Assembly: GCA_013314775.1 (NCBI GenBank)
Contig: JABUFB010000005.1
Span: 1 to 64,000, forward strand
DNA from: Armatimonadota bacterium
GTDB taxonomy: Bacteria; Armatimonadota; Zipacnadia; Zipacnadales; JABUFB01
DNA: 64,000 bases
Direction of reading: 5' to 3'
How positions within the stretch are numbered: the first letter of the stretch is position 1; each line of letters begins with the position of its first letter. The position numbers and the translations under genes are program-made. Of the stretch, positions 1-64,000 are shown in pieces. The notes beneath the pieces were generated by a model, which saw only the letters and a list, made by a program, of their open reading frames with translations, did not search any database and had not been told where the DNA came from.

Positions 1-446
1 GAACCAGCGACAGAACCAGCGACAGAACCAGCGACAGAACCAGCGACAGAACCAGCGACAGAACCAGCGACAGAACCAGCGACAGAACCAGCGACAGAAC
101 CAGCGACAGAAAACCAGCGACAGAACCAGCGACAGAACCAGCGACAGAACCAGCGACAGAACCAGCGACAGAACCAGCGACAGAACCAGCGACAGAACAC
201 CAGCGACAGAACCAGCGACAGAACCAGCGACAGAACCAGCGACAGAACCAGCGACAGAACCAGCGACAGAACCAGCGACAGAACCAGCGACAGAACCAGC
301 GACAGAAAACCAGCGACAGAACCAGCGACAGAACCAGCGACAGAACCACGACAGAACCAGCGACAGAACCAGCGACAGAACCAGCGACAGAACCAGCGAC
401 AGAACCAGCGACAGAACCAGCGACAGAACCAGCGACAGAACCAGCG
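1..446. repeat. 12-bp tandem array, about 37 copies
   Basis: The unit gaaccagcgaca repeats without a break from the window edge to about 446. Four units differ in length: 2 extra bases in the units starting at 109, 195 and 305, and 1 base missing in the unit starting at 343. The unit has no stop in any forward frame; it reads EPAT, TSDR or NQRQ. The array therefore stays open in the frame of the downstream gene, although the encoded residues change at each irregular unit. It could be real slippage in a coding minisatellite or assembly error in a hard repeat. Confidence 0.95.
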
Positions 447-1301
447 GGGCCGGTAGCCCCACCGTTGGCAGAGATGGCGCTCGCTCCCATGGAGGCCGCC
501 CAGCCCGTGACGGGGTCACCGCGACCCCGGACAGGGCTGTTGCCCGTCAAGCCCGAACTGTACCATGAAGGCGCTGTGACGGCGTTGCCGAGCATCAGCT
601 TGTCTGCCCCACCGGCGGCCGGACCAGTTGCGCCGTCACCCGCTGAGCCGATCGTGACTCCCGTGGTGGTTGAGCAGCCAACGCCGACCGAACCCGTTAC
701 CGAACCCGTTACCGAACCCGTTGCCGAACCCGTTGCCGAACCCGTTGCCGAACCCGTTACCGAACCCGTTGCCGAACCCGTTACCGAACCCGTTACCGAA
801 CCCGTTACCGAACCCGTTACCGAACCCGTTACCGAACCAGAACCGGGACCGCGACGACTGGGATCACAGTCTCGGAACACTGACGTTACGACGGTCTCGC
901 AGCCCTCGGCTGCTGGAGGCCGGAGCATCACGGCCGCCGATGCCGCTCTGCTGGCGGACAGCACCGTAGTCTATGCGGGAAAGGTTCTCCCGGCAGAGGC
1001 CCGACCGGAAGTGCATAACGGTGCGGTTATGATGTCGCTCAAGCACCTGTTCGAGGCGGCGGACGGGGCCGTATACTGGTTCCCGGACCAAAAGCTGGCC
1101 CGGGGTATCACGGCTCGCGCAGATCTCGCCGTGCGCGAGGGGTCGGACCGAGCTGTGCTCAACGGCGAAACGGTGCCGCTGAAGGCACGACCGATCGCAT
1201 CCGAAGGCAGGCTGCTGGTGCCGCTGGAGCTGCTGGAGAAGGCCCTCGGTGTCACGATACGGTTGGACCCGGGGACGCGCCAGATCAACGTCCGGCGTTA
1301 G
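3..1301 (+). CDS. Repeat-rich protein with C-terminal copper amine oxidase N-terminal-like (stalk) domain, 5' partial
   Basis: The reading frame is open from the window edge through the 12-bp array and enters unique sequence at about 447. It then has 12 copies of EPVT/EPVA (690-833) and ends in a globular domain of about 120 residues. That domain has the paired pattern of the Cu_amine_oxidN1 stalk fold: a strand run near VVYAGKVLPAEARP, a later VLNGETVPLKARPI, then GRLLVPLELLEKALGVTIRL. In this family the domain is an extracellular stalk or wall-associated module, so the protein is probably a surface protein with Pro/Glu-rich spacers. An ATG at 465 lies in frame, but it is inside the Pro-rich run and is unlikely to be the true start. 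The real start lies outside the window. The irregular repeat units make the upstream residues uncertain. Confidence 0.7.
   Translation, partial: TSDRTSDRTSDRTSDRTSDRTSDRTSDRTSDRTSDRKPATEPATEPATEPATEPATEPATEPATEHQRQNQRQNQRQNQRQNQRQNQRQNQRQNQRQNQRQKTSDRTSDRTSDRTTTEPATEPATEPATEPATEPATEPATEPATEPAGPVAPPLAEMALAPMEAAQPVTGSPRPRTGLLPVKPELYHEGAVTALPSISLSAPPAAGPVAPSPAEPIVTPVVVEQPTPTEPVTEPVTEPVAEPVAEPVAEPVTEPVAEPVTEPVTEPVTEPVTEPVTEPEPGPRRLGSQSRNTDVTTVSQPSAAGGRSITAADAALLADSTVVYAGKVLPAEARPEVHNGAVMMSLKHLFEAADGAVYWFPDQKLARGITARADLAVREGSDRAVLNGETVPLKARPIASEGRLLVPLELLEKALGVTIRLDPGTRQINVRR
690..833 (+). repeat. 12-bp coding minisatellite encoding EPV(T/A) x12
   Basis: Twelve perfect-length copies of gaacccgtt(acc/gcc) lie in frame inside the stalk-domain gene. 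Unlike the upstream array, no unit breaks the frame. The only variation is Thr versus Ala at the fourth residue. Confidence 0.93.
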
Positions 1302-1325
1302 GCGAGTACGTGCACGCAATCGCAT

Positions 1326-1356
1326 GGCAGCCCCGGGTGCGCCGGGGCTGCCTTAA
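1326..1356 (+). terminator. Intrinsic terminator-like hairpin after the stalk-domain gene
   Basis: A perfect 11-bp GC-rich stem (ggcagccccgg / ccggggctgcc) closes on a 5-nt loop. It starts 25 nt after the stop at 1301 and is followed only by ttaa, so the U-tract is weak. It separates the surface-protein gene from lysA. Confidence 0.7.
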
Positions 1357-1390
1357 CACGTATGATACTCAATGAAACGAGGAGACGCTG

Positions 1391-2728
1391 ATGGACGGCT
1401 CGGAAACCTTCCTGTTCGGCACACAGAGCATCAATGAGGCCGGGCACCTGACCGTGGGCGGATGCGACACCGTTGAACTCGCGAAGAAGTTCGGTACGCC
1501 GCTGTACGTTCTGGATGAGCAGTACATCCGGGACACCTGCCGCGCGTACCGCAACGAGTTCGGTTCGCGTCTCGAGCGCGTTGAAATCGCCTATGCCGGC
1601 AAGGCGCTGCTTTGCACCGCAATCTGCCACATCATGCAGCAGGAAGGCATGGCGCTGGACACCGCCAGCACCGGCGAGCTGTTCACCGCAGTCTCCGCGG
1701 GCTTCCCCTTGAACAAAGTAAAGCTGCACGGGAATTATAAGACCGACGAACTCCTGCGCAGCGCACTGGAGTACCAGGTCGGCCGCATCGTCGCCGACAG
1801 CATCACGGAGCTACAGCGTCTGTCGCGCATCGCAGTGGAGATGGGAAAGGAAGCCGACATCCTGATCCGCGTGGGTCCCGGCATCAAGACCCAGACCCAC
1901 AGCTACATCCAGACCGGGCAGGCCGACAGCAAGTTCGGGCTGAGCATCGCTTCGGGTGCGGCCATGGAAGGAATCAAGCTTGCGCTTGATCTCCCAAATA
2001 TCAACCTGCACGGGGTGCACTGCCACATCGGCTCTCAGCTCTTCGGCCTGGACTCCTTTGGCCGCGCCGTGGACATGATGATGGACTTCGTGGCCCAGGT
2101 GCGCGCGGAGACCGGCTGGGAAAGCGATGAGCTGGATATGGGCGGCGGACTGGGCATTGCTTATACGCCCGAAGACGCCCCTCCAACAGTCGCCGAACTG
2201 GCGGAGATCATCTGCCCGGCGATCATTCAGGCTGCGAAGCAGCGCGGCCTGAAACTGCCGAAGTTGATTCTTGAGCCCGGTCGCTCCATTGTGGGGCCGG
2301 CGGGGATCACCCTCTACACTGTTGGCCCGGTGAAGACGATTCCTGGGGTTCGGACATATGTCGCCGTGGACGGCGGACTATCCGATAACCCGCGCCCGGC
2401 CCTTTACGAGGCAGAGTACACCGCGATCATCGCAAACAAGGCGAACCAGCCGGCGACCATGGCGGCCAGGGTCGCGGGAGCCCATTGCGAGACGGACACG
2501 CTCATCCCCGACACCACACTGCAGCAGGTGGAAGAGGGCGATATCATGGCCGTCTTCTGCACGGGCGCGTACAATTACGCCATGGCGTCCAACTATAACC
2601 GTTTCCGCCGGCCCGCAATGGTCCTCGTGAGCGATGGCCAGGCTGATATCATCTGCAGGCGCGAGACCCTGGAAGATCTGGTGTCTCACGACGTCATTCC
2701 CGCGCGTCTATCCGGGGAAGGAGAGTAG
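1391..2728 (+). CDS. lysA: Diaminopimelate decarboxylase
   Basis: PLP-dependent fold-III decarboxylase converting meso-diaminopimelate to L-lysine, the last step of lysine synthesis. The 445-aa protein has the family landmarks in order: YAGKALL with the PLP lysine near residue 65, HGNYKTDELL, HCHIGSQ near 215, DMGGGLGIAY (phosphate-binding glycine loop), EPGRSIVGPAG, VAVDGGLSDNPRPALY, and a C-terminal GAYNYAMASNYNRF. The active-site Cys/Glu segment, usually CESGD, reads CETDT, which keeps the Cys and Glu. The ATG at 1391 has gaggag 6-7 nt upstream. A CCA-type gene follows 33 bp downstream. Confidence 0.95.
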   Translation: MDGSETFLFGTQSINEAGHLTVGGCDTVELAKKFGTPLYVLDEQYIRDTCRAYRNEFGSRLERVEIAYAGKALLCTAICHIMQQEGMALDTASTGELFTAVSAGFPLNKVKLHGNYKTDELLRSALEYQVGRIVADSITELQRLSRIAVEMGKEADILIRVGPGIKTQTHSYIQTGQADSKFGLSIASGAAMEGIKLALDLPNINLHGVHCHIGSQLFGLDSFGRAVDMMMDFVAQVRAETGWESDELDMGGGLGIAYTPEDAPPTVAELAEIICPAIIQAAKQRGLKLPKLILEPGRSIVGPAGITLYTVGPVKTIPGVRTYVAVDGGLSDNPRPALYEAEYTAIIANKANQPATMAARVAGAHCETDTLIPDTTLQQVEEGDIMAVFCTGAYNYAMASNYNRFRRPAMVLVSDGQADIICRRETLEDLVSHDVIPARLSGEGE

Positions 2729-2761
2729 CCGCCGGCGGGCTGCGAGCGGCTTCCGGAAGCC

Positions 2762-4126
2762 TTGACGTTCCCGGGGGCCCGCGCCGCCTGCTCGCTCGAG
2801 GGCATGCGCTCGCGACTGGTCCGGCAGTTGTCGCCTCCCGAAGTCGATCTATTGCGCCGTGCGGGCAGGCTCGCCCGTCAGCATGGTGTGCGCCTGTTCC
2901 TTGCCGGGGGCGCTGCTCGAGATGTCGCCCTGGAGCGTCCCCACGAGGACTGGGACCTCGTGGTGGAAGGCGATGGCATCGCCTTCGCTTTGGCGCTGGC
3001 CGATAAATGGGCAGGTCGAGCCACAGTGTACGAGCCTTTCATGACCGCCACCGTGCGTCTGGCTGACGGCACGAGTTTCGACATCGCCACGGCGCGACGG
3101 GAGAGCTACCCTTACCCCGGTTCCATGCCGCAGGTAGAGCCGGCCGAGATCATTGAGGACCTTTGGCGCCGCGACTTCACGATCAACGCCATCGCAGTCG
3201 GGCTTTGCCCCGGTGAATGGGGCGAACTCCTGGACCCCACCGGTGGCATGGCGGACCTCGACGGAAAACTGGTAAGGGCCCTGCACCCGCGAAGCTTCTG
3301 GGACGATGCAACCCGTATCGTGCGCGCCGTCGGATTCGAGCAGCGCCTGGGCTTCACTATCGAGCCGGAGACCTGCCAGTGGATCCGGTCCGCGGCGGCT
3401 GAGGGCGCACTGGCCACGGTATCGACGGAGCGCCTTGGGGAGAGCATACTCCCTCTGCTTCGCGACCCCGTGGGTCCCAGGGCACTGCAGCGAGCCAACC
3501 AACTCGGGGTAGCCCGTGCGCTGGGCGCTCGGCAAGCCTTCACGCGACGCTCTCTGCGCGCGCTGGACCTGGTGCCCGATGCGTTGCGCCGCCTTGGCGA
3601 GACCGGGCATCCCAACCGTCGCGCGGTCGCCTGTCTTGCCGCGCTCCTGTTGGGCCGCGCCGTGACCGCCGACCGGGTGATCCACCAGTTGCATCTGGAC
3701 CGGTTCATGGCACGTGACCTCCGCAGTGCGGCACGTTTCTTGGGAATGCATGCAGGAGGGTTCCGGCCAGCGCGTGACGATGGCGAACTGTGGGAGCAGA
3801 TGCGGGAAGCGGACTTCGGTGGTGTGGTGGCCCTGTGGTTCGCGTGTGAGGATGAGGCCGACCGTCAGGCGTTGGAGCGGTACTGGACCCATCTGCGCCA
3901 TTGTCGGCCCGATTTTGAACCGCGTATGCTCCGGGAATTGGGCTATCCGCCCGGTCCGGCTTTCGGGGACGCACTTCGGGCGGCTGTCAGGGCGAAGCTT
4001 GACCGGGGATTGGGCGCCGAGGAGCAACTTGCGGTGGCCCGGGTCTTGCTTGACAGGGAATCGGGACACGACCGTCCGCCGTGGAGCCCGGAGAAGCCGT
4101 CGCGCGGAGGGAACCGGCGTGGATGA
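2762..4126 (+). CDS. tRNA nucleotidyltransferase / poly(A) polymerase family protein (first copy)
   Basis: Class II nucleotidyltransferase of the CCA-adding/poly(A) polymerase family. Visible motifs are LAGGAARDVALERPHEDWDLVV (motif A with the DxD metal ligands, split here as GGAARD and DWD), RRDFTINAIAV, DPTGGMADL, DDATRIVRAVGF (the nucleotide-template segment, DDxxR rather than the usual EDxxR) and ERLGESI. The C-terminal half is helical and has no HD motif. The TTG at 2762 gives 454 aa. An in-frame ATG at 2804 gives 440 aa and starts closer to where the family's homology begins; neither has a strong ribosome binding site. A second enzyme of the family lies at 11241-12695, so the two may share CC- and A-addition, as in bacteria with split CCA enzymes (inference). 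Confidence 0.85.
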   Translation: MTFPGARAACSLEGMRSRLVRQLSPPEVDLLRRAGRLARQHGVRLFLAGGAARDVALERPHEDWDLVVEGDGIAFALALADKWAGRATVYEPFMTATVRLADGTSFDIATARRESYPYPGSMPQVEPAEIIEDLWRRDFTINAIAVGLCPGEWGELLDPTGGMADLDGKLVRALHPRSFWDDATRIVRAVGFEQRLGFTIEPETCQWIRSAAAEGALATVSTERLGESILPLLRDPVGPRALQRANQLGVARALGARQAFTRRSLRALDLVPDALRRLGETGHPNRRAVACLAALLLGRAVTADRVIHQLHLDRFMARDLRSAARFLGMHAGGFRPARDDGELWEQMREADFGGVVALWFACEDEADRQALERYWTHLRHCRPDFEPRMLRELGYPPGPAFGDALRAAVRAKLDRGLGAEEQLAVARVLLDRESGHDRPPWSPEKPSRGGNRRG

Positions 4127-4346
4127 ACTGATCGTTATCGAAGCCGAGAGCACCGCCGAAGGGATACGGATGGAGTACGAGTGGGTCAGTGCACTGCATG
4201 GGGAGCAGGGACGCGACTGGCAGCTGGTACGTCAGGCGCTGATCTTCCTCGACGACAAGAAGGTTGACGAGTTGCACATCCGTCTCGCAGACGGTACGGA
4301 GAAGCGCTACCGGTTCGATATTACGTCATTCTTTGGCAGATTCTGA
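4119..4346 (+). CDS. Small hypothetical protein (75 aa)
   Basis: A GTG start at 4119 has ggagg centred 9 nt upstream and overlaps the end of the preceding CCA-type gene by 8 bp, a typical coupled arrangement. The product is acidic (MDELIVIEAEST at the start) and ends in RYRFDITSFFGRF. It has no membrane segment or Cys motif. The alternating hydrophobic pattern around VDELHIRLADGTEKRYRFDI suggests a small beta-rich domain. I do not recognise a family; position and start signal support it as real. Confidence 0.6.
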   Translation: MDELIVIEAESTAEGIRMEYEWVSALHGEQGRDWQLVRQALIFLDDKKVDELHIRLADGTEKRYRFDITSFFGRF

Positions 4347-4426
4347 ACGCTGAAGCCCCGGCGAGGGCCTGGCGAAAGAGGGAATGGCCCCCTGCACACT
4401 CCGTCGTGCGCGTGGGGCACACAACC

Positions 4427-5050
4427 ATGCCGCTCATTCATATGCTGGGTTCCGGCGAGTTCGATCTCGGGAGGTTCATTACCTGGATCGTTGCCCTGGC
4501 CCTGGCGATCACAATCCACGAGTTCGGCCATGCTTACCGTGCGGAGAAGGCGGGCGATCCTACCCCGCGCGCCCATGGGCGTGTTTCCCTGTACCCGTGG
4601 GATCACTATGACCCGCTGGGGACCACGCTGATCCTGTTGTTCGGCCTGGGCTGGGCGAAGCCGGTTCCTACCAATCCGATGAACTTCCGCCACCCACGTC
4701 GCGATGAGATCATGGTCTCCCTGTGGGGGCCGCTGGGGAACATAGTCCTGGCCATCCTGCTGGCGATCCCGGTGCGGTTTGCGCTGGTACCGGCGGAGTA
4801 TGCCATGCCGCTTGTTGACATCATGTACCTGAACCTCCTTCTGGCGGTGTTCAACCTCATCCCGGTCTGGCCACTGGACGGCTCTCACATTCTGTCTGCG
4901 ATACTGCCGGTGGAGACCGCCCGAAAGCTGGACCAGACGTACCGGCAATTTGGTCCGATGCTTTTGCTCGTGGTTTTCATGATCGCGGGAAGACTAGTCT
5001 GGCCAGTGGTCGATGGTCTCATGTACTTGCTCGTGGGACTTAAGCTGTAG
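4427..5050 (+). CDS. Site-2 protease family (M50) membrane metalloprotease
   Basis: Short intramembrane zinc protease of the M50/RIP type, about 207 aa from the ATG at 4427. An in-frame GTG at 4406 would add 7 residues. The first membrane segment carries HEFGHA (the HExxH zinc site), and a later segment carries NLIPVWPLDGSHIL with the third zinc-ligand Asp in the conserved N-x-x-P-x-x-P-L-D-G pattern. Four to five hydrophobic segments are visible. Proteins of this short type lack a PDZ domain; their substrates are mostly unknown. It lies between the small ORF and the RmlA-type gene on the same strand. Confidence 0.88.
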   Translation: MPLIHMLGSGEFDLGRFITWIVALALAITIHEFGHAYRAEKAGDPTPRAHGRVSLYPWDHYDPLGTTLILLFGLGWAKPVPTNPMNFRHPRRDEIMVSLWGPLGNIVLAILLAIPVRFALVPAEYAMPLVDIMYLNLLLAVFNLIPVWPLDGSHILSAILPVETARKLDQTYRQFGPMLLLVVFMIAGRLVWPVVDGLMYLLVGLKL

Positions 5051-5100
5051 CCCGGCTGGCCTAGTGTCGCTGCGGAATCATCTTCAAGGAGGCCTGCAGT

Positions 5101-6180
5101 ATGCCCCAGAAGGCCGTTGTGCTGTGTGCCGGGGAGGGCAGTCGTCTCAGGCCGTTGACTTTCTCGCGTCCGAAACACCTCTTGCCCGTTGCCGGCAAGC
5201 CCATTCTGGGCTGGGCTCTGGACGCGATCCGCGAGGCGGGCATCGACGACGTGGCCCTCATCGTCGGGCACCAGGCAGAGGCCATCCGCCAATACGTCGG
5301 TGCCGGCGATGCCTGGAACATCAGCGTGGAGTATATCACCCAGGTCGCGCCCCTGGGTATTGGGCACGCAGTGAACCTCGCCCGGGATTATGTGGCAGGC
5401 GCCCCGTTCCTTGTCTACCTGGGCGACAACCTGTTCGAGGATGGCATTTCGGGGTTTGTCGAGAGAATTGGCGCCACCGACTGGGAGGCGGCGCTGATGC
5501 TCAAGAGGGTGGATGACCCGCGGCGGTTCGGTGTGGCGCGCATGGACGAAGATCGAGTCGTGGAAGTGGTGGAGAAGCCCGCGAATCCGCCGAGCAATCT
5601 GGCGATCGTTGGTGTCTACGCCTTCCGCGCCAATGTGTTTGACGCCATTGATTCTCTAGAGCCCTCCGCGCGTGGCGAAATTGAGATAACCGATGCTATT
5701 CAGCGCCTGATCCAGGAAGGCGTGCGCGTGACCGGCCGTGAAGTCCACGGAATATGGGAAGACGCAGGCGAACCTGCCGCTTTGTTGCGCACCAATCGCG
5801 AGTGGCTCGCCCGCATGAAGGGCCAGGAGCTTCGCGGCAAGGTGGAGGGCTGCACTTTCGAGGGTCCTGTGTCAATCGACACCGGGGCGATTGCAGTCAA
5901 TTCACGGTTCATCGGGCCATGCAAAGTGGGCGCGAATTGCACGATTCGAGACTCAGAAGTCGGCCCGGATGTGGCGATTTCGGAGGGCTGCGAAGTCATC
6001 GAGACACGCCTGCGAAACTGCATCGTGCAGCGCAACAGCCAAATCCGCCATCTCGCCGCCGGACTGCTGGACTCGGTGCTGGGAGAGCACGTGGAAGTTC
6101 AGGGGCGCCCCGGGGATAGTGACGGCGCACCCCTGAGCCTTCTGCTTGGCGACATGGCGCATGCCAGGGCGATGAACTGA
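5101..6180 (+). CDS. Sugar-1-phosphate nucleotidyltransferase, long RmlA (glucose-1-phosphate thymidylyltransferase) type
   Basis: The N-terminal nucleotidyltransferase fold starts with AVVLCAGEGSRLRPLT and SRPKHLLPVAGKPIL (the G-x-G-x-R-L nucleotide loop and K-P-K-like lysine). It continues with LGIGHAVNLA and YLGDNLFEDGI, whose Asp binds the metal and sugar. From about residue 240 there is a left-handed beta-helix C-terminus (hexapeptide-like runs such as CTFEGPVSIDTGAIA and FIGPCKVGANCTI). At 359 aa it matches the long RmlA/TIGR01208 type, which forms dTDP-glucose or a related NDP-sugar. A strong aaggagg lies 8 nt before the ATG. No other dTDP-rhamnose genes are in the window, so the exact product is open. 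Confidence 0.85.
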   Translation: MPQKAVVLCAGEGSRLRPLTFSRPKHLLPVAGKPILGWALDAIREAGIDDVALIVGHQAEAIRQYVGAGDAWNISVEYITQVAPLGIGHAVNLARDYVAGAPFLVYLGDNLFEDGISGFVERIGATDWEAALMLKRVDDPRRFGVARMDEDRVVEVVEKPANPPSNLAIVGVYAFRANVFDAIDSLEPSARGEIEITDAIQRLIQEGVRVTGREVHGIWEDAGEPAALLRTNREWLARMKGQELRGKVEGCTFEGPVSIDTGAIAVNSRFIGPCKVGANCTIRDSEVGPDVAISEGCEVIETRLRNCIVQRNSQIRHLAAGLLDSVLGEHVEVQGRPGDSDGAPLSLLLGDMAHARAMN

Positions 6181-6221
6181 TCGCGGGGAGCATTCACGCG
6201 TCGGAGGACGCTTCGAGGAAC

Positions 6222-7007
6222 ATGTCGGCACGAACGGACCCACCGCAGGGCCCGGCGGAGATGTTCCGCGGCTTCCCTGTGAAAATCGAGATATTTGAAG
6301 GCCCCCTGGACCTGCTCTTGCACCTTGTGCGGCGGCAGGAGCTTGAGATCGCCGAAATTCAGATCGCGCTCATTACCGAGGACTACCTGCGGCACCTGGA
6401 GACACTGAGCCAGGTAAGCGTGGACCTTGCGGGCGAATTCCTGGTGATGGCGTCCAACTTGATGTGGCTCAAGTCTCGAATGCTTCTGCCCCGGCAGGAG
6501 GAGGTCTCCGCCGAGGAGGACGAACTCCTGGAGGAGGAGTTCATCAAATCCGAGGAGGAATTGCGCCGGCGACTTGATGAGTACCGCGCCTACAAGGAAG
6601 CCGCAGGCATTCTCGCCGAGTCCCAACAGATGCGGCAGCGGGTGTTTCTCCGGGCCCTCACCCAGGAGGACGACATCGGCAGCGGTTTCGTCCCGCTGGG
6701 CGAGGTATCCCTGTTCGACATGGTCTCGGCGCTCCAGGAGATGCTCGCGCGCACCAAGGAGCCGCCGCCACAGGTGGTTCGGCCGCCTGAGATAACCGTG
6801 GCCGACTGCATCGAAGACGTGCTCCTGCGCCTGCATGGATCGCCCGGCCAGACCTGCCGGTTCGTCGATCTCGTCGACCTGCCCACGACGCGGGTTGTTG
6901 TCATCATGGTATTCCTAGCCGTACTCGAGCTCATACGACGCCGAGAGATACAATTGGCCCACGACAGCAGCGATGCCCGACAGATCGTGGTCGGTCTGGT
7001 TCACTAA
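6222..7007 (+). CDS. scpA: Segregation and condensation protein A
   Basis: Kleisin subunit that bridges SMC heads in the bacterial condensin complex. The N-terminus has the signature KIEIFEGPLDLLLHLVR and the helix pair LAGEFLVMASNLMWLKSRMLLP. It is followed by an acidic linker (about residues 90-115) and a C-terminal winged-helix region near RVVVIMVFLAVLELIRRREIQL. The length of 261 aa is normal. gagga precedes the ATG by about 6 nt. scpB follows 51 bp downstream. Confidence 0.95.
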   Translation: MSARTDPPQGPAEMFRGFPVKIEIFEGPLDLLLHLVRRQELEIAEIQIALITEDYLRHLETLSQVSVDLAGEFLVMASNLMWLKSRMLLPRQEEVSAEEDELLEEEFIKSEEELRRRLDEYRAYKEAAGILAESQQMRQRVFLRALTQEDDIGSGFVPLGEVSLFDMVSALQEMLARTKEPPPQVVRPPEITVADCIEDVLLRLHGSPGQTCRFVDLVDLPTTRVVVIMVFLAVLELIRRREIQLAHDSSDARQIVVGLVH

Positions 7008-7058
7008 GTCCATCCAGCACAACTCCAATATGAAGCGGGCGCGAGCTCGCGGAAGGCA

Positions 7059-7730
7059 ATGAACGAGGACAAGCGGATCGTCAACACGCTGGAGTGCATT
7101 CTATTCGCGGCCAAGGAGCCGGTCCCGGTGGCGCGGCTTGCGGAGGCGCTCGAGCAGGAAGCGACGGATATCCCCCGGCTGCTGGAACAACTCGACAGGA
7201 GCCTGGCAGAGACCGGCATTCAGGTTGTCGGCCTGGCGGGCGGGTACACACTGGCGACGCGACCCGAATATGCTGACGCGGTGCAACGTTTTCTTGAGCC
7301 AGACCCCGAGCGACTTTCAGTCCAGGCGCTGGAGACCCTCGCGATCATCGCATATAACCAACCCCTCACCCGCCCGGAGATCGATGAAATCCGCGGGGTC
7401 AATTCCAGCGGTGCGGTGAATAGCCTGATCGAAAAAGGGCTGGTGCGGGTTGCCGGCCGTAAGGATGCCCCCGGCAGGCCGTTCCTGCTGGAGACGACGC
7501 CCCATTTCCTGTCCGTGTTCGGGCTGAAAGACCTCGCTGACCTGCCTGCGATCAGCTCTCTACGGCAGGCTATGGAAGAGCAGATGGCGGCCCAGGTCGC
7601 CGCACCCGAAGAAGCGTCTGCAGGCGAGGCCGGAGATATTGACGATGGGGTGGAAGCGGGTGAAGATGAACCGCAGGGACCACTCGCCGTCGAAAAGGAG
7701 CACGGCGACGAGGAGGAGCCGGACCAGTGA
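7059..7730 (+). CDS. scpB: Segregation and condensation protein B
   Basis: Two winged-helix domains of the ScpB family are visible: an N-terminal one (IVNTLECILFAAKEPVPVAR) and a second with SVQALETLAIIAYNQPLTRP, EIDEIRGVNSS and GLVRVAGRKDAPGRPFL. The C-terminal 50 residues are acidic and low-complexity, as in many ScpB proteins. It works with ScpA and SMC in chromosome condensation. Its stop overlaps the GTG of the next gene by 4 bp, so the two are probably translationally coupled. Confidence 0.95.
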   Translation: MNEDKRIVNTLECILFAAKEPVPVARLAEALEQEATDIPRLLEQLDRSLAETGIQVVGLAGGYTLATRPEYADAVQRFLEPDPERLSVQALETLAIIAYNQPLTRPEIDEIRGVNSSGAVNSLIEKGLVRVAGRKDAPGRPFLLETTPHFLSVFGLKDLADLPAISSLRQAMEEQMAAQVAAPEEASAGEAGDIDDGVEAGEDEPQGPLAVEKEHGDEEEPDQ

Positions 7731-9025
7731 GAAGATCTTCACCGCGATACGCGACGATCCTGGCTGCCACGCTCAGCGCCTGCATCGTCCAGGCCGCGAT
7801 GGCCGTGGCCGGCAAACCCTCTCCCGAACCGCCCGAGATCAGTGCCGAGGCGGCGATTGTGGTGGACCTGGACAGCGGGCTTGAACTGTGGAGCAAGAAC
7901 GCCGATGCGCGTATGTACCCGGCAAGCCTCACCAAGATGATGACCGGCGCGCTGGCTATCGAGTACGGTGAAATGGACAGCGTCGTCACCATCTCGAAGG
8001 CGGTTGCCGATGTGGACGAGACAGGGCTGTATCTCGAGGAGGGGGAGCAGATTCCCTTTCGCGACCTGGTCCAGGCCGTGCTGATCTGGTCTGCCAATGA
8101 CGCCTCGGCGGCGGTTGGTGAAGCAGTGGCGGGTACGGTCGAGGACTTCGTGCAACTCATGAACGAGCGCGCCGCCCAGTGGGGTGCGCGCGACACGCAT
8201 TTCGTGAACCCGCACGGCCTGCACGATAACGATCACTATTCCACCGCCCGGGACCTGGCAAAGATCGCCATCCACGCCATGAGGTCGCCGATCTTCCGGC
8301 AGATCGTGGCGAAGCGCAGTTTCGAGATGGCGCGTCCGGAGTACGTGCTTCCCCAGAAGCCCGAAGACAAGGCGGCCCTCGAGCCCGGTGCTGACAGGAT
8401 TCGGCGCATGGTGGTGCGCAAGTTCACAAATCGCAACCGGCTGCTCGAGCGGTGGGACCTGTGCAATGGGATCAAGACAGGGTACACGCGCCACGCGGGG
8501 AATTGCCTGGCAGCGTCGGCTACTTCGGAGGGTTGGACGGCCGTGAGCGTCGTGCTCAAGTCTAGAGACAGCTGGTCGGATGCCCGGACATTGCTGGAGT
8601 GGGCATTTGCGACCCATCGCAAGCAGCGGGTTGTGGAACGCGGACAGGGTGCGTGGACTGTGCGCGTTGTGGACGGACGCGCGGCGAATGTGCAGCTGAA
8701 GCCCAACAAGGACATCGACTTGCTCGTGCCTGCAGAGGGTGTGCGTGTCGTCCTCCGCCCCAATGTGGACGCCGTGGTGGCCCCGGTGGAGCAGTCCGAA
8801 AAGGTCGGCGAGCTTCTCGTGCTGCTATCAGGCAAGGTGGTTGGGCGCGCCCCGCTCGTGGCTGCGCAGTCAGTGCCCTTGAGCTTCTGGGGCCATCTGA
8901 AACGTCTGGCTCTTCCGCGTCCGGTGGAGGGGCTGCTACTGTGTCTGGGCGCAGGGGTGTTGCTGCTTGGAACGGCTGCAAAAGTTGCTTGCGCGCGCCG
9001 GGATCGCCTCCCGGCGCGCCGCTGA
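7727..9025 (+). CDS. D-alanyl-D-alanine carboxypeptidase (DacA/DacF type, S11)
   Basis: Low-molecular-weight penicillin-binding protein that trims the terminal D-Ala from peptidoglycan stem peptides. An N-terminal signal segment is followed by the three active-site motifs in order: SLTK (SxxK, about residue 67), SAND (SxN, about residue 124) and KTG in GIKTGYTRHAGNCL. The C-terminus has a hydrophobic stretch (GLLLCLGAGVLLLGTAA) and a basic tail, so it is probably membrane-anchored. The GTG start overlaps the scpB stop, with aggagg about 12 nt upstream. The 3' end overlaps the next gene by 59 bp. Confidence 0.93.
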   Translation: MRRSSPRYATILAATLSACIVQAAMAVAGKPSPEPPEISAEAAIVVDLDSGLELWSKNADARMYPASLTKMMTGALAIEYGEMDSVVTISKAVADVDETGLYLEEGEQIPFRDLVQAVLIWSANDASAAVGEAVAGTVEDFVQLMNERAAQWGARDTHFVNPHGLHDNDHYSTARDLAKIAIHAMRSPIFRQIVAKRSFEMARPEYVLPQKPEDKAALEPGADRIRRMVVRKFTNRNRLLERWDLCNGIKTGYTRHAGNCLAASATSEGWTAVSVVLKSRDSWSDARTLLEWAFATHRKQRVVERGQGAWTVRVVDGRAANVQLKPNKDIDLLVPAEGVRVVLRPNVDAVVAPVEQSEKVGELLVLLSGKVVGRAPLVAAQSVPLSFWGHLKRLALPRPVEGLLLCLGAGVLLLGTAAKVACARRDRLPARR

Positions 9026-9689
9026 GAAGTTGATTGTTGACGGGCGCGTCACGGTGGACGGCGCAGTTGTTGATGTTCTGGGCGCTCGTGCGGACGCCGC
9101 AACCCAGGAGATCGCAGTCGACGGCGAACCGATCCGCATGCCCGATCAGACCTACCTGTTGGCGCTGAATAAGCCTGCCGGGGTCCTGTCAACACGCGCT
9201 GACGATCGCGGCAGGAGCACTGTGATGCAGTTTGTGCCTGAACACCTGCGGTCGCTGGTCTATCCCGTTGGCCGGTTGGACCTGGACAGCACCGGGCTCC
9301 TGCTCCTCACCAATGACGGCCCGCTGGCTTTTCGTCTGATCCATCCCTCATTCCACGTCCCGAAACGCTATGTCGTCAACGTCGCCCGGCCGCCCGACGA
9401 CGCGCAGATCCACAAGCTCCGCCACGGTGTGGAAATCGAGGACGGGCGCACCGCGCCTGCCGAAGTCGAGCGCAGCGGAACTGACCCTTGCTGTCTCACA
9501 ATTGTCCTGTATGAGGGACGCAAGCGCCAGATCCGCCGGATGCTGCGAGCTGTGGGCAATGAGGTGGTGGCCCTGAAACGAGTGTCTTTCGGCCCCCTGG
9601 AGCTGGGCGATCTGCCGTCCGGGAAGGTGCGCGAGCTAACTGCCGACGAGGCTCGGGCGCTGCGTGAGGCGGTGGGACTGGACAAGTGA
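8967..9689 (+). CDS. rRNA pseudouridine synthase, RsuA/RluB family
   Basis: An N-terminal S4 RNA-binding domain (RLQKLLARAGIASRRAAEKLI, split here as LARAGIASRRAAE) is followed by the catalytic domain. That domain has the family signature YPVGRLDLDSTGLLLLTNDG, which includes the catalytic Asp, and later YEGRKRQIRRMLRAVGNEV. The enzyme isomerises a uridine in ribosomal RNA, most likely 23S for an RluB-type enzyme. The TTG start is chosen because the S4 domain begins exactly there. This makes the gene overlap the carboxypeptidase gene by 59 bp in another frame. Confidence 0.92.
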   Translation: MERLQKLLARAGIASRRAAEKLIVDGRVTVDGAVVDVLGARADAATQEIAVDGEPIRMPDQTYLLALNKPAGVLSTRADDRGRSTVMQFVPEHLRSLVYPVGRLDLDSTGLLLLTNDGPLAFRLIHPSFHVPKRYVVNVARPPDDAQIHKLRHGVEIEDGRTAPAEVERSGTDPCCLTIVLYEGRKRQIRRMLRAVGNEVVALKRVSFGPLELGDLPSGKVRELTADEARALREAVGLDK

Positions 9690-11212
9690 AGTCCACCGGT
9701 CCCCTGAGGTTGTCTCCAGCCCTGGTCTGGCCCGTCACCGTTCTGGCGTCAGGGGCCGGCGTCGGTGCTGCTGCGCTGCTGGCATCGCGGCTGCTCCCAA
9801 GAGGACACGCGGATGTCTGGGAGTGGAAGCTGCGCACCGAGCCAATTCCTCCGCTGCCCTGGACGCTTCCGGCTGCCCTGGTGCTGTTGGTGCTGGTGAT
9901 GGTCGCTCTGGACGCCCTGCGTGCGGGAGCAACGCCCTCGCGGGGACGCTGTGCGCTGCTGGTGATCCTGCTGACCCTTGGCTCAGGCGCGCTGATGATG
10001 TCCCTGGCTGTGGACGACCCGGAGTATCCCTACCGCGCATCCGCCGCGCTTCTCGCAGATATGACCATGGGCTATTACCTGGAAGCCACTCGCGTGGACA
10101 GTCCGCGCGACTGGGTGAGTGATGTCGAGAGACGTACCAGCCGGGCTTTCGTGCCTGAACGCGTGGCGACTCATCCACCGGGGCCGACGCTATACTTCAA
10201 TCTCGCGCGCAAGTATCTTCTTTCCCATCCTCAAATGCTGGAGCGCCTTGCGGTTGCCTACGACCGGTGGTCCGGCGACAAGCAGCAGCAGGCATCGGTG
10301 GCTCTTGCGCGGCGCGTGGCGACCTTCGGTCCGAAGGCCCCGGATGTGGTGATTGCCTTCTGGTCCGGGCTCGTGCTGACCCTTGCTGCTCCGCTGGTGA
10401 CGCCGCTCGCCTTTGGCCTGGGCACTCTTGCGGGAGGGCCCAGACTTGGGCTGACAGCGGCCACGATTGCTACGGTGATTCCGTCCCTCCAGTGCTTCAA
10501 TCCCTCCATCGACGGCTTCATTGCCGTGGTGGCCTGCGGCGCGGTGGTCTGCTGGCTGTGGTGTTTGCGCAAAGGAGGAGGGATTCTGCCCGCATTCATT
10601 GCGGGTGTCCTGTGGTCGGCCGGTCTTTTCTGGAGCTTCGGGGCGGCTTCTCTCGCCGCGGTCATGGGCATGCAGGGCATCATGATCTGGCGCGATGCGG
10701 GGCGCTCCGGGCTGCCCTGGCGAGCCGCATCGGGCCTGCTGGCAGGAGTACTGGCGCCCATCCTGACCTGGTACTCCGTGCTTGGTTACAACCCGGTGGC
10801 CAACTTCGCACTTTCCATGGCGACGCAGGGCGAGATCATGGCCCAGCGCCCCGCCGGGCTGTCGATCGTCTGGAATCTGTATGATTTTGCATTGCTTGCA
10901 GGCCCGAGCCTGATCATTGCGGCTATCGCGGGTATCCTTCTTAGCCTTTCGCCGTCGCTCAGGCCGAGGGTTGTTGCGGCGGTGGGCCTGTCCGTATTGC
11001 TGACTCTGCTCGTTCTCGCTGTCTCCGCTCGAACTCGGGGCGAGGTGGGCCGCATCTGGGCGCTGCTCATGCCGCCACTCACCGTGCCGGCCGCGGTGCC
11101 CACGGTGGGACTGCGTGGCTGGGGGCTGATCACGGCGGGTATGCTCATTGTGGTCGGTCAACTGGCAGTCACTGTCCTGGCGAATTCTCAACTCCTGCTG
11201 GTGGCGCCATGA
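9686..11212 (+). CDS. Polytopic membrane protein, possibly glycosyltransferase-like
   Basis: 508 aa with about nine to ten hydrophobic segments spread over the whole length. Between the second and third segments, an outside loop has TSRAFVPERVATHPPGPTLY. The HPPGP sequence resembles the HPPGxxxL loop of GT-C fold glycosyltransferases (ArnT/PMT type), but no acidic DD/DE pair early in the protein stands out. The function is therefore only suggested. The GTG start overlaps the pseudouridine synthase stop by 4 bp, so it belongs to the same operon. The second CCA-type gene follows 28 bp downstream. Confidence 0.7.
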   Translation: MKSTGPLRLSPALVWPVTVLASGAGVGAAALLASRLLPRGHADVWEWKLRTEPIPPLPWTLPAALVLLVLVMVALDALRAGATPSRGRCALLVILLTLGSGALMMSLAVDDPEYPYRASAALLADMTMGYYLEATRVDSPRDWVSDVERRTSRAFVPERVATHPPGPTLYFNLARKYLLSHPQMLERLAVAYDRWSGDKQQQASVALARRVATFGPKAPDVVIAFWSGLVLTLAAPLVTPLAFGLGTLAGGPRLGLTAATIATVIPSLQCFNPSIDGFIAVVACGAVVCWLWCLRKGGGILPAFIAGVLWSAGLFWSFGAASLAAVMGMQGIMIWRDAGRSGLPWRAASGLLAGVLAPILTWYSVLGYNPVANFALSMATQGEIMAQRPAGLSIVWNLYDFALLAGPSLIIAAIAGILLSLSPSLRPRVVAAVGLSVLLTLLVLAVSARTRGEVGRIWALLMPPLTVPAAVPTVGLRGWGLITAGMLIVVGQLAVTVLANSQLLLVAP

Positions 11213-11240
11213 GGCCACCGCACGGGATATATGCCTCAAA

Positions 11241-12695
11241 ATGACGATACAGGAAGCATGGGCAGCATCGCCGACCCGCACAGTGACCGCGCGAATCGCC
11301 CGTGAGCGCGGGATAGAATCGTATGCGGTAGGCGGCGCCGTCCGCGACGTACTCCTCGGTCGCGAACCGCACGACTGGGACGTGGCATCGCGCGATGCCC
11401 TGCGGCTGGCACGCGCAGTGGCTCGTGAGCTTCATGCGGCTTTCGTGTGGCTCCACGATATGCCGGCGACGGCGCGGGTGGTCATTCGCGGCGATCAGGA
11501 TGGACAGACCCGTGAAGAGCTGGACTACTCGGATTTCCGTGGGGACACGATTGTGGAGGACCTGGTAGCCCGGGATTTCACCATCAACAGCATGGCCTGG
11601 CGCATGGATGAACCGGGCGGGGAAATTGCGGACCCCTGCGGCGGGCGCGATGATCTGTCCCGGCGGATCATCCGCGCCAATAGCCCGGCCGTGCTCCACG
11701 AGGACCCGCTGCGCTGCCTCCGGGCGTTCCGTCTCGCCTCGGAGCTTGCCTTCCAGATCGACCCCGTGACGGTGCAATGGATCGCCCGACACGCGCGCCT
11801 GATCGGCACGATCCCCGGCGAGCGCATCGGTGCGGAGGTCTTGCGGCTCGCGAAGCACCCGCACTTTCCGGAGTGGCTCAGGCGAATGGACGATGCGGGG
11901 CTCCTGGAGTACGTGCTGCCTGAACTGCCCGACCTGAAGGGTGTGACGCAGGGACCGTATCACCACCTGGATGTCTGGGGCCACACGCTGCTGGTGGTGG
12001 CGGAGATCGAGCGCATCTCTGCGGAACCGGAAGACGTGTTCCCGCAGTCCGCGGAGCCTGTACGCAGCTACCTGGCAGATCCCGACCGACTGGCGCACCT
12101 GAAGCTGGCCGGGCTGCTGCATGATGCCGCGAAGCCGCAGACGCGAACGATGATGGGTGCGCGAGTCCGTTTCCCCGGCCACGAACGGGTGGGGGCGAGC
12201 ATGGCCCGGCGCATCGCTGAACGGCTGCGGCTCACCCGGGCAGGGCGTTCGGCCATCTGCAGGCTCACGGCGGAGCACATGCGCCCGATGCTGCTCGTGG
12301 ACAACATGGAGGGGGCGCCGCCGTCACTGAGCGCCACCCGGCGGTTGCTGCGGGACACGGACCCCGACGGTGTCGGGCTGATCGTCCTGGCAGCGGCGGA
12401 CCTTCTCGCTTGCCGCGGGCCGGGGACGAACATGGATGAACAGTACGCGAAACTGTCGGTGCTGGACAGTATGCTGGCGCGGCATTATGAATGGGAGCAG
12501 AGCACCCAGTTCGAGCCCTTGCTGCGGGGAAGAGACCTGATCGAGGAGCTGCACCTGGACCCCGGGCCGGTATTCAGCGTCCTTCTCGATGAAGTCGAGC
12601 GGGCCCAGAGTGATGGTGAAATCACCACGCGCGAGGAAGCTCTTGAGCTTGCGCGAAAGATGCTGCTCGAAGGGCCGCCCGAAGGCTCGAACTGA
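11241..12695 (+). CDS. CCA tRNA nucleotidyltransferase-family protein with HD domain (second copy)
   Basis: The class II nucleotidyltransferase head has VGGAVRDVLLGREPHDWDV (motif A; GGAVRD, DWD), VARDFTINSMAW, EDPLRCLRAFRLASEL (EDxxR, the canonical template motif) and PGERIGAEVLRL. It is followed by an HD phosphohydrolase domain with HHLDVWGHTLLVV and LLHDAAKP. The HD domain in this family often has 2',3'-cyclic phosphodiesterase or phosphatase activity. The ATG at 11241 is the only good start in frame, although no clear Shine-Dalgarno is seen. The canonical EDxxR makes this copy the better candidate for full CCA addition. Confidence 0.9.
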   Translation: MTIQEAWAASPTRTVTARIARERGIESYAVGGAVRDVLLGREPHDWDVASRDALRLARAVARELHAAFVWLHDMPATARVVIRGDQDGQTREELDYSDFRGDTIVEDLVARDFTINSMAWRMDEPGGEIADPCGGRDDLSRRIIRANSPAVLHEDPLRCLRAFRLASELAFQIDPVTVQWIARHARLIGTIPGERIGAEVLRLAKHPHFPEWLRRMDDAGLLEYVLPELPDLKGVTQGPYHHLDVWGHTLLVVAEIERISAEPEDVFPQSAEPVRSYLADPDRLAHLKLAGLLHDAAKPQTRTMMGARVRFPGHERVGASMARRIAERLRLTRAGRSAICRLTAEHMRPMLLVDNMEGAPPSLSATRRLLRDTDPDGVGLIVLAAADLLACRGPGTNMDEQYAKLSVLDSMLARHYEWEQSTQFEPLLRGRDLIEELHLDPGPVFSVLLDEVERAQSDGEITTREEALELARKMLLEGPPEGSN

Positions 12696-12722
12696 CGCGG
12701 CCACCACCGGTGGGTGGGAAGC

Positions 12723-14663
12723 CTACTCAGCGGCCTTGGCGCCGAGGTGCACAAGAGCGTAGTTGTTGAGGCCGTGCAAGGACAGGTCACGTCCCCGGCG
12801 CACCAGTGCGCACCCATCAGTCTCCAGGATGCGCACCTGCGAGGGGTTCACTCCGGCGCTGAGCTTCAGGTCCAGACGCGACACCCGTGCATCACCGGGG
12901 TTCACCACCAGCAGGTAGCAGTCCTCGCGGTCCTCGAAGATGCGCCAATAGGCCGGCGTCGGCACCGTCTCCCCCTGGATCGCCCGCACACTTCGCGTTT
13001 CCATGATGCCGGCCATGAAATCCGCCAGGTAGTAGCTGAGTTCCTCGTCGGTGAATGTGTCCCGGGGCACGAGGGTGCAGCGACCTTTGCCGTACTGTCG
13101 CGTGACTGGCGCCCGATCTTCTGGTACCTGAAGCTCCGGGGGCACAGTATACGCACCGTAAAGCACCCGCCACGGCTGAGAGCAGAGATAGAGCAGCTCC
13201 CCGCCATTCTCCACGTAGCTGACCAGGCGCCCGGCCAGATTGTTTGAGCCGTCCGGGTCCACAGCGAGAAAGGTGTCGCAGACTACCAGGCGCGGGTTAC
13301 GGACCGGATCGAGGGCCAAGAGTGTGTCGATGTCGGCCAGGTGGAATGTCACGCCGAGGCGGTAGAGTTGGTCGGCTACTCGCTCGTAAAGCGTGGCTGC
13401 CGGCCCGCGCACCTTCCACCAGTCCAGGTCCTGTCGGCTCACCAGCACCGTGGGCGGAGACTGCCACTCCTGAAGCAGCCGCTCATTGCGCTCCAGCATG
13501 GACATGAGTGACACCGCTGTCTGGTAGAGCGGCTTCGGCGTCCGGTAGCCGTCCACGAGTCCCCAATGCTCCCGGTCATCCCGGTCGCTGTGAGCCTTCG
13601 GGTCGCCGGCCCGCTGCCAGTCATCGCAGAATTCGTACAGCCCAATACCCGCCAGCTCCGGGTGAAGCAGGGCGCACGCAACGCTCCGGGTGAGTATCTC
13701 GCGCTGCTGATCCGGCGTGGGGATGAGCGTGTCAACGCCGGTCTCGGTAAGGAGAATGGGCCTGCCATGTGCGGCCGCGATCACCTGATCGATTGTGGCA
13801 CAGTAACGTGCCCAGGACCGAGCGTCCTTCTTGAAGACATTGGCGCTCACGAGTTCCAGGAAAGGCAGGCGCACGCGCTCGGACGCCGGGTCCCACCGCA
13901 CGCCCGTGGGTTCCTGGTAGGTGCTGGGGCGCACTACACCCACCGAGCGAAGGCCCTTCCAGCCCTCTTCGAGGAAGCCCGCGAACCCGTCGCGCATGAA
14001 CAGCCACCATTCGTAGAACTCGGGCGAGGGCGTCAGACCCACTGGAGGCAGCACCTCGCTGAAGGACTGGCGATCTTGGCCCGTCAACTGTCTGAAGCGC
14101 TCCACTGACCCGAAGCGCCGGGCAAGCTCCTTCTGGTAGGCCGCCACTGTGCCCTCATCGAACCCGCCATAACCGAAGCCCTGGAGGTCGCCGCTGAAAC
14201 CGCTCCAGGCGAAATCGTTGCCCAGGCTGACCGCGAGGACCCCGGGGTTGCCCTTGAGCGCACTGCCGAGGTCTCGGGCAGCGCCGTAGAAACCCTTGCG
14301 GTTCGCGGGGTCGAGATACGCCGGCACAGGAGCGGGCTGGCCGTTGATGAAGAATGTATTCTGCCCGGCCTTGTACGGGACGGTCGGAATGCACACGATG
14401 CCGTCCTCATACCAGCTGGAGACGCGCTCGGACGTTACCTGGCCCAGGGGAATTATGCAGTTGGCGCGCAGGCCGCGGATCAGGCGCCGGTCCAGGGCCA
14501 GCGTCGTGGGGGACAGGTCGGCACCCTCTCGCGGGTGGGTGGCCGAATATGCCAGGCCTCGCATGAATATGCGCTTGCCCTCGGCCGTGGTAAGCCAGGC
14601 AGCATCGCAACAGTGGGCCAATGCAATGAGCGCGAAGAAGGGCAGCACCAATCGGGTCATCAT
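12723..14663 (-). CDS. Secreted GH42-like glycoside hydrolase-type protein
   Basis: A signal peptide (LVLPFFALIALAHCCDA) is followed by a TIM-barrel-like N-terminal region with RGLAYSATHPREGADLS, LAVSLGNDFAWSGFSGD and RPILLTETGVDTL. A middle Rossmann-like segment (LYERVADQLYRLGVTFHLAD ... LVSYVENGGELLYLCSQPW) resembles the trimerisation domain of GH42 beta-galactosidases, and a small beta domain ends the protein. The TETG Glu could be the nucleophile. At the expected acid/base position the sequence reads GND rather than NE, so activity is uncertain. ATGs at 14663 and 14660 and a TTG at 14666 are all possible starts. It is the last gene of the minus-strand block and converges on the CCA gene with a 27-bp gap. 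Confidence 0.7.
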   Translation of the reverse strand: MMTRLVLPFFALIALAHCCDAAWLTTAEGKRIFMRGLAYSATHPREGADLSPTTLALDRRLIRGLRANCIIPLGQVTSERVSSWYEDGIVCIPTVPYKAGQNTFFINGQPAPVPAYLDPANRKGFYGAARDLGSALKGNPGVLAVSLGNDFAWSGFSGDLQGFGYGGFDEGTVAAYQKELARRFGSVERFRQLTGQDRQSFSEVLPPVGLTPSPEFYEWWLFMRDGFAGFLEEGWKGLRSVGVVRPSTYQEPTGVRWDPASERVRLPFLELVSANVFKKDARSWARYCATIDQVIAAAHGRPILLTETGVDTLIPTPDQQREILTRSVACALLHPELAGIGLYEFCDDWQRAGDPKAHSDRDDREHWGLVDGYRTPKPLYQTAVSLMSMLERNERLLQEWQSPPTVLVSRQDLDWWKVRGPAATLYERVADQLYRLGVTFHLADIDTLLALDPVRNPRLVVCDTFLAVDPDGSNNLAGRLVSYVENGGELLYLCSQPWRVLYGAYTVPPELQVPEDRAPVTRQYGKGRCTLVPRDTFTDEELSYYLADFMAGIMETRSVRAIQGETVPTPAYWRIFEDREDCYLLVVNPGDARVSRLDLKLSAGVNPSQVRILETDGCALVRRGRDLSLHGLNNYALVHLGAKAAE

Positions 14664-14847
14664 CAATCACAGTCTGGTCGGATGACGGCGCACACGGTCT
14701 GCTTGTTGGACCAATAGGCGCGGGCGAAGTTGCTACGGGGAGCAAACCGGGGGGGCGGTGCCATCTGCGGCCGGACGATGCCCCTCCCGGCGAGATGAGA
14801 CGCCAAATACCGCAGCCGCCCTGGGCCGGCTGTGGCCCTGTGGCTGC

Positions 14848-15777
14848 TCAGTTACTGCTCAGCTGAGCGCGGATGTTGCGTTCCAGCTTGTCGGCCTCGA
14901 TGGCCCAGCGACTCCGGTATTGCGGATCATTGATTCCGATCTGCCGGAAGGGCGCAAGAGTGTCCAGCGCCTGCCGCAAGGATGCCGGGGTGTTCTGGGC
15001 GTAGTGACAGACGGCGCGCCAGTATGTGGCTTCCAAGATCCGGTCCGAGTCAGGGTAGTCTTTCATGAACCGGGCCAATTCCCGTTCAGCCTTCACTGGA
15101 TCATCCACGATGGCCAGGATGACCAGATCCAGCGTCGCATCCTCCAGGGCGCCTACCTTATTCTGCGGGTCGAGCTCCTTCGCGCGATTGAGGTGCTTGC
15201 GTCCGTCTTCGTAGTCCTCGACCTCGAGGAGCACGTGGCCGAGATCGGCCATTGCCCGAGCGTCATTGGGGTTAGCGTCAATGGCGCGCTTGGCTTCAAC
15301 GATCTGTTTCGCCTGACCGAGTTTCACAATGAACCCCTCGGGCGGCGTATACCCCCAGAATGTGAAGTACGGATCACCCTTGGCGTTGGTGAAAACGTGG
15401 GCGGGCATGGAACCGAATCGAACCTGTCCGCCCTCCGCCTTCGAAACGGACCAGGCGTAGCGATCGATGATCGCTTTGTTGACCGTGAGGACGGAGTCCA
15501 CAGCGCAGCACTCGAAATTCGCGGAGAGGAACGCCGCGATGGTCGGGCTGCTCAAGGTCTGGGTGCGCATCAACTGGCAGGCCTTCTGGGACGGGGCGAA
15601 GATGAACAAGTAGACGGGCTTGCCGGACTGCGCCGCGGCTGCCTGCGCGTCCTCGACCCGCGTATACCACTTGACATCCGCTCCTCGAGCAGCCGACACG
15701 CTCAGGAGAAGCAACACCGCAGCCAGCAAGATCGCCCGGCAATAATAGCTATCGCGCACCAGTGCTTGAGCATGCAT
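14848..15777 (-). CDS. Secreted thioredoxin-fold protein with TPR-like C-terminus
   Basis: The signal peptide is AILLAAVLLLLSVSAARGAD. The next 110 residues follow the thioredoxin-like/DUF255 pattern (WYTRVEDAQAAAAQSGKPVYLFIFAP ... LSANFECCAVDSV). The usual WCxxC is replaced by APSQKACQ, leaving only the second cysteine. After about residue 150 come TPR-like helices (AIDANPNDARAMADLGHVLL; GRKHLNRAKELDPQNK). The start at 15777 has gaggtg about 9 nt upstream; an in-frame GTG at 15789 overlaps that site and is less likely. It is probably a periplasmic binding or scaffold protein; a full dithiol redox role is unlikely. Confidence 0.7.
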   Translation of the reverse strand: MHAQALVRDSYYCRAILLAAVLLLLSVSAARGADVKWYTRVEDAQAAAAQSGKPVYLFIFAPSQKACQLMRTQTLSSPTIAAFLSANFECCAVDSVLTVNKAIIDRYAWSVSKAEGGQVRFGSMPAHVFTNAKGDPYFTFWGYTPPEGFIVKLGQAKQIVEAKRAIDANPNDARAMADLGHVLLEVEDYEDGRKHLNRAKELDPQNKVGALEDATLDLVILAIVDDPVKAERELARFMKDYPDSDRILEATYWRAVCHYAQNTPASLRQALDTLAPFRQIGINDPQYRSRWAIEADKLERNIRAQLSSN

Positions 15778-15800
15778 GAAATCAGTCACCTCAGGTGTGG

Positions 15801-15823
15801 AAACGCCCCCGTGCGACGGGGGG
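15801..15823 (-). terminator. Possible minus-strand terminator hairpin
   Basis: A 7-bp stem (cccccgt / acggggg) with a 3-nt loop lies between the degenerate PHP gene and the thioredoxin-fold gene. On the minus strand it is followed by cgttt, a weak U-tract. It may only reduce read-through. Confidence 0.4.
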
Positions 15824-15883
15824 TTCCGATGCAGTCGGTCAGATCAGGCGAATGAAACGACCGATCCGCACGAAGGTCCCGTC

Positions 15884-17428
15884 TCACCACGTCCATCGGG
15901 CCTGGAGAAACGCTTGATCGATGCGGTCATCATATCCAAGGCGGAAGGGCCCGTACTCGGCGGCAACCCAAAGCAGCTGAGGGTCCTCGAGGAGGGGCGA
16001 ACTGCCGTCGAACAGGTCGCGGACACCATCAGGCATCTTTGCTAGGCCGATCATGGAGCGGACCTCGCGATCCCAGCTGGTGGAGAACATCAGACTGTCG
16101 GCCCCGATTGCCCGGGCTATTCGCGTCTCAGCCCAACTATGCAGCACGTAGTATCGATTGAGGAAGCGCGAGAACTTCGCCAGGGGCGGGTATGACGCCA
16201 CGGTCATCCAGGGCAGGTAGACCTCGCCGGCAGCATAGGCCTTGTGTTCCTTCAGCGCGCGTTTGATCGCCGGCAACGACACTTCATCCGTCTCCACGAG
16301 AGTGTAGGGCTGGCCGGCCAGGCGAGCATAGGGCGACTGGGAGATCGTTATGGGCAGGCGATCTTCGTAGCGCGGATCATTGAGGAGTGATAGAACCCGG
16401 AACATCTCGAACATGATGGGCTGGATCACGTAACCGTCAAAGTCGAACTTGAGCAGTCGCTCGGGGCCTCCGGTTACGCCGGGATGAAGCATGAACGCCA
16501 GCCCGTCTTCCTCATGGATGGTTTCGATCACTCGCTTCATGGTCATCCCATCGGGGATGTGGTCAGTGGTGAACAGCGCCAGCACCGGCCCGGAGTGAGT
16601 ATAGACAACCTGGCCGGGTATTACCAGGAAATCCGGGGGGATCTCGCGCTCCCGTTGCAAGCGCGCTGCGATGCGCTGGGCCTTCTGCCAACCGTCGATG
16701 CGGCTGCGGTCGGCAACTGCAATCGCCTTCAATCCCTTTCGCGCCGCCTCCCGGATCATCCGCTCAACCGAAGCAACGGAGTCATAGCTGATATTGCTGA
16801 GCACCCGCAAGTCCACCGCGATCTGTCCTTCGGGGGGCGAGATCTCCGTGAGCTCCTCGGGCAGCCTGGGAAGGAGGACGCTGCCGGCAAAGTCGGCAAT
16901 GACGTCATCTTTCAGGTAACTGGAATCCTTCAGCAACGACAACAGGGAATCACTGGCCCATTCATCTGTGCCCCGGTTGAGATAGGCGTATGCGGCCGCC
17001 CATGCCAGGCGACGACCACGCTCGTCGGCGTCGGAGGCCAACAGCTCGACTTGGTCGCGCGCGATAACGAAGGGGTTGAATCGCCAGCGCTGGGTGAACC
17101 AGGGCGATGAGTAGAAATCCTCCTCGCACATCTGACCAAGGTTGGCTCCGGGATACAGATCGGGGAGGAAGCTCGGGCAGTAGAGAGCGCTCGCACCGAA
17201 CCCGTAGCCGTGATCAATCGGGGACTGCAGGCGGAGCGCAGCGATGGGCTCGTTGCCGGCATGGGCGGCCGTCTCGGCGAGAGTGCTCATTCCCAGCGTG
17301 GCCGCGAAATCCTCGAACCCTGCGCTGATCGTGGCGGTCAGTTCCGCGTCCTGTGGAGACGCGCAGGGGGAGAGGGTCAGCAGCACGCCGACAAAAGCCC
17401 TGACTCGCCAGCCGCGGGTGACGTTCAC
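15884..17428 (-). CDS. Secreted protein with degenerate PHP-like domain
   Basis: The N-terminus has a signal-like segment, then about 170 residues I do not recognise. From about residue 200 the sequence has the shape of a PHP phosphoesterase domain: VDLRVLSNISYDSVASVERMI, AARKGLKAIAVADRSRIDGW, FLVIPGQVVYTHSGPVLAL, and GLAFMLHPGV near the end. In active PHP enzymes the first segment reads DLHxHS and the second TDHD. Here these metal-binding His and Asp residues are Arg, Leu, Arg and Ser, and only the late HPG histidine remains. It is therefore probably a non-catalytic PHP-fold protein (inference). Its GTG overlaps the stop of the upstream helical-repeat gene (17425-17428). Confidence 0.6.
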   Translation of the reverse strand: MNVTRGWRVRAFVGVLLTLSPCASPQDAELTATISAGFEDFAATLGMSTLAETAAHAGNEPIAALRLQSPIDHGYGFGASALYCPSFLPDLYPGANLGQMCEEDFYSSPWFTQRWRFNPFVIARDQVELLASDADERGRRLAWAAAYAYLNRGTDEWASDSLLSLLKDSSYLKDDVIADFAGSVLLPRLPEELTEISPPEGQIAVDLRVLSNISYDSVASVERMIREAARKGLKAIAVADRSRIDGWQKAQRIAARLQREREIPPDFLVIPGQVVYTHSGPVLALFTTDHIPDGMTMKRVIETIHEEDGLAFMLHPGVTGGPERLLKFDFDGYVIQPIMFEMFRVLSLLNDPRYEDRLPITISQSPYARLAGQPYTLVETDEVSLPAIKRALKEHKAYAAGEVYLPWMTVASYPPLAKFSRFLNRYYVLHSWAETRIARAIGADSLMFSTSWDREVRSMIGLAKMPDGVRDLFDGSSPLLEDPQLLWVAAEYGPFRLGYDDRIDQAFLQARWTW

Positions 17429-18678
17429 GGGGCCATCGTTCCGTTGGCCTCAAGCGCGCGCGCCACAGCCACCAGGACTTGTGACCGGAGCTGTCTGCTG
17501 AGCAGGCTTCGACCGATCTCCGCGGCGCGATCGGGTCGGGTGGGCGCAATCCGGCAAGCGATCTCGGCCAGAGCCGGCTCGACAGTACCCGGATCGTCGA
17601 TGGAGCCAAGCAGGTCGATGGCCGCATCGGGGTCCATCGCCGCTGTCCGCAGGGCGACTTCGGCCAGCCCTTCGTTCCTGAGTTCCTCGTTGTGGATGGC
17701 CAGAACCGTTTCGCGTGCACGGGTCGGGTCAATGGCGGCTAACGCGGCGGCCGCGTCGAGACGCGCCCGGTCGGCTGTCTCGCCTTTCTGGTCACCGAGG
17801 GTGCTCAGCGCGGCCTCAGCGAGAACCCCCGCGGCCTGGGCCCCTTCCCCGTGTAGCTCGGCCGCTGCCGCCGCAATCACAGCCGCGCGGTGAGGGCCGT
17901 CCGGTAGCTCCTGGGCCAGCGCCAGCGCAGCATCGGGTCGCGCTGATGCCAGCGCGACGGCGAGGCCGGCCAGCGCCGTGTTCTGTCCCTGCGCCTGGAC
18001 GACCTCATCTACGAGCTGCCGGGCTTGGGTGAAATCAGTGACCGCCCACGCTGCCGCCAGTTCAACACGCGCAAGATCCGCACCAGCCTCCTCCAGCGGA
18101 ATGGCGCGTACCACCGCAGCCGCCTCGCGGAAGGTGGCGGCTGCCAGGTCGGCATCGATGGTGGAGAGGGTCGCCGCCAGGTCACGCAAGGCGGCCGCCT
18201 TCAGGAGAGCATCGTCGAGGGAGCGCGCCGCCTCAAGGGCGCCGTTTGCCGAGTCCCTGGAAGATGGATGGCCGAGTGTGGCTGCGAGCGCAGTCAGTTC
18301 GCGTAGCACGACGGTCCGCTGAAGAGGACCTTTGAGTTCCGCGGCGATCGCCAGCGCTGTCTCCAGTATCTGGGCCGCACGGTCCGGATCGACGGTGCCG
18401 ATGCGCCGCGCAACCGATCTCAGGGCTAACGCGCTGCCCATCTCCGTGCGCTCTGCGGTCGCATAGTCGATCGCGCGGGCGACAGCATCCTCATAGTGCG
18501 ATGAAGCGCGTCCGTGCCAGACGGTGGCGATGTCGGCCATGCACAGCGCCCGGCTCTGCGGGTCTTGAGCGCGTTCGGCTGCCCTTGCGGCCTCGGTCAG
18601 CAGTCTCTCGACGGTCATCTCCTCCGCCAACGCTGCGGAATTGGCGATGAGGGCAACCGCGAGGAAAAGTGTTCGCAT
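17425..18678 (-). CDS. Secreted helical-repeat (TPR/HEAT-like) protein, Ala-rich
   Basis: 417 aa from the ATG at 18678, which has aaggaggg about 6 nt upstream. A signal peptide (TLFLAVALIANSAALAEE) follows. The rest is a chain of alanine-rich helical hairpins with a recurring pattern such as DPDRAAQILETALAIA, RPDAALALAQELPDG and DPTRARETVLAI, about 30-35 residues apart. No catalytic motif is visible. It is probably a periplasmic scaffold or binding protein, translationally coupled to the degenerate PHP protein. Confidence 0.7.
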   Translation of the reverse strand: MRTLFLAVALIANSAALAEEMTVERLLTEAARAAERAQDPQSRALCMADIATVWHGRASSHYEDAVARAIDYATAERTEMGSALALRSVARRIGTVDPDRAAQILETALAIAAELKGPLQRTVVLRELTALAATLGHPSSRDSANGALEAARSLDDALLKAAALRDLAATLSTIDADLAAATFREAAAVVRAIPLEEAGADLARVELAAAWAVTDFTQARQLVDEVVQAQGQNTALAGLAVALASARPDAALALAQELPDGPHRAAVIAAAAAELHGEGAQAAGVLAEAALSTLGDQKGETADRARLDAAAALAAIDPTRARETVLAIHNEELRNEGLAEVALRTAAMDPDAAIDLLGSIDDPGTVEPALAEIACRIAPTRPDRAAEIGRSLLSRQLRSQVLVAVARALEANGTMAP

Positions 18679-18776
18679 GGCGACCCTCCTTTCGCGCGGG
18701 ACTTCGGACCAATGAGTATGACGCGCTCGGACGCCCGGAGTTTCACCCGGCTGCGGGAGCAAGACCTTGGCGCAAC

Positions 18777-18808
18777 GAAAAGGGGACCGGAGCAATGACC
18801 GGTCCCCT
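18777..18808 (-). terminator. Rho-independent terminator for the HEAT lipoprotein gene (minus strand)
   Basis: A perfect 10-bp stem (aggggaccgg / ccggtcccct) encloses an 8-nt loop. Read on the minus strand it ends in tttt. It lies 24 nt past the stop at 18832 and separates the three HEAT genes from the helical-repeat/PHP pair. Confidence 0.85.
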
Positions 18809-18831
18809 GGATGGGCGTGACGATGACCGCA

Positions 18832-19518
18832 TCAAACCCCGAAGGGGTTCGAGGAAGGTTTTTCCCATTCGTGCAATTGCGCGATGTAAGGAAGCGCAGC
18901 GGTCTCCTCTTCTTCGTCTTCCTCTTCGACTTCCGGGGGCGCCACCGGGGGTACTTCGGGCAGGCTATCGACGGGCTGGCCTTTCTTGAAGGTGCTCATC
19001 GGGATCTCGTAGGGCGCGCCATCGCTGGCATCTCCGAGCTTTTTCAGAGAGAGCTTGGCCTGATCCTGCACGGGGACCGCGGCCTGACCGTTGGCGAGGA
19101 GTGCACCCGCTCCGGCGCGCAGGTGGGCAACGGCCTCGCGATCGCCGATCTCGCCCAGGACCCAGGCAGCGCGTGCCCGGTTGCCCACGGGGAGATGAAC
19201 GTTCTTCATGACCCCCGCCACCATGGTCAGGACCGGGTCCGGCTTTTCATCGGTAACGTTCTCGCGTCCCTGCTTGACCAGAGCGACGCCGGCCATGTCG
19301 AAGACTTCCTCGTCGCTCTCGAGGACCTCCACCAGCGCTTCAATGGCCCTTTCATCATCGAGGTTCGCCAGTTCCAGCACAGCTCGCTGACGAACCTTCA
19401 CATCCATCGAGTCGATGTCCTCAGACAGGCGCTCCATCGGGTCGAGAGCGCAGCCGCTCAGGATGATGAGCGCGCCGCCGACGATGGCCAGAACAAGCAG
19501 GTTGCTTCGGTTCGGCAT
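18832..19518 (-). CDS. HEAT-repeat lipoprotein
   Basis: 228 aa with a lipoprotein signal peptide ending in LSGC (lipobox), so it is predicted to be lipid-anchored after cleavage at the Cys. HEAT-like helices follow: VKVRQRAVLELANLDDERAI, RARAAWVLGEIGDREAVAHL and DQAKLSLKKLGD. The tail is Pro/Glu-rich and acidic. gggagga lies about 8 nt before the ATG. It is the third and last gene of a minus-strand run of HEAT-repeat genes. Probable role: envelope scaffold. Confidence 0.8.
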   Translation of the reverse strand: MPNRSNLLVLAIVGGALIILSGCALDPMERLSEDIDSMDVKVRQRAVLELANLDDERAIEALVEVLESDEEVFDMAGVALVKQGRENVTDEKPDPVLTMVAGVMKNVHLPVGNRARAAWVLGEIGDREAVAHLRAGAGALLANGQAAVPVQDQAKLSLKKLGDASDGAPYEIPMSTFKKGQPVDSLPEVPPVAPPEVEEEDEEEETAALPYIAQLHEWEKPSSNPFGV

Positions 19519-19564
19519 GGAGTATGTCCTCCCAGTAGATCAAGAGACGAGCTGTGGGCGGCGG

Positions 19565-20956
19565 CTATTCCTTAGGGACGCGCATGCCGAGTTTACGCAT
19601 GCTCGCCTTCGCGGCCTCGCGTGCCCAGTAGTAATCGTCATCCAGAGCGTCGTTCAGAGCGGTCTTGAGCTGTTCTTTCACGGACGCATCGGCTTTGAGC
19701 GACGCCATGGAGTGGAGGGCCGCCGCGCGTACATCTCCGACTTTGTCCTTGAGTGCCTCCACCAGAGCCGAAGCAAGGCTGGCTGCGCCCTGAGAATCCC
19801 GCACCTTCTTGGCGACGTCGGCGAATGCATAAGATGCAGCGACGCGGACCTCGACGCTGGGCTCCAGTTCCGGCTTGATCGCGAGAGACAGGGCGTCGAT
19901 GCATTCCTGCTTCGCAATCATTCCCAGCACACGTGCGCACTCAACGCGCAGCTCCCAGGTCTTGTCAGATGGCGGCGCGGGAGGCGCAACCGCAGGCGGA
20001 GGTGGTGGCGGGGGTGGCGGCGGCATTGCGGCCGCGGGAAGTCCAGGCGGGGCAGGCGGAGGCGGTGGCGGGGGCTCCACCCAGAATGAAGCGGCAGGGC
20101 GACCGCCAGCTGCCCGGGAAAGCTTCTCTGCATCCTGGAAGGCCTTCGTGGCCGTCTCCAGCGCAGTCTTCGCCGCGTCCACTGCAGCCTTGGCAGCAAC
20201 CGGATCGAATGGCGGAGGCTCGGGCATCCCGGCGGCGGTTGGGTAGACGGTGATGCCGCCGATGGTTCCCGTCGTACCAGGCACTGGCGCCGGCTTCTTC
20301 ACCGCGGGAGCGTCGTCGGCAGTTGCAGGCGCCGCGATGGTGGCGCCCGCCGGCGGCTTCGCGGCGAGTTCCGCGTTCTTGAGGGCAGTCTCGGCGTTCT
20401 TCATGGCCTGGAATGCGGTCCAGGCGACGGCCTCAAGAGCCTCGGTGGTGTCTTTGAGGATGGTAGACAGGTCGGAAACCGCAGCGTCATGCTTGAGCAG
20501 GCCGAGTGCGCGAGCGGCGGCAATTCGGACCGCAAGGTCCTCGTCCTTGTCCGCCAGAAGGGATTGAATATCCGATGCGGCATCCTTCGCTCCCATCCTG
20601 CCCAGGGCGAGGGCAGCGGCAGCACGTACGCTGGGGATTTCGTCTTTGAGCGCACCCCTCAGGGGCTCAACGGCCGCGCGAGTGCCGACCTCGCCGAGAA
20701 GCGTGGCCGAGCGCCACCTGGCAGGCGCAAAGCTGGACCCGAGGTGCTCCTCGTTCAGCAGCGTCGGGGTGATCGAGCCTCCCCTGTCCTTGAGCTGGTC
20801 CATGGCGTCCATGACCTTCGCATAGTCCTTCGAGGTCATGTCTGCCAGCAGCTTCCTGGTGGCCACGGCGCGCTGCCACCGGGTGATTCCGAACACGGCC
20901 ACCAGGATTGCAGCGATGATGGCCAGCACGGTGATCGTGCGTCGATTCACAGTCAT
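19565..20956 (-). CDS. Membrane-anchored HEAT-repeat protein with proline-rich linkers
   Basis: One N-terminal transmembrane helix (ITVLAIIAAILVAVFGITRW) is followed by a first HEAT block (RSATLLGEVGTRAAVEPLRG; RAAAALALGRMGAKDAASDI; IAAARALGLLKHD). A middle Ala-rich, coiled-coil-prone part comes next (AAKAAVDAAKTALETATKAF), then two polyproline runs of 7 and 10 prolines, then a second HEAT block (RVECARVLGMIAKQECIDAL; VRVAASYAFADVAKKV; YYWAREAAKASMRKLG). The ATG at 20956 is preferred over an in-frame TTG at 20959. No catalytic residues are seen. It is probably a periplasm-facing scaffold that acts with the neighbouring HEAT proteins. Confidence 0.78.
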   Translation of the reverse strand: MTVNRRTITVLAIIAAILVAVFGITRWQRAVATRKLLADMTSKDYAKVMDAMDQLKDRGGSITPTLLNEEHLGSSFAPARWRSATLLGEVGTRAAVEPLRGALKDEIPSVRAAAALALGRMGAKDAASDIQSLLADKDEDLAVRIAAARALGLLKHDAAVSDLSTILKDTTEALEAVAWTAFQAMKNAETALKNAELAAKPPAGATIAAPATADDAPAVKKPAPVPGTTGTIGGITVYPTAAGMPEPPPFDPVAAKAAVDAAKTALETATKAFQDAEKLSRAAGGRPAASFWVEPPPPPPPAPPGLPAAAMPPPPPPPPPPAVAPPAPPSDKTWELRVECARVLGMIAKQECIDALSLAIKPELEPSVEVRVAASYAFADVAKKVRDSQGAASLASALVEALKDKVGDVRAAALHSMASLKADASVKEQLKTALNDALDDDYYWAREAAKASMRKLGMRVPKE

Positions 20957-21028
20957 CAACTCGCGTTCTGGCCCGTGAGGGCCCGGACTGGCTTGACCCC
21001 ACGCTAAGTACCGCCGGAACGGCGGCGT

Positions 21029-23674
21029 CTAGCGAACGCTCACGGAACGGATAGTGTTCAGCAGCTCTGCCGCTGCCTCAACCTTGTCGGGCTGCGGCTG
21101 GTCTTCAGCAGCCAGGTGCTTGATCAAGTCCAGCGCTTGCGCGTCGCCGATGAGGGGCAGAGTGGCGACGAGCCAGGCTCGGTATTCGTTGTCGTCCGAC
21201 TCACCACGCGCCTCGAGCACAGGTTCGGTGGCAGGCTTGCCGATGGCCCCGAGAGTGGCCATGATCCAGAGCTTTTTCTCGGTTGGTTCGGTCTTCAGGC
21301 GCTCAAGGAGCTCCCAGACTACGTTCTCGCCCATCATCGACAGGCCGGCTGCAACCTTGGCCCGCAGGTCGTCGTCCTGGGTGCTCAGCATCAGATCGAT
21401 GAGGGTCTTGCCCGCCACGGTTACCTCGGGCTTCGTGCCCGGCTGAACCTTTGGAGCTACTCTCTCGCCGATGCGAGCAACTGCCACGGCCGCCTGAGCG
21501 GCGAACTTGCTTCCCGGGCGCAGCATCTCTGCCAGCGGGGTGAGGCTGTCCTCCGTCCCGACGTACCCCAGCGCATGGATAGCCCGGTCGCGCACTTTCG
21601 CGGATTCTCTCTTGTCCGTGGCTGCGGCGAGAAGGATTGACAGGTTTTCCGTCTTCGCGCCTTCCTGCTCGCCCGAGCCCAGAACGGCGATGTCCTCAAG
21701 CAGTTCATGGGGCGCCACAGCGGTCTGTTCCGCCAGAAGGATCGCCGCGCGGCGCTTCGTGTTCTCGTCGCCGGAACTCATCAGTCTCTGCAGCGCTTTC
21801 TCCACGTCGCCCAGACGCCAGTCTCGGAGCACATCCATGGCCGCGTCGCGTACCTCGGAAGACCGGCTCTTGAGCGCCGCTACGAGGCCTTCGGTGGCAC
21901 GCTCGTCAGCGAGTTCGTCCAGCGCTTTGATGGCCTGCACCTGAACGGGGGGCTCCTGCCTGGCCAGGGCGTTGAGGAGGGGCTCAACAGCGTCGCCGGC
22001 GCCAGTTCTGCCCAATGCCAGAGCGGCTTCCGCGCGAGCCGTCACAGGAAGGGACGTGTTCTGAAGCACCGCCTTGGCGGGACCTACGGCGTTGTAGCCC
22101 ACCTCACCCAGGGCAATTGCCGCCCAGTGCGCCCGAACCTGTGACGAGGAGGAGAGAGCTGTGCGCAGGGCCGGCAGCGCAGCGTCGCCGATACGCGCCA
22201 GAGCCTCGATCGCCATGCTGTTCACCCGCGGATTGGCGCTCCCGAGGGCGTCGACGAGCACCGGGACAGCTGCGGGGCCCACGTTGGCCAAGGCGTCGCG
22301 GGCCGCGTGGTAGACCTTCCAGTCGGGGTCTCCGAGAGCCGCGGCAACCTGGGGCAGTACGCGCACGTCAGCGATGTCGCGCAGGGCGTCGGCAGCGACA
22401 CGGCGAATCGCTACATCGGCATCCTTGAGCATGCCTCCGAGCGGAACGACTGCGTTCGTGCCGCCGATCTCGGCGATGGCCTGAGTCGCGATGAGACGGA
22501 CCTCGCCTTCGGGATTGCCCAGGACGCTGCTGAGGGCCGGGATTGCCGATTCGCCCATGGCCGTCAGAGCGATGCGCAACTCAGTGGTGGCGCCCCTGCG
22601 GTTGGTTACGAGGGTATTCACAAGCGGGCCAACGGCGCGCAGATCGCCGATACGCCCCAGCGCCTCTACGACAGCCGCCTTGACCTCGGGCCGATCCCCA
22701 AGATGCGCGATCAGCACAGGGACCACGCCGTTGTAGATCGCGACCTCCCTCAGCAGACCCAGAGCCGTTGCGGCGCGGCGCTGGACGGCCCACTGGGAAT
22801 CCTTGTTCAGACGGTCGATCAGGGGCTGCACCACCGGCACGGCGGCAGCCGGCGGCACCAGAGCCGCGGCCTGGTCGCAGATGACGCCGAGAATCCTGCA
22901 GGCATTGCCGCGAACGTCGGCGTTATCGAAGGTGAGCAGATTGTCGATGATCGGCTGGATTGCCGCAGCCTTCATGGCGACCAAAGTGGCCTCGGCTGTG
23001 GCCCGGGCGCGCATGTACTCCTGGGTTGACTCCTCGCGAACCGTGCCGTCGGGGAGTGTCTTCTGGCCGGGCTCGGTCTTCTGCATGATGGGGATGAGCC
23101 GGTCCGTGACGGCGGGCAGGGCGATGCCGGCGAGAATGTCGCGCACCAGGTCACGCACGTACTGATCCCAGGCGTCAATGAGGTCAATGCAGCCGTCGAT
23201 GACGAGGTTGCCCATGTCCGTTTCCATGCCGGCCATGGCTTTGCCGATAGCAATGAGCGGTGCTTTGGCGGTCCCGCGGGTCACGCCGTCCTTGTCTTGG
23301 ATGGCCTCAAGGAAGATCTCTACTCCGCGAGGTCCAAGGCGGCTCAGTATATACTGGTCGCGAGCCTGAACCGGAGCGTCCAGAACGGCATGGGTGGTGA
23401 GGAGTTCATAATAGGCCTCGTTGTCGCCAATGTAGGGAATGGCGGCAATCGCGTTGTCCATGACCCAACGCGGCCTGTCCTCCAAGGCTTCCATGAGTTT
23501 CTGCTTGGCCACGAGGACCCGGACGGCCTCAATACGCTGAGCCGGCGACCCGTAGGCGATGGTGTTGGCCAGCCGGTCCATCTCGGTCCGGCGATAGATC
23601 GCGATGATGACGATCGCGACAATCACTGCCACGATGATGATCCAGGTAAGGGGGCGCCTGGTTTTCTCGTCCAC
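21029..23674 (-). CDS. Large membrane-anchored HEAT-repeat protein
   Basis: 881 aa from a GTG at 23674 with aggag 9 nt upstream. The open frame extends 46 codons further but has no better start. One N-terminal membrane helix (TWIIIVAVIVAIVIIAIY) is followed by some 20 HEAT/PBS-lyase-type repeats of about 31 residues, recognisable from recurring patterns such as VKAAVVEALGRIGDLRAVGP, RRVAADALRDIADVRVLPQV and ARAEAALALGRTGAGDAVEP. No enzyme motif is seen. Such arrays are protein-binding superhelices. The same organisation is repeated in the next two genes downstream, so the three products may form one envelope complex. Confidence 0.82.
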   Translation of the reverse strand: MDEKTRRPLTWIIIVAVIVAIVIIAIYRRTEMDRLANTIAYGSPAQRIEAVRVLVAKQKLMEALEDRPRWVMDNAIAAIPYIGDNEAYYELLTTHAVLDAPVQARDQYILSRLGPRGVEIFLEAIQDKDGVTRGTAKAPLIAIGKAMAGMETDMGNLVIDGCIDLIDAWDQYVRDLVRDILAGIALPAVTDRLIPIMQKTEPGQKTLPDGTVREESTQEYMRARATAEATLVAMKAAAIQPIIDNLLTFDNADVRGNACRILGVICDQAAALVPPAAAVPVVQPLIDRLNKDSQWAVQRRAATALGLLREVAIYNGVVPVLIAHLGDRPEVKAAVVEALGRIGDLRAVGPLVNTLVTNRRGATTELRIALTAMGESAIPALSSVLGNPEGEVRLIATQAIAEIGGTNAVVPLGGMLKDADVAIRRVAADALRDIADVRVLPQVAAALGDPDWKVYHAARDALANVGPAAVPVLVDALGSANPRVNSMAIEALARIGDAALPALRTALSSSSQVRAHWAAIALGEVGYNAVGPAKAVLQNTSLPVTARAEAALALGRTGAGDAVEPLLNALARQEPPVQVQAIKALDELADERATEGLVAALKSRSSEVRDAAMDVLRDWRLGDVEKALQRLMSSGDENTKRRAAILLAEQTAVAPHELLEDIAVLGSGEQEGAKTENLSILLAAATDKRESAKVRDRAIHALGYVGTEDSLTPLAEMLRPGSKFAAQAAVAVARIGERVAPKVQPGTKPEVTVAGKTLIDLMLSTQDDDLRAKVAAGLSMMGENVVWELLERLKTEPTEKKLWIMATLGAIGKPATEPVLEARGESDDNEYRAWLVATLPLIGDAQALDLIKHLAAEDQPQPDKVEAAAELLNTIRSVSVR

Positions 23675-23922
23675 GGCGGTCAACTCCTCACGGGATGGAG
23701 CGTGATCAGACTCTACTGACCCATCCTGATGGCCGAATCGGCACAGACCGGGGCATCGTCTGCGACCCGGCATCGGACACAGAGGACGCAGACAGGCACC
23801 GGCCGCATGCACCCGCTACATACAGGCGGCAGGCGGCGCTGATGCCTCTGCCGGCCTTCGTTTCCCCCCGGCCTGCCTAGATTCCTCCTGCCGGAGCGTC
23901 CCTCACACTTTTTTTTCGCGCC

Positions 23923-24750
23923 TCAGACCGTGCGCCAGGGGCAGGGAACTTCGTGGTAGTGCACTGCAAGTCCCGGGAACTGGCGTCTGAGGATCTCCGC
24001 GAACTCCTGCAAGCCCGGGTTCTCGCTGACTGAGTGTCCCAGCTCGATCATGGGGATCCCGGCGTCTTCGGTGAACCGGAATGCGTACTCGTCACACTCG
24101 CCCGCGATGAGTACATCCGGGTCGTACTGCAGGAGACCATTCAGAAAGCCCACGTTGACGCTCAGCCCAAGGCCGCCCCAGGGAAGCCCGGCTCTGCGCA
24201 CGACCCGGTCCAGGTCGCCGCTCACGCGCACGTGGGGCATGCCGACCCGCTCTTTCATGCGGCAGGCAAGATCTCTCACGGTGACAGGATCTATGTCGTA
24301 TACGCGGTCGTATCCCTGGCGCACCGACGGTTCACCCAGCCCGAGCTTTCGCGCAAAGCCGTCCAGGATGCAGAAGCGGTCCAGTTGGCCGTGCGCGCGG
24401 TAGGCGGTGAGATCGAGTTTCGCGAGGCTGCCGAAACGTGCGGTGTTCACCGGCCAGGCCATGTACTTGTGCAGGTCAGGGTCCCGGAAGGTGTAGGGGA
24501 CGTGGAGTTCCTCATGGTGTATGATCAGGTTGCAGCCCAGTCGGGCGGCGACCTCCATCGCCTCCAGCGTGGCCATGAAGCACACCAGAACGCCGCGGGT
24601 CTCCGTCCGGGGATTGCCGAACTTGAAGCCCTCGTCATCGCCTCGCGGGGGCGCCAGCGACTCGATGAAATCGGCCACGTCCGCGTGTGAGATAATGGGT
24701 CGCACGTCCCTGCCTGCGGAAGCTAGGTGAGAGGTGATAACATAGCCCAT
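23923..24750 (-). CDS. NIF3-like dinuclear metal-binding protein
   Basis: NIF3/DUF34 family (YbgI-like). The metal-ligand motifs are visible: LIIHHEELHV (equivalent of the usual I-x-H-H-P), GECDEY and the late GHSVSEN (usually GHYxSE). The 275-aa length fits the two-lobed hexamer-forming core. The biochemical role of this family is not settled; many are misannotated as GTP cyclohydrolase. Homology begins near residue 17, so a later start cannot be excluded. It lies downstream of sixA on the same strand. The 248 bp after it, up to the HEAT gene, shows no gene. Confidence 0.85.
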   Translation of the reverse strand: MGYVITSHLASAGRDVRPIISHADVADFIESLAPPRGDDEGFKFGNPRTETRGVLVCFMATLEAMEVAARLGCNLIIHHEELHVPYTFRDPDLHKYMAWPVNTARFGSLAKLDLTAYRAHGQLDRFCILDGFARKLGLGEPSVRQGYDRVYDIDPVTVRDLACRMKERVGMPHVRVSGDLDRVVRRAGLPWGGLGLSVNVGFLNGLLQYDPDVLIAGECDEYAFRFTEDAGIPMIELGHSVSENPGLQEFAEILRRQFPGLAVHYHEVPCPWRTV

Positions 24751-24808
24751 CAGGATTGCAGCGTCAATATCCAGTGGCCGCGCCAGGACCCGCTCTTCTG
24801 TCCCGGCC

Positions 24809-25261
24809 TCACCCCCGGATGAACTTCGGGGGTGACAACCACTTCAGCAACCCCCGGCCGGCGGCGATCTCCGCGCAGTCAACCAGCGCGATTCCGGCCT
24901 TCTTCATGTCAACGTTTCCCGCGCCCATGAGCTGCCCTATCATGGTGCTGAAGTCTGGCTCATGCCCGACCAGCATGACCACGTCCTCGGGACCGTGGCG
25001 GTCCAGGAGTTCGCGCAGGTCCGCCAGGTCCGCTCCGCTCGCGAGGAGGTCCGTGACCTGCGGGCGGATGCCCAGCGCGCTGCCGACGTGATCGGCTGTC
25101 TGAGACGCGCGTACCAGCGGGCTGGTGTAGATTGCACAGACAGTGACACCCAGCTTTCGCAGGGCTTTACCGACACGCTTGGACTGCTTCACCCCATCCT
25201 CCGTCAATGGGCGTTCTCCGTCCGGGAGGGCTTCAGCATGACGCAGGAAGTACAGTTGCAT
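24809..25261 (-). CDS. sixA: Phosphohistidine phosphatase SixA-type
   Basis: Histidine phosphatase superfamily member of 150 aa. It starts MQLYFLRHAEALPDGERPLT, with RHAEA as the catalytic RHG-type motif; the frame upstream of this start has no homology. Later features are TSPLVRASQTADHV and LVGHEPDFSTMIGQL, with the second catalytic His. Small SixA-type members remove phosphate from histidine in phosphorelay proteins; the substrate here is unknown. gaggtgg lies about 7 nt before the ATG at 25261. It is divergent from the DUF4832 gene. Confidence 0.88.
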   Translation of the reverse strand: MQLYFLRHAEALPDGERPLTEDGVKQSKRVGKALRKLGVTVCAIYTSPLVRASQTADHVGSALGIRPQVTDLLASGADLADLRELLDRHGPEDVVMLVGHEPDFSTMIGQLMGAGNVDMKKAGIALVDCAEIAAGRGLLKWLSPPKFIRG

Positions 25262-25391
25262 GGCAGACCACCTCGGCGAAGGTATTCGGCACAGTATTCG
25301 GCGCAGGTGCGGCATCTCCCTGCAGTGACGAAGGTGCTCCGCATGTGACCCACGAATAGGCTGACCGTTGAATCTGGGAGGCTGACCCCTT

Positions 25392-27062
25392 ATGAACTCG
25401 CTATTGATGGTCACCGTGTCCATGGCGCTCGCTGCCGTGGCAGCCCTTGCCCAACCCGCTGACGATGAAGGCGCGGCAGGGATGGTTGAGAGCTTGCCGG
25501 AACTCAGCGACGAAGTGCTGCTCAACCCGGGAATGGGTCTGTATATGCAGTATCCACCGCTGGATGTGCCGGATGACCACTGGCTGGTGAAAATGTCGGG
25601 GATTGCTTACTACCGCCTGGACTGGGCGGAAGTGAATCCGGAGCAGGACGTCTACACCTTCGATGAGTACTTCGGCCCCCGGTTTGACCGTTGGGTGAAA
25701 CAGTCGGGCAAGCGCGTGGCCTTCCGCGTGATGTGTCAGAACATGCACTCGCGCCGGGAGTACGTGACCCCCAAGTGGGTGTTCGACAGTGGCGTCCCTG
25801 GTGTGCAGCATCGCGGCCTGTTCGCACCGGTGCAGATCAACCCGGTCTTCTGGGATGAGCGCTATCTGGATGTGCACTGCGCTTTCATCAGAAAACTTGG
25901 GGAGTACCTGGACGGACGCCAGGGACTGGAGTTCGTGGATATCGGGAGCATCGGAGAGTGGGGTGAAATGCACCTGGGCGGTCCGGGGCGCTGGAACCAC
26001 CAGCAGCTTGAGGAAACCGGTTACACCCACGACAAGTGGGTCGCGGCGCATCGAAGGATCATCGACGCCTTCGCCGACGCGTTCCGCAAGACTCCGGTGT
26101 TTCTGAATGTGGGTGGACACAATGACCTGACCAATAATGACTACGCAGCCCTGCGCGGGATGCATTTCCGGCAGGACGGCCTCAGTCCGACGGGGGCCAG
26201 CTACAACGTTGGGGAGTGGCTCTACAAGCCGTACTCCCGGCGCGGTGTGAAGTGCAATTTCGAATTCCACAGTGGCTACCGAGAGATGCAGCAGAAGGGT
26301 TGGGACCTCACGGAGACCATCGACAGGGCCCTGGAGGCGCCGATCAGTTACCTCAACACCAACCTGGGGACTTTCGGGGGCCAGTTGCCCGAGGAAGTTG
26401 AGCAGCAGCTCACTCGCGCCGCAAGGAAGATCGGCTATCGTTTCGCGCTCGTTTCGGTGCGTCACCTGCCCCAGATGGGCGTGAGTGCTGATGTGCCCAC
26501 CCGGGTGCCCCTGCTGACCACATGGCGCAATGACGGCGTGGCACCGTGCTACGAGAGCTATGCGGTGGAATGGACGGTGGAAAACAAAGACGGCCAGATC
26601 CTTGTCTCGCAGGTGACGTTCCCGGCCATTCCTACAACCCAGTGGTGGCCGGGTGAGGAGCAGAAAGTGGACACCATCCTGCGCCTTCCCGCCGGCTGCG
26701 AACCTGGGACATACACCCTCAAGGTCGCCATGCTCATGCCGGAGACCGGCCAGATCATCGCCCTGGGAAACGCCGGGAAGGACGCGCGCGGACGCTACCG
26801 TGTGGCCGATATCCCCGCTGTGCCGCGTACCGGGCCGGTGGGCGAGGTGTTCCGCGAGGGTTTCGAGGGCGAATTGGGAGGCTGGGGGCTTGCGAAGGGA
26901 ATCGCCGCGAGTCTCATTACCGACGGGGCGCACTCCGGCAATGCCGCGCTGCTCATTGAAGGCGCGAGTGAGGGTGGATGGAATTACGCGCAGCGCCGAA
27001 TACCCGTGGCTCCTTTGCCTGCAGCGAAATACCGCCTGACCGGAGTCCGTACCGAAGTCTAA
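25392..27062 (+). pseudogene. DUF4832-type secreted protein, 5' part, interrupted by an insertion sequence
   Basis: A signal peptide (LMVTVSMALAAVAALAQP) is followed by a TIM-barrel-like region with LLNPGMGLYMQYPPLD, WAEVNPEQDVYTFDEYFGPR and VDIGSIGEWGEMHLGGPG. A beta-rich C-terminal part typical of DUF4832 proteins follows (VPLLTTWRNDGVAPCYESY). The native frame is intact to 27042. It then enters the insertion sequence and stops after 6 foreign codons at 27062. The 3' remainder is at 28530-28804. Removing the element and one 8-bp target copy restores a single 641-aa frame. The family is seen in glycan-degrading bacteria and its activity is unknown. Confidence 0.88.
27035..27042 (+). repeat. 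Target-site duplication, left copy (8 bp)
   Basis: cctgaccg directly precedes the left end of the element and is repeated at 28522-28529. An 8-bp duplication fits IS256-type elements. Confidence 0.88.
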
Positions 27063-27093
27063 TGCCGGGGCGTGAATCTTGCTGAGAACGCAG

Positions 27094-27159
27094 GGAGCTA
27101 CCCTTTGTTCGGAGAACGGTAGGTTGTCACCCAAAACCAATCTCCGAGGGGGTAGCTCC
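27094..27159 (+). promoter_or_regulatory. Leader hairpin that may hide the transposase ribosome binding site
   Basis: ggagctaccc (27094-27103) pairs perfectly with gggtagctcc (27150-27159), and inside it cggaga pairs with tctccg. The purine-rich site gaggggg just upstream of the GTG at 27160 sits in or beside the 3' arm. An RNA read in from the host gene would fold and block translation, while a transcript starting inside the element would lack the 5' arm. The pairing is seen directly; the function is inferred. Confidence 0.6.
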
Positions 27160-28505
27160 GTGAGCACAGTATCGATAGCGCCGTTGGATGTCAACACGTA
27201 CGAGCGGGATGAAGTGTTTCGTGGCTTGATCGGAATCGTTGAAGGTGTGGCGTGTGAGGCGCTGGAGTCTCTGATCAATGGCGTGCTGGACGATGAGGTC
27301 ACCCACGGGCTCCAAAGAGAGCCCGGCGCACCACGCGAAGACAGTGGCGAAGCCACGGTGCCGTGGGCGTGTCATCGCTGCGGGCAGGCGTACGCCGGCG
27401 AGATGAAGCGCAATGGGCATTACCCGCGGAATCTTCAGACGACTCGTGGCGCTCTGGTGGGTCTGCGGGTGCCGATGGTGCGGTGTTTGCGTTGCGGCGC
27501 TGCGGCGAATATCGAGTTCGCCGCCTTGCGCAAACACAAGCAATTGTGGCTCGACGTGGACGCAGAAGTGTTGTTCGCCTATGGAGCGGAAGAGGGCCTG
27601 CGCCACATCGCACAGCGTGTGGGGAAGCAGTTGGGCTGGCCTGTGAGCGCGAGCACGATTCAGGATCGGGTCCACAGTTTCTCCGATGCCCTCGCGCAGT
27701 GGCGGAATAGTTCCATCGCCGACCCGCCCGACGTGTTGATGCTGGATGGCATCTGGTTCACGGCACTGGCGCCCACCGGTGAGTACACCACGGACCGCCA
27801 GGGCCGTCAGCGTCCTGTGATGCGGCGTGTCAAGCGCGTGGCCATCATCGCGCTGGGCTTGTGGTCCGACACAGGTCGCAAGCAGATTATCGACTTCGAG
27901 ATCGTCGACAGTGAAGAAGAGAGCAACTGCCTTCCCCTGCTCAACCGGCTTCACCTACGAGGCGTTACGGATGCCCATCTGCAGCTGATTGTCAGCGACG
28001 GTGCCGGCGGCCTGTGCGCAGCCATCGAGACGGTCTACCCCACCACGGCTCGCCAGCGCTGCGTGTTTCACAAGCTCAAGAACGTGGGCGAAAACTTGCG
28101 CCACAAGGGCAGCCGCAAAGCGATCCTGGAGGCCGCCTGCTGGATCTACGAATCGGCGGATGCGCGTCAGGCACACGAGCGGTTGGAGCGCTCGTCGAAG
28201 ACTGGCAGGCTGTGGAGCCGGAAGCCGTCGCCAGCCTGCTGACGGATTTCGACGCGTCCATCGCATATCTCAGACCGCTCAAGGTGAAGCATCCCCGGCG
28301 GTATCGCACGACCAACGCGATGGAAGGTGGGGTGATGAGACCCTTGCGCCGCACCCTGGACCGCGCCACGGCGTATCACAGTGACACAGGCGCCAACGTG
28401 GGGATGTTCCTGGTGATCGCAAGGCTCAACGCCAAGCAACGCGGCAAGCCATGGGTACACGAAACCGACGATCTTATAACTATGCTACACAATGCCGGAC
28501 CTTAG
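27160..28505 (+). pseudogene. IS256/Mutator-type transposase, frameshifted
   Basis: DDE-type transposase. The N-terminal part has a zinc-finger-like pair of CxxC motifs (CHRCGQ and CLRCGA). The catalytic core has MLDGIWF (first Asp), LIVSDGAGGLCAAIE (second Asp) and the conserved QRCVFHKLKNV. Near 28190 the frame shifts by -1. The N-terminal frame then runs out at 28242, while the family sequence continues in the other frame as LVEDWQAVEPEA and TTNAMEGGVMRPLRRTL, which holds the catalytic Glu. No slippery heptamer is seen, so a one-base deletion is more likely than programmed frameshifting. The GTG at 27160 is preferred over an upstream TTG at 27079. Confidence 0.85.
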
Positions 28506-28521
28506 ATTTTCGTACAGGCCC

Positions 28522-28529
28522 CCTGACCG
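28522..28529 (+). repeat. Target-site duplication, right copy (8 bp)
   Basis: Second copy of cctgaccg, directly after the right end of the insertion sequence. Confidence 0.88.
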
Positions 28530-28804
28530 CGTGGATGCGCCTGGACAGGCTTGGGCCGGGGGCGAAGGCGCCCTACGTGAAGATCGGTGTGAACGATACC
28601 GAGGGGCGCTGGCTAACCAACTTCAACAGCCAGACCTTCGACCCCGCGATGATGGGCGAGTGGCAGAGGCTGCAGTGCGTGGCCGAGATGCCCGCGAATG
28701 TTGGCTCCCTGGATTTTGCGGTGGAACGCGGCACGCCCACGGGTGTTATTGATGTCAGGATGCTTCTCGATGACATTGTGCTGGAAGTCCTGGAAGCACC
28801 TTGA
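28530..28804 (+). pseudogene. DUF4832-type protein, 3' remainder after the insertion sequence
   Basis: Continues the interrupted gene from codon 551: AWMRLDRLGPGAKAPYVKI, GVNDTEGRWLTNFNS, and the end DIVLEVLEAP. This looks like the closing beta-sandwich, carbohydrate-binding-like domain. It has no start of its own, so the C-terminal domain is probably not made. Confidence 0.88.
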
Positions 28805-28850
28805 TACGGCGGGATGCATTTTCGTTCAATCTCTCGCAAAGTGAAAAGAG

Positions 28851-28879
28851 TTGCGGCACGCTGTCGGGGCAGGTATGTT
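28851..28879 (+). promoter_or_regulatory. Likely sigma-70 promoter of the DUF1559 gene
   Basis: ttgcgg and tatgtt are separated by 17 bp, about 65 bp before the start at 28945. The -35 is a partial match and the -10 a fair one. Confidence 0.5.
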
Positions 28880-28944
28880 GAGGGCGTTGTGCACAAAACG
28901 GCATCGCCGCCCCACGGGCTACACCAATAAGGAGGTCGTTCACA

Positions 28945-29583
28945 GTGCCGAAGAGACGTGGATTCACGCTCATCGAGTTGCTCGTAGTTATCGCGATCAT
29001 TGCAATTCTGGCAGCCATCCTGTTCCCCGTGTTCGCGCGGGCGCGGGAGAAGGCCAGACAGTCGAGCTGCATGTCCAATGCAAAGCAGCTTGCTCTCGGT
29101 TTCCTCATGTATGCCCAGGACTATGACGAGGAGTTCCCGAGGCAGTACATCGTTGTCAACGGTGTGGCGGTTCGTTGGCCGGCCTACATTATGCCTTACA
29201 TCAAGAACTACCAGATTTTCACCTGTCCGTCGGACAAGTCCTACTCCCTCGACACCGCGAACCCCGGCGGCGACGAGACCATCGGATACGGCTACAGCGT
29301 CTACTTTGAGGGCGGGCGGTCCATGAGCTGGATCCGAAAACCCGCCGAGACCGTGCTCCTTGGTGACGGATACACCTTCCGCATCAAGCCCGCCGGACAT
29401 TCGTACGAAAACTATGCAGCGAGCCGCTACGTCATGTACAGGCACAATGACATGGCGAACATCGGCTTCTGCGACGGTCACGTGAAATCCATGACGAAGG
29501 ATGCCCTGGACATAACCGCGACAAGCGAGGATGGCACCGCACTCACGGGTGATAATACCTTCGTCCTGTGGAACATCTACTGA
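28945..29583 (+). CDS. Prepilin-type N-terminal cleavage/methylation protein with DUF1559
   Basis: Type IV pilin/pseudopilin-like N-terminus, [13 protein letters not shown], cleaved after Gly by prepilin peptidase. The helix is followed by [36 protein letters not shown] and a C-terminal FCDGHVKSM motif. This is the H-x9-DG form expanded in Armatimonadota and planctomycetes, where hundreds of copies per genome are common. It is probably a secreted or surface pseudopilin. The GTG start is preceded by aaggaggt. A strong terminator follows. Confidence 0.92.
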
Positions 29584-29618
29584 GCTTGGCGCGACGCGTC
29601 AGTCGGAATGCCGACACC

Positions 29619-29656
29619 AAGCCGGCGCCCCGATCGATGGGGCGCCGGCTTTCTTC
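29619..29656 (+). terminator. Rho-independent terminator of the DUF1559 gene
   Basis: A 13-bp stem (aagccggcgcccc / ggggcgccggctt) encloses a 7-nt loop and is followed by tctt. It lies 36 nt after the stop at 29583. Confidence 0.88.
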
Positions 29657-29749
29657 GTGTCTCCCGGCCCTGCACGTGAAGGCAGGTGCGCCCGGGCAGG
29701 TCCGCGAAATGGTTGGTATGACGTGGGTGCTCACCCGGAGGTGCACGCT

Positions 29750-32113
29750 ATGCGCGCTCTGCTTGCCGTGGCCGTGATCATTGGTCTCTCCCCTTGCTTT
29801 GCCCTGACCCTCGCCAAAGACGGGATCCCATCCGCTGACATCATCCTGGCCGCGAATGCGAAGCCGGCGGAGGTTACTGCTGCATCCGAGCTTGCTCATT
29901 ACCTGGGCCTTATGTGCGGCGGCGAGTTCGACGTCAAGACTGAGCCTCAGACTTCTGCGCTCCCGGTTGCCATATACGTCGGCCCAACGGCGAAAGCAGC
30001 TGAACTGGGCATTGATGCCGCGGCGCTGCCGGAGGAGCAGTGGGTGATCCGCGTGTCCGGCAATGCGCTGGTGCTGGTTGGTGGGGGCCACCGGGGTACG
30101 ATCTACGCGGCTTATCGGCTGCTGGAGGAAGAATTGGGTGTCCACTGGTGGAACCCGTGGGAAGAGACGGTGCCTCACCTCGCGGTCATTGAGCTTCCTG
30201 ATGACCTGAACCTGACCGGACGCCCGGCCTTCCCGTACCGCGACATCTACATGCTCTACGGCAACGACAAAGGCGCATGCGCGGCCCGCAACAGGCTCAA
30301 CCGGGACGGCGACGCGCGAATCGCCCCGGAATACGGCGGCTGCATGGACTACGGACCGCCGTACCACGTCCACACATTCTACCTGTACTTCCCGCCGGAG
30401 CAGTACTTCGCAACCCATCCCGAGTGGTACTCGCTGATCAACGGGAAACGCGAGCATGATCACAAACAGCTCTGCCTGACGAACCCCGAGCTGCGCCGCG
30501 CCTTCCTGGAGAAGCTGCACGCCTTCATCCGCACCACTCGCGAGGAGGCGGCTGCGAAAGGTGCTCCGCCGCCCGTGGTGTTCAGCATCTCCCAAAATGA
30601 CTGGGGAGGGCAGTGCCAATGCGACGACTGCAAGGCGATTGCAGAGTCCGAAGAATCGGAGGCGGGGCCGCTGCTGGACTTCGTCAACTCCATGGCGGAC
30701 GCCATTCGCGAGGAGTACCCGGACGTGTTCATCGACACACTCGCGTACATGTACTCCCAGAAGCCGCCGAAACACATCCGCGCCCGGGACAATGTGATCG
30801 TCCGTCTGTGCGACACCAGCAGTAATGCCACCAAGCCCATCACCAGCGAGGAGAACACCAAGTTCCGGGAGTTCCTCCAGAGCTGGGCAGTGGTCGCCAA
30901 GAACCTGCGGATCTGGGACTACGCGGTGACCTACGCGCCACCACAGGGCCTGCCCTATCCCAGCGCCCATACTTTCCAACCCGATTACCAGTTCTACCTC
31001 GCCAACAACGTTGAAGGCGTGTTCACCGAGCACGAATACCCCATCACCAGCGACCTGCACGACCTCAAGGCGTGGCTGATGATGAAGCTGCTGGAGGATC
31101 CTTACCGGGACTACGACGAACTGCTGGCGACCTTCACTGACGGCTTCTACGGCCCGGCGGGACCAGTGATCCGCGAGTACCTCGATGCCCTTGAGGAAGC
31201 GTGCGACGCGAGGGACAGCTATATCGCCATGAGCCCCGGCCCCAGCGCCTTCAGTTTCATAGACCTCAACTTCGCCACCAGTGCCCAGGCGATGTTCGAC
31301 CGTGCAGAAGATCTCGTGCGGGGCGATGAAGTGCTGCTACGCCGGGTGCGCCACGCAAGACTTCCGCTGGACCGAGCCTGCGTCGTTCTGTTCCGGAACA
31401 TCGCGTCGGAATGGGTTCGCAGGGGCAATGCGCCCGAGACAGTGCCGCTTGATCGCGACGCCATTGCTCAGCGCGCCAGGGACACCCGCTACGCCCAGGC
31501 CGAGTTGCGCATGACCGGCAGCAAAGTTGCAGCCGAGAAGGCCGAGGCTGACGACGAGATGGCAAGATATGCATCGATCCCGGCTTTCGTACCGCTCCCG
31601 GAGAAGTTCCGCGACCTGCCTGCGGGCAGCGTGTTCGACTTCACCGCCGACATGACCCGCAACTGGCGGGATATCGTGAAAGTTGTGAAAGACCCCGAGG
31701 CGGAGAGCGGCATCACCAACCGGCTGGAGTTCCCGGCCCCGGTGGACCCGGTGGGGCATCCGCTGGACAAGTACAAGATGCCCATGCCCTGGGGGCTGTA
31801 CCAACCATCAACGGCGACCTTTGCCTACGGGGAGTCAATCAAGCCCGGGGACGTTCCAGGGCCCGGATACCACTGGTACAGGATGAGCAAGCCGCAGAAA
31901 ATCGGGCCCACTTACTACCTGTACTTCTTCTGGAGTTGGATTATTCAGTTGGACATCGATAGTGTGATCGACCCAGAGAAACCGGACCAGGAGTACGACA
32001 TCTGGGCGCGGATCAAGTTCGAGGGTCCGGCATTCCCGCATGGGAAAGAGGGCGACAAGAACGCCATCAGCGTGGAGCGCGTTGTGCTGGTGAAGCACGG
32101 GGCAGGGGAGTAA
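29750..32113 (+). CDS. Secreted DUF4838-family (glycoside-hydrolase-like) protein
   Basis: 787 aa from the ATG at 29750, with ggaggtg about 6 nt upstream and a signal peptide (ALLAVAVIIGLSPCFALT). The N-terminal 130 residues resemble the alpha-glucuronidase/GH20b-like accessory domain (AASELAHYLGLMCGGEFDV; AIYVGPTAKAAELGID; GTIYAAYRLLEEELGVHWW). The barrel-like centre has FYLYFPPEQYFATHPEWYSL, FSISQNDWGGQCQCDDCKAI and NNVEGVFTEHEYP. This layout matches DUF4838 proteins thought to act on glycans, with the Glu in TEHEYP as a possible catalytic residue. The frame is open upstream to 29531, but the signal peptide fixes the start. The sulfatase gene lies 130 bp downstream. Confidence 0.8.
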   Translation: MRALLAVAVIIGLSPCFALTLAKDGIPSADIILAANAKPAEVTAASELAHYLGLMCGGEFDVKTEPQTSALPVAIYVGPTAKAAELGIDAAALPEEQWVIRVSGNALVLVGGGHRGTIYAAYRLLEEELGVHWWNPWEETVPHLAVIELPDDLNLTGRPAFPYRDIYMLYGNDKGACAARNRLNRDGDARIAPEYGGCMDYGPPYHVHTFYLYFPPEQYFATHPEWYSLINGKREHDHKQLCLTNPELRRAFLEKLHAFIRTTREEAAAKGAPPPVVFSISQNDWGGQCQCDDCKAIAESEESEAGPLLDFVNSMADAIREEYPDVFIDTLAYMYSQKPPKHIRARDNVIVRLCDTSSNATKPITSEENTKFREFLQSWAVVAKNLRIWDYAVTYAPPQGLPYPSAHTFQPDYQFYLANNVEGVFTEHEYPITSDLHDLKAWLMMKLLEDPYRDYDELLATFTDGFYGPAGPVIREYLDALEEACDARDSYIAMSPGPSAFSFIDLNFATSAQAMFDRAEDLVRGDEVLLRRVRHARLPLDRACVVLFRNIASEWVRRGNAPETVPLDRDAIAQRARDTRYAQAELRMTGSKVAAEKAEADDEMARYASIPAFVPLPEKFRDLPAGSVFDFTADMTRNWRDIVKVVKDPEAESGITNRLEFPAPVDPVGHPLDKYKMPMPWGLYQPSTATFAYGESIKPGDVPGPGYHWYRMSKPQKIGPTYYLYFFWSWIIQLDIDSVIDPEKPDQEYDIWARIKFEGPAFPHGKEGDKNAISVERVVLVKHGAGE

Positions 32114-32132
32114 CGACGTTGTTCGGAGCCGG

Positions 32133-32201
32133 CCGGGACGGTCGGCCTACGCGGCGCATTGCCCACACGCCCAGGCTACCCGTGCAGGCCGACCGTCTCG
32201 G
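32133..32201. repeat. 16-bp inverted repeat, REP-like palindromic element
   Basis: ccgggacggtcggcct (32133-32148) is matched by aggccgaccgtctcgg (32186-32201) with one G/A difference, around a 37-bp centre. It fills most of the gap between the DUF4838 and sulfatase genes. The arms have no U-tract. It looks like a dispersed palindromic repeat, but no second copy is present in the window. Confidence 0.6.
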
Positions 32202-32243
32202 TCGACATCGCCTCGCACACGACACGGGAAGGACCCGCGGACT

Positions 32244-33608
32244 ATGCCCGAAAACAGCAGACCCAATTTCATCATCATCTATACCGACGACCAGGGCTAC
32301 GGCGACCTGTCCTGCATGGGTGCGCCCGACCTGAGCACGCCGCACATTGATTCCCTGGCGGCTTCCGGCGCCCGCTTCACTAACTGGTACTCCAATTCAC
32401 CCGTCTGCTCGCCTTCCAGGGCATCACTCCTCACCGGCAAATACCCCGGCCACGCCGGGGTGCGGTCGATCCTTGCCGGGCACCGGCAGGCGACGGGCCT
32501 GCCGCGAGAGACGCCTTCGCTGGCATCAGCCCTCAAACGCCAAGGGTACCGCACCGCCATGTCGGGCAAGTGGCACCTTGGCGTTGCCGAGGATTCCATG
32601 CCTCACAACCACGGCTTTGACGACTGGTTCGGGTTCCTGGCTGGGTGCATCGATTTCTACTCCCATATCTTCTATTGGGGCATGGGCGGCGGAACCGACC
32701 CGGTGCATGACCTGTGGGACAATGGACGCGAGGTGTGGCGCAACGGCGAATACATGACCGACCTAATCACCGAGCGCGCTGTGAGCCAGATCAGCAGCTT
32801 CGCCGCGCACGATGAGCCCTTCTTTCTGTTCGTTGCCTACAATGCGCCGCACTACCCCATGCATGCGCCAGTGGAATACATGGAACGCTTTGCGCACCTC
32901 CCCTGGGACCGGCAGGTGATGGCGGCCATGCTGGCGGCGGTGGATGATGGGGTGGGGGAGATCCTCAAAGCTCTGGACCGACACGGCCTGCGGAACAACA
33001 CCTGCATTTTCTTCAGCAGCGACAATGGCCCGTCTCGCGAGACGCGCAACTGGCTCGATGGCACGAAAGACCCGTACTACGGCGGCTCTGCGGGCATACT
33101 CAAGGGGCACAAGTTCAGTCTCTATGACGGCGGAGTACGGATGCCGGCGATCCTCAACTGGCTGGACCAGGTGCCCGGGGGGCAGGTCATACACGAGCCC
33201 GGAGCGATGATGGACATCTTCCCGACCTTTGTCAACGCCGCGGGCGGCAGCGCAGGAGACTATGATTGCGACGGCCTGGACATCCTGGGCATGGCGGCGC
33301 GGGGAGAGCCCAGCCCCCATGGCCCGATTTTCTGGGAGATGAACAAGCAGACCGCGGTTCGTCGCGGCCCGTGGAAGCTGGTGCTGGAAGGCCAACTGGT
33401 GGAAGGCGCACCGCCCGAAGACGCCATTCATCTTTCGAACCTGGACGAGGACATGGGTGAGCGGGTGAACCTGAAGGACGAAGCGCCCGAAATCTGCGCG
33501 GAACTGAAGGAAGCAGCGGAAGACTGGCGCGAGGGACTGGAGAAGTACTGGCAGGCCCGTTGGGAAGGGAGCAACTCGGGGCTTACAGGGCATTCGACGA
33601 GCCGGTAA
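32244..33608 (+). CDS. Type I sulfatase (formylglycine-dependent)
   Basis: Alkaline-phosphatase-fold sulfatase of 454 aa. The N-terminal metal site is FIIIYTDDQGYGD. The maturation motif is CSPSRASLLTGK, whose Cys is converted to formylglycine by an FGE or anSME enzyme not in this window. Further landmarks are SGKWHLG, NAPHYPMHAP, FFSSDNGPS (late Asp-Asn metal ligands) and LKGHKFSLYDGGVRMP. It should remove sulfate esters from a sulfated glycan. Unlike its secreted neighbours it has no signal peptide, so export by another route or a cytoplasmic role on imported sugars is possible. Confidence 0.92.
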   Translation: MPENSRPNFIIIYTDDQGYGDLSCMGAPDLSTPHIDSLAASGARFTNWYSNSPVCSPSRASLLTGKYPGHAGVRSILAGHRQATGLPRETPSLASALKRQGYRTAMSGKWHLGVAEDSMPHNHGFDDWFGFLAGCIDFYSHIFYWGMGGGTDPVHDLWDNGREVWRNGEYMTDLITERAVSQISSFAAHDEPFFLFVAYNAPHYPMHAPVEYMERFAHLPWDRQVMAAMLAAVDDGVGEILKALDRHGLRNNTCIFFSSDNGPSRETRNWLDGTKDPYYGGSAGILKGHKFSLYDGGVRMPAILNWLDQVPGGQVIHEPGAMMDIFPTFVNAAGGSAGDYDCDGLDILGMAARGEPSPHGPIFWEMNKQTAVRRGPWKLVLEGQLVEGAPPEDAIHLSNLDEDMGERVNLKDEAPEICAELKEAAEDWREGLEKYWQARWEGSNSGLTGHSTSR

Positions 33609-33626
33609 CCTGCAGATATGCGCCGG

Positions 33627-33653
33627 GGCGCGGGATTGGTTTTCCGCGCCTTT
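33627..33653 (+). terminator. Intrinsic terminator after the sulfatase gene
   Basis: ggcgcgg (33627-33633) pairs with ccgcgcc (33644-33650), and two more pairs extend the stem to 9. It is followed by ttt and lies 19 nt after the sulfatase stop. Confidence 0.65.
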
Positions 33654-33685
33654 GTCCAGTCACCCACGCCGGGCAGTCGGCCAGG

Positions 33686-35335
33686 CTATTGCCCCGACAC
33701 CAGCAGTTGCGTGAACCTGTCCGCGTCCTTCACATCCACCCGCCCGTCTCCATTCAGGTCGCCCACCGGGTCAACTGGGCCACCCGAGGCTGCATCTTTC
33801 CAGCACTGGACGAAGGCGCCGTAGTCCCGGGCGTCGATGAGTTGGTCTCCAGTGAGGTCCGCGCTGAGCTTACGCGTCCAGGCGGTCACGAGATCTTTCT
33901 GGCTCGCGTTGGTGACGGACTGCGCTACGATGACCGTTCCGAGTGTCTCGTTTGCCGGCACAGCTGCGTCGGGGGTCACTTCGACCCGGATGTCGATGAA
34001 TGTCCCCGGCGGCATGTTGGGGCTATCCCAGCCACCGCCCGTGACGTCCGCAGTGATATCCTGACCCGCGGGCCCAAGATACCTGACCGACCAATGCACT
34101 GTGCCCGCGGAACCGGCGAGTTTGCATGTGTCGGCTGCGTTGCCATTGTTGTACAGGCGCAGGGTGTAGACGGCCTTTTCCCCGGGCATGACCGGGCCGT
34201 GTCCGGCCTGATTCTGGTCGTAGATGTAGCCGCCGACGTAGTCGCCACCCCAGGGAGCCTGGATAAGCAGATCGGGCCGGTAGTAGGGCGGCGGCGGGGC
34301 CAGGTCCAAGACGGTGACGCCGAAGTGGTCCTCACCGGCGAACTGGCCGCCCCAGGAGATGACGTGGCTGTCGCTCTTGTCGCAGTCCCAGGTGGTGCGG
34401 ACGAAGCAATCTTCCTTGCCGCTCCGGGTGTCGTACCCGTAGCCCACCAGCACGTGCGGTCCCACCAGGAGAAGCACAGGTCTGCCCGCATCGATCTGGG
34501 CCACGTAGTCGTCGAAGGTGAACCCCCGGTAATTGTACTTGCCCGGCGGCGTGGGCAGGATGAGTTGGTTGAACACGTCATCCACCTGGTACCCCCGGCT
34601 TTGTGCGAACAGCTTCAGCCCGTGGCCGCCGTCGCGTACGTCGGGTTCATTTGCTGTGTAGTCCCGGGACGGATAGCCCTGACCGGACCAGAAGACATGG
34701 GTGTCTCCGTCGTAGTTGAGCTTGTCGGCGCGGCTGGTCCAGAGCCAGTCGCCGGTGCAGTCTTCCGGTTCATGCGGATCCCAGGGCGTGACCGAGTCGA
34801 AACACGGGTCATAGGGAGAGCCCATGTCATACCAGAAATCGTCCACGTGACCGTAAGTGGTCCGGTTCGCAACACCCATGTGCGAAGCCGCCAAGGGGCT
34901 TTCGCCCCAAGTACTGCTCAGAAGATTGTCCGGCCAGGCTTCCTCATTGTAAAGCGGGCATACACCGTTTCCGATGGGGTCGGTGTACATGTTCGGATAA
35001 CCGTGCCGATCATAGTAACCGAACACCATGGCCGCCGCGGTGTTGTAGCAGCCGAAGCACCAGGTATAGGAGGGCATGTCGCTGAGTTTCTTCACTGTGC
35101 CGGCCTGGGCATCAACCTGGCCCGGGATAACCGGCGCCGGGCGGCGAGTGAAAGCTGCAACGCCTTCGGGCGGAAGCACATCAGGCGGTCTTCCATTCAT
35201 GTGGCTGGGCTGGATGTCGCCGATGAGGGATGCTGGGGGCAAGACGGGTGCGTCCGGCCGGCCCACCGAGATGCTGGTGCTCAGTACGAAACACAGAGCG
35301 AGACAGAACGTGGAACACACCGGGCGGTCTGACAT
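33686..35335 (-). CDS. Secreted C39-like cysteine-peptidase-type protein with C-terminal dockerin
   Basis: 549 aa from the ATG at 35335. A signal peptide (STFCLALCFVLSTSISVG) is followed by a papain-like region starting KKLSDMPSYTWCFGCYNTAA, where the Cys/Ala-rich helix fits a C39-type nucleophile. Later, AGRPVLLLVGPHVLVGYGYD carries the expected His and DSHVISWGGQF is a third segment. A beta-rich CARDB-like region (VYTLRLYNNGNAADTC) leads to a type I dockerin pair: ADLTGDQLIDARDYGAF and GDLNGDGRVDVKDADRF, both with calcium-loop Asp/Asn positions. It is probably a secreted protease docked to a cohesin partner or simply calcium-stabilised. Confidence 0.78.
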   Translation of the reverse strand: MSDRPVCSTFCLALCFVLSTSISVGRPDAPVLPPASLIGDIQPSHMNGRPPDVLPPEGVAAFTRRPAPVIPGQVDAQAGTVKKLSDMPSYTWCFGCYNTAAAMVFGYYDRHGYPNMYTDPIGNGVCPLYNEEAWPDNLLSSTWGESPLAASHMGVANRTTYGHVDDFWYDMGSPYDPCFDSVTPWDPHEPEDCTGDWLWTSRADKLNYDGDTHVFWSGQGYPSRDYTANEPDVRDGGHGLKLFAQSRGYQVDDVFNQLILPTPPGKYNYRGFTFDDYVAQIDAGRPVLLLVGPHVLVGYGYDTRSGKEDCFVRTTWDCDKSDSHVISWGGQFAGEDHFGVTVLDLAPPPPYYRPDLLIQAPWGGDYVGGYIYDQNQAGHGPVMPGEKAVYTLRLYNNGNAADTCKLAGSAGTVHWSVRYLGPAGQDITADVTGGGWDSPNMPPGTFIDIRVEVTPDAAVPANETLGTVIVAQSVTNASQKDLVTAWTRKLSADLTGDQLIDARDYGAFVQCWKDAASGGPVDPVGDLNGDGRVDVKDADRFTQLLVSGQ

Positions 35336-35455
35336 GCCAATCTGCCCCCACTTGCCCGCGTCTCGGGCGTTTCGTGCTGCCACGGGATATATCAAGTTAC
35401 ACTTTCGCCGTTAGCGGCCTGCCGCCTTCTCGTGCCGCGATAAAGGTTGTCGCTG

Positions 35456-35461
35456 TATAAT
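35456..35461 (+). promoter_or_regulatory. Possible -10 element upstream of trxB
   Basis: A perfect tataat lies 87 bp before the likely trxB start, but no good -35 is visible at 16-18 bp spacing. Confidence 0.4.
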
Positions 35462-35547
35462 GCCTGTGCTACACTTCTTGTGCCAAGTACGGTCCCGGGC
35501 GTTTGCTACGAGACCAGGAAGTCGTAATCTCTGGAGGGCCTCCGAGC

Positions 35548-36477
35548 GTGGCTGTCACCATGGACAGGGAACTGATTGTCGTTGGCGGAGGTGTGGCCGG
35601 TTGCACTGCCGCTATGTACGCGAAACGCTATAATGTTGACGTCATCGTCCTGGAGAAAGCAGCGCCAGGCGGGCAGACTGCCTTGGCATCGGAGATCGAG
35701 AACTACCCCGGCTTTCCGGAGGGTATTTCCGGCATTGAGCTGGCCGAGCGGGTGCGCCTGCAAGCCGAGAACACCGGCGTCGAGTTCGTGCAGGGCAACG
35801 CTGACAGCCTTGTGCGCGACGACAGCCACTGGGTGCTGAAGACCTCGGTGGGCGATATCCGCACGGTGGCTATCATTGCCGCCACGGGAGCTTCCCCCCG
35901 TCGCTTGAAGGTTCCCGGCGAGATGGCCCTGTTCGGGAAGGGCGTGTCGTATTGCGCCACCTGTGACGGCATGTTCTACCGGGGCAAGACGGTGGCGGTG
36001 ATCGGCGGGGGGAATACCGCAGTTGACGAGGCGGTCTACCTCTCCGACATCTGCGAGAAGGTGTACCTGGTGCACAGGCGCGATCGTCTACGGGCTGAGG
36101 ACGCGCTGCAGCAAAGGGCCTTCAAGCTCCCAAACATCGAGTTCATCTGGGACTCCGTTGTGACCGAGGTCCTGGGGTCTGAGTTCGTCACCGGGCTGCG
36201 CGTCACGAATGTCAAGACCGAGGAAGTCCGGAACCTCGACGTCGATGGCGTGTTCGTAGCTATTGGACATGATCCGCAGACGGGATGGCTCGAAGGTGTG
36301 GTTGAGCTGAACCAGGGCTATGTCGTCGCAGACTTGACTATGGCGACCTCGGCGCCCGGCATCTTCGTAGCCGGGGATACCCGCGACACCCCGCTGCGGC
36401 AGATCACCACGGCGGTCGGTGATGCCGCTATCGCCGCGTTTTCGGCCTATCAGTACGTGCTGAACTTCCGGGAGTGA
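35548..36477 (+). CDS. trxB: Thioredoxin reductase (NADPH)
   Basis: FAD/NADPH flavoenzyme of 309 aa that reduces thioredoxin. The FAD-binding loop is LIVVGGGVAGCTAAMYAKRY. The redox-active dithiol is CATC in VSYCATCDGMFY. The NADPH site is VAVIGGGNTAVDEA with the phosphate-binding HRRDRLRAE. The C-terminal FAD motif is GIFVAGDTRD. The GTG at 35548 has ggaggg 9 nt upstream; an ATG at 35560 is the other option. No thioredoxin gene is adjacent. Confidence 0.92.
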   Translation: MAVTMDRELIVVGGGVAGCTAAMYAKRYNVDVIVLEKAAPGGQTALASEIENYPGFPEGISGIELAERVRLQAENTGVEFVQGNADSLVRDDSHWVLKTSVGDIRTVAIIAATGASPRRLKVPGEMALFGKGVSYCATCDGMFYRGKTVAVIGGGNTAVDEAVYLSDICEKVYLVHRRDRLRAEDALQQRAFKLPNIEFIWDSVVTEVLGSEFVTGLRVTNVKTEEVRNLDVDGVFVAIGHDPQTGWLEGVVELNQGYVVADLTMATSAPGIFVAGDTRDTPLRQITTAVGDAAIAAFSAYQYVLNFRE

Positions 36478-36514
36478 TCGCGGCCTGCGGGTTGCGTGTG
36501 GAGGTGGCTAACGG

Positions 36515-37132
36515 ATGAAGCTCGCGTCGTGTCTGCTGCAGTGCCTACTGGCCGCCGGACTGGCCTGGAGCGCGCCTGCATTGGGCCCTCCCGTGGACCT
36601 GCTGGAAGGCCTGGAACGCGGGCAGATCTGGGCCCAGTTCTGGGGCGGCGGAGACACCGGGGTAAATGGCGTGATCGGCAGAGGAGAAACCGGCCCGCGC
36701 GGGGTGGACATCTCACCCGGGACCCAGTTCTGGGCGCAGACAACGGGCCGACAGGGGCAGACATCTCTGGGCCGGACCCAGGTTGACCTGTCCTCGCAGC
36801 GCTACGCCCGGGTGTGGATCCCCACCGCCTGCACCAATTTCAACCTGCTCGCCCCCACCGAAGAGCACGTGATGAACGCCTTCCCGTGCCCCAATGAAGA
36901 CATGGCCCGGCTGTGTGCGCTCCCCGAGCTGTGGGGCTTTCCGCGTCCCTCGATCCAGCTTGCGGTTTGGGCCATCGCCAACGACCCGGCGCCCTCGAGC
37001 CTGCGGGGGTATCTGCGGGATCAGGTCCTTGCATCCAACAATGCCCTCACGGCCGGTGGCATCGTGGACGGCGCGGCCAAGCTCATCACGAACGCGGGGC
37101 TGGATCCGCTCCGTTTCGCCATGTTCCGCTGA
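36515..37132 (+). CDS. Secreted protein of unknown function (205 aa)
   Basis: The signal peptide is LASCLLQCLLAAGLAWSAPA. The mature part begins with a glycine-rich stretch (AQFWGGGDTGVNGVIGRGET), then a beta-rich core (VWIPTACTNFNLLAPTEEHV) and a helical end containing QLAVWAIANDPAPSS and GIVDGAAKLITNAGLDPL. I do not recognise a family. A TM protein with a DnaJ-like zinc finger follows after 79 bp on the same strand. Confidence 0.65.
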   Translation: MKLASCLLQCLLAAGLAWSAPALGPPVDLLEGLERGQIWAQFWGGGDTGVNGVIGRGETGPRGVDISPGTQFWAQTTGRQGQTSLGRTQVDLSSQRYARVWIPTACTNFNLLAPTEEHVMNAFPCPNEDMARLCALPELWGFPRPSIQLAVWAIANDPAPSSLRGYLRDQVLASNNALTAGGIVDGAAKLITNAGLDPLRFAMFR

Positions 37133-37211
37133 CTGGCGGAACACCAGTGAGTTCAGCGCGCGTTTCTCTAGGCAGTGCAAACCGCAGTGAGGTGCTTCTC
37201 GGGTAACCCGC

Positions 37212-38093
37212 ATGAGTCCTGAGCAACCGCGCGACCCCAATTCGAGTTCCGTGCCGGACTTCGAGGCCCCCCGTCCCCGAAGGCGAAGGCCTTTGCACAA
37301 GGTCCCAGCGCGGCCCGACTTCGGCGACCCGTCCGGGGCCGCTCTCGCTGCCCCGGATCGGCGAACCCCGGCGATCCCGGATGTTCCCGATTTCCAGGAG
37401 CCCGCTGCGGAGCCTGCAGCCACCCCGGCTTCAGCGGCCGCTCCCGGTCCTGCCGCTCCCGAAAAGCCGCGCAGCCCCTGGCCTGCTCGGATCACAGGTG
37501 GCGTAACCATCCTGGCGATCCTGGCGATCCTGCTGGCCATCTTCATGCCTAAGGAGCGTCCGGAGACCGACCCGCAGGCGGGCAATCCCACGCCGCAACC
37601 CGCGCCGGTGGTGACGCCAACGCCCAATCCCACGCCACAGCAGGTAGCCCCGCAGATGCAGGTTGCCGCGCCGAAGCCCGTTGAGAGCGCTCCGGCTCCA
37701 TCACCGTCGCCTAGCCCGCAACCGGCCGAGCAGTCCACGACACAGGACAACCAGCCGTCGGACCGCTACGGCACGTGCCCGACCTGCGGCGGCTCTGGGG
37801 TCACGCCCTGCCCGTATCCGGCGAACTGGCATACGAAAGATGGGCGCCTGATGCACCCGGAGGGCGTGGCGCTGCCCGAGAATGACGAGTTCGCGCGGGA
37901 ACTGCGGGAGGATCTGACCGGCGAGGTCTGTCCCTTCTGCGGAGGGTCGCTGAAGACCCGCTGTCTGCGGTGCGGCGGAACGGGCAAGGTCAAACTCGAC
38001 GAGAACGGACAGCCCGCCGACAACTGGGAGCAGCAGTTCCCCAGTCTCAGCGCCCTGCGGGCACTTCAGGGAGGCGCGCAGCACTCCCACTGA
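37212..38093 (+). CDS. Single-pass membrane protein with DnaJ-like zinc-finger C-terminus
   Basis: The cytoplasmic N-terminus is disordered and Pro-rich, with three copies of a PDFxxP motif (VPDFEAP, RPDFGDP, VPDFQEP). A membrane helix (ITGGVTILAILAILLAIFMP) is followed directly by KERPE, a Pro-rich spacer, and four CxxC-type knuckles: CPTCGGSG, a lone CPYP, CPFCGGS and CLRCGGTG. The CxxCxGxG spacing resembles the zinc-binding region of DnaJ. The next gene shares the PDFxxP motifs and the membrane segment, so the two are paralogues with different C-terminal domains. The function is unknown. Confidence 0.65.
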   Translation: MSPEQPRDPNSSSVPDFEAPRPRRRRPLHKVPARPDFGDPSGAALAAPDRRTPAIPDVPDFQEPAAEPAATPASAAAPGPAAPEKPRSPWPARITGGVTILAILAILLAIFMPKERPETDPQAGNPTPQPAPVVTPTPNPTPQQVAPQMQVAAPKPVESAPAPSPSPSPQPAEQSTTQDNQPSDRYGTCPTCGGSGVTPCPYPANWHTKDGRLMHPEGVALPENDEFARELREDLTGEVCPFCGGSLKTRCLRCGGTGKVKLDENGQPADNWEQQFPSLSALRALQGGAQHSH

Positions 38094-38123
38094 TCCGTCT
38101 GGCAAGAGCCCCGGAGGGCCCGT

Positions 38124-39071
38124 ATGTCCGCCGACCCAGACCGCAGCAACCGGGGCCCGGACTTCACTGACCCCGAGCCACATGCGAGCGGGCGATCGGT
38201 GCCCGATTTCGAAGCTCCCCCGGTGCTCACGGACCGGCGTTCGGCGGCCTCGGTCCCCCAGTTTGAGGACCCTCGTCCAGAGCCTGAACCTTCTCCTGCC
38301 GAACACCCGGCGGCCGAACTTCCCGATGATGAGCGCCGAGAGAGGTCGGCGGCCGGCAAAGCAATCGGCTGGCTAGTGGCTCTCGCCGTGCTGGCGATTC
38401 TGCTGGGGATCTACATGCCGCGGGAGCGCCCCACGTTCTCGGAGCAACGGCCCAACCAGGTACCCGCCGCGCCACCCATCGCAAATCCCGTCACTCCGCC
38501 GAACCGGGCCACCGTATCCACTGCGACACCGGTGGCGCCCGTGCAACCGTCACAGGTTCCGCAACCGCCGCCCCCAGTCACTACCAACCCCAATGCGCTG
38601 ATGTCTTCCGAGGAAGCCAGGCAAGCTATCCTCGCCGCCGGGGATACGGAACGCGCCGGCAGAGACCAGGCGCTGGGGCTGATGATCGCCTTCCTTCGCC
38701 AGCCGCAGTTCCAGAATCCCGAGGACTTCGCGGTGCTCAAGGCGCACCTGAGCACCGTGGGACTAAGCCTGATTCCGGGCGGGGCAACGGCGGGGCACCA
38801 GGAGATCATCGCGGCCATCAACCGCGGCGCAACAGGGGAAGAGGCGGCGCGTGAGATCGAGGCGATCGGGCACCAGCCGGCGCTCCCTGCGCCGGTGGAG
38901 GAGGGGCTTCTGGCTGTGCTGGCATCGGCCACGACTCTGCCCGAGATCATGAACGGAGTGGACCGGGTTCAGGCGGACACCGGCACCCAGTTGAGCCCGG
39001 AGACCATCGAGGTCATCCGCCGCCATGCCGAGCAGGCGGCGCAAAACAAAGGGAATGCGCCCGGGCGCTGA
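38124..39071 (+). CDS. Single-pass membrane protein, N-terminal paralogue of the preceding gene
   Basis: 315 aa. The N-terminus carries three PDFxxP-type motifs (GPDFTDP, VPDFEAP, VPQFEDP). The membrane helix (AVLAILLGIYMP followed by RERP) matches the upstream protein closely. After a Pro-rich linker the C-terminal 150 residues are helical (ALMSSEEARQAILAAGD; TAGHQEIIAAINRGATGEEA) and contain no Cys. It converges on the next gene with 6 bp between stops. The shared N-terminal half suggests both bind the same intracellular partner (inference). Confidence 0.62.
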   Translation: MSADPDRSNRGPDFTDPEPHASGRSVPDFEAPPVLTDRRSAASVPQFEDPRPEPEPSPAEHPAAELPDDERRERSAAGKAIGWLVALAVLAILLGIYMPRERPTFSEQRPNQVPAAPPIANPVTPPNRATVSTATPVAPVQPSQVPQPPPPVTTNPNALMSSEEARQAILAAGDTERAGRDQALGLMIAFLRQPQFQNPEDFAVLKAHLSTVGLSLIPGGATAGHQEIIAAINRGATGEEAAREIEAIGHQPALPAPVEEGLLAVLASATTLPEIMNGVDRVQADTGTQLSPETIEVIRRHAEQAAQNKGNAPGR

Positions 39072-39077
39072 TCGCGG

Positions 39078-39860
39078 TCAGGAATTGGCCGCGATGAACT
39101 CTCGGACCCAGTTGGCCTGCTCCTGCTGGCCGTCGATGAGCACCGCCCCGAGGATGCTGAACCCCTGCAGGCTACCGGCCTCCAGATGTCGCAGAAGGGT
39201 CTCCCACTGGCATTTCAGCAGGTCCATGGGCACTGGCGCCACCGTCGGGTAATCCCGCAGGTAGCAGCCGAGGATGATGGGCTTGTCGCCGAAAAGGTCC
39301 CGGCAGCGCGGGATGTATTCGTTCAGCTTCGGCAGGTTCTCCGCATTCCAAACCCACAGGTTGATGATGTCCATGAAGGGGTGGAAACCCTCCCACTCCT
39401 CGGGCATGAGTTCGTGGGTATACACAACTGCCCACAACTTCAGGGCCGGATTGGCGCTCTTGAGGGCCTCGTAGACAAGGGAGTACTGGTCCGCTGTGCA
39501 GTTCTCGCGCTTGATCAGCCCGCGCATGTCGTCGTGGAAGCCGCCGGTGACATTTGGGTATCGAAGGGACATGCGGCTGACGTGTTCGGCTTCCCGGCGC
39601 ACAGACTCCGGGGCGGAATCGATCCAGTGCTCCGCGCCCCCCGCCGGGCTGTCTTTGAACTTCCACTTGCTGATGTCGCAGGTGACCTCGTCCAGAAAGG
39701 AGAGTTTGGTGAGTGACAGGTCATCTGTGGGATGAAAGAGGAAGTTGGCGCGGGTGAGGCCGAAGTACTCGCAGCCCTCGCCGACGCCGAAGATTGAGGG
39801 GTCTACGCCCGGGTCCAGCCCCTGGCCCTCCCAGACCCAGCCGACATCGCACATGCGCAT
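39078..39860 (-). CDS. Hypothetical TIM-barrel-like protein (260 aa)
   Basis: No signal peptide. Strand-helix alternation runs throughout: LSFLDEVTCDISKWKF, NVTGGFHDDMRGLIKRENCT, LKLWAVVYTHELMPEEWEGF, DIINLWVWNAENLPKLNEYI, KPIILGCYLRDYPT. The order suggests a glycoside-hydrolase-like barrel. Asp pairs (HDD) and a Glu (HEL) could be functional, but no family signature is clear. It lies 27 bp after the Gfo/Idh gene, with ggaggg ahead of its ATG, so the two are probably co-expressed. Confidence 0.6.
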   Translation of the reverse strand: MRMCDVGWVWEGQGLDPGVDPSIFGVGEGCEYFGLTRANFLFHPTDDLSLTKLSFLDEVTCDISKWKFKDSPAGGAEHWIDSAPESVRREAEHVSRMSLRYPNVTGGFHDDMRGLIKRENCTADQYSLVYEALKSANPALKLWAVVYTHELMPEEWEGFHPFMDIINLWVWNAENLPKLNEYIPRCRDLFGDKPIILGCYLRDYPTVAPVPMDLLKCQWETLLRHLEAGSLQGFSILGAVLIDGQQEQANWVREFIAANS

Positions 39861-39887
39861 CGCGAGCCCTCCCTCCGGGGATTGTGT

Positions 39888-40886
39888 TCAGAGCCGTACT
39901 GCTTGGCCCTGTGCTTCAGAACGGGCGCAGGCAAAGACGATCCTGTGGACCCTTTCGGCTGCGCGTAGAGCCTCGTCATCCGGGGCTTCCGCGCGGACGG
40001 CCTCGACGAACGCGGCGATGGACTCGCGCATGCCGGAGAAGCCCGCTACGGGCTGGGCGCAGGGCACCTGGGCCTCGTGCCACTGGTTCACGCCCGACTT
40101 CCAGCGACAGGCACCGCTCCACAGGTCGATGATGGCCTCGCCTCGAGTGCCGACAACCGCCAGTTCGGTGCGCTGGCCTTCAGCGGCGACCAAGTTGAAC
40201 TCGAACTGCCCCACTGCTCCCGTTGGGTAGCTGAAGCTCGCCCAGCCGTGGTCCATGAGGGTGCGATTCGCCGCGTAGCCCCCGGTGACGCACACGCGTT
40301 CAGGAGCAACCGCGAAGACACGGTCCAGCACATCCACGTACCAACAGCCCAGCCAGGGGAAGAAACCCTGGGGTTCGGCCTCATCCAGCCAGTCGCCGCC
40401 GCCCAGGCCCCAGTCGCACCAGAGACTGACTTTCGCGAGAAATGGCTCGCCCAGTTCGTTGGGCAGTAGGCGGGTCATCAGGAAATCCAGCACCGGCAGG
40501 CAGCGCAGTTCCAGGTCGGCGCGCACCACCTTGGGGTGACAGGCCACCGTCTCCAGCGCGTGCATGGCTTCGGCTTCTTCCACGGCAATGGGCGGTTCGT
40601 AGAGGACGTGCTTGCATGCGTCCAACGCCGCCGCGAGGGCCTCCGCATGCAGCGGCCCGGGCAGTGCAATGGCGACGGCATCCACAGGCGAGTGGTCCAG
40701 CAGGTCCCGATAGTCTGTGAAGAGCTCCACACCGGGCCCGAGCAAGTCCGCCGCCGCCTGCCGCGATGCATCGCTGGGCGCCGCGACGGAAATGACCTCC
40801 ACGTGGTCCAGCGCCTCAAGGGACGGTACGTAAGCCGAGCGGGACCACATGCCGAAACCGATAAGCCCCAACCGGACGGTATCCAT
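39888..40886 (-). CDS. Gfo/Idh/MocA family oxidoreductase
   Basis: The N-terminal Rossmann fold has RLGLIGFGMWSRSAYVPSL and DAVAIALPGPLHAEALAAAL. The C-terminal alpha/beta sheet domain includes FFPWLGCWYVDVLDRVFAVA. This family uses NAD(P) to oxidise or reduce sugars and cyclitols. The normally conserved EKP motif, whose Lys takes part in catalysis, reads YEPP here, so the protein may be altered or inactive as a dehydrogenase. The ATG at 40886 has gaggtgaa about 8 nt upstream. Confidence 0.85.
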   Translation of the reverse strand: MDTVRLGLIGFGMWSRSAYVPSLEALDHVEVISVAAPSDASRQAAADLLGPGVELFTDYRDLLDHSPVDAVAIALPGPLHAEALAAALDACKHVLYEPPIAVEEAEAMHALETVACHPKVVRADLELRCLPVLDFLMTRLLPNELGEPFLAKVSLWCDWGLGGGDWLDEAEPQGFFPWLGCWYVDVLDRVFAVAPERVCVTGGYAANRTLMDHGWASFSYPTGAVGQFEFNLVAAEGQRTELAVVGTRGEAIIDLWSGACRWKSGVNQWHEAQVPCAQPVAGFSGMRESIAAFVEAVRAEAPDDEALRAAERVHRIVFACARSEAQGQAVRL

Positions 40887-40918
40887 CCGGCTTCACCTCA
40901 CTGATCGCCGGGCGCCGG

Positions 40919-41467
40919 TCAGTCCTGCGGTGGAGTGTTGGTCGCATCCTGCTGTTCCTCGGCCGCGGACTCCTCGGCCCTGCGCAGGTCTGCTTCCGTG
41001 TTCCCGACGTGCTCCAGCCCAAGCAGCTTCTTGTGCTCCTCACCCAGTTCAGCGGCCAGTTCGTCAGGCACAAGGAAACCGATCATCCCGCGTTTCGCAA
41101 GCATTTTCAGGAACTCAGTCAGAGACAGTTCGGCTTCTTTGCGCCCGAGACGGTACTCCTTGCTCAGCTTCGCCGACAGTTCGGCGATGCTGCTCGTTCC
41201 GTCACAGTTCTTCCAGACGAAAGTGCCAACCTCGTCCAATGCCAGCGGGCGCGTCTCGGGTACGAAAAACATCCATGCAAGAAACTTGCCCGTGATATCG
41301 GTGCGGCGCGGAAGGATAACGACGGCCTCGCCGTCGTCGTTTTCGCGCCACTTGAGGCTCGGATTGCGCACAGGGCGGGCGGAGAGGGCCTGCTCGCGCG
41401 TGAGTGGCGGGGCCTTCTGCTTCTTTTGGCCCGGCAACAGCCCCCGAGCGCTCTCGATAATGGTCAT
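40919..41467 (-). CDS. PqqD-family protein
   Basis: 182 aa. The middle part has the PqqD winged-helix pattern: LDEVGTFVWKNCDGTSSIAE, LSKEYRLGRKEAELSLTEFL, KMLAKRGMIGF. PqqD domains are peptide chaperones that present a RiPP precursor to a radical SAM enzyme. No such enzyme or precursor is adjacent, so this stand-alone copy may serve another role. The C-terminal 40 residues are acidic. The frame is open further upstream, but homology and the ATG support a start at 41467. Confidence 0.75.
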   Translation of the reverse strand: MTIIESARGLLPGQKKQKAPPLTREQALSARPVRNPSLKWRENDDGEAVVILPRRTDITGKFLAWMFFVPETRPLALDEVGTFVWKNCDGTSSIAELSAKLSKEYRLGRKEAELSLTEFLKMLAKRGMIGFLVPDELAAELGEEHKKLLGLEHVGNTEADLRRAEESAAEEQQDATNTPPQD

Positions 41468-41556
41468 CAGATCCAAAGATGGCTCACTCCCGAATGACTG
41501 GCGGAAAGCAGTTGCCGTTCTCGCAGATGGAATGGCCGCCGACCAAGAAGGTGGCC

Positions 41557-41952
41557 CTACGAAGGACGGTCCGCACCGGTCGGGTCCGTTGGTGTGACCC
41601 CTCGGACTGCCCGGGAGACCACGAACGTCCATCCAGCGACCCAGGCTACCGCAGCGACGATCACCACCATCTCGCGCGGCCCCAGCGCTCGCACCGCGAT
41701 GGGGCTGTCGCCGCGGGAATCGTAGTCCATGACCCCACCGCCCAGCAGGTACCGGGCATAGGCCAGGCCGGCCGTGCAGACGATGACGCCAACCCAGAGT
41801 TGGATAATGGCTGCGCGCAGCCGCCGCCGCTCCACTCCGTGACTGCTTCCGTTGATCCAGGTCAGCCCGGAGATGAGGCTGAGGGCGAGGACAATCGCGG
41901 CTCCGATGCCGATCCACTCGGGCAGGCTATGTGCTGTCAAAGTCGTATGCAC
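41557..41952 (-). CDS. Small membrane protein, three predicted TM helices
   Basis: 131 aa with hydrophobic segments at about residues 12-33 (WIGIGAAIVLALSLISGLTW), 48-66 (AIIQLWVGVIVCTAGLAYA) and 92-112 (MVVIVAAVAWVAGWTFVV). No catalytic motif is seen. It lies 14 bp after the SPOR-domain gene on the same strand, so it may belong to the same envelope operon. Confidence 0.65.
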   Translation of the reverse strand: MHTTLTAHSLPEWIGIGAAIVLALSLISGLTWINGSSHGVERRRLRAAIIQLWVGVIVCTAGLAYARYLLGGGVMDYDSRGDSPIAVRALGPREMVVIVAAVAWVAGWTFVVSRAVRGVTPTDPTGADRPS

Positions 41953-41966
41953 CGCGGGTGTGAGGG

Positions 41967-42629
41967 TCAGTCCCCGGCCACGAGGCCGGCGTTGATACCC
42001 GCCGCGGCGACCTCCTCTTTCAACTGCTCCGCTTCCCCGCGCGATTTGACTACGGCGACATTCACTCGATGCAGGGTCTTTCCGTTGCGCTGTATCTTCT
42101 CAATGTATGGCTTGTAGCCCATTGCCGTCAGTTGGGAGAGAGTGCGACTTGCGTTCTCGGCGCTGGAAAACGCCCCGGCCGTGACCGTGTAGCCGCCCGA
42201 CCGTCCTTCAGGTTTGCCGGCGGGCTTCGGTCTATCGGGCGGAGGCTTGTCGTCGGCCTCTGCTTCACCCTCATCATCAACCAGCGTGTTGAGCGATGCG
42301 CCATCCTGGGGCTCGGCGAGATCTTCCTCGCGCTGGATGCGTAGCTTTTCGGCGTAACTCGGGTCGCGTTCTTCGATACGCACCTCGGCCTTGTCCGGCG
42401 CGCGGGCTTCCTGCTCGATCCGCGCGGCGTTCTCCGGGTCCATGTCCGCCTGGGCCACGATTCGCGGGGCGCCGGGCGACATATCAAGAGTCCCAAGCCG
42501 TTTCCCCAACCAGTCGCGGCCAACCCGGAAGCCAAGGAAGGCCACGATGGCTGCAATAAAGATGACCACGGACCAGAAAGTCACCGATTCCGCCAGGGCG
42601 CTGGGCTCGCGGCGACGTCTGCGGGGCAT
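41967..42629 (-). CDS. SPOR-domain membrane protein
   Basis: 220 aa from the ATG at 42629, with ggaggtg 8 nt upstream. A basic N-terminus leads to one membrane helix (VTFWSVVIFIAAIVAFLGF), then a charged, coiled-coil-prone linker and a C-terminal SPOR domain (YTVTAGAFSSAENASRTLSQ; GYKPYIEKI; LHRVNVAVVKSRGEAEQLK). SPOR domains bind denuded glycan strands at the division septum, so a role in division or wall remodelling is likely. It heads a minus-strand group with a 3-TM protein and a PqqD protein. Confidence 0.82.
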   Translation of the reverse strand: MPRRRRREPSALAESVTFWSVVIFIAAIVAFLGFRVGRDWLGKRLGTLDMSPGAPRIVAQADMDPENAARIEQEARAPDKAEVRIEERDPSYAEKLRIQREEDLAEPQDGASLNTLVDDEGEAEADDKPPPDRPKPAGKPEGRSGGYTVTAGAFSSAENASRTLSQLTAMGYKPYIEKIQRNGKTLHRVNVAVVKSRGEAEQLKEEVAAAGINAGLVAGD

Positions 42630-42813
42630 GCACGACACCTCCAGCCGGCGGGGGCGCATTGGGGGCTGCGAAGCAGTGCGCCGGCGCGTGGATTCTAACA
42701 CGGGAGCGGAACAGGCGGCAAGCGCCGTGTCCGTGAGAGAGAAAAGAGGACGATAGGTCTTGCAAATCCCCGGTAATTTACAGATAAATCCCCAGTTTTG
42801 CCGCACGGTTGCG

Positions 42814-42842
42814 TTGACCTCGGTAGCTAATCTGATTACTAT
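42814..42842 (+). promoter_or_regulatory. Sigma-70 promoter for the first PEP-CTERM gene
   Basis: ttgacc and tactat with exactly 17 bp between them, 45 bp before the ATG at 42887. This is the best promoter match in the divergent gap between the SPOR and PEP-CTERM genes. Confidence 0.75.
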
Positions 42843-42886
42843 ATTGCGTGGATACTTTGTTTGCAGCACGCCAAGGAGGGGCAGCG

Positions 42887-43567
42887 ATGATCCGGGTCAC
42901 CATTCTCGCCATCGCTCTCGCGGTTACGTCCGTAACAGCCCAGGCCGCCCTCATCTCCTGGGCCGCCTCGCCTGATGTCCCGGACGCCGACGATGCCTTT
43001 CAGTACAGCCAGCCGCTGGTGGCTCTCTTGAACGGCCAGGACATCTACCCCGGCCTGTGGTGGGACGATGTGGCCGGCAAGCGGTACTTCCGGCTGGACA
43101 TTCAGGGGACGCCGTCCGGTGGAAGCGACTATGCAGAGATCTATGGGATCTACATCGACGCGATTCCGGGCGGCTCAGACGGCCCGACCGATGCACTGGA
43201 CTACATCCCGGACGAGCTTACGGGGATTGACTATATCCTTGACATGCATTACAGCCCGACCCTGGGCTGGTTTGAGCATTTCCATACCTGGACCGGCGTG
43301 ACATGGACCGTCGCGACCCCCGACCTCACCCAGCGTTCCAATAGCGACAAGCAGCTTGAGTGGGGACAGGACCTCGCCGACTTTGCGGTGGCCGGCGGCT
43401 GGACCTTCTGGGGTGCAACTCACTCCGCTGGTGGCGCGGGCAATCCGGACGTGACCCACGACCTGACTGAGGCGGGAGCCGTTCCCGAGCCCGGCACGGT
43501 CGCCTTGTTTGGCCTGGGACTGGCCGCGGTTGCCTGCATCCGCCGCCGCAGAGTCACCGGAAGCTGA
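42887..43567 (+). CDS. PEP-CTERM sorting-domain protein
   Basis: 226 aa from the ATG at 42887, directly after aaggagggg. It has a signal peptide (VTILAIALAVTSVTAQA). The mature region is acidic and beta-rich with no recognised enzyme motif. The C-terminus has the exosortase signal AVPEPGTVALFGLGLAAVA followed by RRRR, so the protein should be processed by exosortase and linked to extracellular material. No exosortase gene is in the window. Confidence 0.88.
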   Translation: MIRVTILAIALAVTSVTAQAALISWAASPDVPDADDAFQYSQPLVALLNGQDIYPGLWWDDVAGKRYFRLDIQGTPSGGSDYAEIYGIYIDAIPGGSDGPTDALDYIPDELTGIDYILDMHYSPTLGWFEHFHTWTGVTWTVATPDLTQRSNSDKQLEWGQDLADFAVAGGWTFWGATHSAGGAGNPDVTHDLTEAGAVPEPGTVALFGLGLAAVACIRRRRVTGS

Positions 43568-43590
43568 CGTTTCATACTCGCATCCCATTC

Positions 43591-43620
43591 CGGGCCTCGC
43601 GATTTCCGCGGGGCCCGTTT
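43591..43620 (+). terminator. Intrinsic terminator after the PEP-CTERM gene
   Basis: cgggcctcgcg pairs with cgcggggcccg (11 bp, one T-G) around a 5-nt loop, and ttt follows. It lies 23 nt after the stop at 43567. Confidence 0.75.
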
Positions 43621-43652
43621 CGGTTCTGTACCGGTTTGCGTGGCCCCGCGGG

Positions 43653-43681
43653 TTGGCATCGGCGCCGCATCAGGTTATAAT
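43653..43681 (+). promoter_or_regulatory. Sigma-70 promoter of the ABC/propeller operon
   Basis: ttggca and a perfect tataat with 17-bp spacing, 45 bp before the ATG at 43727. It lies just after the terminator of the upstream gene, so it starts a separate transcription unit. Confidence 0.8.
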
Positions 43682-43726
43682 CCTTTGAAATTGAACCATG
43701 CCGCAGACGGTGCAGGTTAGGCTCCG

Positions 43727-44845
43727 ATGAAGCGATACTTGTTCATTGTGGCCCTGGCCGTTGTCCTGGTCGGGGCCGTTTGCATGCGAGGACGAGCGCG
43801 ACCAATCGCGATCCTGGACGGACAGGTTCGTCAGATCGTGGCCGGGCCGCGCGGCGTCTTCTGGATCGAGACTCCGATGCCCGGCGATGGCGGGTCGGCC
43901 GGTGATGGACCGTGCCGGGTCGTGGGCGTTCCTCACGGAGGAGGCCGGCCGGTGGTCGTTGCGCAGGAATATGACCTGCGTTCCCTGTTCCTCGACGACG
44001 ACCGCTTGCTGATCATCGGCTCCACCGGCCCGGAGATCGATAGTGGGCAACTGATCGTACTCGACCTGAACTCCGGCCGGCGCACGGTGCACAGCGGTCT
44101 GCACAGGCCCTGTGGCATCTGGGCCCGTGGCGAGCGCATTTGCTGGGCCGAGGGGCGCGAAGCCCGTGGGGCATCGGTCGTGCATGTCCCTGTGCTCCAG
44201 CATCTCCAGGCCATTCGGGCGGGAAACGGGAATCCCGCGACGGCGCGGCTGCTCGGGGTGGCGGAGAGCTCCCGCCCCCATTTCTCGGGCCAAATCCTCG
44301 GGTCTGATGGCACCTACTACTACTGGGCCGAGCGCGTCGGCGAAGGGTTGTCGGAGGGTGCGACAACGCTGCGGCGTTGCCCCGAGAACGGCGGGGAAGT
44401 CGAGACACTGGGACGAGCGGCGGGGCCGAATGTGGGTCTGCTCACGCCCGACAGCCTTGTCTGGACCGCATATTCCGAGGAAATGAACAGCCCCGGGTCT
44501 GGACGGTGCGCCCGGATGCTGCCGCTGAAGGGTGGGCAAGCCAGGACAGTCACGGACTGGCTGCCCTCGAGCGGAACATTAGTCTCGGTGGGTCGCACTG
44601 TGTGGTACGGTGGCGCCGGCTACCTGTGGCGCATACCCGATGAACTCGACGAGCCGGTTCCGGTCGCACGCACCGGCGCGGTAGGGCCCGGACAGGCCGC
44701 CGTGTATGGGGGCAATACATATTCGCAGGAGCAACTGAATGACAAGGCGGTGGTCATGCGCCGGCCCATCTCGCCGTGGGGCCGCGTTCGAGCTGCCCTG
44801 ACCCTCCCTGGATCATTGAAAGCAGCCGGGCAGGTGGCGCAATGA
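43727..44845 (+). CDS. Membrane-anchored beta-propeller-like protein, first gene of the ABC operon
   Basis: 372 aa. An N-terminal anchor (YLFIVALAVVLVGAVCM) is followed by a beta-rich chain with propeller-like blades (IVAGPRGVFWIETPMPGDGG; YDLRSLFLDDDRLLIIGSTG; GIWARGERICWAEGRE; QILGSDGTYYYWAER). No catalytic site is visible. The stop overlaps the ATG of the next gene by 4 bp (atga), so the two are coupled. It may sense or bind an extracytoplasmic partner of the ABC permeases. Confidence 0.68.
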   Translation: MKRYLFIVALAVVLVGAVCMRGRARPIAILDGQVRQIVAGPRGVFWIETPMPGDGGSAGDGPCRVVGVPHGGGRPVVVAQEYDLRSLFLDDDRLLIIGSTGPEIDSGQLIVLDLNSGRRTVHSGLHRPCGIWARGERICWAEGREARGASVVHVPVLQHLQAIRAGNGNPATARLLGVAESSRPHFSGQILGSDGTYYYWAERVGEGLSEGATTLRRCPENGGEVETLGRAAGPNVGLLTPDSLVWTAYSEEMNSPGSGRCARMLPLKGGQARTVTDWLPSSGTLVSVGRTVWYGGAGYLWRIPDELDEPVPVARTGAVGPGQAAVYGGNTYSQEQLNDKAVVMRRPISPWGRVRAALTLPGSLKAAGQVAQ

Positions 44846-46014
44846 GACAGCAGCTATCGCCCCCGCTGGTCGCGGCCGTCGTGGTGCTCACATTCCTCGC
44901 AGTTCTCACCGGTTACTGGAAAGGTCTTCTGCGAGACAAAGAGGGTGGGGGAACTGGAGAGATGGCTGGTGGCGGCGCGATGCCACCGCCGCCCCTTGTT
45001 GGCTTGCCGGGCGTACAAGTGAGCACTGTCGCCGGTCCGGCTCCGCAGGTCGCCGGGGCACTGGACATCTCTCACCGCGACGGTTTCGGCAACGACGCCC
45101 GCTTTGACGGTCCCTCCGGAATCGCTATTGCGCGGGACGGCAGCCTGCTGGTCTCCGACGCGCGCAACCATCGGCTGCGCAGGATTGGGCCAGACGGGCA
45201 AGTGAAGACTCTTGCCGGCAGTGGCCCCGTCTCGACCGTCACCGGCGCCCATTTGGACGGCCCCGCAACAGGCGCCCGCTTCTGGTGTCCAGTGGGGCTG
45301 GGGGAGACGCCGGATGGGGCGGTGGTCCTCGCTGATGCCGGTAACCACCGCGTCCGTCGCCTGAGTGGAGGGACCGTGACCACCCTGTCCGGTGGCGACA
45401 CCCCCGAAGACAGCCTCGGGCTGCCGTCCGGAGCTCTCGCGGATGGTCCCGGTGCAGTCGCGCGGTTCGCATACCCGACAGATGTCGCGGTCATGCCCGA
45501 AGGCTCTGTGCTGGTGGTGGATACTGGCAACCGGCGCGTAAGGCGGGTAGCCCCCGACGGATCGACCAGTACTTACGCCGACTTGTCTGCCGCAGGCGCC
45601 AGGGAGCCGTGCGGGATCGCATTGAACGCGTCAGGAGTGGCTTTCGTGGCCGACCCGGCGGCCCAGGCGATCTTCGAGGTTCAGCCCGGCGGCGGTGTGA
45701 GCAGGCTTCCGGGCCCGGTTCCCAGCCCGATCTGGATTCGCCCCACGGGAGTCGCCGTGGCCCCTTCCGGGGTGCTGTATGTCACCGACACGGGCAGCCA
45801 CTGCCTCATGCGCGTTCCCCCGGGTGGCGCTCCACAACTGATCGCAGGGGTGGTCTCTGTGGACGCTCCCGGTCCGGGCTACGGCAATGGCCAGGGCGAC
45901 ACCGCCAAGTTCTCGGCTCCTTGCGATATCGCAATCGGGCCGGATGGTGCTGTGTACATTGCGGATTTCGGCAACAACTGCGTTCGCAAGGTCGTCATCC
46001 CTCCGGGTATCTGA
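44842..46014 (+). CDS. Membrane-anchored NHL-repeat beta-propeller protein
   Basis: 390 aa from the ATG at 44842. One N-terminal membrane helix (LVAAVVVLTFLAVLTGYW) is followed by six NHL repeats, each with a pattern like FDGPSGIAIARDGSLLVSDA then RNHRLRRI. Later repeats are VLADAGNHRVRRL, VVDTGNRRVRRV, YVTDTGSHCLMRV and YIADFGNNCVRKV. NHL propellers bind proteins or act as extracytoplasmic sensors. It sits directly before the ABC ATPase gene. Confidence 0.85.
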   Translation: MRQQLSPPLVAAVVVLTFLAVLTGYWKGLLRDKEGGGTGEMAGGGAMPPPPLVGLPGVQVSTVAGPAPQVAGALDISHRDGFGNDARFDGPSGIAIARDGSLLVSDARNHRLRRIGPDGQVKTLAGSGPVSTVTGAHLDGPATGARFWCPVGLGETPDGAVVLADAGNHRVRRLSGGTVTTLSGGDTPEDSLGLPSGALADGPGAVARFAYPTDVAVMPEGSVLVVDTGNRRVRRVAPDGSTSTYADLSAAGAREPCGIALNASGVAFVADPAAQAIFEVQPGGGVSRLPGPVPSPIWIRPTGVAVAPSGVLYVTDTGSHCLMRVPPGGAPQLIAGVVSVDAPGPGYGNGQGDTAKFSAPCDIAIGPDGAVYIADFGNNCVRKVVIPPGI

Positions 46015-46046
46015 TCTCGCGACACTCACGCCGGGAGGTGCGCGCG

Positions 46047-46937
46047 TTGCGCATCGAAGTCGACAAGCTATCGAAAACCTACGAGGGCGGGATCAAGGCG
46101 CTCCTGCCCCTGGACTTATCCATCACCGACGGCGTGTATGCGCTCCTGGGCCCGAACGGTTCGGGCAAGACAACGTTCATGCGCATCCTGGCGACCCTGC
46201 TGGAGCCGACCGCGGGCACCGCGCACATCGATGGGCTGGATCTGCGCCGAGACCGCCTGGAGATCCGGCGGATGCTGGGCTACCTGCCCCAGGATTTCGG
46301 CTTCTACCCGACGCTGACGGTGGCTGAACAGCTGGATTACATGGCTCTCCTGTGTGATCTCGGGACCCCTGCACGCCGACGCGAGGCTGTGGACAGGTGT
46401 CTTCATGAGGTGAACATGGCTCAGTACGCTGACCGCAAGGTGGGCGGTCTGTCCGGGGGGATGCGCCAACGCCTGGGCATCGCGCAGGCTCTACTCAACC
46501 ATCCGCGCCTGCTGATCATCGACGAGCCCACGGCCGGCCTGGACCCCGAGGAGCGCATCCGCATCCGCAGCCTCTTGGCGGAACTGGGCGGGGACCGCAT
46601 CGTTATTCTGTCCACTCACATTGTGGCAGACGTTGAGGCGACCGCGGACAATGTCTGTGTCCTGCGTTTCGGGGTCAATCTGTTCACGGGGACCACAGAG
46701 GAATTGGTTGAGCGGGTACGCGGCAAAGTCTGGATGATGGATATCGACCCCAGCGAGCTGCGGGAGGTCAAAGAGCGGTACACCTTCACGGGGGTCTACC
46801 GCACGGCCGAGGGCATGAAGATCCGGCTGCTGGCCGACGATGTAAACGATCCCCGTGCGCGCCCGGACGAGCCCACACTCGAGGACGGATACATCGGGGA
46901 GGTGGAGCGCGCCCGTGCTCTGGCGGCTGAGGTATAG
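46047..46937 (+). CDS. ABC transporter ATP-binding protein (ABC-2 type exporter)
   Basis: 296 aa from a TTG with gggaggtg 6 nt upstream. Walker A is LLGPNGSGKTT, the Q-loop is YLPQDFGFYPTLT, the ABC signature is LSGGMRQRLGIAQAL, Walker B is LLIIDEPTAGLDPEE and the switch His is in ILSTHIV. The C-terminal extension is of the kind found in ABC-2 exporters. It energises the two permeases encoded next. Its 3' end overlaps the first permease gene by 23 bp. Confidence 0.93.
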   Translation: MRIEVDKLSKTYEGGIKALLPLDLSITDGVYALLGPNGSGKTTFMRILATLLEPTAGTAHIDGLDLRRDRLEIRRMLGYLPQDFGFYPTLTVAEQLDYMALLCDLGTPARRREAVDRCLHEVNMAQYADRKVGGLSGGMRQRLGIAQALLNHPRLLIIDEPTAGLDPEERIRIRSLLAELGGDRIVILSTHIVADVEATADNVCVLRFGVNLFTGTTEELVERVRGKVWMMDIDPSELREVKERYTFTGVYRTAEGMKIRLLADDVNDPRARPDEPTLEDGYIGEVERARALAAEV

Positions 46938-48201
46938 AGTTCTTCCTATAGCCAGGTACGAGATGCTGCTGGGGCTGCGCAGCGCCTCCGGGCTGACGCT
47001 GCTGGGCGTGTGCCTGCTGGTGGGGCTTGTCTTGGGGGCCCGTTCCGGAATGACCCCGGCGGCCGTTTCCTATCAGGTCGGACGCATGGGCGCGATTCTG
47101 CTGGGATTCCTGTGTCTGCCACTCATGGCAGGCGCTGCCCGTAGAGATCAGCAGACCCTTGCCTCGGATGTCGTCCAATCTCGTCCACACCAGGCCCACG
47201 ACCTGCTGCTCTCCCGCTTCCTGGGCAATCTGGGAGTGGCGCTTTGTCTTTTGGTTGCCTTGGCCGTATTCACTTTTGCGGCCCAGGCGGCTCTCGCCGG
47301 GTCACCTCCGCCGGGCGCGGGGCCGAGGATTGCCCCCATGGCACTCATCGACGGCATACTCGCGGGTGCGTTGCCGCTTGTGGTTCTGTGCGCTCTCGGG
47401 TATTGCGCCGGCGACCTGCTGCAGAACACTCTTTCCGCCGCGATCATCGCTCTTTACTGGATCTTGGTGCTGCTGGGGCGCGATTATCTGTCGCGGATAT
47501 TCGACTTCTCCTTGTCGCAGAACGCGGCGGTCTACCTGCTGCTGTCAGCCGGCGTCGTTGCCGCGTCCATGGCGGTGGCTCGCTACCGTCAGGGCCTGTC
47601 GAATGCTCGCCGGGCCAACGTGCCTCTGGTAGCAGCGGCCCTGCTTGCCGCGGGGCTTATCTTGGCCGTTCGGTTCGTGCTCACGCGCCACGATCCCCCG
47701 ATGAGCGCGCACCCGTTGGCCCAGCAGGTGGCCAGCCAGAGCATCCGATCCGGCCGCCTGCCCGGTTTCTGGCTCAAAGACCAGCATGGCAAGCGCGTGG
47801 CGCTGAGCGATTACGAGGGCAAGTGCCTCGTGGTTGGTTTCTGGTCGCCTGGCCAGCCCGATGTCGCCCATGTGCTTGGAGCCTGGCAGCGCATCCACGA
47901 GGAATATGGAGACAAGGGCGTCCAGGTAGTGGCCGTCTGCCTGTCCGATGACTGGAGCGTCGGCGCACGATTCGCACGGAGCAGCCGTTTGAGCTACCCT
48001 GTTGTTACCGACACAGGGACGCACTGGGCCGAGAACATCGAGGATTCATCGCCGCTTGCCGAGGCATACGAGATCAGCAGCTTGCCTTGCACAATGATCG
48101 CCGACCGAAACCGTTATCTGGTGCAGCGCCTGGAAGCCCAGGGGCAGGCCCAGTATGAGTCCATTACCTATGCGCTGAAAGGCCTGCTGAGCACTCCCTG
48201 A
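46915..48201 (+). CDS. ABC-2 permease fused to a cysteine-less redoxin (TlpA-like) domain
   Basis: 428 aa from a GTG with gaggtggag about 9 nt upstream. Residues 1-260 hold about six membrane helices (GLTLLGVCLLVGLVLGA; VALCLLVALAVFTFAAQAAL; LPLVVLCALGYCAGDLL; LVAAALLAAGLILAVRFVL), typical of ABC-2 permeases. From about residue 282 there is a TlpA/AhpC-like fold: LPGFWLKDQHGKRVALSDYE, VVGFWSPGQPDVAHVLGAW, GVQVVAVCLSDDWSVGARFA, SSLPCTMIADRNRYLVQRLE. The active-site WCxxC position reads SPGQPD, so the dithiol is lost while the cis-Pro loop (LPCT) is kept. The domain probably binds rather than reduces. Confidence 0.8.
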   Translation: MLWRLRYRVLPIARYEMLLGLRSASGLTLLGVCLLVGLVLGARSGMTPAAVSYQVGRMGAILLGFLCLPLMAGAARRDQQTLASDVVQSRPHQAHDLLLSRFLGNLGVALCLLVALAVFTFAAQAALAGSPPPGAGPRIAPMALIDGILAGALPLVVLCALGYCAGDLLQNTLSAAIIALYWILVLLGRDYLSRIFDFSLSQNAAVYLLLSAGVVAASMAVARYRQGLSNARRANVPLVAAALLAAGLILAVRFVLTRHDPPMSAHPLAQQVASQSIRSGRLPGFWLKDQHGKRVALSDYEGKCLVVGFWSPGQPDVAHVLGAWQRIHEEYGDKGVQVVAVCLSDDWSVGARFARSSRLSYPVVTDTGTHWAENIEDSSPLAEAYEISSLPCTMIADRNRYLVQRLEAQGQAQYESITYALKGLLSTP

Positions 48202-48235
48202 CCGGGAGGGCCGGGCCTGCGAACGAGCCCAATTC

Positions 48236-49834
48236 ATGGATAACCTGCGCACGTTGTTCCGCTATAACGCAAGGGTGCTTCTGGCCAACAGCTACTGGCT
48301 GTTGATCATCCCTGTTGTCGCCAGCCAATTGGTCATCTTCTGGCACATGGCCATTGCCTCGCTGGTGACGCCGGCGACGGTCGCCCGGACCTGCGAACTG
48401 GTCATTCCGCTGCTGGGCGCGTTCCTCGCGGCCCACGCGCTGGCCCCCGAACAGAAATACCGGGTGGACGAGATCACCTTCGCACGCCCGGTGCCCTTCA
48501 CCCGCACCATCATCCTCCGGCTGCTGGCCTTGTACTCACTGCTGGTAATTCTCGCAGTGCTCATGATGTACGTCTACCGCGCGGGTCTGAAGATTGACGT
48601 GGCGCTGGGAGATGTCTTGCTCGCCGGCGTCCCGTCAGTGCTCTTCCTGTCCATGCTTAGTTTGGCATTTGCGGCCGCTTGGCGCAGCCCGGCCCTCGGT
48701 GTCGGCGCCGCGCTCCTGTACTGGATTGCAGATGCCTGGAAGGGCAGCGCGCTGAACCCGTTGATGAGCCTGTACGGGTACGCGACCTGGCTGCAACATG
48801 AGAAACTGGAAGACGAGCGCATGGAGTGGATCGCCAGCAAGGCGATCCTTGCCGTGCTGGCGCTCGTGCTGATTTTCGTGGTGACACGCGGCCTGCAGCG
48901 TCCTGCTTCCCCCCGGCGCTGGCAATCCGTGTTGCGGCTCGCCGTCGGGGTGCTGGTGGTGGCGGGAGTGTATTTCACGTCCGGCGCGGTCTGGCAGTAC
49001 CAGAAAGCTGCGCGTCTTGCCGCAAGTGACCCGCAGGGTGCCCGCGAGGCCTATCGTGCCACTTTCGCCCAGTACGGGCCCATTCCGGCTGCCTACCTGT
49101 TCGGCCAGGCTTTCGCCCAGTATGTCGGCTACCAACCGGGCGCGAGCCGGGAGGCGCGCGAGATCGGCGAATCCCGCAACCTGACGATCACCCGTATGAG
49201 GAACGTTGCCGAACGCTGGCCAGACGGTCCCTGGGCGGACAATGCTCTCTACGAAGTGATCCGGATCAGTCCCACGGGCGAGGACAACAGCGAGGAGGCG
49301 CGCACGGCGAACCGAGTGCTGCTTGAGACCTCTCGCGATTTCCTGAACAGATATCCCACGTCCGAGTTCGCGCCGTGGGTCGCCGCGCGGATGGTCACTG
49401 CCGCCCGGCTGCTCGGAGATGAGGAGTCAATGCAGTGGGCCTACGAGCGGTCCGTCAAGGTCTATGGGGGCTCCGCCGCGTCCGCCCGGGCGGCTGCCGA
49501 GATGCGCCAGTTCTATGTGGATCAGGGACAACTGGATAAGGCGGTGGAGTCCGCGCGCCTGGCTGCTGAAGCCGCGGCGCCCGAGGATCGGCCCGAAGCG
49601 CTCCTGGACCTGGCTTCCTTCCTGGCTCAGCAGGGCAAGCGCGAGGAGGCGCGGGAGATCCTCCAGGGCGTCGAGAAAGCGGTACAGGAGAAGCTGGCGG
49701 CCCTGGGACTGGAGGTCCTCACCCTCGAGAATGCCACCCCAGAGAACATGAAGAGGCGGTCGGAGATCCTGCAACTTCGAACTCGGGCCCGCGAGAAACT
49801 AGCGGCCCTCGATGGCAAGCAGCCGGCGCCGTGA
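48236..49834 (+). CDS. ABC-2 permease with C-terminal TPR-like domain
   Basis: 532 aa. Six to seven membrane helices in the first 250 residues (YWLLIIPVVASQLVIFWHMA; LLALYSLLVILAVLMMYVY; VLFLSMLSLAFAAAWRSPA; LAVGVLVVAGVYFTSGAVW) form the ABC-2 permease half. From about residue 265 comes a soluble helical part with TPR/outer-membrane-lipoprotein-like repeats (YEVIRISPTGEDNSEEARTA; FLNRYPTSEFAPWVAARMV; YVDQGQLDKAVESARLAAEA; LDLASFLAQQGKREEAREIL). With the redoxin-fused permease it would make a heterodimeric exporter with two large soluble domains. It is the last gene of the operon. Confidence 0.82.
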   Translation: MDNLRTLFRYNARVLLANSYWLLIIPVVASQLVIFWHMAIASLVTPATVARTCELVIPLLGAFLAAHALAPEQKYRVDEITFARPVPFTRTIILRLLALYSLLVILAVLMMYVYRAGLKIDVALGDVLLAGVPSVLFLSMLSLAFAAAWRSPALGVGAALLYWIADAWKGSALNPLMSLYGYATWLQHEKLEDERMEWIASKAILAVLALVLIFVVTRGLQRPASPRRWQSVLRLAVGVLVVAGVYFTSGAVWQYQKAARLAASDPQGAREAYRATFAQYGPIPAAYLFGQAFAQYVGYQPGASREAREIGESRNLTITRMRNVAERWPDGPWADNALYEVIRISPTGEDNSEEARTANRVLLETSRDFLNRYPTSEFAPWVAARMVTAARLLGDEESMQWAYERSVKVYGGSAASARAAAEMRQFYVDQGQLDKAVESARLAAEAAAPEDRPEALLDLASFLAQQGKREEAREILQGVEKAVQEKLAALGLEVLTLENATPENMKRRSEILQLRTRAREKLAALDGKQPAP

Positions 49835-49939
49835 ATCTGGAGCAAGAAAAGCGTAAACTCCTCTTTACCTCGCTGTGCCTCGTGCCGATACTGACCGAGG
49901 GCAAAGTGATTATCGCCGGACAACCGGGGGGTCTGCCCA

Positions 49940-50788
49940 ATGGCCTTGCTGCGCACGACTCTGGCTGTGCTCTGTTTTGTGTTTTCTGCTTCCTGTTCCG
50001 CCATAGAAATCCAGAGCGGTACCTTGCAAGCCACCACAGACGAGTTTGGTTACGTGACCCAGTACTCACTGGACGGCGGCGTAACAAATGAGCTGTGGCA
50101 GCTGTACGGGTACATTGGCAACGAATACGGGGTAATTCCCACCGCGCCGGGGAGCAGCTACTCGCAGTTCTTCGACGTGGACAGTCTCAACGTAACAGCT
50201 ACAGGCATCACCTCAAGCCTGAGGCTCAATGCACTCGGTGCAGCGGAGCTGGGACTGTCGGCGGGCGACATTCTGATCGACTGGGCGATCTCCGTTGACG
50301 GTCCGCCGGCCAACAGACTGCTTTGGTCGCCAACCATTCGGAATGCCGCCGCCTCGTCCATGACGCTGTCCTTCTATGCTTACCTGGATTTGGACATCAA
50401 TGAGACTGAAGAGCAGGACATTGCGGAAGGCGGTTTGCACGGCGGAGCATTCGGCGAAGGTGCGAAACGCCTGATCTGGACCCTCGCGCCGACTGCGGAG
50501 CATTACGAAGCCGGTCCATTTCCCAGCATCCAGTCGCTGCTGGACAACATGGCCGCAGCTTCGGACCTGGGAGACAGTGGCCTGCCGATCGGTACGCCCT
50601 CCGACATCACAGCAGCATGGCAATTCGATCTTCAGCTGGGAGCGGGGGATTCGGCGAGGCTCGACATGGCTTTGGCCACACCGGAACCGGGCACTCTGGT
50701 CCTGATGCTGTCAGGAATCGGCGCCGGATGGGTTGCGCTTGTGCGGCGCAGGGGACGAGACACGGGGAAGAAACTGGGACATGGCTAA
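49940..50788 (+). CDS. PEP-CTERM sorting-domain protein (second)
   Basis: 282 aa with a signal peptide (TTLAVLCFVFSASCSA), a beta-rich mature part (IEIQSGTLQATTDEFGYVTQ; MTLSFYAYLDLDINETEEQD) and the exosortase signal ATPEPGTLVLMLSGIGAGWV followed by RRR. It would be secreted and processed by exosortase. The 105 bp before it holds no recognisable riboswitch. Its stop codon shares bases with that of the convergent ftsA gene. Confidence 0.85.
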   Translation: MALLRTTLAVLCFVFSASCSAIEIQSGTLQATTDEFGYVTQYSLDGGVTNELWQLYGYIGNEYGVIPTAPGSSYSQFFDVDSLNVTATGITSSLRLNALGAAELGLSAGDILIDWAISVDGPPANRLLWSPTIRNAAASSMTLSFYAYLDLDINETEEQDIAEGGLHGGAFGEGAKRLIWTLAPTAEHYEAGPFPSIQSLLDNMAAASDLGDSGLPIGTPSDITAAWQFDLQLGAGDSARLDMALATPEPGTLVLMLSGIGAGWVALVRRRGRDTGKKLGHG

Positions 50789-52056
50789 CGACTCGGCCGG
50801 CGGGAACGGGATGGGCGGGAGACAAGACTCTGGAACCAGTTCCTGACCGCCGCGATGGTATTGCCCATGGGGAAGCCATCCAGATCGGCGCCTTCGGTGC
50901 AACTGGCGCCGTCATTGGCGGCCTGGATAGCCAGGCCGACGCCGGTCGCGTGGATGGGAGTGGCCACGCTTTCGGAGAGCCCCACCAGGTTGCGCGGCGC
51001 ACCGACGCGAACCGGAAGCCCGTCGAGTACGTCGGAAGCCACCCGCCAGGCGTCCGCAAGTTGTGATCCCCCGCCGGAAATCACGACTCCGCCATTGATT
51101 GTGTGGTAGACCCCTGCCCGGCGCAGATCGTTCTTCACCAGCGTGAAGATCTCCTCGACCCGCGGTTGGATGATCTCGGAGATCAGGCGCTGCGGGACGC
51201 GCTCAGCCTTGCCGGTTCCGGCGATGTTCACCTGGACATAGTCATCTTCGGACACTGATTCCGGCATCGCCCTGCCGAAACGGCACTTGAGCATCTCGGC
51301 ATCTTCGAGGCTCACATGCAGGACACGGGCGATGTCGCGGGTAAGGTGGTTGCCGGCGACGGGGATGGCGGATGTGTGGCAGATGGAGCCGTTGTCGAAG
51401 GCTGCGATATCCGTGGTCCCGCCGCCTATATCGACGAGGGTCACACCCAGGTCGCGTTCCGCTTCGGTGATCACAGCGAGGCTTGTGGCGATTGGCTCCA
51501 GAAGGTCTTGCTGGACCTCGATACCGCAGTCTTCGACGCACTTCTCCACGTTATCGATAATATTCTGCATCCCGGTGACAACGTGGACTTCGGCGTCGAG
51601 GTAGGTAGCGCTCATGCCCACGGGGCGTGTGACCCCGGGCTGCCCATCGAGAGTGAATCCCCGGACGATGGTGTAGACGATTTCGCGGTCCGAGGGCAGC
51701 GCCACACTGTCCCGTGCGCTCTGGATCACTTTCTCCACGTCTTCGGGTGTGACTTCGCCCGTCGGGCCCGTGCGCACCCGTCCGGTCACATTGGCGCACT
51801 GAATGTGGTCGCCGGTGATCCCGACATAGGCACCCGCGATCTTGATGTCCGCCATGCGCTCAGCGGCCGCCACCGCTTCGCTAATAGAATTGCGCGCCAG
51901 TTCACGATCCACCACGATGCCGCGTTTGAGGCCGTGGGACGGGTGCGTGCCCACACCCACGACATCCAGCGCCCCACGGTCCGTTGGGCGCCCGATGACC
52001 ACGCAGATCTTGGTGGTCCCGACATCGATTCCGGCCACGCACAGGTCACGACGCAC
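50785..52056 (-). CDS. ftsA: Cell division protein FtsA
   Basis: Actin-like ATPase that tethers FtsZ to the membrane at the division site. Visible: the first phosphate loop VAGIDVGTTKICVVIG, the SHS2/1C domain (RGFTLDGQPGVTRPVGMSAT), the second phosphate loop LVDIGGGTTDIAAF, the adenosine segment VVISGGGSQLADAW, and a C-terminal amphipathic helix (IAAVRNWFQSLVSR) that binds the membrane. The GTG at 52056 has aaggagag about 9 nt upstream; the open frame continues 16 codons further. It is the last gene after rplU, rpmA and obg, with a 140-bp gap before it. ftsZ is not in the window. Confidence 0.93.
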   Translation of the reverse strand: MRRDLCVAGIDVGTTKICVVIGRPTDRGALDVVGVGTHPSHGLKRGIVVDRELARNSISEAVAAAERMADIKIAGAYVGITGDHIQCANVTGRVRTGPTGEVTPEDVEKVIQSARDSVALPSDREIVYTIVRGFTLDGQPGVTRPVGMSATYLDAEVHVVTGMQNIIDNVEKCVEDCGIEVQQDLLEPIATSLAVITEAERDLGVTLVDIGGGTTDIAAFDNGSICHTSAIPVAGNHLTRDIARVLHVSLEDAEMLKCRFGRAMPESVSEDDYVQVNIAGTGKAERVPQRLISEIIQPRVEEIFTLVKNDLRRAGVYHTINGGVVISGGGSQLADAWRVASDVLDGLPVRVGAPRNLVGLSESVATPIHATGVGLAIQAANDGASCTEGADLDGFPMGNTIAAVRNWFQSLVSRPSRSRRPSR

Positions 52057-52196
52057 CGGGTGTTCTCTCCTTGGAAGAGGGCAGACAGAATCGGGTTCGG
52101 GCACAGGTCCGCCCGAAACTTTATCTTACCTTTGGCTGGCCGCGGTAGGCAAGCACCTTGCAGCGGCCGTCCGGGCAACGGCATGGCGCGGGTCCG

Positions 52197-53543
<1,347 letters not shown>

Positions 53544-53574
53544 CTAACTCGCAGGTTTCTCGCGTCCGGCCGGA

Positions 53575-53835
53575 CTACTCCGCCATCGGGATGACGCTGA
53601 CCTGCCGGCGGCCGCCCGCGCGGGTACGAAACTGCACGGTTCCGTCAATCAGGGCAAACAGGGTGTCATCCTTCCCGCGGCCCACGTTTTCGCCCTGGAG
53701 AACCTTGCTGCCGCGCTGGCGAATGATGATGTTACCGGCACGGACCGCTTCGCCGCCGAACTTTTTTACGCCGAGGCGTTGCGCGGCGCTCTCGCGCCCG
53801 TTCTTGGTACTTCCCATTCCCATTTTGTGCGCCAT
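53575..53835 (-). CDS. rpmA: 50S ribosomal protein L27
   Basis: 86 aa beginning [20 protein letters not shown], the flexible N-terminus that reaches the peptidyl-transferase centre. [20 protein letters not shown] and [18 protein letters not shown] follow. There is no N-terminal extension of the cleaved Firmicutes type. aagggag lies about 9 nt before the ATG. The frame is open 3 codons further upstream, but the MAHK start is conserved. Confidence 0.96.
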
Positions 53836-53868
53836 GGGTAACACTCCCTTGGAAGGCGAAGCAGGACG

Positions 53869-54180
53869 CTACGCCGAGATTTCGGTGATCTGCACCTGGG
53901 TGAAATGCTGGCGATGACCGCGGATCTTCTTGTAGTGCTTTTTCGGGCGGTACTTGAAGACGATGATCTTCCGGTCCCTGCCCTGCTGCACAACTCGCCC
54001 GGTCACCTTCGCGCCGGCTACATATGGAGCACCGATGTTGGCGCTGTCGCCGTCGAAGACCGCGACGACCTTGTCAAACTCCACAACGTCGCCCACCTTG
54101 GCATCCAGACGGTCCATCTTCACGATGGTGTCGGCTTGCGCCTTGTGCTGACGACCTCCGGCCTCGATGATCGCATACAT
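53869..54180 (-). CDS. rplU: 50S ribosomal protein L21
   Basis: 103 aa starting MYAIIEAGGRQHKAQADTIV, with VGDVVEFDKVVAVFDGD, GAKVTGRVVQQGRDRKIIVF, KYRPKKHYKKIRGHRQHFT. This is the normal full-length L21 that binds 23S rRNA. aaagga lies 11 nt before the ATG. It is the first gene of the rplU-rpmA-obg-ftsA unit. Confidence 0.96.
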   Translation of the reverse strand: MYAIIEAGGRQHKAQADTIVKMDRLDAKVGDVVEFDKVVAVFDGDSANIGAPYVAGAKVTGRVVQQGRDRKIIVFKYRPKKHYKKIRGHRQHFTQVQITEISA

Positions 54181-54286
54181 CGTAACGACTGTCCTTTCAC
54201 CGTGGGACCGCGGAGAGCGGCTCCAGTCACAGGTTGGCAGAATCAAAACACAACCGGGAAGTCAGCCCTCCGGCTGTGGGATTATT

Positions 54287-54315
54287 AGTATATTGCTGTG
54301 CTGAATCCGTGTCAA
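54287..54315 (-). promoter_or_regulatory. Consensus sigma-70 promoter of rplU-rpmA-obg
   Basis: On the minus strand ttgaca (54315-54310) and tatact (54292-54287) are separated by exactly 17 bp. The leader to rplU is about 100 nt. This is one of the two strongest promoters in the window and fits a ribosomal protein operon. Confidence 0.88.
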
Positions 54316-54345
54316 GAGAAGAAAAGGGCCGGCTGACGCCGGCCC
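54316..54345 (-). terminator. Rho-independent terminator of the minus-strand DUF1559 gene
   Basis: gggccggc / gccggccc (8 bp, 4-nt loop) is followed on the minus strand by ttttcttctc. It lies 45 nt past the stop at 54390 and abuts the -35 of the rplU promoter. Confidence 0.9.
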
Positions 54346-54389
54346 ATTCTTGCGGATTCTGCGCGTAGCCACTGTTGTCGCGTGCGCGA

Positions 54390-55115
54390 CTACGGATTGC
54401 CCGGGTCCTCGGCGACGAACTTGAGGCCGTTGCCGCGGCGGCCGGTGGGAATGCTGTTCTTGCCCATCCACTTCACGTGGCCGTCCCAGAAGGCGATGTT
54501 TGCGCCCTCATTGTGAGGATCCCCGATCCAGTGCCGGTGGTTGCCCGGGCCCGGGTTGCTTATGTTGGTGCAACAGTCGCGGTCTGTGTTGGCATCCTGG
54601 TAGTTGTGGGGGATCCACGCGATGTCTCCATTGCGGGTTCCACGTCCGCCACCGTCGGCGAACATCACGGTTTGAGCGGGGGAAGTGAACATTGCAAGCT
54701 TGCGGTTCTCGCCGCCCCGTCCCCATGCGTAGGAGCGCCAGGCATCATCCGGCTGTGACGGACACCACCACAGTTGGTGGTTCTTATGGTACGGCAGCAG
54801 GGGGTTCCACTTCGGCAGCGCGCTGGCCTGGATATTCCCGGCATTTGCCTCATAACGATGGAAGCAGCCGCTGCAATTGCCGCCGCCGACGAATGCCCAG
54901 TTGGTGCCGCCTGCCGTCGGGCCGTGACTGCGCTCGTCATAGTCCTGCACGTACATCAACTCGGCGAGGGCAATCTGCTTCAGGTTCGACTGACAGCTTG
55001 CCTGCCGGGCCTTTTCACGAGCTCGGGCGAAGACGGGAAACAGGATCGCTGCTAGGATCGCGATGATTGCGATGACCACCAGCAGCTCAATCAGGGTGAA
55101 ACCGTGGCGCCTCAT
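54390..55115 (-). CDS. Prepilin-type DUF1559 protein (second)
   Basis: 241 aa. The start [13 protein letters not shown] is the prepilin cleavage and methylation signal, followed by [37 protein letters not shown] and the C-terminal H-x9-DG form ([16 protein letters not shown]). It is a paralogue of the protein at 28945. ggaggt lies 7 nt before the ATG at 55115. An insertion sequence sits 133 bp upstream of the start. Confidence 0.92.
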
Positions 55116-55229
55116 GACCAGACCTCCAATGCATTTGATAGAGTGAATGAGACCGGAATACGCACGTCCGTCAATGGCAACCATCCGCAAGTAATTGAGG
55201 AGGTTACATGACAAAGATGGGAACGTCAA

Positions 55230-55247
55230 GGTGCTTTGATTGTCGGG
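55230..55247 (+). repeat. 18-bp target-site duplication, left copy
   Basis: ggtgctttgattgtcggg, repeated exactly at 56688-56705. An A precedes both copies, so the duplication could be read as 19 bp. Confidence 0.9.
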
Positions 55248-56687
55248 TGTAAGCGCAACGTGATAATGTCCGGTTGGTGCAAAGTAGAAATGTCCGGTGG
55301 TAGTGTCGTCGTCGTCGCGCGGCGAACTATCCGGGATGGAACTACTCATGAGCGTAAAAGAGCGTGACTGTCTGAAGATCGTTTCGCAGTTGGCAGGACC
55401 CGGCGGTGGTGCCGGCAAGTTGACCCAGGCCCAGGCCGCGGACTTGCTGGGGTGCACTGAGCGCCATGTGCGGCGTCTGGTGCGGCGCTATGAGCACGAA
55501 GGCGACGCCGGCCTTGTTCACAAGTCTCGCGGCAGGCCGTCGAATCGCTGTCTGCCCCAGGAGTTCCGGGAACAGGTCATGGTCCAGGTGCGCAAGCATT
55601 ACCGCGATTTCGGCCCGACCCTTGCTGCGGAGATGCTTGCCGAACGCCACGGCCTATCGGTCAGTCGCGAGACCCTGCGCCAGTGGATGATCGCCGAAGA
55701 GCTGTGGAAGCCCAAGCGCCGCAAGGCCGTTTATCGACAGCGGCGCCCGCGCAGGGAGTGCTTTGGCGAACTGGTGCAGATCGACACCTCCGAGCATGAC
55801 TGGTTTGAAGGACGGGGCGAGAGCGCGGTGCTCATCACCCTCATCGACGACGCCACCAGTCGCGTCACTATGCGCTTCTTTGAAGCGGACGACACGCAGG
55901 CCAACATGACGATCCTGCGCGACTACATCGCCCTGCATGGCCGCCCTATGGCTTTCTACGGCGACAAGGCAAGCCATTTCCGGGTCAACCGCCCGGCCAG
56001 CGTGGAAGAGCAACTGGAAGGCCTGGAGCCCGAGACCCAGATCGGGCGCGCCCTGCGCGAATTGGACATCACGTGGTTCACGGCCCATTCTCCCCAGGCC
56101 AAGGGACGGGTGGAACGCAGCTTCGACACCGCTCAGGACCGGCTGGTCAAACTGATGCGCTTGGACAACATCCGCACCATAGAAGAAGCCAATCGCTTCC
56201 TGCAGGAGCGCTACATGCCCCAATTCAATGAACGCTTCACGGTTCCGCCCGCCTGCGATACGGACGCCCACCGTACTTGCGAGGGCCTGGACCTGGACGC
56301 CATCTTCAGCCACCAGGAAGAGCGCGTGGTCACGCGGGACTACACGATCCGGTTCAAGAACCAGCGCTACCAGATCAAAAAAGAAAGCGCCGCGCCGGGC
56401 CTAGTGCAAAGCAAGCTGATCGTGGAACAGCGCCTGGACGGTAGCATCTGGCTGCGATGGCGGGATCAGTACTTGCAGTTCGTGACGATAACCCCCACCC
56501 CGACGGGCGCCGCCGCTGCCCTTCCGGTCGGGCTACGCCCTCCCTACAGGGCAGCGGCCAAGGCACAGCCGTCACCCCGAAGGCAGACCACCCGTGGAAG
56601 AAACCCTACAAAGGAGACTCCCGACCCCAACGGCAGTAGGACATTTCTACTTTGCACAAAACCGGACATTTCTACTTTGCGTTGACA
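55248..56687 (+). mobile_element. ISNCY/IS1202-like insertion sequence, 1440 bp
   Basis: The ends are inverted repeats of about 50 bp starting TGT. Each end holds two copies of a 19-bp unit (gcaaagtagaaatgtccgg or a close variant): 55255-55273 and 55279-55297 on the left, 56637-56655 and 56662-56680 in reverse on the right. These are candidate transposase binding sites. One full transposase gene fills the element, and an 18-bp direct repeat flanks it. Long target duplications are known for the IS1202 group. Confidence 0.88.
55348..56685 (+). CDS. ISNCY-family DDE transposase
   Basis: 445 aa from the ATG at 55348. An N-terminal HTH ([20 protein letters not shown]) is followed by [20 protein letters not shown], a second DNA-binding region ([20 protein letters not shown]) and an integrase core. 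The core has [19 protein letters not shown] (first Asp), [12 protein letters not shown] (second Asp) and [19 protein letters not shown] (Glu). A beta-barrel-like end follows ([14 protein letters not shown]). The last 17 residues are encoded by the right inverted repeat, and the stop codon sits 2 bp from the element's end. No frame damage is visible, so it may be active. Confidence 0.88.
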
Positions 56688-56705
56688 GGTGCTTTGATTG
56701 TCGGG
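56688..56705 (+). repeat. 18-bp target-site duplication, right copy
   Basis: Exact second copy of ggtgctttgattgtcggg after the right end of the element. Confidence 0.9.
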
Positions 56706-57379
56706 GGTGTGTTCCGCGGCAGCTGGTGGGTTCGGTCGAGCCGGGGCCCTCTCTCCGTCCTCGGGTGTACCGGCAACGAAAAGAGACGCCCCCGATACCT
56801 CAAAGCTCGCGATACGGGCCGCAAGCCCGCGGACACCGGTGCTTGTGAATCACCCAGGAGCCCCTGGAAGGGCAGCACACTGCACAGTGTTCCCATCATT
56901 TCTGTCGCCTTCGAGGGCTCAAGCGGTCTGAAGCCCACCGATTCCACGGGGTCCGTTCTGCTTCGCGGGCTGTGAGGCAAAAGGCTCTCCAGCGAGGTCC
57001 CAGCACGCTACCAACACTCTCGGCCAGCCGAGCCCGTCTCAGGCAGGGCAGGCGCCTGACTTCAGTAGGTGCTGACGCGCAAGGGGCAGCGCAACTCATG
57101 CCAAAGCAGGGAAGGGGCCTGACTTCTATGAGTCCAGGCACGCTCGGGACAGCCATAGATGACGCCCAGGTACCTGCGAGATCAAGACGCCCTCGGCTCT
57201 CTGTGCTTTGGTCTCTCGGGGTCATCAGGCGAGCTCGGCTGGAGTCTGCCCAGAAATCGCGTCGCGCGGACGCGGATCCGCGAACCTGAGGGTTCCCACG
57301 GCGCTCGATAAGTGCTATAAACATATAGATGTTTTATTAGAGAAATCCGCCCATGATTGATCAAGGGAGGTCATGACAC
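56706..57379. other. Non-coding stretch with no convincing gene
   Basis: Short open frames occur on both strands, but none has a start signal or family motif, and their residue use is biased to Arg, Ser and Pro. A phrase of about 12 bp (ggcgcctgacttc and ggggcctgacttct) occurs twice near 57050 and 57115, which suggests a decayed repeat. The last 80 bp are AT-rich and hold the palindromes upstream of the NifX-like gene. Confidence 0.6.
57314..57334 (+). promoter_or_regulatory. Overlapping palindromes in an AT-rich promoter region
   Basis: ctata-aaca-tatag and aaacat-atag-atgttt overlap about 50 bp before the NifX-like start. This is the only strongly AT-rich stretch nearby and could be an operator over a promoter. 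No clear -35 can be assigned. Confidence 0.4.
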
Positions 57380-57709
57380 ATGAGGGTCGCTGTAGCCTGC
57401 GATGGAGAGACAGTCAGTCCTCACTTCGGCCGCTGTGAGAAGTTCCTCATTGCCGAAGTGAGAGGGACGAACATAGACAGGCTTCCGGACCTGGTGAACC
57501 CGGGGCACGAGCCAGGGCTCCTGCCGCGTATGATGCTGGAGCAGGGGATCGAATGCGTTCTGGCTGGAGGCGCGGGACCCCGCGCGGTGGGTATGCTGAA
57601 TGAAGCGGGGATCCGGTTCATCGCCGGCGTCAGCGGGGATGCGACCGCGGCGCTGGCCGATTTCGCGGCCGGGACGTTGAAGGCGGGCGACAGTTCCTGC
57701 GAGCACTGA
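57380..57709 (+). CDS. NifX/NifB-type (dinitrogenase iron-molybdenum cofactor) domain protein
   Basis: 109 aa. It starts MRVAVACDGETVSPHFGRCE, the usual beginning of the PF02579 fold, which binds metal-sulfur cofactor precursors in nitrogenase proteins. Stand-alone copies are common in anaerobes without nitrogenase. AGGAGPRAVGMLNEAGI is the second conserved segment. No nif genes are nearby, so nitrogen fixation is not implied. gggagg lies about 10 nt upstream. A radical SAM gene follows after 30 bp. Confidence 0.88.
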   Translation: MRVAVACDGETVSPHFGRCEKFLIAEVRGTNIDRLPDLVNPGHEPGLLPRMMLEQGIECVLAGGAGPRAVGMLNEAGIRFIAGVSGDATAALADFAAGTLKAGDSSCEH

Positions 57710-57739
57710 GTCTGGTTGTGCGAAGGGAAGCGGATCTTC

Positions 57740-58696
57740 GTGGAAACGGCAGACCGTTCTCTGGTGTTCGGCCCAGTTCCCTCGCGGCGACTGGGCAGGT
57801 CTCTCGGAGTTGATCTCGTTCCGTACAAGACTTGCTCGTATGACTGCACCTATTGCCAACTGGGGCGGACCACATGCAAAACCGTGAGGCGCGCTGAGTA
57901 CGTGCCCACGGACCGTGTTCTCGCTGATCTCCGGGAAGCCGTTGAGAGCGGTCCGGCGCCGGATTACATCACTCTCTCCGGGTCAGGCGAGCCGACACTG
58001 CACAGTGGCCTGGAGGATGTGATCGCCGGGATTAGGTCGATCAGCGACGTTCCCGTGGCGGTTCTCACGAACGGCTCACTCCTGTGGGACCCGGCCGTTG
58101 CAGAGGCTGTGAGCAGGGCGGACCTGGTGCTGCCGTCGCTGGATGCGGGGGACGCCGAGACCTTCCAGGCGGTGAACCGGCCCCACCCCGGCATCAGTTT
58201 TCCTCACATGGTGCAGGGACTGATCGACTTCAGGCAGCGCTATGGTGGACAGATCTGGCTGGAAGTGTTCTTGCTCGCAGGTATCACCTCGAGCCCGGTT
58301 CAGGTGGCCAAGATCGCGGCTCTCGCGGCCAGGATTGAGCCGGATCGCGTGCAGATCAACACCATCGCACGACCACCCGCCGAGCCGGATGCGCGGGGCG
58401 TATCCCTGGAAGAGCTCTACGTGCTGGCAGAGCTGTTCACGGGCACAGTCGAGGTGGTTGCCGACCACCCGCTACCCGCTGCGAGTGCTTTGGGGGAGAC
58501 GGGCGCAGACAGGGTGCTGGACCTGCTCCGGCGTCGGCCTTGTACTTTGGATGACATCGCCGCCGGGCTCGCTATGCATCGGAACGAGGTCCTCAAGTAC
58601 ACCGACCGGCTGGTGCGCGAGGGGGCCATTGCCATGCGTGAAGTTGGCGGCAAGACTTTCTTCGCGGCGACGGCGAAAGCGCCGGACGCGGCCTGA
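57740..58696 (+). CDS. Radical SAM protein with C-terminal winged helix
   Basis: 318 aa from the GTG at 57740, which has gaaggga upstream; a TTG at 57716 is in frame. The N-terminus has VFGPVPSRRLGRSLGVDL, then the 4Fe-4S cluster motif CSYDCTYCQLG (CxxxCxxC), the SAM-binding LSGSGEPTLH, and VAVLTNGSLLWD. A C-terminal winged helix is visible (RRRPCTLDDIAAGLAMHRNE). This is the MoaA/NifB-related GPVPSRRLG group, usually found beside NifX-type proteins as here. The substrate is unknown. Confidence 0.9.
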   Translation: METADRSLVFGPVPSRRLGRSLGVDLVPYKTCSYDCTYCQLGRTTCKTVRRAEYVPTDRVLADLREAVESGPAPDYITLSGSGEPTLHSGLEDVIAGIRSISDVPVAVLTNGSLLWDPAVAEAVSRADLVLPSLDAGDAETFQAVNRPHPGISFPHMVQGLIDFRQRYGGQIWLEVFLLAGITSSPVQVAKIAALAARIEPDRVQINTIARPPAEPDARGVSLEELYVLAELFTGTVEVVADHPLPAASALGETGADRVLDLLRRRPCTLDDIAAGLAMHRNEVLKYTDRLVREGAIAMREVGGKTFFAATAKAPDAA

Positions 58697-58789
58697 GATG
58701 GCTCCAGTGGCGGGGGAGGAGGTCCGCTAACACCTGTTCGGGAAGTCTTGCGAGTGCACCGAGCTACCCGCACGCGCAGGAGGCTTCCC

Positions 58790-60001
58790 ATGCTCTTCTA
58801 CGCTGTCGCTCTGGGCTGTCTCGCGGGGCTGACTGCCCTGAGTAGCGCCCAGGAACAGCCCGTCTCTACCAGGAGGCCCGTGCACGACGCCTTCCGGTAC
58901 GTCATCGGCACCCAGACCTTCAGCCCGTCGTACCAGTTCACCGATAAGCCCCGCCTCCTTGAGACCGCTGAGGCGATCCTGGAGATGGGCTCCAACACCA
59001 TCAAGTTCGGAATCGGCTCCAACTACTACGGTGAGCGGGGCAATGTGCCGGCCAAGACCGGCGGCATCGACAGCCTGACTGCCCTCGTCCGCGACGAGCC
59101 GACACACCGCGCGGTCCTGGACATGCCCTTCGCCCACACCCTGATCTGGGTCTACCCGTTCGCTCCGGGTTGGTGGAAGAACGGGTACTCGGCCGAGGAC
59201 TCCGCGCGCCAGAGCCGGGAGATCTACGACCTCGCGTGTTACCTGCTGAAGACGTACAGCGGCTCAGGGAAGGCCTTCTATCTGGGGCACTGGGAGGGCG
59301 ATTGGCACCTGCGTGACGGGTATGACACGAAGACCGACGACAATGTGAAACCGGCGGCCGTGCAGGGGATGATCGACTGGCTCAACGCCCGTCAGAAAGC
59401 GGTGGATGACGCGAAACGCGACACTCCACACCACGGGGTCGAAGTCTGGAACTACTGCGAGGTGAACCTGGTCAAGATCGCGCTCGAGGGCCGCAAGTGC
59501 GTCACCAATGATGTGCTCCCCTCCACCACTGTAGATTTCGTCTCTTACTCCAGCTATGACACCCAGGACGACCCGGAGACCCTTGAGGCCGCGCTGAACC
59601 ACATCGAGTCGAAGCTCCCACCGAAGGAAGACATCCCCGGGAAGCGGGTGTTCATCGGCGAGTACGGGTTTCCGGCGGAACACAATAGCCCCGCGCAGCA
59701 GGACATCAAGTCCCGCCAGGTCATGCGCGTCGCGCTGGAGTGGGGCTGCCCCTTTGCGCTCTACTGGGAGATGTTCAACAACGAGGTCCGCGACGGACAG
59801 CAGCGAGGATTCTGGCTCATCGATAACAAAGGCGAAAAGCAGCCGGTGTATCATACTCACGCGCGGTTCTACGCCTGGGCGCGGGAGTTTGTCGCCGAAT
59901 ACCGCGCTCTTCACGGTCGGGAGCCCAACCGCAGCGAATTCGGGCAGGCCGGGGTGGCTTTCCTGGACTCCTTGCCGCCATCGGATACGCCGCAGGAATG
60001 A
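58790..60001 (+). CDS. Secreted TIM-barrel protein, GH5-like (clan A)
   Basis: 403 aa from the ATG at 58790 with caggagg 7 nt upstream. The signal peptide is AVALGCLAGLTALSSAQEQ. The barrel region has VIGTQTFSPSYQFTDKPRLL, YLGHWEGDWHLRDGYD (possible acid/base Glu), VEVWNYCEVNLVKIAL, and RVFIGEYGFPAEHN, where the Glu after IG fits a clan A nucleophile. LYWEMFNNEVRDGQQRGFWL follows, as in cellulase-like barrels. The target polysaccharide is unknown. Confidence 0.72.
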   Translation: MLFYAVALGCLAGLTALSSAQEQPVSTRRPVHDAFRYVIGTQTFSPSYQFTDKPRLLETAEAILEMGSNTIKFGIGSNYYGERGNVPAKTGGIDSLTALVRDEPTHRAVLDMPFAHTLIWVYPFAPGWWKNGYSAEDSARQSREIYDLACYLLKTYSGSGKAFYLGHWEGDWHLRDGYDTKTDDNVKPAAVQGMIDWLNARQKAVDDAKRDTPHHGVEVWNYCEVNLVKIALEGRKCVTNDVLPSTTVDFVSYSSYDTQDDPETLEAALNHIESKLPPKEDIPGKRVFIGEYGFPAEHNSPAQQDIKSRQVMRVALEWGCPFALYWEMFNNEVRDGQQRGFWLIDNKGEKQPVYHTHARFYAWAREFVAEYRALHGREPNRSEFGQAGVAFLDSLPPSDTPQE

Positions 60002-60244
60002 CGCCGATTCCTCTGCCGTCAGAATGGACCGACCTCGACCGCCTTTCTCCACGGGCTCGCTAATCCTACACTGCCGGCTTCACTGGTCGCCGCCGGCGAA
60101 CTGCTTCAGAAAGACGGTTTCGAGGACGCAAGCGCGGTGCAGACCTGGCATCGCCGGGCCAGGGATCCGACGTGTAATCACCGGGCGATGCACCCCTGGC
60201 TCCCGGAGGACGTCGCGTGGAGCCGCGCGGATATCTGGCGCCGG
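60002..60244. other. Intergenic stretch between convergent genes, no supported gene
   Basis: No frame has a start signal. One frame reads AASLVAAGELLQKDGFEDAS-like sequence and a second short one begins at 60137, but neither is long or conserved enough to call. No clear terminator is visible. Confidence 0.45.
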
Positions 60245-63082
60245 CTACTTGAGCGCCTCCTGCAGTTCGAGGATCCGCTCGACCAGCCGGCCGCGCAGGG
60301 CACAGAACCCCTCGTCGCTGAGCTCGGCTCCGAAGTCGTACTGGTTGACGCCCTCTTCGGACGTCAGTATAGCGGATAGAGTGGCAAGAGCCCTTTCCGA
60401 CGCGGTTTTCTGCTTGGCATTGCCCTCTGCGGCGCGCGCTGCCAGTGCCTTGAGGGTTGCGATGTAACGCATGTCGTCGATGCCCTCTCGGATCGCCTCC
60501 CAGTCGAGAGTCGGAATCTCTTCCGTCTCACCTGGATACGCTGCGCACCAGTCCCGGGCAGTGCCGTCGAGGTCGTTGAAGGGGTCCGCATTGAAGCACT
60601 GGTAATGCCAGTAATAGTGAGCTTCGGCCGGCCTGCGGTAGAAACCGAAGCCCGATGAGTTTCGGGCCTTGCGGCAGCTCGACAGGTAGGCGGGTCCGTA
60701 ACGCATATACCGCTTACCCCGGGCCAGCAGCTTTGCCTCCTGCTCGGTGGTGTACTCGATGTTCCCACACCAGATGTCGAAACTGTCACCCCACTTTTCC
60801 CCGGCTGCGTAGTTGTTCACGGTGATGTAGCTCGTGGCCCCGGGCACCTGCGCAATGAGACTGCACAGCTCATGGGCTTTCTGCCCGCGCTCATCGTGAT
60901 TCCCGATTTCGTCAACCGGATAGAAGAGCAACTGGGGGGTGTCCTCGCGCGCCGAAACCTCCTGAATTTGCCTGACGGCCTCGACGAAGTTCGCCTCGAA
61001 ATCCCCACCAGGGAAGGCCCGCTTGACTGCTCCATCAAGGCCGCCGAAGAAGGGAATCGGGCCTTCCACGCCCAGGCGCTTGAGGTGCTGCAGGAACTCC
61101 AGCAATTCGCCTGTCTCAACCACAAGCTTGCCATCCACGTTTTTCACGGGGACCGAGTTGTCCAGCGTCACCGCTGTCACGCCGTGAGCCAGCATGTCTC
61201 GGATCTGCCCGTCGAGTCGCTGCCGGTCCCATTGCTGGCTGCGCCAGTACATGCCAACGGGACGCTCCGCCTTTGCGAGTCTGAAAGGCAGGACTCGCAG
61301 TTGCATCTGGGACTCCCAGGCCGCTCCGTCGGGCGATGACAGACGTACGGGTGCGAGATATCTTCCCGGCGCGGCATCCTCGGGCACGCGAACCGTGAAC
61401 CAGAACTGGCCGGTGGTGTCGGCATCGAGGTCCACCGCCGACTCCGCCAGCAGAAGTTCCGGCATTGTCTGGTATTCCTTGCTCCAGGACGACCCGAGAC
61501 GCTGCGGCCAGCATTTCACGCGTCGGATCTCCACCGCGCTCGCCGGGATCACACCTGCTTCGCCCGAGAACTCACCCACTGAGACTGTCAGGCCTTTTAT
61601 CTCTCTGAGCGCCCGCACTGCGATGGTGCAGGGCTCGAATTCGCCAGGAGCGGCTTCCAGGGACAGCTTGCGGGTGATGTCCTCTGCGGTGGGTACCGTG
61701 TTGGGGTAGATGAGTCGCATCCAGTTCGGGGCCCAGACGATGAAGCCGCGGGCTGTGTCTTCCGCCGAGGGCTCCACCATGGTCGCGGTCTCGACGTGGG
61801 GGACCTCGGTGAACTCCCGGTCGAAAGCTTCCTGGTGCTCGCGAATGACGGCCGCTCGGATGCGCTCGATTTTGGCATTCGCGAACTGGCGCTCCTCTTC
61901 AGTGTTCGCAGGCAGAATCGCGAGACCGTTGAGTACGAAACCCCGGTTGGCCGGGTTCTCGTGCTCCGCGTCGAGGGTGATGTCCAGCCGGCCGTCGGTG
62001 ACGGTGGCGTCGAAGACCGCATCCGTTGTGCGGCTCCAGGGGAGCACGAGATTCTCGACGACGCGAGTGCCCTCCGCTTCGACCCAGTACGGCTGCAGAC
62101 CCCGGCGCCCGTACTCGGTGTCCCCGTGCATCGAAAGGACCCGATATGCCCCGTCGGGCACATCCACGGCGAATGTCTGGCGCACCTGGGTGTGATAATA
62201 CTCACTGGTCATCACGAAGTCGCGAAAGAGCGAGTCGCTTCCCGCGCCGCCACGGTCACGTTCCCCCAGGCCGGGGACATTAGCGCTTGCCGGTCCGAAG
62301 TTGCTCTCCACCACCGGTTCTCCGCCCTCGTATGGAATCCAGCCGTAGCCTTTCTCACGCGAGTAGACGGTCTTCGAATCCACCACGCAGAACTGTGCGA
62401 AACTCGGGGATCCCGCGGGGCCAAAGTCGAACGCCCACCAGGTGATGCCATCTTCAACGCGCTTCGGGTCGGAGACGCTCACGCTGTCTGGCGCCGCTCC
62501 GGGCACGGGCGTTCCCCAGACCTCAATCTCGCTCAGGGTGATGTAGGCGCGTCCGGGCGCTGCGTGGAAGACGAAGCGCAGGCCGTCTGCCCGTCGGCTG
62601 ATGCCGATCTCGTTCCAGCCATCGGTGACGGGAGAGATCGTTCCCACCTTGAGCACGTCCGGGAACTCCAGGGGGTCGCCCTTGAGATAGACGTCGATAG
62701 CTGCAGCCCCGTGGGGGCCGGTTTCCGGGCAGAGCACCCAGATGCGTGCACGTTCAATGTCGTAGACCCCGTTCAGGCCGACTGTTAGCTCAGCTTGCTG
62801 TTGGCCTTGCCAATAGGCATAGGGGAAAGGGGTGCGCTTGTGGTCTGTGCTGATGTCGCCGTTGGTGAGGGCGCCTTCGGCGAAGCTTGCGCGCGGCGCG
62901 TCTTGGCCCCCTTTGAAGGGTGGATTCGCCTCCGCCCAGCCGCCGGTCAAAGGGCGCTCAAACTGCTCATATTGGCTGAACTCCGGATTACGGAGCCCGT
63001 TCTCCGTGAGCAGTCTGGCATTCTGGGCACAAGACATCGCGGCGACCACGAGCGCGATCAGCAGCATGAGCAGGCGCGACAT
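60245..63082 (-). CDS. Large secreted multidomain protein with C-terminal DUF4091-like region
   Basis: 945 aa with a signal peptide (LLMLLIALVVAAMSCAQ). The first 200 residues form a carbohydrate-binding-like beta domain (LNGVYDIERARIWVLCPETG). A malectin-like domain comes next (VVDSKTVYSREKGYGWIPYE; FAVDVPDGAYRVLSMHGDTE; ENPANRGFVLNGLAILPA). Beta sandwiches follow, then a barrel-like C-terminal part with LLFYPVDEIGNHDERGQKAH, SSGFGFYRRPAEAHYYWHYQ and LDWEAIREGIDDMRYIATLK, the last typical of DUF4091. This architecture fits a glycan-binding hydrolase. The ATG has ggagtg about 10 nt upstream. Confidence 0.75.
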   Translation of the reverse strand: MSRLLMLLIALVVAAMSCAQNARLLTENGLRNPEFSQYEQFERPLTGGWAEANPPFKGGQDAPRASFAEGALTNGDISTDHKRTPFPYAYWQGQQQAELTVGLNGVYDIERARIWVLCPETGPHGAAAIDVYLKGDPLEFPDVLKVGTISPVTDGWNEIGISRRADGLRFVFHAAPGRAYITLSEIEVWGTPVPGAAPDSVSVSDPKRVEDGITWWAFDFGPAGSPSFAQFCVVDSKTVYSREKGYGWIPYEGGEPVVESNFGPASANVPGLGERDRGGAGSDSLFRDFVMTSEYYHTQVRQTFAVDVPDGAYRVLSMHGDTEYGRRGLQPYWVEAEGTRVVENLVLPWSRTTDAVFDATVTDGRLDITLDAEHENPANRGFVLNGLAILPANTEEERQFANAKIERIRAAVIREHQEAFDREFTEVPHVETATMVEPSAEDTARGFIVWAPNWMRLIYPNTVPTAEDITRKLSLEAAPGEFEPCTIAVRALREIKGLTVSVGEFSGEAGVIPASAVEIRRVKCWPQRLGSSWSKEYQTMPELLLAESAVDLDADTTGQFWFTVRVPEDAAPGRYLAPVRLSSPDGAAWESQMQLRVLPFRLAKAERPVGMYWRSQQWDRQRLDGQIRDMLAHGVTAVTLDNSVPVKNVDGKLVVETGELLEFLQHLKRLGVEGPIPFFGGLDGAVKRAFPGGDFEANFVEAVRQIQEVSAREDTPQLLFYPVDEIGNHDERGQKAHELCSLIAQVPGATSYITVNNYAAGEKWGDSFDIWCGNIEYTTEQEAKLLARGKRYMRYGPAYLSSCRKARNSSGFGFYRRPAEAHYYWHYQCFNADPFNDLDGTARDWCAAYPGETEEIPTLDWEAIREGIDDMRYIATLKALAARAAEGNAKQKTASERALATLSAILTSEEGVNQYDFGAELSDEGFCALRGRLVERILELQEALK

Positions 63083-63219
63083 GGCACATCACTCCAGTCC
63101 CCGCTGCGCAGCCGGGGAGGGATAGAGCGGCAGGTGAGGGAACCCAAGCCACTACTCATTTCGCCGACTGCGCCCCTTGGCCCTGCGGCGCAGTCACCTC
63201 CGGTCGGAGGAACCTGGCG

Positions 63220-63816
63220 ATGAACAGCCCGTTCGAGACCGTCTACATCGTCGGGTTGGTGCTCGGGTCACTCATCCGGGCCGTTTATACTCGTGGCAGG
63301 CGATCTCGGCGCATTCTCACTTCGCGCTGTCATGCGCTGGATTCGGTGCTCTTGCTCCTTGCAGGGGTGGGCATGATCCCGGTGCCCATCGTCGCTCTTA
63401 CTACCGACTGGTTGAGTTTCGGCGGCTACACGACCCCGCCGATCGTTGGATGTGCTGGGACCGTACTGCTCGCCGCGGCGCTCTGGCTGCTGTGGCGGTC
63501 GCACCGTGACCTTGGCAGCAACTGGTCAGCGCGGATCGACGTGCGCGACGGCCAGGCCCTTGTCGTCACCGGCGTCTACAGCCGAATCCGGCATCCGATG
63601 TATGCCGCCCATTGGCTCTGGGCGATGGCTCAGCTCCTCTTGATTCAGAACTGGCTGGCCGGGCCCGCGATGCTCGTGTTCTATACACCCCTGTATTTCC
63701 TGCGGGTGGGCCAGGAGGAAGCGCTGATGCGCGAGCATTTCGGGCAGCCGTATGAGGACTACATGGCCCGCACCGGCCGCGTGCTGCCCCGATTGGGAGC
63801 GCGGCGCGTTGACTGA
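63220..63816 (+). CDS. Isoprenylcysteine carboxyl methyltransferase (ICMT)-like membrane protein
   Basis: 198 aa with four to five membrane helices (VLLLLAGVGMIPVPIVAL; GTVLLAAALWLLW; AMAQLLLIQNWLAGPAML). The C-terminal half has the family signature VTGVYSRIRHPMYAAHWLW and EEALMREHFGQPYEDYMART, which bind S-adenosylmethionine. Bacterial members methylate small molecules or lipids, mostly unknown. ggaggaa precedes the ATG by about 9 nt. Confidence 0.85.
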   Translation: MNSPFETVYIVGLVLGSLIRAVYTRGRRSRRILTSRCHALDSVLLLLAGVGMIPVPIVALTTDWLSFGGYTTPPIVGCAGTVLLAAALWLLWRSHRDLGSNWSARIDVRDGQALVVTGVYSRIRHPMYAAHWLWAMAQLLLIQNWLAGPAMLVFYTPLYFLRVGQEEALMREHFGQPYEDYMARTGRVLPRLGARRVD

Positions 63817-63860
63817 GATCACCCCGGCGCTCAAGCGCGCCTATGGGAGGTCGTACAAGT

Positions 63861-64000
63861 ATGGCTGACAAAACGACTGCTCGTCCGCCTTGGTTCGACC
63901 AGCCCAGGCTGGGCATGTTCGTTCACTGGGGCATCTACGCGATCCCCGCCTGGCACGAGCAACTTCAGTGGCGGGGGCGCATGTCTCGCGCGGAGTATGT
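63861..64000 (+). CDS. Alpha-L-fucosidase (GH29), 3' partial
   Basis: The first 46 residues are visible. RPPWFDQPRLGMFVHWGIYA and IPAWHEQLQW are the N-terminal signature of GH29, with the HWG histidine that contacts fucose. gggaggtc lies about 8 nt before the ATG. No signal peptide is seen, so it is probably intracellular and acts on imported fucosides. The rest lies beyond the window. Confidence 0.88.
   Translation, partial: MADKTTARPPWFDQPRLGMFVHWGIYAIPAWHEQLQWRGRMSRAEY

Follow-up and report, generated by a model that had tools for sequence, protein, structure and literature searches.

A five-gene cluster conserved in Armatimonadota, predicted to encode an ABC-2-type machine with two propellers and two permeases fused to soluble domains

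Introduction

Two-permease ABC-2 exporters, of the efflux or self-immunity sort, are common. GldFGA of Bacteroidota is an ABC-2-type system in which GldG carries a periplasmic domain, and NosD, the partner protein of NosDFY, is a beta-helix protein. In the Type VII permease fold, the first two (TM1 and TM2) of four transmembrane (TM) helices are separated by a periplasmic domain. In Type VII ABC systems (MacB, LolCDE, FtsEX), the motors act on periplasmic partners by mechanotransmission (PMC10094684). PedA1A2BC of Pseudomonas, a PQQ-associated ABC system, combines an ATPase and a permease with a functionally uncharacterized YVTN propeller, and growth that depends on lanthanides requires it (PMC6839425).

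Here, we describe a locus that resembles several of these systems in part. It lies in a 64,000-nt stretch of DNA from an Armatimonadota bacterium (contig JABUFB010000005.1; hereafter, the window), where five collinear ORFs, g1 to g5, form an operon-like unit on the + strand (43727-49834) encoding two propeller-like proteins, an ABC ATPase and two putative ABC-2 permeases with C-terminal soluble domains. With NosDFY (PDB 7o0y series), the cluster shares a putative ABC-2-type permease, a separate ATPase and a large, predicted periplasmic beta-rich partner; with PedA1A2BC, it shares the presence of an ABC ATPase, a permease and a beta-propeller protein in one operon (PMC6839425, PMC12997753); and with GldFGA, a putative ABC-2-type organization in which a component bears an additional domain, predicted here to be periplasmic. 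We found no published account of this gene combination in the open-access papers searched, in agreement with a preliminary description of the locus that did not recognize it as a described system.

Results

The window belongs to a 6.1 Mb genome in 37 contigs, the nearest named relative of which is an Armatimonadetes MAG (L039). The five genes are tightly packed, with spacings of -4 bp (g1/g2), +32 bp (g2/g3), -23 bp (g3/g4) and +34 bp (g4/g5) when g3 is counted from TTG 46047, so that the ORF coordinates bear out the overlaps of 4 and 23 bp and the gaps of about 30 bp reported in the preliminary description. The same description placed a promoter with a perfect TATAAT ahead of the genes, and a promoter-like site, TTGGCA-17-TATAAT, is indeed present at 43653-43681 (+ strand). 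The count of sigma-70-like sites, one found in 6.5 kb against 0.5 expected by chance, is by itself within chance. The sister genome (L085), however, has the same two hexamers around a different spacer, which raises this site above chance. The 5' leader of the operon as a whole is well conserved in the sister genome. A ten-codon upstream ORF (MPQTVQVRLR, 43698-43730) overlaps the g1 start as ATGA, and its nine-codon version in the sister genome ends just 5' of the g1 ATG.

The cluster is carried by 35 of the 291 Armatimonadota genomes, distributed over 14 families, a count that combines strong g1 matches across the phylum with g5 matches in three further genomes. Among 60 relatives, the matches to g4, g5 and g1 fell on the same contigs, barring a few contig breaks. 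Conservation of gene order had been set beforehand as a check on the locus, and in 19 of the 20 other complete single-contig loci the genes follow the order g1-g2-g3-g4-g5 on one strand; the remaining locus (L072) is permuted to g3-g4-g5-g1-g2. Overlaps of 4, 8 or 14 bp between genes are frequent in the orthologous loci. The genes are thus kept together, and the fused domains are not distributed at random: the thioredoxin fold is always found on g4, and the TPRs are always found on g5 or directly beside a g5-like permease in a sister variant of the cluster. A conserved sixth gene was rejected, as an all-against-all comparison of the flanking genes found none common to the clusters beyond close relatives; no conserved neighbour thus points to a substrate.

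In 106 genomes from outside Armatimonadota, the listed matches to g5 touch the TPRs only and none of them the TM part. Absence of the cluster outside the phylum is therefore likely, not proven, because the first pass of this search scored few candidates per genome. The matches listed for a plasmid collection cover the thioredoxin domain only, and a scan of genome contigs with g5 matched only the sister MAG.

Both of the proteins initially described as membrane-anchored and propeller-like, one with NHL repeats, proved to be so by profile or by predicted structure. The g2 protein (44842-46014, + strand, 390 aa) consists of an N-terminal TM anchor, a Gly/Pro linker and an NHL beta-propeller (Pfam NHL, E=3e-34). 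For g1 (43727-44845, + strand, 372 aa), no Pfam family was found, even across 11 members; an AlphaFold model built from the orthologue alignment comprises a TM helix and a beta-propeller (pLDDT 88), and Foldseek returned mostly propeller matches (E ~1e-8), pointing to an N-terminal anchor followed by a divergent propeller. Profile comparison gave only 7% probability for g1 against g2, which argues against g1 as a close relative of g2 and makes these two different propellers. The YVTN propeller model TIGR03866 matched neither g2 nor any of 28 g1 members. The g1 profile retrieves the cluster and little else, with strong homologues essentially confined to cluster-carrying genomes.

Each of the two large proteins, g4 (46915-48201, + strand) and g5 (48236-49834, + strand), joins an N-terminal permease to a C-terminal soluble domain. 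The permease parts, with seven predicted TM segments in g4 (46915-47700) and seven TM helices in g5 (48236-49021), are homologous to each other (97% probability by profile comparison). The Pfam families ABC2_membrane_2/3/5 match weakly, in some g4 and g5 members only. The g4 profile matches just one solved membrane protein, NosY, and does so close to noise level (E 0.011 for the complete profile; with the TM part alone, E 1.6 for the whole and 0.049 for the domain). These weak matches and the mutual homology are suggestive of an ABC-2 identity for both membrane parts. In a Foldseek search with g5, TPR matches dominated and were uninformative on the TM part, with no ABC-2 match. The TPR solenoid itself (49022-49834, BamD/YbgF-like) is weak when sought in the single sequence and strong by profile (best 1e-18). 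Judging from the number of TM helices and the charge bias, with K+R enriched at the N-terminus of g5 and in its 6-7 loop, the topology is probably N-in/C-out, which would place both the g4 thioredoxin fold and the g5 TPR outside the cytoplasm, presumably in the periplasm.

The C-terminal part of g4 (47716-48201) matches AhpC-TSA (E 3.8e-12) and, by profile, ResA (2.9e-16), and its closest structures are ResA and TlpA, identifying a thioredoxin fold. The early assignment of a redoxin fold and TPR-like helices to the permeases was therefore sound with respect to both folds, but not with respect to an active redoxin: the catalytic CxxC is absent from all 28 orthologues (0/28), and the single conserved cysteine, Cys342 (47938-47940; 26/28 orthologues), lies outside the active-site loop. 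Active redox chemistry by this domain was accordingly rejected. A thiol-disulfide or cytochrome-maturation transporter with a catalytic redoxin domain, a reading that would draw on the proximity to ResA and TlpA, is largely refuted by the same observations and is scarcely probable. The loss of CxxC in 28 of 28 orthologues implies instead that the thioredoxin fold is a binding module and not a thiol enzyme, and we infer that this domain and the g5 TPR are docking surfaces rather than enzymes.

Comparison of orthologue pairwise distances gave correlations of 0.79-0.93 for all gene pairs, values that partly reflect shared ancestry. The highest were those between g1 and g2 (r 0.933) and within g3-g4-g5 (r 0.91-0.92), and these two blocks match both the permuted order in L072 and the composition of the sister variant. 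This variant, present in L079, L083/L084 and L153, encodes g3, g4 with its thioredoxin fold, and a g5-like permease of ~236 aa, followed by a separate protein that starts with a TM segment and carries TPRs (with a weak CarboxypepD_reg match in L079 and L083); no propellers were detected in these loci. That g5 is naturally split in the sister variant supports its TPR as a bona fide partner module for the permease, and the variant also favors the view that the propellers g1-g2 form the more detachable block. There are a few other departures from the standard layout. In two genomes (G098, G064), g5 is located away from the other genes and is also split there into two ORFs, and in a single-contig genome (G247; L121, L152), g1 and a g2 fragment are found ~12 kb from g2-g3-g4-g5, an arrangement that reflects an insertion, a rearrangement or an assembly error. 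In a distant relative (L082:2632-5824, G051), the gene after that of the ABC ATPase encodes a large permease that shows matches to both the TM and the TPR parts of g5, a hint of a wider family of ABC permease-TPR fusions.

The g3 product (46047-46937, + strand) had been taken for an ABC ATPase, and this identification is borne out: it matches ABC_tran (E 1e-32), its nucleotide-binding domain (NBD) is an intact one of the ABC-2/ABCA class, the closest solved NBDs are those of ABCA proteins, and the NBD motifs are intact in 21 of 21 orthologues. Four apparent exceptions among these (L126:7069-7821, L127:7788-8540, L128:7462-8214 and L132:2994-3743, at their upstream ends), which have no ATG, GTG or TTG before Walker A, are explained by a reading frame that extends upstream to a conserved CTG start preceded by a Shine-Dalgarno sequence. 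In the window, the probable start is TTG 46047, given the GGGAGG Shine-Dalgarno sequence preceding it, with GTG 46038 as the alternative. Such weak starts of the ATPase gene, CTG in the four loci and TTG in the window, may tune the g3 level.

Comparison of g3 with models of characterized ATPases bears on three other readings of the cluster. Its best NCBIfam score is to the DrrA model TIGR01188 (186.2 bits), as would suit a DrrAB/BcrAB-like ABC-2 pump for drug or peptide efflux or self-immunity, with accessory proteins. We consider such a pump unlikely, given that the score is far under the cut-off of 312.45, that no common biosynthetic gene adjoins the cluster, that pumps of this kind do not need two propellers, a TPR and a thioredoxin-fold domain, and that strict conservation over 14 families is atypical of self-immunity. 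Lanthanide-type metal handling in the manner of PedA1A2BC, in which an ABC-2 transporter is paired with a periplasmic propeller, is quite unlikely as well: g3 does match the Ped-type ATPase model TIGR03864, but at 143.9 bits against a cut-off of 302.25; neither propeller matches TIGR03866; and where Ped contains a substrate-binding protein together with a single permease and a single YVTN propeller, the cluster has two permeases and, with only five genes conserved, no periplasmic substrate-binding protein. A part in a GldFGA-like machine for surface motility or secretion, for which GldG with its periplasmic domain offers a parallel, is highly unlikely, as the score of g3 against the GldA model TIGR03522 (174.9 bits) misses the cut-off of 402.6, g4 and g5 contain no GldG-type domain, their soluble domains being unrelated to it, GldFGA lacks propellers, and no gld-like gene was recognised nearby.

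PEP-CTERM proteins are encoded on both sides of the operon (upstream, 42848-43567; downstream, 49940-50788), and the genome contains 13 PEP-CTERM matches, an arrangement that had led to the suggestion of a link between the cluster and these proteins. This suggestion finds no support: PEP-CTERM proteins occur in only 17 of the 35 cluster carriers, compared with 220 of the 291 Armatimonadota genomes, there are PEP-CTERM-rich families without the cluster, and the PEP-CTERM neighbours are kept only within the same genus. Moreover, an intrinsic-terminator-like hairpin (43591-43617, + strand), a boundary rather than a component of the operon, separates the upstream PEP-CTERM gene from g1 and is conserved in the sister genome (L085), with the stem unchanged and the loop altered. 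No terminator-like site was found before the downstream PEP-CTERM gene, which may be read through from the operon. A PEP-CTERM/exosortase connection was rejected, neighbourhood, terminator and phylum-wide co-occurrence all failing to support it, and an exporter or sorter for PEP-CTERM proteins is accordingly a most improbable reading of the cluster. Anti-phage defence was also rejected, the PADLOC matches being to generic ATPase and propeller proteins only. Elsewhere in the window, a PqqD-like domain protein, possibly a RiPP recognition element, is encoded ~2 kb upstream of the operon (40919-41917, - strand), although no flanking family is conserved next to the cluster. The window also encodes a Mutator-family transposase (27079-28242) and, at 55297-56685, a protein whose HTH domains are transposase-like.

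Discussion

The defining features of NosDFY and PedA1A2BC are mostly missing from the cluster, which is therefore not classed as a member of either. In place of the beta-helix partner NosD there are two propellers, one of the NHL type (g2) and one predicted (g1); NosY has no thioredoxin-fold or TPR domain, and NosDFY has one permease type; no nos genes were recognised at the cluster, and the comparison of flanking genes showed none shared across families. Nor is the Type VII permease fold seen in g4 and g5, with their seven TM helices and C-terminal domains. Among ABC motors combined with a periplasmic beta-protein, NosDFY and PedA1A2BC remain the nearest precedents, and by analogy the cluster could, at best, work like them.

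We favor, at a probability of roughly 55%, the reading that the cluster encodes one inner-membrane ABC-2 machine with an extracytoplasmic platform, which would use ATP to export or assemble a component of the envelope. In this scheme, g3 would drive a g4/g5 heterodimer, and the two propellers, the thioredoxin fold and the TPR would together form a periplasmic platform, in which g1 and g2 could bind the thioredoxin fold and the TPR and receive or present cargo. Either the substrate would pass through g4/g5, or, as in NosDFY, a conformational change would be transmitted to the platform. That the five products form one complex is suggested by the conservation of the operon, which alone is no proof. 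The preliminary idea, that of an exporter incorporating modules for assembly or sensing, is still a reasonable guess. A bolder and less likely version, which we put forward tentatively, is that the cluster represents an ABC machine of a new class, which pumps no solute and instead uses ATP to move the four-domain periplasmic platform, assembling or handing over an envelope component restricted to Armatimonadota.

The cluster is a sharply bounded, co-inherited system in a phylum with few cultured members, and through it the g1 family, for which Pfam has no match, is linked to an ABC motor. The domain fusions, together with the naturally split form of g5, predict that the propellers, the thioredoxin fold and the TPR make up one periplasmic complex. 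If the favored reading is true, the cluster would add to the short list of ABC systems with a central periplasmic partner, namely NosDFY, Lol, MacB and Ped.
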